Below are positions 1 through 42,573 of a DNA stretch of 42,573 bases, piece by piece; within the stretch, counting starts at the first letter, position 1, and each line of letters begins with the position of its first letter. Source of the DNA: Persephonella sp. (GTDB lineage: Bacteria > Aquificota > Aquificia > Aquificales > Hydrogenothermaceae); NCBI GenBank assembly GCA_027028005.1, contig JALVKE010000047.1, positions 1-42,573 on the forward strand, given 5' to 3'. The notes below the pieces were generated by a model that was not told the origin of the DNA, ran no database searches, and was given only the letters and a program-made list of their open reading frames with translations. A program made the position numbers and the translations under genes.

Positions 1-1
1 G

Positions 2-532
2 TATAACTACCCTGATGCGTTTAAAGAGCTTTTAGATAAACTTGCAGATATGCTTATAGATTATCTAAATTTTCAGATAGAAAGTGGAGCTGATGCAGTT
101 CAGATTTTTGACAGTTGGGGTGGATATCTATCTCCTGATGATTACAGAGAGTTTGCTCTTCCCCCAATAAAAAAGATAATTAAAGAATTGAAAAGAGATT
201 ACCAGCCTGTTATTCATTTCACAAAAGGAGTAGCTGGATTTTTTGATGATATGATAACCTCTGGAGCTGATGTATACAGTGTTGACTGGATGATAGACCT
301 TGCAGATGTAAAGAAGAAACTAAATGGAAAAGCTGCAGCACAGGGAAATCTAGACCCAATAGTTTTATACGCTTCTGAAGAGGTTATAGAAGAAAAAGCT
401 GTTTCTATATTGAAAAAGTGGGGAAAAGATACAGGACATATTTTCAATCTTGGACACGGCTTAATGCCTGATATGGAAGTAAAAAAGGTAAAATTTTTAG
501 TAGATGTTGTCAAAAACAAAAGTAGAAGATAA
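2..532 (+). CDS. hemE: Uroporphyrinogen decarboxylase, C-terminal part (5' end outside window)
   Basis: Frame is open from nt 2 (YNYPDAFKELLDKLADMLIDYLNFQIESGADAVQIFDSWGG...); HemE-like FDSWGGYLSP and QGNLDP motifs. Confidence 0.93.
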   Translation, partial: YNYPDAFKELLDKLADMLIDYLNFQIESGADAVQIFDSWGGYLSPDDYREFALPPIKKIIKELKRDYQPVIHFTKGVAGFFDDMITSGADVYSVDWMIDLADVKKKLNGKAAAQGNLDPIVLYASEEVIEEKAVSILKKWGKDTGHIFNLGHGLMPDMEVKKVKFLVDVVKNKSRR

Positions 533-562
533 TTTATAATAATATTATAAAATTTTTGGGAT

Positions 563-4931
<4,369 letters not shown>

Positions 4932-5035
4932 GAACAAATTATTTCTAGCCTCAAAATTTATTTTCATTTTAAGATTTACTCTATATTAGATAATTTTTGT
5001 TACAAAACAATTTTACATTTTCAATATAAATATAC

Positions 5036-5064
5036 TTGACAATAATACACTAAAGTTATACATT
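5036..5064 (+). promoter_or_regulatory. Putative sigma70-type promoter of dnaK
   Basis: TTGACA at 5036-5041, 17-nt spacer, TACATT at 5059-5064; no other ORF between. Confidence 0.45.
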
Positions 5065-5103
5065 ATATATTGTGTAGAACAAGATAAAAGGAGGATGCTA
5101 TAA

Positions 5104-6981
5104 ATGGGAAAAGTAATAGGAATAGATCTTGGAACAACTAACTCAGTTGTTGCTGTAATGCAAGGTGGAGAACCTGTAGTTATTGCAAACCAGGAAGGTT
5201 TTAGAACAACTCCATCAGTTGTTTCATGGACTAAAGAGGGGGAGATTTTAGTAGGAGATCCTGCTAAAAGAAGAGCAGTATTAGATCCATTAAACACAAT
5301 CTATGAGTCTAAAAGATTTATAGGAAGAAAGTACGATGAAGTTCAGGAAGAAATAAAACATGTTGCATATAAAGTTGTAGCAGATGAGAAAGGTGATGCT
5401 GCATTTGATGTTCCAAATGCAGGAAAGATTGTAAGACCTGAAGAAGTAGGAGCACAAATCCTTAGAAAACTAAAAGAAGCTGCAGAAGCTTATCTTGGAG
5501 AGCCTGTTACAGAAGCAGTTATAACTGTTCCGGCATACTTTAATGAAAGACAGAGACAGGCTACAAAAGATGCAGGAAAAATTGCAGGACTTGAAGTAAA
5601 AAGAATAGTAAACGAACCAACAGCTGCAGCATTAGCTTATGGACTTGACAAAAAATCTGATGTAAAAATCCTTGTATACGATTTTGGTGGTGGTACATTT
5701 GACGTATCTATCCTTGAAGGTGGAGAAGGTGTAATTGAGGTTAAAGTATCTGATGGTGATACACATCTAGGTGGTGCAGATATAGATGCTAGAATTGTTG
5801 ATTGGCTTGTTAATGAGTTTAAAAAAGAACATGGAATTGATCTAAGACAGGATAAAACTGCTTTCCAAAGATTAAAAGAAGCAGCTGAGCAAGCTAAGAA
5901 AGAGCTTTCTTTCAAAATGGAAACAGAGATCAATCTGCCGTTTATTACAATAGATCCTAATACAAATCAGCCTCTTCACCTTGAGAAAAAGCTCACAAGA
6001 GCAAGACTTGAGGAAATGATTAAAGACCTTATTGATAGAACTATGGAAATTGTTAAGAGAGCTTTAGAAGAGGCTAAACTAACTCCTCAAGACATAGATG
6101 ATGTTGTATTAGTTGGTGGTTCTACAAGAATACCTCTTGTACAACAGAGAATTAAAGAGTTCTTTGGAAAGGAACCTCATAAAGGTGTTAACCCTGATGA
6201 AGTTGTTGCCATAGGTGCAGCTATACAAGGTGGTATTATTGGTGGAGAAGTTAAAGATGTTCTCCTTATTGACGTAACACCTCTTTCCCTAGGTATTGAA
6301 ACTCTTGGTGGAGTTATGACTACGCTAATTCCAAGAAATACTCCTATACCAACTAAAAAATGTGAAGTATTCACAACAGCTGCTGATAATCAAACACAGG
6401 TTGAGATACATGTTCTTCAAGGTGAAAGAAAAATGGCTAGAGAGAATAAATCACTTGGTAAGTTTTACCTAACAGATATACCACCTGCTCCAAGAGGAGT
6501 ACCACAGATTGAGGTATGCTTTGACATAGACGCTGATGGTATACTCCACGTAACAGCTACGGATAAAGCAACAGGAAAAAGCCAATCTCTAACAGTACAG
6601 CCTTCTTCTGGATTAACAGAAGAAGAAATTAATAAGATTATTGAAGAAGCTAAAAAACATGAAGAAGAAGATAGAAAATTCCAGGAAACTGTAGAGCTTA
6701 GAAACCAGCTTGATGCTCTAGTATATAGCTTAGAAAAAACAATTAAAGAAAATGAAGCAAAACTAACACCTGAAGATAAGAAGGAAGCTGAAGAAGCTAT
6801 AAAAGAGGCTAAAGAAGCTATCGCTTCTAATGAAAAGGAAAAAATTCAGGCTGCTATAGATAAAGTAACAACTGTTGCAAACAAAATAGCTCAAAAGCTC
6901 TATCAATCTGGAGAAGGAGCTGGAGCTCAGCAGCAACAAAAAGGTGGAGAGGACGATACAATAGAGCCAGAAGTTCACTAA
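5104..6981 (+). CDS. dnaK: Molecular chaperone DnaK (Hsp70)
   Basis: [17 protein letters not shown], full-length Hsp70, SD aggagg upstream. Confidence 0.98.
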
Positions 6982-6986
6982 AAGCA

Positions 6987-7015
6987 AAAGCCCCGCTTAA
7001 GCGGGGCTTTTTTTG
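6987..7015 (+). terminator. Rho-independent terminator after dnaK
   Basis: Perfect palindrome AAAGCCCCGCTTAAGCGGGGCTTT followed by a T tract. Confidence 0.9.
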
Positions 7016-7221
7016 TTTTTCACAAAAAATTCCCTCTTTTCTTATTAACTTTTAGACATAGTTTTTAATATTTGTTTTTATTTAATAACTTAAAGAGTTG
7101 GCTGCTTGACATATCTATTATTTTTCAGGCTAAAATCATTAATAATCTGTTTGACTTTTTCATAGGATATGATAATCTTAAGTAGAATATTCTAATAACC
7201 CTATAAAGGAGGTTAAGGTCG

Positions 7222-7548
7222 ATGAAGAAATTAATAGTTTCAGCTGTTATGGGAGTTGCAGTAGTTGCTACAGGTGCACTTGCAGCAGATGGAGCAGCTA
7301 TTTTCAAATCTAAAGGATGTGCTGCATGCCACCAGGCTACTGTTGATACTGTAGGTCCATCTCTCAAGAAAATTGCAAAAGCTTATGCAGGAAAAGAAGC
7401 TGATTTAATAAAATTCTTAAAAGGGGAACACAAAGCTATTGTAGATCCTGCCAAATTTGCTATTATGCAGCCTCAGTTAAACACAACTAAAGCTCTTTCT
7501 GATGAGGAACTTAAAGCGCTAGCTGAATTTATGCTTTCTCACAAATAA
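7222..7548 (+). CDS. Class I cytochrome c (c552-like), periplasmic
   Basis: Signal peptide, CAACH haem motif, distal Met region (AIMQPQ). Confidence 0.88.
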   Translation: MKKLIVSAVMGVAVVATGALAADGAAIFKSKGCAACHQATVDTVGPSLKKIAKAYAGKEADLIKFLKGEHKAIVDPAKFAIMQPQLNTTKALSDEELKALAEFMLSHK

Positions 7549-7550
7549 AA

Positions 7551-7577
7551 AAAAGCCCCTTTAAAGGGGCTTTTTTA
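7551..7577. terminator. Bidirectional terminator between the cytochrome gene and folE
   Basis: AAGCCCCTTTAAAGGGGCTT flanked by A and T tracts, between convergent genes. Confidence 0.9.
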
Positions 7578-9185
7578 TTTTCCATTGTGTATCAGATTTA
7601 AAAACTCATTTCTTGTTTTTTCATCTTCTTTAAAAGCACCAGTTAGTTTGCTTGTAACAGTATAAGAAGAAGGATTTTTTACTCCTCTCATAGACATACA
7701 GTTTCCAGAAATAGCTATCTTATTATTTCTCCTTACAAGAATATAGCCTTCAGGAACTGTAACAGAGTAGATAAAATCGTTATACGGGACATCTTCAATA
7801 CTTGTTACCATTGAATAATATTTATCATTACCTTTTCTGTCTTTTTTTGTTTCTAATCTATAGTAAATTTCCCCATTTCTATATTTATGTTCATAAACAG
7901 TAGCAGCTACACCTAACGTTGCATAGAGTCCCTGAATTCCGTCTATCAACCTTTTTGATTTACTTACAAAATGATAAGTTTCTCCATCAGGTTTTTTACA
8001 TCCATCTCCTAACATAAAGTATTCAAGGAACAGTTTTTTCTGTCTTGGAGAGAGGGTATAAATGAACTCTGGTATATATTTCTCTTCTAATCCAAACTTT
8101 TCTACATATTTTGTTAAAACTTTTGAGTCTATCACATACTCAACTATTCCATTTTTCCTATTATAAATGTGATAGTTAAATGGCAATTCCTTTAGAACCT
8201 CTTTTATCTTTCTAGCTAAATCTGTATTTTCTTTTTGAGCTATTCTTACTCTATATTGTTTATTGTCTTTTATATAGTATGATCCTTCAGATAGATAAAC
8301 ACCTAAGAACTTAATAAAAGTATCTCCTTTTATTTTTATCTTTTTCTTTGTTTTGGTTAATACATTTCCATAACCAGCGTGATTATAATCCTCTTCTAAC
8401 TCAAAATACTCTATCTCCTTTCCTTTCATATAACCTGCCTGAGGAATTATTATCTTTGATAAGTCTTTTATCTCATAGGCTTTTTTTGAAAGCCATCTTT
8501 TATTTTTAGATTTGTAGAAAAGCCATTCTGTTGAATAAAGCATCTTGTGATCAGGTGAGACTAAAAGGTCAACAGACTTACTTTTGAAATTTATCATCAT
8601 TCCTTTAAAAGGATATGTTATATAGTTAACTGGTTTCGTAAAAGATACTTCTAAAGTATCTGGATTAACCTGTGCTACTTTATCTTCTGGATCAAGGTCT
8701 TTAAAATATTTCCAGCCTTTATCAGTGAGTATCTCTGTGTCTGAAGAGTAACATAAGTGTTCTGCTTCCAGAACAACAGCAACACCTTTAGGTTTTAATT
8801 CTTTTTCTAAAAATTCTGCTATTTCTGCTGTAAGTCTTTCCTGAACCTGAGGTCTATATGCAAACTTATTAACAACTCTCACAAGCTTTGAAAGACCACA
8901 AACTTTTTTATCAGGAATATAGGCTATATGAGCTTTTCCAAAGAACGGGAGCAGATGATGCTCACAGAGAGAATAAAACTGAATATCTTTTACAACAACC
9001 ATTTCATCGTATTCACCAACATCTTCAAAAACAGTCATATTAAAATTTTCATGAGATTTAAACTCTTCCCATAGCCTTACAATTCTATCAGGAGTTTCTT
9101 TCAATCCTTCTCTATTAGGATCTTCACCTATTGCTTCTAAAAAAAGTCTTACAGACTCTCTTAGTTTTTCTTTATCTATACTCAT
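7575..9185 (-). CDS. folE: GTP cyclohydrolase I with in-frame intein
   Basis: Extein halves (144 aa ending EAEHL; 41 aa starting [12 protein letters not shown]) rebuild a normal ~185-aa FolE ([18 protein letters not shown]). 351 aa are inserted between them. Confidence 0.95.
7701..8753 (-). mobile_element. Intein (351 aa) with LAGLIDADG-type homing endonuclease domain, inside FolE
   Basis: Cys1 block [23 protein letters not shown]-like motifs [13 protein letters not shown] and [15 protein letters not shown]-terminal block [23 protein letters not shown] followed by Cys+1. Confidence 0.93.
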
Positions 9186-9194
9186 TTTCTCCCC

Positions 9195-9515
9195 TTAAGA
9201 CTGTAATTGTTTTTCAACCCATTTTTTATATTCTTCAAACTCTTTTCTAAGTTTTTCAAGCTCTTCCTTGTGCATTTGAGCTTCTTGTTTTGCAAGCTCT
9301 AACTCTTTTTTAGCCTGCTCAATCTCAATCTCTTTTTCTTTATTCCATACGTATAAAAGTGTTAATCCATATCCAAAGAATACAATAGTGTAAAAAACAA
9401 CAGCTTGAGGTCTTATAAGATTTTCTCCCCTAAGAATACTTAGATACATAGAACCTACGAGTAAAAGCAAAATAAAAAAGAAAGTAATTCCAAAAAACTT
9501 AACAAATTTAACCAT
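9195..9515 (-). CDS. Small membrane protein, two predicted TM segments + C-terminal coiled coil
   Basis: Hydrophobic N-terminal half; charged heptad-like C-terminus. Confidence 0.6.
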   Translation of the reverse strand: MVKFVKFFGITFFFILLLLVGSMYLSILRGENLIRPQAVVFYTIVFFGYGLTLLYVWNKEKEIEIEQAKKELELAKQEAQMHKEELEKLRKEFEEYKKWVEKQLQS

Positions 9516-9942
9516 CTTTACGGCCCTCCAATAGTCTTATACATTCTACTTTCATGCATTTATCTTTTATAACATTATAACCTTCCTTAGCAAGCTCCTC
9601 TGCCACTTCTTTATTGTACGTCCCTGGTTGAAACCAGAAGGTTTTAAAACCTTTTTTCTTAGCTTCTTTAGCTATCTCAGGTATAGCTGAAGGGTTTCTA
9701 AAAACATCAACAATATCAATCTCTTCAGGAATTTCATCAAAGGATGCTAAAACTTTCTCTCCTAATATCTCTTTCCCTGCATGTATAGGATTTATAAAAT
9801 ACATTTTAAAACCATACTTTTTAACAACTTCAGAAACAAAGTAGGCAGGCTTTTCAGGTTTAGGGGATATTCCTACCACAGCCACTGTTTTACTCTCATT
9901 TAATATTCTCTTTATATCTTCATCCTTTTCTATAAAAGGCAT
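9508..9942 (-). CDS. CoA-binding domain protein (YccU-like)
   Basis: KTVAVVGISPKPEKPAYFVSEVVKKYGFKMYFINP and FWFQPGTYN motifs. Confidence 0.85.
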   Translation of the reverse strand: MPFIEKDEDIKRILNESKTVAVVGISPKPEKPAYFVSEVVKKYGFKMYFINPIHAGKEILGEKVLASFDEIPEEIDIVDVFRNPSAIPEIAKEAKKKGFKTFWFQPGTYNKEVAEELAKEGYNVIKDKCMKVECIRLLEGRKDG

Positions 9943-10010
9943 AACTTACCTCCACGAGACATTAATATTTTTAAACTAATTTAAATATATTAATAAACCT
10001 ATGAGCTTTC

Positions 10011-10601
10011 TCAGTCACAGTTTTCAATACATATTTTTTTAAAGATAATCTTTCCACCACAGGATTGAAAACAGATATCAAAATCCGTATTACAACAGCA
10101 ATCTTTTAAACATAGAGATTGCTGCTGCTTTAATATTTCTCTAAAAGATGGTTCTTTAGGTTTTTGAGGTTTCTCAGGTTTAAGTCTAATCCAGTCTTCA
10201 AGAAGTTTTTTATAATACTCTTTTTCATTACACCAGTTCTTGTCAATTTTACATTTTCTAGTATAGTACTGATAATCTTCATTAAGCCTTAGATATTTAT
10301 CCTGCCAGAGTTTATATTCAGTGATATATCTATCATACTGTTTGAAGTATCTTTTAAGTTTTTCCCTATATATCTGCTTCTGATACGTGTATATCTTTTT
10401 TGCTTTTAATAAGGCATCCTTTAAGCATCTATCTCTCTGTTTTAAACACTCTTTTTCACATCTATATTTTTCTTTTCTGCATTTTTCAATACATGTTTGA
10501 TCTGTTTTTGAAGGAATGTATATCTTTTCTAATCTATACTTAGGAGAACAGCTAGTAAAAAGAACTATAAAAGCGAATATTGTAGTGTAGTATCTTCTCA
10601 T
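10011..10601 (-). CDS. Cys-rich putative lipoprotein with multiple CX3C motifs
   Basis: Lipobox-like LFTSC near the N-terminus; C-X3-C-X6-C-X3-C-X6-C and three further CX3C motifs. Confidence 0.65.
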   Translation of the reverse strand: MRRYYTTIFAFIVLFTSCSPKYRLEKIYIPSKTDQTCIEKCRKEKYRCEKECLKQRDRCLKDALLKAKKIYTYQKQIYREKLKRYFKQYDRYITEYKLWQDKYLRLNEDYQYYTRKCKIDKNWCNEKEYYKKLLEDWIRLKPEKPQKPKEPSFREILKQQQSLCLKDCCCNTDFDICFQSCGGKIIFKKICIENCD

Positions 10602-10635
10602 ATTTTTTCCTTTTTATTCATAGATATTAACAAAC

Positions 10636-10651
10636 TGTTCCATATGGAACA
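10636..10651. promoter_or_regulatory. Perfect 16-bp palindrome, TGT-N10-ACA form; candidate activator/operator site
   Basis: TGTTCCATATGGAACA in the divergent lipoprotein/sox intergenic region. Confidence 0.5.
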
Positions 10652-10733
10652 ATACATTTTTCCAAAAAGGACAGAAACTTTAAAGAAAATGTATATAAAA
10701 TTGTAAGTTATTGTAAATTTTTAATTAATTTTT

Positions 10734-10749
10734 TGGCATGGATATTGTT
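10734..10749 (+). promoter_or_regulatory. Putative sigma54 (-24/-12) promoter of the sox cluster
   Basis: TGGCATG-GATA-TTGTT versus consensus TGGCACG-N4-TTGCW; about 36 nt before the SD/ATG of soxX. Confidence 0.5.
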
Positions 10750-10785
10750 TCTGTTATAAACATAAAAACAGCATGGAGGTTTAAA

Positions 10786-11310
10786 ATGAGTTTTAAAAAG
10801 GCTGTAGCCTCAGCTTTAGCTAGTGTTGGACTTTTTGCCTTTTTTGATACATCTCATGGAGGTGAAATCTACTTTGAACATTCCTCTGCTAAAGAGATGA
10901 TGTTAAAAGATATTCCTCCTGGACCAAGACACTATGCCGTTCCTGAAAAATGCAAACTAGGGAGTGAAGCATTTATAAAAAAGATGGCTCCTGTTGGTCA
11001 AAAACTTTTTAACGATAAGAAAACAGCAAACTGTGTTGCATGTCACTGTGCTCCTGGTTCAAAAGGTTGTGGGAATATTGGACCTAATTTGAATCATTAT
11101 GCATCTACGCTTATGAATGCACCATATCTTGGCGGTCAAAAGAAAACTCCTAGCTGGATTTTCCAGAGAGTAGCTGATTACAGAGTTCAAATTCCACCTG
11201 AGTACAAAAAAGAACCTTACTACAACATAATGACTGTTAACCTTACAACAGGAATGCTCAACTATGATCAGGTTTGTGCTTTAGCAGCATTTATACTCTC
11301 TCTCAAATAG
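10786..11310 (+). CDS. soxX: Thiosulfate-oxidising cytochrome c SoxX (start ATG 10786 preferred over ORF-track 10738)
   Basis: CVACH haem motif, GNIGPNL, first gene of the Sox cluster; SD ggagg at 10775. Confidence 0.9.
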   Translation: MSFKKAVASALASVGLFAFFDTSHGGEIYFEHSSAKEMMLKDIPPGPRHYAVPEKCKLGSEAFIKKMAPVGQKLFNDKKTANCVACHCAPGSKGCGNIGPNLNHYASTLMNAPYLGGQKKTPSWIFQRVADYRVQIPPEYKKEPYYNIMTVNLTTGMLNYDQVCALAAFILSLK

Positions 11311-11317
11311 GTCTGTT

Positions 11318-11752
11318 ATGAGGATAGCAATAATTATTTTCTTCTTACTTATAGGTTCTTCTTTTGGAAGTATAAAGTGGTATTCATTAAAAGAAGGTTT
11401 AAAAAAAGCTAAGGAAGAAAATAAACTCATTGTTATCTATATAACTTCAAAACACTGTCAATACTGCAAAAAAATGGATAGAACAACTTTTAAAGATCCA
11501 AAAGTTATTAGTTACTTAGAGAAACATTTCATCCCTATAAAAGTGGATAAATCTTCTAAAGAAGGCTTAGAGGTTAGAAAACTATACGGATATGTTGGTA
11601 CACCTACCTTTCACTTTTTAACGCCAGATGGAAAAAAGATAAAAACTCTTTTTGGTGCATGGAAACCAGATGAATTTTTAGGAATTTTAAAGTACTTTGC
11701 AGAAGGTTACTACAAAAAGATAAATATGACTGAATATTTTATGAAAAATTGA
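11318..11752 (+). CDS. Thioredoxin-fold periplasmic protein (SoxW-like)
   Basis: Signal peptide, CQYC active site, YGYVGTPTFHFL. Confidence 0.85.
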   Translation: MRIAIIIFFLLIGSSFGSIKWYSLKEGLKKAKEENKLIVIYITSKHCQYCKKMDRTTFKDPKVISYLEKHFIPIKVDKSSKEGLEVRKLYGYVGTPTFHFLTPDGKKIKTLFGAWKPDEFLGILKYFAEGYYKKINMTEYFMKN

Positions 11753-11765
11753 GGAGGATGAAAGA

Positions 11766-12230
11766 ATGAATAGAAGAAAGTTTTTGAAAACTGTTGCTGT
11801 ATCAAGCGCAGTTATTGCTGCTTCTCCAATATTAACCAATACTTTTAAAGCAGAGGCAAAAGGAGAAGGTTTAAAGAAAAGAAGCTTTGAAGAAGCATTA
11901 AGAGATGTTTTAAAGGGTAAAAAACCTGTTGAATCAGAAAAGGTTAAACTTATTGCTCCATCAATAGCAGAAAATGGAGCTGTTGTTCCTGTGAAAGTTG
12001 AGGTAGCAGAACCTATAGAAAATGTAAAAGCAATACATATCTTCGCAGAAAAAAATCCTGATCCATGGACAGTATCAGTTCATCTAACCCCTCAAAATGG
12101 AAAAGCATACTTTGCAACAAGGATAAGACTTGCAAAGACAATGAATGTTTATGCTGTAGCAGAGCTTGCAGATGGTTCTGCAATTATGGCTAAGAAAGCT
12201 GTAAAAGTAACAATTGGTGGATGTGGTTAA
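11766..12230 (+). CDS. soxY: Thiosulfate carrier protein SoxY
   Basis: Tat-like MNRRKFLKTVAV leader; C-terminal GGCG carrier motif. Confidence 0.95.
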   Translation: MNRRKFLKTVAVSSAVIAASPILTNTFKAEAKGEGLKKRSFEEALRDVLKGKKPVESEKVKLIAPSIAENGAVVPVKVEVAEPIENVKAIHIFAEKNPDPWTVSVHLTPQNGKAYFATRIRLAKTMNVYAVAELADGSAIMAKKAVKVTIGGCG

Positions 12231-12253
12231 TTAAAAATTAAGGAGGAAAAAAT

Positions 12254-12583
12254 ATGGGAAGAGTAGCTTTAATTAAAATAAAGCCAAGAAGATATAAAAA
12301 AGGAGATATTGTAAGGGTAGACTCAGTTATCATGCACCCGATGTATAACGGCCTTATAAAAGATAAAAAGACAGGTAAACCTATACCACCTCACTATATA
12401 ACAGATGTAGAAGTTTATTATGGAGATCAGCTTGTTACAAAGATAGATGTTAATGCATCTGTTAGTGCTAATCCTTATTTCTCTTTCTATCTGAAAGTAG
12501 ATAAAGAAGCACCTTTAAAGATGATCTGGAGAGATAACAAAGGTGAAGTAACAGAAAAAGTAGTAAAAATTAAACCTCAATAA
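12254..12583 (+). CDS. soxZ: Thiosulfate oxidation protein SoxZ
   Basis: Size, SoxZ motifs (VDSVIMHPMYNG), position after soxY. Confidence 0.95.
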   Translation: MGRVALIKIKPRRYKKGDIVRVDSVIMHPMYNGLIKDKKTGKPIPPHYITDVEVYYGDQLVTKIDVNASVSANPYFSFYLKVDKEAPLKMIWRDNKGEVTEKVVKIKPQ

Positions 12584-12595
12584 GGAGGAAAAGAA

Positions 12596-13402
12596 ATGAA
12601 GAAACTTTTACTAACTGGTTTCTTAACGGCAGCTGCTGCTGCCCTTTTTATAAATGTTAATGCACAGGAAGCAGGACAGGCTATATCAGAGGAAGATTGG
12701 GAGCTTTATCAAGAAGGAATTAATCCAGGAGAGGTTTTTGCAGAGGAAGTAGGTGGGACATTGTTTGAAAAACCTATGGGACCTAAGAAGATATCCTGTG
12801 CATCTTGTCACGTAAAAAATGGAGATGTTGAAGACAATGTAGCAACTGCAGCAGCTTACTATCCAAAATATGATAAAGATGCAAAAACAGTTATAAATCT
12901 TGAGCAGAGAATTCAGATATGTCAAAGTAAATATCAGGATGTAAAACCTTTTTCTTTAAAAAGTACAGAAAATACAGCTTTAACAACGTACTTATACTAC
13001 TTAGCACAGGGAACAAAAATAAATGTTGATACAAAATCTCCAATAGCTAAGAAGTTTTATGATTATGGAAGATATGTATTTACTTTAAAAAGAGGAAAGA
13101 GAAATCTCTCCTGTCAGGTTTGTCACGAGTTTGCAGCAGGAAAAGTTCTTAGAATGCAATGGCTAAAACCTTTAGGATTTGAGTACAACGGTATAAAGGG
13201 AACCACAGCTGCAGACCACTGGCCAGCATTTAGAATGACAAAAAATAAAGTTCAGACTCTGCAGCAGAGATTTCAAGGTTGTATGAAACAGTCAAAGCAA
13301 AAAATACTTCCTTTAGGATCTGAAGAGATGGTTGCCTTAGAGCTTTATGTGAAATCTCTATCAAATGGAGCAGAATTAAAAACTCCAGGTTTAAGAAGGT
13401 AG
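12596..13402 (+). CDS. soxA: Di-haem cytochrome c SoxA
   Basis: Two CXXCH motifs (CASCH, CQVCH), QRFQGCM active-site Cys region. Confidence 0.94.
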   Translation: MKKLLLTGFLTAAAAALFINVNAQEAGQAISEEDWELYQEGINPGEVFAEEVGGTLFEKPMGPKKISCASCHVKNGDVEDNVATAAAYYPKYDKDAKTVINLEQRIQICQSKYQDVKPFSLKSTENTALTTYLYYLAQGTKINVDTKSPIAKKFYDYGRYVFTLKRGKRNLSCQVCHEFAAGKVLRMQWLKPLGFEYNGIKGTTAADHWPAFRMTKNKVQTLQQRFQGCMKQSKQKILPLGSEEMVALELYVKSLSNGAELKTPGLRR

Positions 13403-13411
13403 GAGGAAAAA

Positions 13412-15151
13412 ATGAATTTAACAAGAAGAGATTTTCTTGAACTTGCAGCAATAGCAGGAATTTCCCTAGCTGGTGGAGATGCTTTAGCACAGCTAAATAA
13501 AATCTCTCCAGAAGAGTTAATGAGTTTTAAACCTGTTGGAAAAGTTACTCTCCTTCATATATGTGATATGCATGCGCACCTTAAACCTTTATATTGGAGA
13601 GAACCTTCCACCCTCCTATCCCATCCATCTTTAGTTGGCAAGCCAGGGTTTTTATGTGGTAAAGCTTATCTAGAATACTACGGAATAAAACCAGGTACGC
13701 TAAGAGCTTACTTTGATACCTATTTAGATTTTGTTGAGCTTGCCCATAAATACGGAAAGATGGGGGGAGTTGCTCATATGGCAACCCTTGTAAAACAGAC
13801 TATAGCAGAGAGAGGTAAAGATAACGTTTTATTTATGGATTCAGGAGATACATGGCAGGGAACAGCTGTTGCCCTTTTTACAAAAGGAAAGGCTATTGTT
13901 GATGTTCAGAATGCTTTAGGAATAGATGTGATGGTGGGGCACTGGGAGTTTACATATGGAAAAGACAGGGTTTTAGAACTGGTAGATAATTATCTAAAAG
14001 CTGATTTTATAGCTCAAAATATCTCAGATGCAATGTGGGATGAGCTTGTATTTAAGCCTTATGTTATAAAAGAAGTAGGTGGAGCAAAGATAGGTGTTAT
14101 TGGAAATGCTTTCCCCTACACACCTATAGCAAATCCTAAACAGTTTACTGAAGGATGGACATTTGGCATTCAGCCAGAGAGACTTCAGCAGTTTGTTGAT
14201 GAGTTAAGGAATGATAAAAAGGTTGACCTTGTTGTTCTCCTATCCCACGATGGATTTGCACTAGATCAGGCTTTAGCAAAGATGGTAAAGGGAATAGATA
14301 TAATCTTCAGTGGACATACCCATGATCCGGCACCTAAACCAATATTCGTAAACAACACAATGATTGTTATTGCAGGTTCCCACGGAAAATATCTTGGAAG
14401 GTTAGACTTAGATATAAAAAATGGAAAGATAAGAAAATGGAACTACAAGCTTATCCCTGTGGCTTCAAACTTTATAAAACCTGATCCAGAAATGGAAAAG
14501 CTAGTTAATAAGATTTATAAACCTTATGATAAAAAACTAGATACTGTTATAGGAAAAACAGAGCAGCTCCTTTATAAGAGGGATACCTTTTACTCAACAT
14601 TTGATAGAGTGATAGGTGAAGCAGTAAGAGAAGAAACAGATGCAGAGATTGTTTTCACTCCAGGTTACAGATGGGGAACAACAATACTTCCAGGAGAAGA
14701 TATTACTGTTGATAATGTTTATGAGATGACAGCCATTACTTATCCTGATGTTTACACATTTGAGATGACTGGTGAGCAGATAAAGATGATACTAGAGGAT
14801 ATCGCTGATAACGCCTTTAATAAAAACCCCCTTTATCAGCAGGGCGGAGATATGAGCAGACTTCTTGGAATGGAATACGAAATAAAACTTGGAGCTCCTG
14901 CAGGAAAGAGACTTAGGAATATAAAGGTAAATGGAAAGGATCTTGATCCTAAACGTTCATATGTTGTATCAGCGTGGGGTGGAAATCTTTACAAAGTCGG
15001 AAAGAATGTAAGACCTAAACACAGACCTGTGTATGAGATTGTTATTGACTATATAAAAAGACATAAAGTTGTTAATCCACCTTTAAAGTCAAATGTAAAG
15101 GTTTTAGATATCAAGTGTGGCTGTCCTAAAGAAGGAGGCGTATGTCCGTGA
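13412..15151 (+). CDS. soxB: Thiosulfohydrolase SoxB (5'-nucleotidase family)
   Basis: TLLHICDMHAHLKPLYWREPS, GGVAHMATLVKQ, LLSHDGFALDQALA, SGHTHDP. Confidence 0.97.
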   Translation: MNLTRRDFLELAAIAGISLAGGDALAQLNKISPEELMSFKPVGKVTLLHICDMHAHLKPLYWREPSTLLSHPSLVGKPGFLCGKAYLEYYGIKPGTLRAYFDTYLDFVELAHKYGKMGGVAHMATLVKQTIAERGKDNVLFMDSGDTWQGTAVALFTKGKAIVDVQNALGIDVMVGHWEFTYGKDRVLELVDNYLKADFIAQNISDAMWDELVFKPYVIKEVGGAKIGVIGNAFPYTPIANPKQFTEGWTFGIQPERLQQFVDELRNDKKVDLVVLLSHDGFALDQALAKMVKGIDIIFSGHTHDPAPKPIFVNNTMIVIAGSHGKYLGRLDLDIKNGKIRKWNYKLIPVASNFIKPDPEMEKLVNKIYKPYDKKLDTVIGKTEQLLYKRDTFYSTFDRVIGEAVREETDAEIVFTPGYRWGTTILPGEDITVDNVYEMTAITYPDVYTFEMTGEQIKMILEDIADNAFNKNPLYQQGGDMSRLLGMEYEIKLGAPAGKRLRNIKVNGKDLDPKRSYVVSAWGGNLYKVGKNVRPKHRPVYEIVIDYIKRHKVVNPPLKSNVKVLDIKCGCPKEGGVCP

Positions 15152-15759
15152 TTAGAAAATATATCCTCTTTCTTCTTTTTGCTGTTGCTCCTTTTCTTTT
15201 TTCTTGCGTAACAGCTATGGAGTGGTCAAATGATGATGAAGATGATCTTGAGTATAAACCTCCAAAAGAGGTTTCCACTGTTAAAGAGATTAAAAATATT
15301 TCTAAAACATCTAAAAAGATAAATCCAAAAGAAGTTGAAGAAGAGGAAGAGGATATACCAGATATATACGAAGTAACAGTAAATATTAAAAATTTTGATG
15401 AACTAGATATGCTTTTAAGGTCTGAGTTAGAAGAAGCAAATTTTAAGATTATTAAGGTATCCCACGTGACAAAGGGAATGGAAGAGCAGGGAAGAAAGGA
15501 CTTTTGGAAGGATATGAATATCTATCTTATATGTAGGCTCTCTGACGGATACTTTATTTTAAAGAGAAATCCTCATTTAGTAGGTTTCTGTCCTTATAGA
15601 GTTTTTACATACAGAAATAAAGAAGGGCTTCTCATTGTTGGTTTTGTTAAACCTTCCATTGCCATTAGATACATGGGAGTTGTTGATTTAAAAGCTATTA
15701 AGCTCTTAAAGAAACATGATAGAGAGCTAAAAAGAATTTTAGATAATTTAGAAAACTAA
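15142..15759 (+). CDS. DUF302-like putative lipoprotein
   Basis: Lipobox-like FLFSC; DUF302-like fold region (FKIIKVSHVTKGM...FCPYRVFTYR). Confidence 0.65.
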   Translation: MSVIRKYILFLLFAVAPFLFSCVTAMEWSNDDEDDLEYKPPKEVSTVKEIKNISKTSKKINPKEVEEEEEDIPDIYEVTVNIKNFDELDMLLRSELEEANFKIIKVSHVTKGMEEQGRKDFWKDMNIYLICRLSDGYFILKRNPHLVGFCPYRVFTYRNKEGLLIVGFVKPSIAIRYMGVVDLKAIKLLKKHDRELKRILDNLEN

Positions 15760-15775
15760 TTTGGAGGGTAGCAAC

Positions 15776-17053
15776 ATGAAGAAATTTAAATTGGCGCTTG
15801 CTGGGCTTGGAACAGCAGCTTTAATATCAGGTTTTTCAAGTGATGCTAATGCGGGTCCAAAGTTTTACTTTGGAGAAGGTAGAGATCTAGAAGTATTCCT
15901 TATGGGTCAGATATGGATGCCAGTATCTACAAATATAGATATTCCTGGAGAAACAGATTTAAAAGATACAAAAGCAGATCTGTATATAAGAAGAGGAAGA
16001 TTTGGTTTTAAAGGTCATCTTATGAAAAACCTTGCATTTAAAGTATGGTTTGCCCACGATAATCTTGGAAGAGATGATTTAAATCCTGTTGATATTGCTA
16101 GAGGTGCTGTTAAAACAAAGGGGTTAACTTATTCAAAACTTGAAGTCTGGGATGCATTCTTTACGTGGTCTTATGACAAAACATGGGCTAATATTTCTTT
16201 TGGTTTCTTCAGACCTCAGATTGGTAAGGAAAGTATAACATCAGGTTTTAATGTTCTCTCTTATGAAAAAGGATTACCTAACTTCTATGTAAGAAGACAT
16301 ATCATTGGAAAACCAGATAAAGGTTCTAATGAAGCATTTGGTAGATCTTCAGGAAATGGGAGAATCTTCCTTATTAACTGGGGTGGTTTATATAAATCTA
16401 AAGGATGGAGTTTAAACTGGAACTTTGGTGTTGGTGATAACCAGAACTACACAGACAAATCAAACTGGTCTCCTCTGTTATCAGCAAGAGTTGCTTTTTC
16501 TTTAGGAGATCCTGAAATGAAAAAGTACAAGTTAGGATATACTCAGACATACTTTGGGAAAAGACATGGTGTAACAGTAGGGCTAAACTATGGATATCAG
16601 GGAGAAGGTATTGATAGAAAAGCAAAGAGAGATAATAAAGAGTTTGACAATAATCAGATGTATGGTGTTGACGTACTAGCAAACTGGGGACCTATAGATT
16701 TTGTTGCTGAGTATGATGTTTTAAAGAGAGATTGGGATGATGGAACAGATTACTCTGATAATGTATGGGAATTAAAGGCTGGATACACATATAAACTTCA
16801 AAATGGACAGTATCTACAGCCAACAGTATCTTACGGTGTTTTTGATCCTGATGACAACGGAAACTCTATTTATAAGAAGAAAAAAAATACATGGTGGGAT
16901 GTTGGTATAAACTGGTATATCAAAAAACAGAGAGCAAAGTTTATAATTCACTACTCTTCAGGAAAGGTTGAGAACTACAAAAATCCAGATACAAGTGATG
17001 TAGGAGATGCAAAGTCATCTTACATAGGATTAGGTTTCCAATTTAAGATATAA
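15776..17053 (+). CDS. Outer-membrane porin (phosphate-selective porin O/P-like)
   Basis: Signal peptide, RRGRFGFKGHLMKNLAFKVWF, C-terminal aromatic (GLGFQFKI). Start ATG 15776 has SD ggagg; ORF track starts upstream at TTG 15761. Confidence 0.8.
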   Translation: MKKFKLALAGLGTAALISGFSSDANAGPKFYFGEGRDLEVFLMGQIWMPVSTNIDIPGETDLKDTKADLYIRRGRFGFKGHLMKNLAFKVWFAHDNLGRDDLNPVDIARGAVKTKGLTYSKLEVWDAFFTWSYDKTWANISFGFFRPQIGKESITSGFNVLSYEKGLPNFYVRRHIIGKPDKGSNEAFGRSSGNGRIFLINWGGLYKSKGWSLNWNFGVGDNQNYTDKSNWSPLLSARVAFSLGDPEMKKYKLGYTQTYFGKRHGVTVGLNYGYQGEGIDRKAKRDNKEFDNNQMYGVDVLANWGPIDFVAEYDVLKRDWDDGTDYSDNVWELKAGYTYKLQNGQYLQPTVSYGVFDPDDNGNSIYKKKKNTWWDVGINWYIKKQRAKFIIHYSSGKVENYKNPDTSDVGDAKSSYIGLGFQFKI

Positions 17054-17057
17054 AAAA

Positions 17058-17078
17058 GGGGAGGCTTAGGCCTCTCCC
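17058..17078 (+). terminator. Possible terminator hairpin after porin (weak T tract)
   Basis: GGGGAGGC-TTA-GGCCTCTCCC. Confidence 0.45.
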
Positions 17079-17133
17079 TAAATTAGCAGTACTAATACAT
17101 TTATAATATTATTACTTAATAAGTTAGGAGGAA

Positions 17134-17637
17134 ATGATGTATCTCAAAAAAAGTTTCTTTATTTTACTAGGACTTATGATCATTTCTTTTTCTTCCTTTT
17201 CTGAAGTAGTTAAGCATAACTCGGGAAAAGGACTTGTAGTTTACAAAGTTGAGATGGATGCAGATGAGGTGATACAGCTCTTAAAAGCAAATCTAGAGGC
17301 ACAGCAGATAACAATTATAGATGTTACAAATCCAGCAGCACCTTTGTCTAATAACTCTAAAATATTTAAAGACTTTGATAAGCTTCATATAGACTTTATT
17401 CAAAATTTCCTTGTTACAAGTATGACAACTCTTTACAAGATTTTTACAACAGATCCAAATGCTATGGTTCTTTCGCCCTGGGTTATTTCTGTTTATCAGT
17501 ATGAAGATGATGATTATACGTACATAGTAAGAACAAAATCTCACATTTTATTAGAAGGAACAAAATATAAGAAAGTTAAAGAAGCCGTTGAAGAACTAGA
17601 AAACAGGATTGATCAGGCTATAAAAGATATGCTTTAA
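17134..17637 (+). CDS. Second DUF302-like secreted protein
   Basis: Signal peptide; DUF302-like DADEVIQLLKANLEAQQITIIDVTN. Confidence 0.6.
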   Translation: MMYLKKSFFILLGLMIISFSSFSEVVKHNSGKGLVVYKVEMDADEVIQLLKANLEAQQITIIDVTNPAAPLSNNSKIFKDFDKLHIDFIQNFLVTSMTTLYKIFTTDPNAMVLSPWVISVYQYEDDDYTYIVRTKSHILLEGTKYKKVKEAVEELENRIDQAIKDML

Positions 17638-17647
17638 ATTTAACAAG

Positions 17648-17673
17648 GCTCCTGTTAGGAGCTTCTCTTTTTA
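17648..17673 (+). terminator. Rho-independent terminator
   Basis: GCTCCT-GTT-AGGAGC followed by TTCTCTTTTT. Confidence 0.75.
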
Positions 17674-17832
17674 TTCCCTATTAACTTTTCAATTTTTTTC
17701 AAAAATCCATGCTCCATCAATCAAAAACCTACTAAGTCATTATTAACTTCATAAAAAATTATTAACAATTAAACAAAATGTTAAAATTTTTCTAGTTGTT
17801 TCCGAAAAATAGGAAAAAGGGGGTGGTATGTC

Positions 17833-18312
17833 TTGAAAAAATTAAAATTCATTCTCTTAATGATCTTTTTACTCCTTGTAAACAGTTATGCTAAGGAAAA
17901 ACTTGATATAAAGTTAGAAGCTAACTTGATAACATTTGAAAAAAAAGGGGAAAATTTTGAAGTTGTAAAAAAACCTTTACCAAAAAAAGTTAAACCTGGT
18001 CAGATTGTTGAGTATGTATTAATAGTATCTAATCCAACAGATAAAACATTTAAAGATGTTTTTGTGAAAGCTCTTATACCAAAAGGAACAGAATTTGTTG
18101 AAAATTCAAATACAGAAGGGGCTTTATTTTCCATAGATAATGGAAAAACATACAGTAAGCCCCCTCTTAAATATAAGGTAAAAGATAAAAGTGGAAAGGT
18201 TGTAGAAAAGATAGCAACTCCAGACATGTATACAAATATTGGATGGATTATAAAAGAGATTAAACCCCATGAAACTAAAAAGTTCTATTATTGGGTAAAA
18301 ATAAAAAAATAG
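17833..18312 (+). CDS. Small secreted DUF11-like protein
   Basis: Signal peptide; KPGQIVEYVLIVSNPTDKTFKDVFVKALIPKGTEF. Confidence 0.75.
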   Translation: MKKLKFILLMIFLLLVNSYAKEKLDIKLEANLITFEKKGENFEVVKKPLPKKVKPGQIVEYVLIVSNPTDKTFKDVFVKALIPKGTEFVENSNTEGALFSIDNGKTYSKPPLKYKVKDKSGKVVEKIATPDMYTNIGWIIKEIKPHETKKFYYWVKIKK

Positions 18313-18338
18313 AGATTGATAAATAGGAGGAAATCTTT

Positions 18339-21296
18339 ATGTACATAAAGAGGAAGGGAAGAGTTTTTTCTACTTTAGTTTTTTCGGCGTTGCTTTCTAT
18401 TTCTTATAGCTCAAATGCTTCTGTACCAGCAGGGACCATCATAGGAAACGCAGCGACTGCAACTTACTACGACGAAAATAACAATCTGTACACAACCACT
18501 TCAAATGTAGTTCAAACAGTTGTTCAGGCAGTTTGTGGTGTTAATGTAATGCCTGATTCAACATTGGAAAAAGAAGGTGTTCCAGGACAGATTGTTTACA
18601 TGCCTTTTCAGGTAAAAAATACAGGAAATGCAACATTTACATACAATCTATTAACAGAAAATGGAACATACACAGAGGAAATTTATCTTGATAAAAATCA
18701 AAATGGTGTGATAGATCCAGGTGAACAAAAAATAACCTCCTTAAAATTAGGGATGGATGAGATAGCAAGTGTTATTGTTGCTGTACATATACCAAGTACA
18801 GCATCAGAAGGAGACACAGATACTTTTACATTTAAAGCTATTAATACAGATGATTCTAACTGTTTTGATACTACTGATGGAAAAGTAACTGTTATAAATG
18901 ATGCAGTATTTCTATTTAATAAGTCAGTTGATAGATCAAAAGCTTCTCCAGGGGAGATTCTAACCTATAAAGTCAGTTTTAAAAATGTGGGAACAAAAGA
19001 TGCATATTCCAAAGATGACTACAGTATAGATATGGATAATGATGGAAATATAGCTTCTGGATCAGAGGATAGTGTAGAAGGTATCCTTGTTCAAGATAGA
19101 ATTCCATCTGGTTCAAAATATGTGTCTGGTTCTGCTAATGGAATACCAGTAACAAATCCACAGGGATTTGTTGTTTACTCTAACGATGGTGTTCAGTGGT
19201 TTAAAGATGAAGGAAAAGTAAACGGTGAAATTAAGTTTGTAGGATTCTTTATGCCTGACAGTACTCCTACAGACAATAATTCCCAGCCAGTTTTATCTCC
19301 AGATCAACAGGGAACTTTAACATTCAAAGTACAGATAGATGAACCTTTTAAAGAGGATGATGGTAGTGTTGATAACGTATCAATTCTCTCCTTCTCTACC
19401 TCAACAGGATCTGAAAAAACAATAAACTCAAATGAAACTCATACTGTTATCCCTGTTTCTTCTCAAGCAGATATATCTGTTGGAGGTAACATACCTGAAG
19501 AAGATAGTGGAAACAACTGGCAGGATGATAATCTTGTTGAGAATGTTCCAGCTGGAACATGGGTAGAATTTAAGCATACAGTGAAAAATAATTCCAACGT
19601 AGAAGATATAGTCAATCTTTTAATAGATAATGACAATACAAATCTTCCACCTAAGACAATTGTTGAATTCTGGAATGCTGATAAATCAGCAAAACTAATA
19701 GATACAGACGGAGATGGAAATATTGATATAGGAACAGTAAATGGAAACTCTACAAAAGCATTTTTTGTTAGAATTTACATTCCTGCAGATACTCCTGAGA
19801 AACCTAAAGATAATACAGTAGATTACTACCTAACAATAAAAGCTAAATCCCATAATAATCCTTCAGAAACAGATCTTTCTAGAGATAATATAGATGGTAT
19901 TATTGCTTCTGGAGTTGATATTGGAAAGTGGAATACAGTTGGAGATGATATAAATCCTCCATCAGATGGTAATACAGATGGTAACAATGATAGCGATGAT
20001 ATACTTCCAGCAGATAATGACACACTTCTAAAGATAATTATAAATAATCAACCAAAATGTGAAAAAACTGTTATAAACATGGTAAATCCTGGTGAAACAG
20101 CAGAGTATCCTATAGAGGTTCTAAATAGAGGTGGTCATCCAGATAGTTTTTCTTTAAAAGCTGAAGGTTTTGTAGGAGAAGGTAGATTTTATATAGATGA
20201 TAACTGTGATGGAAAATTAGATAGAGAAGTAACTGAAACACCGTTGTTAGCTGGAACTGTTCTATCCCAAGATGCAACAATAGATGATGACATCATCTAC
20301 GTTTACGATGTATCAAGTATAACAGCTGGGGATATTATTTATATTGGTAGTGAGAGAAAAGAAGTAAAGTCTGTAAATATTAACGATAAATCAATTAAGT
20401 TAACATCTAAATTAACTGATGCCCACAAAGCTGGAACCCTTGTTTCAGAGGCAGCATATCTAATATTTAAAGTTGCTGTTCCTAAAAATCAGGAAGCTGG
20501 GGAACATAATATAGTTATAAAGGCAACATCTAGAAATGGAAATGTTGAAGACTCTATGGATGCATACTTAAGGGTAAATGTTTTAAATAAAGTTGTTATA
20601 ACTCCAGATGGTTCTGATCAGCTTCCACCAGGAGGGACAACAACATATCAACACTTAATAACAAATAACGGAAACACTCTTAAAAATCTTAAAGTCTTAG
20701 TTCCAGATAATCTAAAACTTACTTATATCATTCTTGATGAAAACAAAAATCCTCAAGGAATAGCATTTACGCTTCCAGAACCTTTAAATCCAGGAGAAAG
20801 TAAAACTGTATATGTGAAAGTTATTGCCCCTTCAGATATACAACCTGGAACAGTCGAGACAGCAGAAATAAAACTTGTGGACAAGGATAATGATCAGCTT
20901 GTATATGATACAGCTAAAGATACAACAACTGTTATAGAAGGATTTATGCAACTTACGAAAACTGTTGATAAAACTCAGGCAAAACCAGGAGAAGAAGTTA
21001 CTTATACAATCAAATATAAAAATATAGGAGATAAGGATGCTTTTAACGTAATAATAACAGATAATATTCCTAATTACACAGATTATGTATCTAATTCTAT
21101 GTGTATAGACAGTAACTGTGATGGAAGTTGTGACAAACAGATAACAGATGTATCTGAAGATGATCAGGGAGAATATAACTCACAGGAAAATTTAGTTAAA
21201 TTCAGAGTAGGTACAGGAGCAGATTCATCAAAAGGTGGCATTGTCAAACCTGGAGAAGAAGGATGTTTAATCTTTAAAGTAAAAATTAAACAGTAA
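18339..21296 (+). CDS. Large secreted DUF11-repeat surface protein (985 aa)
   Basis: Several DUF11 motifs (KSVDRSKASPGEILTYKVSFKNVGTKDAYS; KTVDKTQAKPGEEVTYTIKYKNIGDKDAFNV), DKNQNGVIDPGE loop. Confidence 0.85.
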   Translation: MYIKRKGRVFSTLVFSALLSISYSSNASVPAGTIIGNAATATYYDENNNLYTTTSNVVQTVVQAVCGVNVMPDSTLEKEGVPGQIVYMPFQVKNTGNATFTYNLLTENGTYTEEIYLDKNQNGVIDPGEQKITSLKLGMDEIASVIVAVHIPSTASEGDTDTFTFKAINTDDSNCFDTTDGKVTVINDAVFLFNKSVDRSKASPGEILTYKVSFKNVGTKDAYSKDDYSIDMDNDGNIASGSEDSVEGILVQDRIPSGSKYVSGSANGIPVTNPQGFVVYSNDGVQWFKDEGKVNGEIKFVGFFMPDSTPTDNNSQPVLSPDQQGTLTFKVQIDEPFKEDDGSVDNVSILSFSTSTGSEKTINSNETHTVIPVSSQADISVGGNIPEEDSGNNWQDDNLVENVPAGTWVEFKHTVKNNSNVEDIVNLLIDNDNTNLPPKTIVEFWNADKSAKLIDTDGDGNIDIGTVNGNSTKAFFVRIYIPADTPEKPKDNTVDYYLTIKAKSHNNPSETDLSRDNIDGIIASGVDIGKWNTVGDDINPPSDGNTDGNNDSDDILPADNDTLLKIIINNQPKCEKTVINMVNPGETAEYPIEVLNRGGHPDSFSLKAEGFVGEGRFYIDDNCDGKLDREVTETPLLAGTVLSQDATIDDDIIYVYDVSSITAGDIIYIGSERKEVKSVNINDKSIKLTSKLTDAHKAGTLVSEAAYLIFKVAVPKNQEAGEHNIVIKATSRNGNVEDSMDAYLRVNVLNKVVITPDGSDQLPPGGTTTYQHLITNNGNTLKNLKVLVPDNLKLTYIILDENKNPQGIAFTLPEPLNPGESKTVYVKVIAPSDIQPGTVETAEIKLVDKDNDQLVYDTAKDTTTVIEGFMQLTKTVDKTQAKPGEEVTYTIKYKNIGDKDAFNVIITDNIPNYTDYVSNSMCIDSNCDGSCDKQITDVSEDDQGEYNSQENLVKFRVGTGADSSKGGIVKPGEEGCLIFKVKIKQ

Positions 21297-21297
21297 A

Positions 21298-21324
21298 AAG
21301 GAAGCCTTTAAAGGCTTCCTTTTA
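21298..21324 (+). terminator. Rho-independent terminator
   Basis: Perfect palindrome AAGGAAGCCTTTAAAGGCTTCCTT followed by TT. Confidence 0.8.
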
Positions 21325-21407
21325 TCAAAATATAAAAAAATTTTATAATTTTACGAATACGTTAAAAAATATGAAAAAATTTTTTCTTCTACTTGGAGGG
21401 CTAATTA

Positions 21408-24400
21408 ATGCACTTTTTCAGATATACAATCTTAGCTTTACTTATTGTATATACTTCTTTTGCTATAACTCCTGCAGGAATATTGATTTCAAATACTGCG
21501 AAAATAGAATATGAAGATAAAGATGGATTTAAATACAAAGAGCTTTCAAATACAGTATCTGTTAAAGTTTTACAGGTGTATGGAATAGATATATATCCTA
21601 ATTACCAAACTATAACAGCCCTTCCAAATAGTTATATATACCTTTCTTACAGACTAAAAAATACAGGAAACGGAGAAGATAGGTATACCCTTAATGTAAA
21701 GAATGAAGTTACAGATGATACAGATATACAAGATCTAAAGATATTTATTGATAAAAATGAAAATGGAAAACTTGATCCTGGAGAACAAAGATACGATAAT
21801 GCTAATCCTCCTGTAATAGAGGCAAACGGCTATGTCCCTCTTTTAGTTGTAGGAAAAACTTCTAATACCAACGGTATATCAAAAGTTAGATTGGAAGGTG
21901 TTTCTTTAGGAAACGATAAAGTTTCTGATACAGAAAATATTGCAGAGATAAAGTTAGAGAAAAATAAAGCATTTGATGTAACAAAGAATACAGGTAAAAC
22001 AGAAGTTTTTCCTGGAGAGAAGATAGACTTTACAATTCTTGCAGAGAACAATGGAACAGAAGTTGAAAAAGGGGTAAACATAGATACAGATATTGACAAT
22101 GATGGTTCTCCTGAAACACTAAAGGGAGTTCTTATAGAAGACAAGATTTCTAAGTATTTATCTTTTATATCAGCTTCAAAAGCACCTGTTAACAGTAAAG
22201 TTTTATATAAAGGAGATAATGACTCATATTGGAAAGATGATATAACAAAGATAACAGGCCCTCTTAGATATATAGGTTTATTTATAAACTCTTTAGATCC
22301 TGACCAGCAGGCAAAACTAGATTTAATATTTAAGGTTCATGAAGATACACCTGCAGAAAATATTGATAATATTGCTGTGTTAAAAACATCTGTAGGAGAT
22401 ATTAACTCAAATATAGTGACAGTGAAAATAAAAGAAAAACTTGCTATATCAATAGACGATACAGATGATAATGACTCTTTTACTGGAAGTAACAGATATA
22501 CAGACAGTGATGACAGTATGATTATCTATAGCATGTCCTCAGGGAAAGGTTTGTATGTTGATTTTATAAATGAGGCTTGGAATTTAGGAAATAAAGAACA
22601 GGTAATAAATATTACCTGGGACAAGGGAAGCTCAAAGAATATAGACCCTAATATTATGCATGTTACTTTCCTTGATATAAATGGAAATCCTTTAACAGAT
22701 ACAAATAACGATGATTATATAGATGTGGGAATAGTTAAGCCAGGAGAAAGGGTTAAGTTTATTACAAGGGTTTATGTTGAAGAAAGAAGCTTTAAAGATG
22801 TTGTTATAGCCGTAAAAGGTTTCACAGAAAATGTAACTGATTTTACATTTGATATTATAAAAGACATTCAGCCAGCTACAGCAAAAGTAAAGGTTCTTAC
22901 AACAATTCAAACAAAGCTAGGCTTCGAACCTTTAAGAAAGCATCGTGTTGCTGTTTTTGAGTTTGATAATGATGGAAAACTTTTAAGTAAAAAACCTGCT
23001 ATCTTATGGACAGATGAGAATGGTTATATTCTCTATGATAATGAAGGAAACATAAAAACCCTTTATGATGTTTTAGAAGATAATAAAAAATACAGAATTA
23101 CAGTTTATGGAAAATATAAAGATAGAGAATACACACTCTCTCCTTATATAGAAAAAAGATTCTTTGATGCTGTAGAAAATACTGGAGAGGAAAAATGCTG
23201 GAACAGAACTGGTTTAGAAATCCCCTGTGATGATAAGAGAAAAGATATTGTCAGGATAAAAGTTCTCTCTGATGGTACTAAAGAGCTACAGTTTCCCCTT
23301 GATCCAGCAGGTTATGTTTACGATTCCTTAACAAATGAAAGAATAGAAAATGCTTGTGTTTATTTCTTTAGATGTAGTGATGAAACATGCAACACATATA
23401 TTCTTGTAGACAATGATCTTTTAGACCTACATACAAATCCTGTAACAGGATATCAAACAAATCCACAGTTAACATCAAAAAGCTATACATTAGACAACGA
23501 TGCAATATTTGAATTTGTATTTAGAAACTTTGTTCCAGCATTAAGAGGATGGTATTTCTTAGAAGTTGATTTTAACTGTATAGGATCAAATCCAGCATTA
23601 AAAGATAAATATACACCTATAAAACTTCAAAAAGATAAAATATGGGACCCTTATAATTATAAACCTTATCGTGGAGAAAAATTCTATATAGATGAGACCT
23701 TCCCACAGTCCATTCCTGTTATTATACCTCTTGGAAGACCTGCTAATGGCAAGTTAATTGTTGAAAAATCTGTATATCCTTCAATTGCATCAATAGGAGA
23801 CTTTGTTAAGTGGAAGATCACTGTTAAAAATAAAGGTACATCTCCTGTTTTTGATATAGATACTACTGATTACTTACCAAGAGGTTTTAGATACAGAAAT
23901 AACACAACAAAGATAGAGGGTAATTCCAGTTCAGATCCTCTAGTTTCTTCCAATGGAAGACGTTTAACATGGACTATAGGGAATCTAAATCCAGGAGAAA
24001 GTAAAACCATAGAGTTTTACACATCTATTATAACTTCTGTGCAAGAGGGAAGATTAAAAAATATAGCGTATGCAGAAGGTTGGAGTGATAATCTTCATAC
24101 GTCAAAGATAAGATCCAATGAAGGATTTGCTTATATAAAAATAACTAAAGGTATATTTACAGATAAAGGCTACATCTTTGGAAAAGTTTTCATAGATCAG
24201 AATAAAAATGGGATACACGATGAAAATGAACCTGTGATAAAGGGAGCAAAAATATATCTAGATAATGGTAGATATGCAGTAACAGATATAGAAGGTAAGT
24301 ATCACTTTGATAATCTAAACCCAAGAACATATGTGGTTAAGATAGATAAAGCTTCTATACCAAAAGGAGCAAAACTTCTTATAACAGGAAATAGAAATGC

Positions 24401-25175
24401 AGGAGATCCTTCAAGTGTTTTTGCAGATGTATATCCTGGGGAGATGCATAAAGTAAACTTTGCACTAGCACCGTTTAAACCGGAGATGGAAATATTCCAA
24501 ACAGTGAAAAAAATCAAAGGAAAAATAAAGATTGAGAGAGGAATTGAAGATATACTTGTAGATCCTATAGATGAAAAAATAAGAATAAAGAATTTTGTTT
24601 TTATAAAGAACAATACAGATAAACCTATCTATGAAGTTGCCTATATAGAAACATCCTCTGCAATACCTCTTAAAGGAACATCTTACATAAATAGTTCTCC
24701 TTTTAAAGATCCACAGATAAAAGGAAATACATTTAGATGGAATATTCCTCTTATTCTTCCTAAAGAAAAAGTAAAGATAACATGGCTAAGTGCTTATAAA
24801 GGGGAAAAATTAGAGCCAAAAGCAAAAATAAGCCTTAAGCTGAATCCTTCAGATAAGGATGTATTTATACCTGTTAATATTCCTGTTGAGTTTAAACCTA
24901 TAAGTAGCGGAACCTATAACGTTACAGTTTACTTTGACTTTGGAAGTTCTCAGCTTACAGATGAGGCAAAAAGATCTTTAATGAAAGTAGTAAACTTTCT
25001 AAAAAAACACAAGTTTACACATGTTTATATAAATATAAAAGGACATACAGATGCTGTTAGAGTTGTAAATCCAAAGATAAAAACAAATACAAATCTATCA
25101 TTGCTTAGGGCAGAGGCTGTGAAAGCTTTTCTAAAAAAACATTTAGTAGATTTAAAAAGGGTTGAGATAAGATGA
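21408..25175 (+). CDS. DUF11/SdrD-like surface protein with C-terminal OmpA-like domain (1255 aa)
   Basis: DUF11 motifs, SdrD-B-like FGKVFIDQNKNGIHDENEPVIKGAKIYL, OmpA-like VYFDFGSSQLTDEAKRSL...GHTDAV. Confidence 0.82.
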   Translation: MHFFRYTILALLIVYTSFAITPAGILISNTAKIEYEDKDGFKYKELSNTVSVKVLQVYGIDIYPNYQTITALPNSYIYLSYRLKNTGNGEDRYTLNVKNEVTDDTDIQDLKIFIDKNENGKLDPGEQRYDNANPPVIEANGYVPLLVVGKTSNTNGISKVRLEGVSLGNDKVSDTENIAEIKLEKNKAFDVTKNTGKTEVFPGEKIDFTILAENNGTEVEKGVNIDTDIDNDGSPETLKGVLIEDKISKYLSFISASKAPVNSKVLYKGDNDSYWKDDITKITGPLRYIGLFINSLDPDQQAKLDLIFKVHEDTPAENIDNIAVLKTSVGDINSNIVTVKIKEKLAISIDDTDDNDSFTGSNRYTDSDDSMIIYSMSSGKGLYVDFINEAWNLGNKEQVINITWDKGSSKNIDPNIMHVTFLDINGNPLTDTNNDDYIDVGIVKPGERVKFITRVYVEERSFKDVVIAVKGFTENVTDFTFDIIKDIQPATAKVKVLTTIQTKLGFEPLRKHRVAVFEFDNDGKLLSKKPAILWTDENGYILYDNEGNIKTLYDVLEDNKKYRITVYGKYKDREYTLSPYIEKRFFDAVENTGEEKCWNRTGLEIPCDDKRKDIVRIKVLSDGTKELQFPLDPAGYVYDSLTNERIENACVYFFRCSDETCNTYILVDNDLLDLHTNPVTGYQTNPQLTSKSYTLDNDAIFEFVFRNFVPALRGWYFLEVDFNCIGSNPALKDKYTPIKLQKDKIWDPYNYKPYRGEKFYIDETFPQSIPVIIPLGRPANGKLIVEKSVYPSIASIGDFVKWKITVKNKGTSPVFDIDTTDYLPRGFRYRNNTTKIEGNSSSDPLVSSNGRRLTWTIGNLNPGESKTIEFYTSIITSVQEGRLKNIAYAEGWSDNLHTSKIRSNEGFAYIKITKGIFTDKGYIFGKVFIDQNKNGIHDENEPVIKGAKIYLDNGRYAVTDIEGKYHFDNLNPRTYVVKIDKASIPKGAKLLITGNRNAGDPSSVFADVYPGEMHKVNFALAPFKPEMEIFQTVKKIKGKIKIERGIEDILVDPIDEKIRIKNFVFIKNNTDKPIYEVAYIETSSAIPLKGTSYINSSPFKDPQIKGNTFRWNIPLILPKEKVKITWLSAYKGEKLEPKAKISLKLNPSDKDVFIPVNIPVEFKPISSGTYNVTVYFDFGSSQLTDEAKRSLMKVVNFLKKHKFTHVYINIKGHTDAVRVVNPKIKTNTNLSLLRAEAVKAFLKKHLVDLKRVEIR

Positions 25176-28100
25176 AAAAAGTAGGATTAACATTTTTAGG
25201 AACTTCTTTAGCATTTGCTAATGCCTTTGGAGAGGGCTTACAGAAGGTATACTCTATACAGATAGGAGCATACAGTAAGAAAGAAAATGCAGAAAGGGCG
25301 CTAAAATCACTCCCCAAAGAGCTAAAAAAAGAAGCTTTCATATATGTTAATGAGGAAGGTTTCTACACGGTAAGAATTGGAAAGGCAAAGAGCTATAAGG
25401 ACATATTAAGAGAAAAGAAACTTTTAAAAAGATACAAAATAAAAGGTTTTATATCAAAAACTCTTATAGCAAATGAGAGGAAAAAACAGGTAGCTAATAA
25501 ACCAAAATCAGAGAAAAAAACTAAAGGTACAGAGATAGCAACTCCTTCAAAATTTTACTCAATCCAGTTGGGAGCTTTTAGCACAGAGTATAACGCTTTA
25601 AAGTTTATTAAAAGACTGCCAGAAGAGTTAAGAAATTTAGCGTTTGTATATAAAAATAGAAAAGGTTTTTATACAGTAAGAGTTGGAAAGGTTGGAAATA
25701 CAAATCTTTTAAAACCATTAAAAGCTTTACTGAAAAAGTATAGATTAAAAGGTTTTGTTGTAAAAACAGAAGTAAAGCAAAGATATAAACCAGAAAAAGA
25801 AGAAGCTATAATTCAGGTAAAAAAAACAGTAAAAGGAAAAGAAATTGCTATTACTAATGCAGATAAAATTGTTTCTCAAAAAAAGAGAATCAAACCAAAA
25901 AAACCAACAAATGTCTATTCAATCTTAGTAGCTATAACAACAAATAAAGATATAGCAAAGGAAATAGCTAATGAATATAGGCAGAAGTTTTCTCTAAAAA
26001 CATTTATAAAAGAAAAATATGTAGGATTAGGCAAAAAAGAATACTATGTTTATCTTGGCGAATTTACTTCTGAGAAAGAAGCAAGAAAATTTATGGAAAG
26101 AAACCTGAAGGGTCATTATCCCATTGAGATTATTGAAACACATGTAGAAAAAGAGGATATTCTATATAAAGAGGCTGAAAAACCTCTTCTAAAAAAACAA
26201 AACGAACTAGATAAAAGCAAATATACCTCTAATGAAGAACTAAAAGCTATATACTCTATCCTTGTATTGAAAACAAAGGATAAAAAAGATGCAGAAACAT
26301 TAAAAACATCTCTAGAAGCAAAGTTTCCAGATAAAAAGGTTTATATAAAAGAAAAGATACTAGAGTTCAAAGAAAAAGAATACTACGTTTACCTTGGTGA
26401 GTTTTTATCTCCAGAAGAAGCAAAAAGGTTTGCCCACAGATTTGGTATAAAAACAGAAAGTATAGATGTAATAGAGTATGTAGATATAGAGAAAGATAAA
26501 ATCAATGGTAAAGAAACAGTAATAAAAGAAGAGGCAAAGGATACATTAGAACCTGTAGTTGAGAATAGAATATCTCCAGAAGGAACACCTGAAAACAGGA
26601 GAGCTGAGATAACTGTAATTCCTTTTAGTACATCCGCTAAAGAGATTGATTTATCTAATTACATAGATAAAGGTATATATATCCTTAATATATGGTTTCC
26701 CAAAATTCATTACCTTGAAAAGATCAAAGATGTAGCTCTTATATTCAAACCTCCGAAAGGTTTTAGTTATGTGTTAAATAGTGCAGTATTAAATGATAAA
26801 CATGTGTATCCAAGGAAAGTAGGAAATTATTACATTGTAAAAATTCCTGAGATAAAAGGATCACAGGAGATAGACTTTAAACTTCAGTTTCTTGTAAAAA
26901 ACAAAATAAAACTTGAAAATATGCCTGTCTTTCTCATAGCAAAGGATCAGGCAGGACATCCTATAAAGATATATGGATTTGATAAGTTTAAAGAAGAAGC
27001 TAAAGAAGTTTTAAATATATATGAAAATAAAAATATTATACATCCAGCAACTGTAAAGAAGACTGTAACAACAGGTATTATCTATCCTGAAAAAGACACT
27101 ATTCAAGTTAAAGAAACAACAGATATAGTTGTAGAAGTTCCTAAAGATGCTAGATATTTTCTCTATGTAAACGGAAAAAGAGTAACAAAGTCGCATATTG
27201 GGGAAGAGGTAACAAAAGGAAATGTAAAAACAATAAAGTATGTAGGAATAAAACTTGAAAAAGGTGAAAATGAAGTATTACTGAAGATAGACGGAAAAGA
27301 ATACAAAAGAAAGATAACAGTATCTGACATAGTATCAAAGATAAGGGTAAATGTATACCCTGAAAAACCACAGGCAGATGGAAAAACACCAGTTTATGTA
27401 AGTATTGAACTTCTAGATAAGGACGGCGTTCCTATAAAAGATACAACATTTGTTGAAGTGTATGTTGATAAAGGTGATATATGGGATGAATCAACAGGAG
27501 AGTGGATAAAAGTAGGAAGTGAGCCTTTAAAAGTTAAGGCTTATAACGGAAAAGCTGTAGTAAAACTTTCTCCAGCTTCATCAACAGAAGAGAGAAGACT
27601 CAAGATTTTTTATGGAGAGATAGAGAAGGAATATACAGTCAGATTTTATCCAGAAAAAAGACCGTGGATTGTTGTTGGTAATCTTGAAGGAGGTGTAGGA
27701 ATTGGAGATACAAAAAACAATCCTCAGCAGACAAAAATGCCTTTTAAACATAAAGATGGAACAAGATTAGAAGGGAAAGGTTCTGTATTTGCAAAAGGAA
27801 GTGTGAAAAACTATACAGTGACATTAAGATACCAGACAGAAAAACCTGATAATGTTCTTATGAACCAGAATATACCTTCAACAGAAGAAAATCAGTATTA
27901 CCCTGTTTATGGAGATGATACAGAGCAGTACTTTGAGGCAAGAAGTAAAAACAGGCTTTTCCTTAAGGTAGAGAAAGACCTTTCATATCTAATGTTTGGA
28001 GATTACACAACAAACATAGGTTCTGACCTTGAGTTTAATAGATATAACAGAACATTCAATGGATTAGACCTTAATCTCCAAAAAGATAAGGATTACAGAA

Positions 28101-29998
28101 TTCAGAGTTTTATAACAAAGAATGGACAGGAGCAGTTAAAAGAAGAATTCCAGGGAAAAGGAATATCTGGACCTTACTTCTTTAAAAATCCTGTCAGACC
28201 ATACTCAGAAAGGGTATGGATAGAAACAAGAGACAGATACAATCCAAATATCATAATAAAAAGAGAAGAACTTCACAGATTTACTGACTACACAATAAAT
28301 TATGAAGAAGGCTTTATCATCTTCCACGAGCCTATAAAACAGTACGATGACAACTTTAATCCAAACTATATCGTTACGGTATATGAAACAGATGATCTTC
28401 AGGAAGAAAAATACACATATGGATTAAGAGGTGAAAAAAGCTTCTTAAATGGAAATCTAAGATTTGGTCTAACAGGAATAAAAGAAGAACACGTTTTAAC
28501 AGATAAAAAGCTTTACGGTGCAGATGTTTTATATGAAACAGATAAACTTAGACTTTTAGGGGAGATCTCAAGAACAGAAACAGATAATGATGGAGTAGCT
28601 GGGAAAGTAGAAGGTAGATATACCTTTAATCAGTACTTTTCTGTAGGTGGTTACTACAAAAGAGTACAGGAAGGATATCAGAACTTGTCTGCTGTAACTG
28701 CAGATCAGGGATATGAAACATACGGAGCAAACATTACAGCAACAACAAAAGATGGAAAAACAAGAGTAACAGCTGAAGGAGTTGTAGAAAATAGGGATAT
28801 AGACAGAAAAACTGGAAGCTTAATGTTAGACCATAAGGTAAATAATAAGCTTTCTTTTACTCTTGGTGGAAGAATTCATAAAGAAACCAATACATTAGGA
28901 ACAGATACAAGAGCATTAGCTATAGCAGGACTAACATACAAGCCAACAGAAAAACTTTCTATATCTCTAAGAAGAGAACAGGCTATAAAAAAAGACATAG
29001 CAAGTGCCTATTATCCAACAAGAACAATAGGTAGGGTAGACTACAGATTTTCAAACTGGTTCAGTTCTTACCTGCAGTCTGAGTATCAGGAAAGAGCTGA
29101 CAAAGATGTTTCTCTAACAACATTAGGACTTGAAGGAAGACTAAAAGAAAATACAACAGCCTTCTCAAAATATACCATAGACGACGGAGCAAGTGGATGG
29201 AGAACCCAGTCCCACATAGGTTTAAACCATCTATTTAAGATAACAAATAAGCTAACAGGAGATATATCTGTTGAGAATGTTAATACTTTCTCAGGTGATG
29301 ACACTGGAGACTACACAGCTTTAGCAGTAAGAGGAGCTTACCTGCAAAACAAAAGGTACAAGCTTTCAGCAGGATATGAAATAAGATTTGGAGATTTTCA
29401 ACCTAATCACCTTCTCACCCTTGGGGGTATAACAAAGGTAGGAAAAGCAGGAACTCTTCTATTGAGAGAGAGATACTTTAAAAATGAAAAACAGCAAAAT
29501 GACTTACTACTTGGCTTTGCTTACAGACCTGTTGAAAGTGATGTATGGAACTCTCTGTTTAAGCTCAGATGGAAGTATGCAAAGGGAGAGCTTTACAATA
29601 ACAAATACATAGGTTCTTTCCATCTTAACATTCAACCAAATAGAAAACTAAGAACAGCATGGCAGTACGCTTTCAAATATACTTCAGGAGGTTCAATAGG
29701 AAACTCTTTCATAGATCTTTATAGAGGAAGATTTTCTTACGATATAACAGACAGAATTGATATAGGTGCCCATGGTGGTATCCTCTGGGATCACAAGAAT
29801 AAAAACTATTCTTATGCTTATGGTCCAGAAATTGGATACACACTATTTAGAAACTTCTGGATAAGCCTTGGATACAACGTTCAGGGCTTCCATGATGATG
29901 ACTTTGAGGAAGCTAACTACTGGGCAAAAGGTGCTTATTTGAAGTTCAGATTAAAGTTTGACGAAGATTTATTCAAAAAAATTTTTAATGAAAAATAG
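25172..29998 (+). CDS. Multi-SPOR, Ig-like (Big/invasin-type) and outer-membrane beta-barrel protein (1608 aa)
   Basis: Signal peptide; four SPOR-like repeats; VNVYPEKPQADGKTPVYVSIELLDKDG Ig-like motif; ~700-aa amphipathic beta-strand C-terminus (GDYTTNIGSDLEFNRYNRTFNGLDLNLQ...); ATGA overlap with upstream gene. Confidence 0.78.
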   Translation: MKKVGLTFLGTSLAFANAFGEGLQKVYSIQIGAYSKKENAERALKSLPKELKKEAFIYVNEEGFYTVRIGKAKSYKDILREKKLLKRYKIKGFISKTLIANERKKQVANKPKSEKKTKGTEIATPSKFYSIQLGAFSTEYNALKFIKRLPEELRNLAFVYKNRKGFYTVRVGKVGNTNLLKPLKALLKKYRLKGFVVKTEVKQRYKPEKEEAIIQVKKTVKGKEIAITNADKIVSQKKRIKPKKPTNVYSILVAITTNKDIAKEIANEYRQKFSLKTFIKEKYVGLGKKEYYVYLGEFTSEKEARKFMERNLKGHYPIEIIETHVEKEDILYKEAEKPLLKKQNELDKSKYTSNEELKAIYSILVLKTKDKKDAETLKTSLEAKFPDKKVYIKEKILEFKEKEYYVYLGEFLSPEEAKRFAHRFGIKTESIDVIEYVDIEKDKINGKETVIKEEAKDTLEPVVENRISPEGTPENRRAEITVIPFSTSAKEIDLSNYIDKGIYILNIWFPKIHYLEKIKDVALIFKPPKGFSYVLNSAVLNDKHVYPRKVGNYYIVKIPEIKGSQEIDFKLQFLVKNKIKLENMPVFLIAKDQAGHPIKIYGFDKFKEEAKEVLNIYENKNIIHPATVKKTVTTGIIYPEKDTIQVKETTDIVVEVPKDARYFLYVNGKRVTKSHIGEEVTKGNVKTIKYVGIKLEKGENEVLLKIDGKEYKRKITVSDIVSKIRVNVYPEKPQADGKTPVYVSIELLDKDGVPIKDTTFVEVYVDKGDIWDESTGEWIKVGSEPLKVKAYNGKAVVKLSPASSTEERRLKIFYGEIEKEYTVRFYPEKRPWIVVGNLEGGVGIGDTKNNPQQTKMPFKHKDGTRLEGKGSVFAKGSVKNYTVTLRYQTEKPDNVLMNQNIPSTEENQYYPVYGDDTEQYFEARSKNRLFLKVEKDLSYLMFGDYTTNIGSDLEFNRYNRTFNGLDLNLQKDKDYRIQSFITKNGQEQLKEEFQGKGISGPYFFKNPVRPYSERVWIETRDRYNPNIIIKREELHRFTDYTINYEEGFIIFHEPIKQYDDNFNPNYIVTVYETDDLQEEKYTYGLRGEKSFLNGNLRFGLTGIKEEHVLTDKKLYGADVLYETDKLRLLGEISRTETDNDGVAGKVEGRYTFNQYFSVGGYYKRVQEGYQNLSAVTADQGYETYGANITATTKDGKTRVTAEGVVENRDIDRKTGSLMLDHKVNNKLSFTLGGRIHKETNTLGTDTRALAIAGLTYKPTEKLSISLRREQAIKKDIASAYYPTRTIGRVDYRFSNWFSSYLQSEYQERADKDVSLTTLGLEGRLKENTTAFSKYTIDDGASGWRTQSHIGLNHLFKITNKLTGDISVENVNTFSGDDTGDYTALAVRGAYLQNKRYKLSAGYEIRFGDFQPNHLLTLGGITKVGKAGTLLLRERYFKNEKQQNDLLLGFAYRPVESDVWNSLFKLRWKYAKGELYNNKYIGSFHLNIQPNRKLRTAWQYAFKYTSGGSIGNSFIDLYRGRFSYDITDRIDIGAHGGILWDHKNKNYSYAYGPEIGYTLFRNFWISLGYNVQGFHDDDFEEANYWAKGAYLKFRLKFDEDLFKKIFNEK
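25247..26479 (+). repeat. Four SPOR-like domains (approx. 25247-25462, 25553-25768, 25913-26140, 26249-26479)
   Basis: Repeated (V/F/I)YSI(Q/L)...(Y)(T/Y)V(R/Y)(I/V/L)G pattern in the translation; repeats 1+2 and 3+4 form two similar pairs. Confidence 0.7.
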
Positions 29999-30004
29999 AA
30001 ACAG

Positions 30005-33000
30005 ATGAGGACAGGTATGAAGATAACTTCACAAAAATCAAAGTTGGTAGCCTTTTTATTTATTCTTTTACCATTAATAAAAGCTAATGCTATAAATCTT
30101 GATTTTTCAGATAACACTCTTATTAGTTGTAATCATTCAGATAATGATGAAGGTAAATATTGTATTTACAATGTTGCAAGTGGAGTTTATGCGAAAGTAA
30201 AACTTGTAAAAGAGCTTAATGCAGATGTTACACATTTTGATGATAATAACTATGGAGAAGATAAAGCATTTCAGCCTATAGTAATTGGTATAAAAAACAA
30301 AGATTGGGGATACGGCGATTTTGAAATAACATTCTGGAAAGATTCTTCTGCAACACAACCACTTTACTTAGATTTAGTTCAGGCAACAGCTGTTGATGTG
30401 GATGGTGACGGTTCAGGAAGTGAGAAAGAAGGAGCAGGCTTTTTCAACTTTATATCTTATACTTTGGAATCAAATACAAACTTAGATTCTGTGAGACCTT
30501 TTAAGAAAAATAACCTTTATAGATTTTCCTCTTCTAACTATACAAATCAACCAGGAATCGATTATACAAAAACGGAGAATATGGTCTCTGTTCTGTACAA
30601 AAAAGTTCACCTAATCAAATACAGAGCTTATGTTTATAATAATCTTGATTCAGGAAACACAAGTGGAAGACTTTTCTCAATATATTTTGGAGATTCTTAC
30701 AACGGAAATCCTTTTCCTAATTGGTCAAATCCTCAAACTACAAAAGTAGGGATTAGTATCTTAGGAAGAATAATCGAAGATATTAATGGAGACGGTCAGA
30801 TTGATTCAACAGATGTGGGGATAAATAACATTACAGTAAAAGCTTATATGGATGATGGGGATTCAAATCCAGAAAATTCAGAAAGCTACAAGTATAAAAT
30901 AACAACTGGGGAATATAATGGAAAAACAGGTTTTTACTCTTTTACAGTCCCTATTAACAAAACTTACTGGATAGCTGTAAACTCAAAAGATATTCCTGCT
31001 TCAGCAGGTCTAAACTCCAGCTTTTCAAGAGGAGATATATGGGCTGAACAGACATACGGTGGAAATTATGTATTATGTGATACAGATGCTAACTCCTCAA
31101 CAGCTCCTGTTCAGCTTACTCAAGGAGGAGCATGTTTTGGTGGTAGAAATGGGGATAAATCTGACGGCTTTTACGATGATTCCCTCTCTAAAGCTGAGCA
31201 TTTGGCAAAAATAGACGCAAATACATCAGATATAACAGATGTTGATTTTGGATTTTCCTTTAACGTTGTAACAAATATAAACGATCAGGATGACGAAGAT
31301 ATTGACGGAAATAATAGGACGTGTCAGGGATGTTTGAGACAGTTCATACAGAATGCTAATGCTATTTCAGGTCCAAATGCTATGAGATTTGTTCCTACTA
31401 TTCCTATGAATGAATCAAACTGGTGGAAAATAATTTTAAATATCACAGCAGGAGCTTCTGCAGATTCAGATGATTATTCACTTCCACCTATAACAGATGA
31501 TTTTACAATTATAGATGGAACAGCTTATGACTATCAGAATGGAACATCTGTTAGAGATACAAATGCAGGTACAAGCGGTCATAGTGGAGAAAAGGTAGGT
31601 GTTGGAGATGACGGTTTGGAAAATACAGGGGATGAAGCTAAACTTCCTAATTTCAATAAACCTGAACTAGAGATAGACATAGATGGTAGAGGTTTTGGTT
31701 TTACAATAAAAGCTAGCAATATAACCATTAGAAATATAGCTATTCAACATTCTGATGATGATAAACCAGATACAGCTCTTATAAGAGTTGAAAATGGAAT
31801 AGGTAATCTTGTAGAAGGATGTTTTATAGGAACAAAGGCAGATGGAAGTGATCCAAATACAAATTCAAGACTTGGAATAAACACTTTCCATGGAACAACA
31901 ACAGATATAAGAGATAACTATATAGCCTATTTATCTGATACAGGAATTCAGATGGAAGGTGAAGGGGTTGTTGAATACAACGATATATATCGTATTGGCT
32001 ATTCAAATGAATGTGGCGATGGTATATCCACTGAATTTATTTCAAACCATCCTACAGGAACAAGGGATAAGTCTAAATTAGTGTTTAGATACAACAGAAT
32101 AGAAAAAACAGCAGCATACGGTATAGATACTTGGAAATATCCAGGAGCAATGACATCTTCAAATAATACTATTTTAAATACAGGGCAGGGAAATAAAGAT
32201 GGAAATCTATGTGGAAATTCCTCTACAGGTTTTGAGCAGGGAGGAATAAGAGTATTTGGAATAGGAAATGAAATAAAAGAAAATCTTATACATGATGTTC
32301 CTGGAAATGGGATAGTGCTTGCATCAATTGGTAATTCAACGAAACAAAATCTTATATCGAAAAATGTTTTCTATAATACAGGAGGTATATCTATAGATAT
32401 AGATCTAACTCATACCGGTTCTACAGACAATCCAAATGGAGATGGTGTTACTCCAAATAACGGAGTAATAGATGATAACAAGATTAATATAGAATTAGAC
32501 TATCCTGTAATAACTTTAGCAGAAGTATCAGATGGGACCTTACACATAACTGGGTATATAGGTACATCTTCTCAAAAGATAACAGGAGATCACAAGATTG
32601 AGATATATAAATCAGATGACGACGGCAATAATAACGGAGAAATAGAACAAGGAGATGGAAAATCTGTAGCTCATGGAGACGGTAAATATTATCTAGGACC
32701 ATGTATAACAAAAAATGATGGAACATTTGACTGTTATGTATCTATCTCAAATGTTAATCTATCAAATGGAGATACAATTACAGCCACAGCAATTGATTCT
32801 AATAACAACACATCTGAATTTGGACCAAATACACGTGTTCAAATATCTTCAAATGCAAAAACAATTTCAGGACATATTTATGAAGATTTAAATGGTGATG
32901 GAGATCCATCAGATAAAAAAGCTCTTGAAAATGTAGTTGTTAAACTGTATGACTCTTCAGGAACTGAACTTGAAACGGCAGTTACAAATGCTAAGGGAGA

Positions 33001-36000
33001 ATTCTCTTTTAGTGTTTCTGCAAATGGGGATTACTATATTGCTGTAGATTCAAAATCTATATTACCTTCAGCAGGATTTAACAGTGGGTACAATCAATCT
33101 GATGTTTGGGCAGAACAAACATATGGTCCAGCAGGTTCTTACTGTGATAAAGATGCTAATTCTTCAACTGATCCTTTAGAACTTTCTAAAGCAGATGTTT
33201 GTTTTGGAGGCAAAAATGGAAATAAATCAGATGGTCTAAATGATGGAAATGGAAATTATGATTTTACAAAAGCTGAGCATGTTGCAAAGGTTACAGTTTC
33301 AGACAGTGATGTTTCAGGTTTAGATTTTGGATTTTCTTTTAACGTTGTAACAAATGTGAATGATACTGATGAAGATCCTAACAACAGCAGAACCTGCCAA
33401 GGATGTTTTAGACAGTTTATACAAAATGCCAACGCTATTTCTGGCCAAAACACTTTAAGGTTTGTTCCTACTGTTCAGGCTAACAAAACTAATTACTGGA
33501 GTATAACAACTGATAGAAGAATGTCAGATTCAGACCCTTACTCAACAGATAATACAGAACCTATTTTTAGAATAGAAGATAAAGATACTACTATAGATGG
33601 AACAGCTTACTCTTATAAAGATGGAACTACTATAGTTGACAAAAACTCAGGAACTATAGCTGGAAAAACGGTAGGGTATCTTAATACCTGCTCTATAGAC
33701 GCTTTTTCAAAACCTGAGCTAGAAATATTTACAAATGCAAGATACATAGATGATAACAACGAAAGTGCAGCATGGGATCCATACAATAATGGTGCTTCTG
33801 CATCAATATTCTATGTAAAAGGATCAAACTTTAAACTAAAAAACATCTCTGCCTACGGTGGACATTATGTTGTTTTTGTTGATGAAGCAAATAATCCAAA
33901 AATCAAAGATAACTTTCTAGGTATTCCAGCTTCAGGTCTTAAAGATCCAGGTGAAGGAAAACGTTCAAACAGAGGTGTAGCTGTTACTAGAGAAAATCCA
34001 GATAATACAATAGGATTAGTAGAACATAACCTTATTGGTTATACGCGCCTCCATGGAATTTTTACCTACAAGTTTGATGGTCAAAACAATTTCATAATAA
34101 GAGACAATATTGTTTCCAATTCAAGCCGCGGCTGGAACCATGAAAATGGTATAGGTCTTGAAGAAGGGACACAGAGAATAAAAGTTACCTGTAACTATGT
34201 GGACAGTTCCTGCGGTGTAGGTATAGAAACATGGAAATCTAATGGAGAACATACAATAGAAAGTAATACTGTTGAAAGTAACGGTCTTGAATGTGCAGAA
34301 AATACAGGTGGAGAAGAGAAAATAGGTATAAGAATAACATCTAGTGACAATATTATCAGGTACAACAAAATTATTAACAATAAAGGTCCCGGTCTAATGG
34401 TCGCTTACGACAGGGATAGAGGATTTAATCCTGAAAGAAACCTAATCTCCCAAAACTCCTTTGAAAATAATGAAAAAGTAGGAATAGATCTACTGAAAAA
34501 TGGTGAAGATATTCATGGAATTTATCCTTCAGGAGAATCTGGAGTTACACCAAACAACGGACAAAAAGATACAGATATAGGAAACAAAGGTTTAGACTAT
34601 CCTGTCTTAACATTGGCCTCTCTTTCTGAAGGAAAACTTCATTTAGAAGGTTACATAGGAAAAAAAGATAACAAACTGAAACCTTTATCAGGTAAAACAT
34701 GGATTGTAGAGATATATAAAGCTAAAGACGATGGTAATAATAATGGAGAAATAGAAGAAGGGGACGGAAAATCTGTAGCTCATGGAGAAGGTTATGAATA
34801 TTTAGGTTCTATAACCCTTTCAGATACAGATTTTAATAGTAAAAATAATTTTTCAAAAGATCTAGCAGTTAGTGGTTTAAGCGTTGGAGATAAGATTACA
34901 GCTATAACTATAGATGAGAGTAATAACACTTCCGAATTTGGTGGAAATACAAAAGTTGTTAGCAACGTTATTTACGGATATATCTATCACGATGGATATA
35001 ATCCTGAAAATCAATCTTTTATAAGACCTAATGGAAACAAAGACAGTTATGAAGAGTGGAAGGATAAAAATACTGCCCCAACAGTTTATATAAAACTGTG
35101 TGATAAAAATGGAAATGTTGTTGATGTTAAAGAAATTTCCGATGGAGATGGATTTTATAAATTTGAAAATGTTCAAAATGGAGTTTATATCTTAGTAGAA
35201 GATACAGATAACAATACAAATAACTGTTCTCCTTCTGATCCTTCACAGTGGATTTCAACGACACCAAACAGTATAAACGTTACTATAAACAATAGATCAA
35301 TTAATGTTAACTTTGGAGATTTTCATGGTTCAAAAATTACAGGATATGTATTTGATGATAAAGGGGATGGAACAACTAACTCCTCTTATGCAAATAACGG
35401 ACTATTTAACTCATCTGTTGAAAAAGGAATAAAAGGCGTTGAAGTTAAGGTATGTCAATCAAAAGACTGTTCTTCTTTTATAGATAAAACAGAAACTAAT
35501 AAAGATGGAGAATATACTCTTTACATACCTTATGATAGTAATTATGAAGGAAAAACTTTTTATGTTGTTGAAAAAGATAATATATCTTTCATATCAACAG
35601 GAAATACAAAAGATAATATTTCATCTTATAAAAATCCAAATAATTCAACAGTAGAAGAGAGGAATATTATTGATTTTGTTAATAATGCTGGAAATACTTA
35701 CAACAACTACAATTTTGGAGATGTAAAAAAGGTAAATATACAGCCTGAGCATTCATATACAGTTCCTTCTGGTAGCAGCCTTACAATAAAACATACAGTA
35801 ACAATAAATTCACCAGGAAAAATTTCTGTATCTCTAATTAGTGAAAAAAATCTTGTATATCTTGTTTATGATGATCCTAACTGTGATGGAAAAGCAGATG
35901 GAAATCCTATAAATCCTGTAGATAGCCTATACTCACTAAACAGCGGCAATTCAATTTCTGCTGATACAAACTACTGCCTTATACTTAAAACGGTAATACC

Positions 36001-36526
36001 AACTGATATACAGGATGGCTCAGTAGACAAGTTAAAGATAACGGTGTTTGAAAACTGGATAAACACAGAACAGGAAATAGATGATAATGACTTAGTAACA
36101 GATACTATAACCATCGCAAGTCAAGAGAACGGTCTTATTTATTTAGAAAAAGTTGTTAAAAATGTTTCTCAAAATGGTAATTACTCAAAAAGAAATCAGG
36201 CTAAACCTTGCGATGTATTAGAATACAAAATCTCCTTCAAAAATATAGGTTCTAGAAAGGTAAAAGAACTTGTTATTAGTGATAACATACCAATAACAAC
36301 AGAATTTAAATATGCTTCATACAATGGAAAAGATGTAAAAGTTGTATTTGGTAATGATAAGTACACAGGTAACACTTCAGATAATCCAGATATAGATGGT
36401 ATAACTCTTGAAAATGATGCATTGAAGGTAAATGTGAATAAAGTAATCGGGAAAGAATTTATAGAACCAGGGGAAGAAGGATATATTCTTTATCAGGTAA
36501 AAATAAAAGGAAACAACTGTGAATAG
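30005..36526 (+). CDS. Giant surface protein: duplicated SdrD-like + beta-helix module, SdrD-like domains, C-terminal DUF11 (2173 aa)
   Basis: Signal peptide; repeated RTCQGC(L/F)RQFIQNANAISG and FGFSFNVVTN(I/V)ND; SdrD-like GYVFDDKGDGT; DUF11-like QAKPCDVLEYKISFKNIGSRKVKELVISDNIP. Confidence 0.8.
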   Translation: MRTGMKITSQKSKLVAFLFILLPLIKANAINLDFSDNTLISCNHSDNDEGKYCIYNVASGVYAKVKLVKELNADVTHFDDNNYGEDKAFQPIVIGIKNKDWGYGDFEITFWKDSSATQPLYLDLVQATAVDVDGDGSGSEKEGAGFFNFISYTLESNTNLDSVRPFKKNNLYRFSSSNYTNQPGIDYTKTENMVSVLYKKVHLIKYRAYVYNNLDSGNTSGRLFSIYFGDSYNGNPFPNWSNPQTTKVGISILGRIIEDINGDGQIDSTDVGINNITVKAYMDDGDSNPENSESYKYKITTGEYNGKTGFYSFTVPINKTYWIAVNSKDIPASAGLNSSFSRGDIWAEQTYGGNYVLCDTDANSSTAPVQLTQGGACFGGRNGDKSDGFYDDSLSKAEHLAKIDANTSDITDVDFGFSFNVVTNINDQDDEDIDGNNRTCQGCLRQFIQNANAISGPNAMRFVPTIPMNESNWWKIILNITAGASADSDDYSLPPITDDFTIIDGTAYDYQNGTSVRDTNAGTSGHSGEKVGVGDDGLENTGDEAKLPNFNKPELEIDIDGRGFGFTIKASNITIRNIAIQHSDDDKPDTALIRVENGIGNLVEGCFIGTKADGSDPNTNSRLGINTFHGTTTDIRDNYIAYLSDTGIQMEGEGVVEYNDIYRIGYSNECGDGISTEFISNHPTGTRDKSKLVFRYNRIEKTAAYGIDTWKYPGAMTSSNNTILNTGQGNKDGNLCGNSSTGFEQGGIRVFGIGNEIKENLIHDVPGNGIVLASIGNSTKQNLISKNVFYNTGGISIDIDLTHTGSTDNPNGDGVTPNNGVIDDNKINIELDYPVITLAEVSDGTLHITGYIGTSSQKITGDHKIEIYKSDDDGNNNGEIEQGDGKSVAHGDGKYYLGPCITKNDGTFDCYVSISNVNLSNGDTITATAIDSNNNTSEFGPNTRVQISSNAKTISGHIYEDLNGDGDPSDKKALENVVVKLYDSSGTELETAVTNAKGEFSFSVSANGDYYIAVDSKSILPSAGFNSGYNQSDVWAEQTYGPAGSYCDKDANSSTDPLELSKADVCFGGKNGNKSDGLNDGNGNYDFTKAEHVAKVTVSDSDVSGLDFGFSFNVVTNVNDTDEDPNNSRTCQGCFRQFIQNANAISGQNTLRFVPTVQANKTNYWSITTDRRMSDSDPYSTDNTEPIFRIEDKDTTIDGTAYSYKDGTTIVDKNSGTIAGKTVGYLNTCSIDAFSKPELEIFTNARYIDDNNESAAWDPYNNGASASIFYVKGSNFKLKNISAYGGHYVVFVDEANNPKIKDNFLGIPASGLKDPGEGKRSNRGVAVTRENPDNTIGLVEHNLIGYTRLHGIFTYKFDGQNNFIIRDNIVSNSSRGWNHENGIGLEEGTQRIKVTCNYVDSSCGVGIETWKSNGEHTIESNTVESNGLECAENTGGEEKIGIRITSSDNIIRYNKIINNKGPGLMVAYDRDRGFNPERNLISQNSFENNEKVGIDLLKNGEDIHGIYPSGESGVTPNNGQKDTDIGNKGLDYPVLTLASLSEGKLHLEGYIGKKDNKLKPLSGKTWIVEIYKAKDDGNNNGEIEEGDGKSVAHGEGYEYLGSITLSDTDFNSKNNFSKDLAVSGLSVGDKITAITIDESNNTSEFGGNTKVVSNVIYGYIYHDGYNPENQSFIRPNGNKDSYEEWKDKNTAPTVYIKLCDKNGNVVDVKEISDGDGFYKFENVQNGVYILVEDTDNNTNNCSPSDPSQWISTTPNSINVTINNRSINVNFGDFHGSKITGYVFDDKGDGTTNSSYANNGLFNSSVEKGIKGVEVKVCQSKDCSSFIDKTETNKDGEYTLYIPYDSNYEGKTFYVVEKDNISFISTGNTKDNISSYKNPNNSTVEERNIIDFVNNAGNTYNNYNFGDVKKVNIQPEHSYTVPSGSSLTIKHTVTINSPGKISVSLISEKNLVYLVYDDPNCDGKADGNPINPVDSLYSLNSGNSISADTNYCLILKTVIPTDIQDGSVDKLKITVFENWINTEQEIDDNDLVTDTITIASQENGLIYLEKVVKNVSQNGNYSKRNQAKPCDVLEYKISFKNIGSRKVKELVISDNIPITTEFKYASYNGKDVKVVFGNDKYTGNTSDNPDIDGITLENDALKVNVNKVIGKEFIEPGEEGYILYQVKIKGNNCE
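30752..34960 (+). repeat. ~2.1-kb internal duplication (about 30752-32860 and 32861-34960)
   Basis: Collinear protein motifs: IIEDINGDGQ/IYEDLNGDGD, SAGLNSSFSRGDIWAEQTYG/SAGFNSGYNQSDVWAEQTYG, CQGC(L/F)RQFIQNANAISG, YKSDDDGNNNGEIEQGDGKSVAHG/YKAKDDGNNNGEIEEGDGKSVAHG. Confidence 0.9.
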
Positions 36527-36534
36527 CAAAGAGA

Positions 36535-36571
36535 AGGGTTATACTTCCAAGCTTAGAGGTATAACCCTTTA
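36535..36571 (+). terminator. Terminator-like hairpin after the surface cluster
   Basis: AAGGGTTATAC ... GTATAACCCTT with 13-nt loop, then TTATTT. Confidence 0.6.
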
Positions 36572-37143
36572 TTTAAAATAGTCTTAAACTTGTTAAGCAG
36601 GTTAAAATTCAAATTTAAAATATATTCCCATACTTTCACTGCTGCTATCTGATAGGAAGTTTATTTTCTAGACTTACGGCTAATTTTTTTTATTATTTTG
36701 TTTTTCTTCTCTGCATATCCCGTTAAATTTTCGTTATTACCCTTTTAGGACTATCAGTGTTAATGGTTTTAGATGATCTCAAAAACTCAAAGAAATAGAA
36801 AAACTAAAATATTGTGAACAAAATTCCAATTCCTCATAAACACGATAAAAACCTTTGAAACAAGGGACTTATTCAGTTTTAAAGAAATCATTTATTTATC
36901 TTATTGAGAATAAATGTATAGAAAAAAACCTGTTAAGCTAGGTTAATTTTCAGTTAATCTCTATCTCGTTTAAAAAAACTCTAAAAATCAACAAAGCATT
37001 GATACTCTAAGTGAATAACGCTTTTCTGCCCTATTGTGTTTCTTAGAAAATACATTTCCAAAGATCTTAAGCTATAATTGAGATTACAATCAAGAATTTC
37101 AGTGCAAATCTTATTAGCCTTCTTCAGCTTTTTTACCTGATTT

Positions 37144-37587
37144 TCAAAGTTCCTTTGAGTTTATAATAAACGTTACAGGTCCATCATTTTCTATAAACAC
37201 CTTCATATGTGCAGCAAAAACACCAGTTTCAACAGAAACATACTCTCTAAGCTCTTTTACAAATTCTTCATACAGCTTTTTTGCCTTTTCAGGCTCTTCT
37301 GCATTATCAAAAGAAGGTCTTCTTCCTTTTTTTACATTACCAGCTAAAGTAAACTGGGATATAACAAGAGCTTCTCCTTTTATATCTACAAGAGATAAAT
37401 TCATCTTTCCATTTTCATCTTCAAAAATTCTTAAAAAGGGTATTTTCTTTATAAGTTTTTGAATATCTTCTTGTGTATCTCCTTTTTCCACTCCAAGAAG
37501 AATATTTATCCCTTTTCCTATTTTTCCTACAATCTTTCCATCAACCTCAACCCACGATTTATTTACTCTCTGTAAAACTGCTATCAT
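37144..37587 (-). CDS. dtd: D-aminoacyl-tRNA deacylase
   Basis: [54 protein letters not shown]. Confidence 0.97.
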
Positions 37588-37654
37588 TTTTACCTCATAA
37601 GTTTTACTTTTAACAAAATATTTTACACATTTGTTTTTTTATGGAGGAATATTT

Positions 37655-38917
37655 ATGGCTTACATATTTGCACTTTTTTTAATGTTGTTCTCTTTTTCCA
37701 AAGCTGGAGAAATCTTTGTAGCTCAGTGGAACAAACCGGTAACCCCTGTAATGGCAGACTTTGTAAAAAGAATTGTAAAAGAAGCTGAAGAAAAAAGAGC
37801 CTCAGCTATTATTCTTGAACTTGATACCCCAGGGGGACTTGAAAGTGCTATGAGAGATGTAATAAAGAGTATGATGAATACATACATCCCCTTTATTGTT
37901 TACGTGTATCCCCCAGGAGCAAGAGCAGCCTCTGCAGGTGCAATAATAACCATCTCTGCTGATATTGCTGCAATGGCTCCATCAACAAACATAGGATCAG
38001 CATCACCTGTAAGCATGACAGGAAAAGATATAGATGAAACTATGAAAAAAAAGATTATAAACGATATGTTAGCTTTTGTTAGGGCAATAGCAAAGGAAAA
38101 AGGGAGAAATGTAAAAGTTATTGAAGAGATGATAACAAAAGCTATTAATCTTTCAGCGGAAGAGGCGCTAAAGAAAAAGGTTATTGATGTAATAGCTATA
38201 GATATTCCTGATCTTATTCAAAAAATAGATGGTAAGACTATAAAAAAGATTGGAATTAACATAAAGCTTCATTTAAAAGGTCAACCTATTATTCATAAGG
38301 AACTTTCTTTTAAAGAAACTCTACTTACAATTCTTACAAATCCAACTGTTGCCTACTTACTTTTAATGATTGGTTTTTACGGAATATTTTTTGAGCTTTA
38401 TCACCCAGGGAGTATAATACCTGGAACAGTTGGAGCTATATCTTTACTTTTAGCCCTATATGCTCTAAATGTTATATCAGCTAACTGGCTAGGCGTTTTA
38501 CTTATTGTTCTTGGAATAATGTTATTTGCTTTAGAGATTATAACTCCAACATTTGGAGGACTTGCTTTAGGGGGAGTTATAGCCCTTGTTTTAGGCTCAA
38601 TAATCCTTATTAGTCCTAATTCTCCTTATGGAGATATATCTCTACAGTTAATTATCCCTATTGCTCTTTTTAGTGCAGCTTTCTTTTTAACAATTGCCTA
38701 TCTAGGAGTAAAGGCACAGCTAAAAAAACCTATAACAGGTATAGAAGGAATGATTGGAGAACGCGGTATAGCAAAAACACATATAAACAAAAAAGGTGGA
38801 AAGGTTTTCATTCATGGAGAAATATGGGATGCATATTCAGATGAAGATATAAAAAAAGGAGAAGAAGTAGAAGTAGTTGATGTTGAAGGTCTAAAACTTA
38901 AGGTAAGAAAGGTTTGA
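37655..38917 (+). CDS. NfeD-like membrane-bound ClpP-class serine protease
   Basis: ELDTPGGLESAMRDVIKSM, GARAASAGAIIT, C-terminal NfeD OB domain; SD ggagg before ATG 37655. Confidence 0.92.
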   Translation: MAYIFALFLMLFSFSKAGEIFVAQWNKPVTPVMADFVKRIVKEAEEKRASAIILELDTPGGLESAMRDVIKSMMNTYIPFIVYVYPPGARAASAGAIITISADIAAMAPSTNIGSASPVSMTGKDIDETMKKKIINDMLAFVRAIAKEKGRNVKVIEEMITKAINLSAEEALKKKVIDVIAIDIPDLIQKIDGKTIKKIGINIKLHLKGQPIIHKELSFKETLLTILTNPTVAYLLLMIGFYGIFFELYHPGSIIPGTVGAISLLLALYALNVISANWLGVLLIVLGIMLFALEIITPTFGGLALGGVIALVLGSIILISPNSPYGDISLQLIIPIALFSAAFFLTIAYLGVKAQLKKPITGIEGMIGERGIAKTHINKKGGKVFIHGEIWDAYSDEDIKKGEEVEVVDVEGLKLKVRKV

Positions 38918-38953
38918 TATAATTTAATAAAATTTCAAATTAGAGAGGAGATT

Positions 38954-39196
38954 ATGGAGTCAATAAAACTAAAGCTTATCTATCCAGAAGACAAGATAAA
39001 AGAACCTATCTTAAGCAGGGTTTGTAAGAATTTTGATGTCGAGATAAATATTAGAAAGGCAAATGTTACAGACAAAATAGGATGGCTTGAACTTGAGCTA
39101 ACAGGAGATGAAAGACAGATAGAAGAGGCTATTAAGTATATGGAAGCACAGGGAATAAAAGTTTCTCCACTAGAAGGTCAGGTATTTATGGAGTAA
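38954..39196 (+). CDS. NIL domain-containing protein
   Basis: KLIYPEDKIKEPILSRVCKNFDVEINIRKANV...GWLELELTGDERQIEEAIKYM. Confidence 0.85.
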   Translation: MESIKLKLIYPEDKIKEPILSRVCKNFDVEINIRKANVTDKIGWLELELTGDERQIEEAIKYMEAQGIKVSPLEGQVFME

Positions 39197-39200
39197 GAGA

Positions 39201-40169
39201 TTGAATAAAAAAGTAGCAGTAATAGATATAGGGACATACTCAACAAGACTTTTAATCTCAGCTATTCATATAAAAGATACGTTAGAAGAAACATTAAACA
39301 GCATAGAGGATATATTCTCTGTTGGAAGGATAACAGCTTTAGGCAGAGGTGTTAAAGAGACAAAATACCTTCAAAGAGAAGCTGTAGAGGAAACTCTTAC
39401 AACATTGAAAGAGTATGTTCTAATAGCAAAGCAGTATAAAGTAGATAAGATACTGGGTTTTGCTACTCAGGCATGTAGAGAGGCTAAAAATGGTTCTGAG
39501 TTTCTTGAAAAAGTAAAGCAGCTTGGGATAGATGTAAAGCTTATAACAGGAGAAGAGGAGGCATATCTATCTTTTCTAGCAACAGCTTACAGCATAAAAC
39601 CAGAAAAAGATTTTGTAATGATTGATCAGGGTGGGGGAAGCACAGAGTTTGCTTACGGTTATAAAGAGAAGGACTATAAACTAAAAGAGAGCGTTTCTTT
39701 CCCTTTTGGGATTGTAAGTTTGACAGAGAGATTTATAAAATCAGACCCACCAATGAAAGAAGAGTTAAATAGCATGTCTGATTTTATAAGAGACCATCTT
39801 CAAAAGATAAAGCACTTTAAAAGTGCACAGATCTTTATTGGACTTGGTGGAACAATAACAACTCTTGTTGCCCTTGAGAAGCATATATACCCATACTCTT
39901 CAGAGAAGGTTCACGGTCAAAAATTAACAAAGGAAAGTATAGATAAATGGCTAAAAATACTCTCTTCTTTAACAGTTCAGGAAAGAAAAGCAATTCCTCA
40001 AATAGAAGACAAGAGGGCTGAGGCTATTATTTCAGGTATCGTTATCTTCAGCACAACCTTGGATTTCTTTAAAAAAGACTATCTAATAGTCAGTGATAAA
40101 GGTCTTAGACATGGAGCTGTAATAGAAGAGGCAAAAAAGATATACAAAGAGATAAAAGGTGGAGATTAA
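39201..40169 (+). CDS. Ppx/GppA family exopolyphosphatase/pppGpp phosphohydrolase
   Basis: AVIDIGTYSTRLLI, GFATQACREAKNG, GEEEAYLSFLA, DQGGGSTEF. Confidence 0.92.
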   Translation: MNKKVAVIDIGTYSTRLLISAIHIKDTLEETLNSIEDIFSVGRITALGRGVKETKYLQREAVEETLTTLKEYVLIAKQYKVDKILGFATQACREAKNGSEFLEKVKQLGIDVKLITGEEEAYLSFLATAYSIKPEKDFVMIDQGGGSTEFAYGYKEKDYKLKESVSFPFGIVSLTERFIKSDPPMKEELNSMSDFIRDHLQKIKHFKSAQIFIGLGGTITTLVALEKHIYPYSSEKVHGQKLTKESIDKWLKILSSLTVQERKAIPQIEDKRAEAIISGIVIFSTTLDFFKKDYLIVSDKGLRHGAVIEEAKKIYKEIKGGD

Positions 40170-41097
40170 AAAATTAGGTGAGTTTGGTCTCATAGAAAGG
40201 TTAACTTCCCTTCTAAAGATAGAAGATAAAGATGTTGTTGTTGGATTTGGAGATGACTGTGCCTGTGTAAATATAGAAGGGAAACTTATTCTTTTTTCCT
40301 CAGATATTCAGATAGAAGAAGTTCATTTTATAAAAGAAAAAATATCCCCTGAGGATCTTGGATGGAAACTAATATCTGTAAATGTGAGTGATATTGTTGC
40401 CTGTGGGGGAAAAGCTAGATGGGGGCTTATATCTATTGCTGTTCCTGAGAACATAGAGCTGGAGTATATCCAACGTGTATATACAGGTATAAAAGATGCT
40501 TTGGATTTTTATAAATTTTCTATAATAGGTGGAAATACATCTAGATCAGATAAGATAGTTTTAGACTTTTTTATAACTGGAGAAACAAAACGTTTCATTT
40601 CTCGAAGTGGCGCAAAAGAAGGAGATTATATCTATGTATCAGGACATACAGGTCTTTCAAGGGCAGGTCTTGAGCTTCTTTTAATGGATAAAGAAAGATA
40701 TGAAGAATGGGAAAAAAAAATAATATTCTTTCATACAAGACCTGTTGCAAGGATAGATTTTGTGGATACAGTTCAGAATGCTAATAGCTGCATAGATATA
40801 AGCGATGGACTTGTAGGGGATTTAGGGCATGTTGAGAAGCAGAGTAAAGTAAAAATAGTTTTAGAAAAAGAAAAACTTCCTGTCCATCCTTTACTTGAAA
40901 AATTTTGTAAAACATACAACAAAAACCCTTATGAGTATATCCTGTATGGAGGAGAAGATTACCAACTTGCATTCACAACACCAGAAAAACAGGATAAAGG
41001 ATTTTTGATAGGATATGTTGAACGTGGAAAAGGGATTTTTTTAAAAGATAAAAACAAAATTTCAAAGCTTCAGGAAAGAGGATTTGAGCATATATAA
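40159..41097 (+). CDS. thiL: Thiamine-monophosphate kinase (GTG start)
   Basis: LGEFGLIERL, VVGFGDDCACV, SVNVSDIVACGGKARWGLISIAVP, DISDGLVGDLGH. Confidence 0.95.
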   Translation: MEIKKLGEFGLIERLTSLLKIEDKDVVVGFGDDCACVNIEGKLILFSSDIQIEEVHFIKEKISPEDLGWKLISVNVSDIVACGGKARWGLISIAVPENIELEYIQRVYTGIKDALDFYKFSIIGGNTSRSDKIVLDFFITGETKRFISRSGAKEGDYIYVSGHTGLSRAGLELLLMDKERYEEWEKKIIFFHTRPVARIDFVDTVQNANSCIDISDGLVGDLGHVEKQSKVKIVLEKEKLPVHPLLEKFCKTYNKNPYEYILYGGEDYQLAFTTPEKQDKGFLIGYVERGKGIFLKDKNKISKLQERGFEHI

Positions 41098-41170
41098 GAT
41101 TTCAAAATATTTTATTTTTCCAGCCAAATAAAGCAAGTATTTTTCCAAAATTAGTTTTTCTAGGCAGATA

Positions 41171-41987
41171 TTGGCAATACCAATTTTTGTAAATGAATTA
41201 TTTCTAGACAATCGACAAACTGTTTTTTAATAAATCGAAAAATAAACGTTTTCTCGCAAATTTTTCTTAATTAATGGCAGATATCATTTTCTAGAGCGGA
41301 GTTATTTCCAGGAGGTATAATCATGAAGTTCATTGTAAAAGTATATCGTCGCAATACCACTAAAAAGTGGTATATACCCAAAACTGATGTTAAACTGACT
41401 ATTCCAATAAATCGCAAAAATAACATTTTCTCGTGAGCTTTACTTGATAAGGGCTAATACCACTTTCCAAAGCGGGTTAATTTTAGTTAATAACCCGTCT
41501 CTACGGAGGTAGGTTAGAAGCCTAGCAGTCGCAATACTCTAAAAAAAGGTAAATGCCTCAAACTACCGTTAAACCGTTTTTTCTGAAAACTGCAAAAACA
41601 AACTTTTTCTCAATTAGTTTACTTGAGTAAAGGCAGATAACATTTTCCGAAAGCGGGTTAGTTCTAGTGAGATCTCCACAGGGGATATAGAGGATTACTT
41701 ATCCTGTCGCAATACCCTAAAAATGGTAAATGCCCTTGAATACCGTCAATTCGTTTTATTTTCCAGAAGCTGTAAATACAAACTTTTTCTCTCTAAATTG
41801 CTTGATTAAGGGCAGATACCATTTTCTGTAAGCGGGTTAGTTCTAGCGGCCACCCGACTGTTAAAATCCTGGGGCTGTGTCGCAATACCCTAAAGAGAGC
41901 GGGTTAGTTCTAGTCCTGCTAATACTTCTTAGCATCGGAGTTCCGATTTACAGTCGCAATACCCTAAAGAGAGCGGGTTAGTTCTAG
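41171..41987. repeat. Composite tandem repeat array: degenerate unit 41171-41311; units A 41348-41486, B 41528-41667, C 41706-41846 (139-141 nt); truncated units D 41879-41913 and E 41953-41987 (35 nt, identical); unique spacers 36/41/38/32/39 nt
   Basis: Conserved ends GTCGCAATAC(C/T)CTAAA ... AGCGGGTTAGTTCTAG counted directly from the sequence; conserved internal inverted repeat in A-C. Confidence 0.92.
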
Positions 41988-42208
41988 AGCTAGTATTTAT
42001 TAGTATTAGCGAGGATTTTAGTAATGCAAACTATTTGCAAAAACCGGCTTAATCTTACTCAAGCGCTTAAATATCAAGCGTTAGCTCATTTTCGATATGC
42101 AGGACAAGACATATCGCTTTGTTATATTTTTATAATTTAATTTTTCTTTGCTTTTCAATAGCTTATAAAAATCTTAGTTTAGTTTTATCAAATTTTTTGT
42201 CCAATTTT

Positions 42209-42230
42209 AAATATGATCTAGATCATATTT
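42209..42230. promoter_or_regulatory. Perfect 22-bp palindrome with FNR/CRP-family-like core (TGAT-N4-ATCA)
   Basis: AAATATGATCTAGATCATATTT, intergenic. Confidence 0.5.
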
Positions 42231-42490
42231 TTAGTTTCCCTATTCCTTTGCCAAGTTATAAAAAATTATAACAAAGTTTTATAAAAATAATAACTAAAGT
42301 TTTTCTTAGTGATACTCGGCTCTTTAAAGCTGATTATTAGTAAATATCTGTTAATTGATCTTTCTACAGGATTTAATAAAAAAAATCGACCTTTTATTAT
42401 AAAGAAGCGAGAATTACCTAGTTATTTAAACTAAAAAATCTAGCTTTATGGTATATTATTCTTAATCTTCCTTAGCTTGCAGGAGAGTTT

Positions 42491-42573
42491 ATGAAAGTAA
42501 AGTATGAATATCTTACTCAGGACATAATAGATAAGATAGAAGAGTATAAAAAAGAGTTCCCTTACTATCCACA
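42491..42573 (+). CDS. Start of unidentified protein (MKVKYEYLTQDIIDKIEEYKKEFPYYP...), truncated by window end
   Basis: SD (caggagag) followed by ATG and an open frame to the window edge. Confidence 0.6.
   Translation, partial: MKVKYEYLTQDIIDKIEEYKKEFPYYP

What the first reader, a model, noticed from the sequence alone, without database searches (positions are those of the whole stretch)
41171..41987. Unclassified composite repeat array: ~140-nt and 35-nt units separated by 32-41-nt unique spacers
Seen directly: three units (A 139, B 140, C 141 nt) start GTCGCAATAC and end AGCGGGTTA(G/A)TT(C/T)TAG. A degenerate 141-nt unit precedes them. Two 35-nt units (GTCGCAATACCCTAAAGAGAGCGGGTTAGTTCTAG) keep only the two ends. 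Spacers of 36, 41, 38, 32 and 39 nt share no obvious sequence. The spacing is CRISPR-like, but the repeat is far too long and exists in two size classes. There is no cas gene, integrase or transposase in the window. The units do not encode a conserved ORF because indels break frame. Inference: this could be a structured-RNA array, a non-autonomous element array, or a guide- or site-like system not yet described.
Basis: partly seen in the sequence, partly recalled or inferred. Interest (0 to 1): 0.88.

Follow-up and report, generated by a model that had tools for sequence, protein, structure and literature searches.

The report
CRISPR array with hairpin-swollen old repeats
This is a bacterial immune-memory (CRISPR) array from a vent bacterium in which the newest repeats have the normal 35-letter length while almost every older repeat carries an extra, structure-forming hairpin of about 105 letters in its middle, an arrangement found in three related species and, as far as I could find, not described before.

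Summary
It is a CRISPR array. The 35-nt unit (S) is the CRISPR repeat. It belongs to the repeat family of this genome's own Cas1-linked arrays, and in another genus an ordinary short-repeat array of that family sits directly beside an orthologous cas2/cas1/cas1'/cas2 module. The ~140-nt units (L) are the same repeat with ~105 nt forming a long hairpin, inserted in the loop of the repeat palindrome. Six such arrays, each with a shared ~250-bp leader, are dispersed in this genome; one adjoins cas1/cas2. Two further species of the genus have the same layout. In 13 of 13 arrays holding both classes, S lies on the leader (new) side and L on the old side. The hairpins show compensatory changes and are copied between arrays independently of leaders and spacers. 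Best reading: older repeats acquire or exchange the hairpin in trans, while the leader-proximal repeat must stay 35 nt for Cas1-Cas2. The direction (gain in old repeats versus loss at the leader) and any function of the hairpin are inferred, not shown.

The parts
41171..41311 (-). unit 0: degenerate distal-most long (L) repeat, 141 nt
   Evidence: R1 hit 41178-41311, E 1.7e-8
41312..41347 (.). spacer 1 (36 nt), identical in the array on contig C43
41348..41486 (-). unit A: long repeat, 139 nt; 100% identical copy in C43
41487..41527 (.). spacer 2 (41 nt), identical in C43 and C121
41528..41667 (-). unit B: long repeat, 140 nt; same hairpin type in C43, C149, C179 and in species G002
41668..41705 (.). 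spacer 3 (38 nt), unique
41706..41846 (-). unit C: long repeat, 141 nt; hairpin-bearing part about 41722-41830
41847..41878 (.). spacer 4 (32 nt), unique
41879..41913 (-). short (S) CRISPR repeat, 35 nt
41914..41952 (.). spacer 5 (39 nt), newest
41953..41987 (-). leader-proximal short (S) CRISPR repeat, 35 nt
41988..42235 (-). CRISPR leader (transcription inferred leftward, on the minus strand, into the array); 84-95% identical among 6 loci of the genome, also found in two other species
42209..42230 (.). palindrome AAATATGATCTAGATCATATTT (CRP/FNR-like, by eye) inside the leader; related sites in the other leaders
42176..42203 (-). promoter-like TGGACA-N16-TAAACT pointing into the array; promoter-like sites are at chance level in the region

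Best explanation
The window holds a cas-less CRISPR array of a Persephonella-like bacterium (genus group of Persephonella sp. M17), one of six dispersed arrays that share a leader and a 35-nt repeat (S). Spacers are added at the leader end by a Cas1/Cas1'/Cas2/Cas2' adaptation module, one copy of which adjoins the array on contig C179. In this genus older repeats carry a ~105-nt hairpin in the loop of the repeat palindrome, turning S into L (about 140 nt). The hairpin is copied in trans between repeats of the dispersed arrays, by insertion into S or by gene conversion between units. The leader-proximal repeat stays 35 nt, because Cas1-Cas2 measures the repeat and an array whose first repeat becomes L stops growing. 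Both repeat ends, including the presumed 5' handle ATTGCGAC, are kept, so spacers next to L could still give crRNAs. Shown: CRISPR identity (about 0.95 sure taken alone), S/L homology, order, hairpin covariation, sharing of hairpin types across arrays. Inferred: direction S to L, the ruler as cause, continued crRNA production.
For: CRISPR identity: arrays at C147 and C327 of the same genome have the repeat GTCGCAATACCCTTATTAAGCGGGTCAGTTTCAAG beside cas1. C179 has two cas2, a Cas1-like ORF in two frames and cas1 just beyond the leader of a window-type array. In G024 (another genus) the same module adjoins an ordinary array GTCGCAATACCCTCAAAACGGCGGGTCAGTGCCAG; Cas1 48%, second Cas2 46%, Cas1' 37% identical. 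The genome encodes Csm1. L = S + hairpin. Three species. S always leader-side. Covariation: 18 double-changed cells against 6.3 +/- 1.8 in shuffles, 0/500; slid controls at most 11. Trans copying: hairpin type D 99.3% identical in C44 and C121, where leaders are 84.8% and both flanking spacers are unrelated; shared spacer 2 is followed by type B in C43 and C47 but type D in C121. Ruler: PMC6895254.
Against: L lies next to the leader in G001 C171 and C29, so a leader-proximal L can exist (C29 has a shortened leader; C171 has no spacer-repeat unit beyond it). No target duplication, no transposase and no hairpin copy outside arrays were found. Hairpin types occur once per array, not in runs as a simple wave of insertions would give. 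A Cas1 of this kind was not found in G001 or G002, but both genomes are 83-85% complete. No spacer matched a phage.
Confidence: 0.6

Rival explanations
1. L was the working repeat: a hairpin entered the repeat once in the ancestor of the genus, arrays grew by copying L, and the leader-proximal unit later lost the hairpin (L to S) in each species, spreading by recombination between arrays.
For: Old L units carry unique spacers at normal spacing. Right ends of S resemble right ends of L within a species (GTCGGG in G002, GTAAGC in C61). L is next to the leader in G001 C171 and C29. Internally shortened L units exist.
Against: Needs independent recent loss in three species, each time to exactly 35 nt and always at the leader. 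Neighbouring L units of one array differ by 18-38% or more while same-type units in other arrays mostly differ by 1-12%, which copying of the array's own first repeat does not give. Type D is shared by C44 and C121 without the leader.
Confidence: 0.25
2. The hairpin is a selected part of the pre-crRNA: long repeats form a long RNA stem that changes processing, stability or protein loading of crRNAs from older spacers. (Can be true together with the best explanation.)
For: Compensatory changes in the stem. The strand read from the leader folds better than its complement in most units, and G-U pairs outnumber A-C on that strand, 33 to 11.
Against: The G-U excess rests largely on one column (16 to 11 without it). 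Stems are also kept in hairpin DNA elements. Nothing shows transcription, and distal units decay.
Confidence: 0.3
3. A MITE-like element that targets CRISPR repeats, moved by a transposase elsewhere (transposition in the narrow sense).
For: Constant insertion point in the repeat loop, hairpin with complementary ends, subfamilies shared among arrays. A single MITE in a CRISPR spacer is on record in Haloquadratum (PMC3119063).
Against: No copy outside CRISPR repeats in the genome, none in phages or plasmids, no recognisable target duplication.
Confidence: 0.2
4. Ordinary local duplication or assembly artefact.
For: All genomes with the feature are fragmented metagenome assemblies; the own assembly shows 8% contamination.
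Against: Found on many contigs of three assemblies, in different gene contexts, with the same order and covarying stems.
Confidence: 0.02

Closest known systems
Type III CRISPR arrays of Aquificota (repeat family GTCGCAATACCC...CGGGTYAG, as at C147/C327 and in G024)
   Same: 35-nt repeat with the same ends, spacers of about 32-51 nt, leader next to the newest repeat, Cas1/Cas2 nearby, Csm1 in the genome
   Different: Those arrays have only short repeats; window-type arrays have ~140-nt hairpin repeats on the old side and are dispersed, with cas genes seen at only one of six loci
Leader-end spacer acquisition with a repeat-length ruler (type I-E, I-B, II-A; PMC6895254)
   Same: The leader-proximal repeat is the site of integration and its length matters
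   Different: Ruler shown there with changes of 1-3 nt and in other types; never tested with a 105-nt hairpin or with this Cas1-Cas2
MITE insertion in a CRISPR array (Haloquadratum walsbyi HqIRS37, PMC3119063)
   Same: Small structured element inside a CRISPR array
   Different: There one copy in a spacer; here one specific site inside nearly every older repeat of many arrays in three species, and no copy elsewhere

Membership tests
CRISPR array | Short direct repeats (about 21-50 nt) with a partial palindrome | tested here: met
   S: 35 nt with an ACCC/GGGT stem. L units, at about 135-146 nt, do not meet the length
CRISPR array | Unique spacers of near-constant length | tested here: met
   32-42 nt in the own genome and G001, 32-51 nt in G002; unrelated except copies shared between arrays
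CRISPR array | Conserved leader at one end, next to the best-kept repeats | tested here: met
   distal units degenerate
CRISPR array | Association with cas genes | tested here: met
   cas2, cas2, cas1', cas1 beside the C179 array; orthologous module beside an array of the same repeat family in G024
CRISPR array | Spacers match mobile elements | tested here: inconclusive
   a set of spacers of the own genome and G002 against INPHARED, and 3 spacers against IMG/VR: no match
CRISPR array | Transcribed and processed into crRNAs | not testable with these tools
   no RNA data
Type III CRISPR-Cas system | cas10/csm1 in the genome | tested here: met
   Csm1 at C197 (with further csm-like ORFs) and C82; link to these arrays by repeat similarity only
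MITE (hairpin insert) | Dispersed copies at many sites | tested here: not met
   all significant copies in the genome lie in CRISPR repeats
MITE (hairpin insert) | Terminal inverted repeats and target duplication | tested here: inconclusive
   complementary ends yes; no clear duplication by inspection of S and L junctions
Integron attC array | attC sites with an integron integrase | not tested
   no genome-wide integrase search; spacers are too short for cassettes and Rfam gave no hit

The most novel reading that the evidence does not exclude
Programmed repeat maturation: a CRISPR-specific machinery, possibly the second Cas1'/Cas2 pair of the module, installs a structured hairpin into each repeat after it leaves the leader-proximal position. 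This would seal old units against re-use by Cas1-Cas2 and give dispersed arrays 140-bp homologies through which they recombine and exchange spacers.
Probability: 0.15. Interest if true: 0.9.

Novelty: new variant of a known kind. Interest (0 to 1): 0.66.

Why it matters
CRISPR repeats are taken to be short and uniform within an array, and detection tools assume it, so arrays like these are likely to be missed or cut. Here repeat length depends on repeat age: short at the leader, four times longer behind it, in three species. That gives a natural test of what fixes repeat length during spacer acquisition, of whether Cas6-type processing tolerates a 105-nt insert, and of how dispersed arrays exchange spacers. 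If the hairpin is mobile, it would be an element whose only home is the CRISPR repeat.

Tried and rejected
Rfam scan of 40.9-42.6 kb: only a sub-threshold hit, none to the array. Hairpin as a dispersed MITE: no copies outside arrays, none in plasmids or phages beyond short chance matches. Tight coupling to the rpn (PD-(D/E)XK) genes that follow several arrays: a minority of rpn genes have an L unit next to them, so rpn is probably carried along. Phage origin of spacers: no match in INPHARED or for three spacers in IMG/VR; S-like repeats absent from IMG/VR. L as a strictly linear copy of the array's own first repeat: rejected by between-array against within-array identities. Promoter scan: at chance level. 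Literature searches found no account of such repeats, in an open-access library only.

Full report
Observation. The six units and five spacers are present exactly as described. The 35-mer occurs seven times in the genome, without a match of the reversed control.

Where it is. The window is contig C47 of a fragmented genome. The nearest named relative with the same leader is Persephonella sp. M17 (JALWKR01), here called G002. A third member of the genus is G001.

Other loci. Six loci in the own genome (C43, C44, C47, C121, C149, C179) carry arrays of the same kind. At each, the last unit is the 35-nt S, followed by a leader of about 250 bp that is 84-95% identical among loci. Long units (L) lie on the far side.

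Why it is CRISPR. C147 and C327 hold plain arrays with repeat GTCGCAATACCCTTATTAAGCGGGTCAGTTTCAAG next to cas1, with a TM1812-family gene at C147 and a SAVED-domain gene at C327. This repeat and S share both ends and the palindrome. At C179, two cas2 genes, a Cas1-like gene split over two frames and a full cas1 lie just behind the leader of a window-type array. In G024, a nearly complete genome of another genus, orthologues of all four genes adjoin an ordinary array with repeat GTCGCAATACCCTCAAAACGGCGGGTCAGTGCCAG. Short repeats are therefore the ordinary state, and L is derived in this genus. Csm1 genes (type III-A) are present at C197 and C82.

What L is. Alignment of 23 L units shows S-like ends (about 16 nt on each side) and a variable middle, 104-110 nt longer than S in most well-kept units. 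Read from the leader, the middle folds into a long hairpin starting about 20 nt from the unit's end. With 18 units of three species, 89.7% of pair cells are standard pairs; 18 cells are changed on both sides against 6.3 +/- 1.8 in shuffles, and slid structures give at most 11. Related sequences inflate such counts, but the G001 stem is built from different letters and still pairs. Whether selection acts on RNA or DNA is open: G-U pairs exceed A-C 33 to 11, but 16 to 11 without one invariant column.

Distribution. A covariance model searched in 136 Aquificota genomes finds L only in this genus, in all three of its genomes. G001 has its own repeat, ending GGGTAAGAGCAAG, in both its S and its L, so S and L ends change together within a species.

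Order. In all 13 arrays with both classes (own genome six, G002 three, G001 four) every S lies on the leader side of every L. The leader-proximal unit is S in 16 of 18 arrays. The exceptions are G001 C29, whose leader is shortened, and C171, which has no further unit.

Turnover. L units fall into types that are mostly 88-100% alike in different arrays, while neighbours within an array are mostly 62-82% alike. Types keep the same distal-to-leader order across arrays. Type D is 99.3% identical in C44 and C121 although their leaders are 84.8% identical and the spacers on both sides are unrelated. Spacer 2 is identical in C43, C47 and C121 but is followed by type B in the first two and type D in the third. 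C43 and C47 share a tract from the middle of unit 0 to unit B, and then diverge. Hairpins thus move between arrays separately from leaders, by insertion or by conversion.

Interpretation. S is best read as the working repeat at the leader, and L as older repeats that have received or exchanged a hairpin. Work on type I and II systems shows that small insertions in the first repeat shift the second integration site (PMC6895254), which would explain why the first repeat stays short. That is an analogy, not a test on this system. Loss of the hairpin at the leader is the main rival; it needs parallel recent losses to exactly 35 nt in three species.

Limits. All three genomes are fragmented metagenome assemblies. 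No RNA data exist here. Spacers had no database match. The literature library is open-access only, so 'not described before' is a statement about that library.

Noticed in passing
L037:7453-11659 (contig C179, minus strand): Adaptation module with two Cas2, one normal Cas1 and a second, diverged Cas1-like protein whose frame is interrupted in this assembly; followed by a 616-aa membrane protein with a weak LeoB match. An uninterrupted orthologue of the second Cas1 is in L172 (G024).
   Followed up: partly
L032:4510-7769 (contig C327): A SAVED-domain protein (531 aa) preceded by two ORFs in the order expected of CalpS and CalpT, beside a CRISPR array: probably a Calp signalling set (named from memory of Calp systems plus the SAVED hit).
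   Followed up: partly
L036, L037, L051, L064, L065, L066: PD-(D/E)XK rpn-like genes (sub-threshold TIGR01784 matches, many per genome) lie just beyond the old end of several arrays; C43 keeps a remnant of such a gene.
   Followed up: partly
window 42209-42230 and the other leaders: CRP/FNR-like palindrome AAATATGATCTAGATCATATTT in the leaders; related palindromes in the leaders at C147, C327 and in G024. The arrays may be under global metabolic control.
   Followed up: no
L035 (C121) and L050 (G002 C69): Both arrays sit beside glnA, so at least one array position predates the split of the two species, yet no spacer is shared.
   Followed up: no
L032:1909-3084: A 391-aa ORF that looks like an IS605-type TnpB/OrfB (by eye only), about 4.8 kb from the C327 array.
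   Followed up: no
window 21408-36526: Three consecutive very large ORFs (1255, 1608 and 2173 aa); the last has parallel-beta-helix-like and SdrD-like stretches by eye.
   Followed up: no
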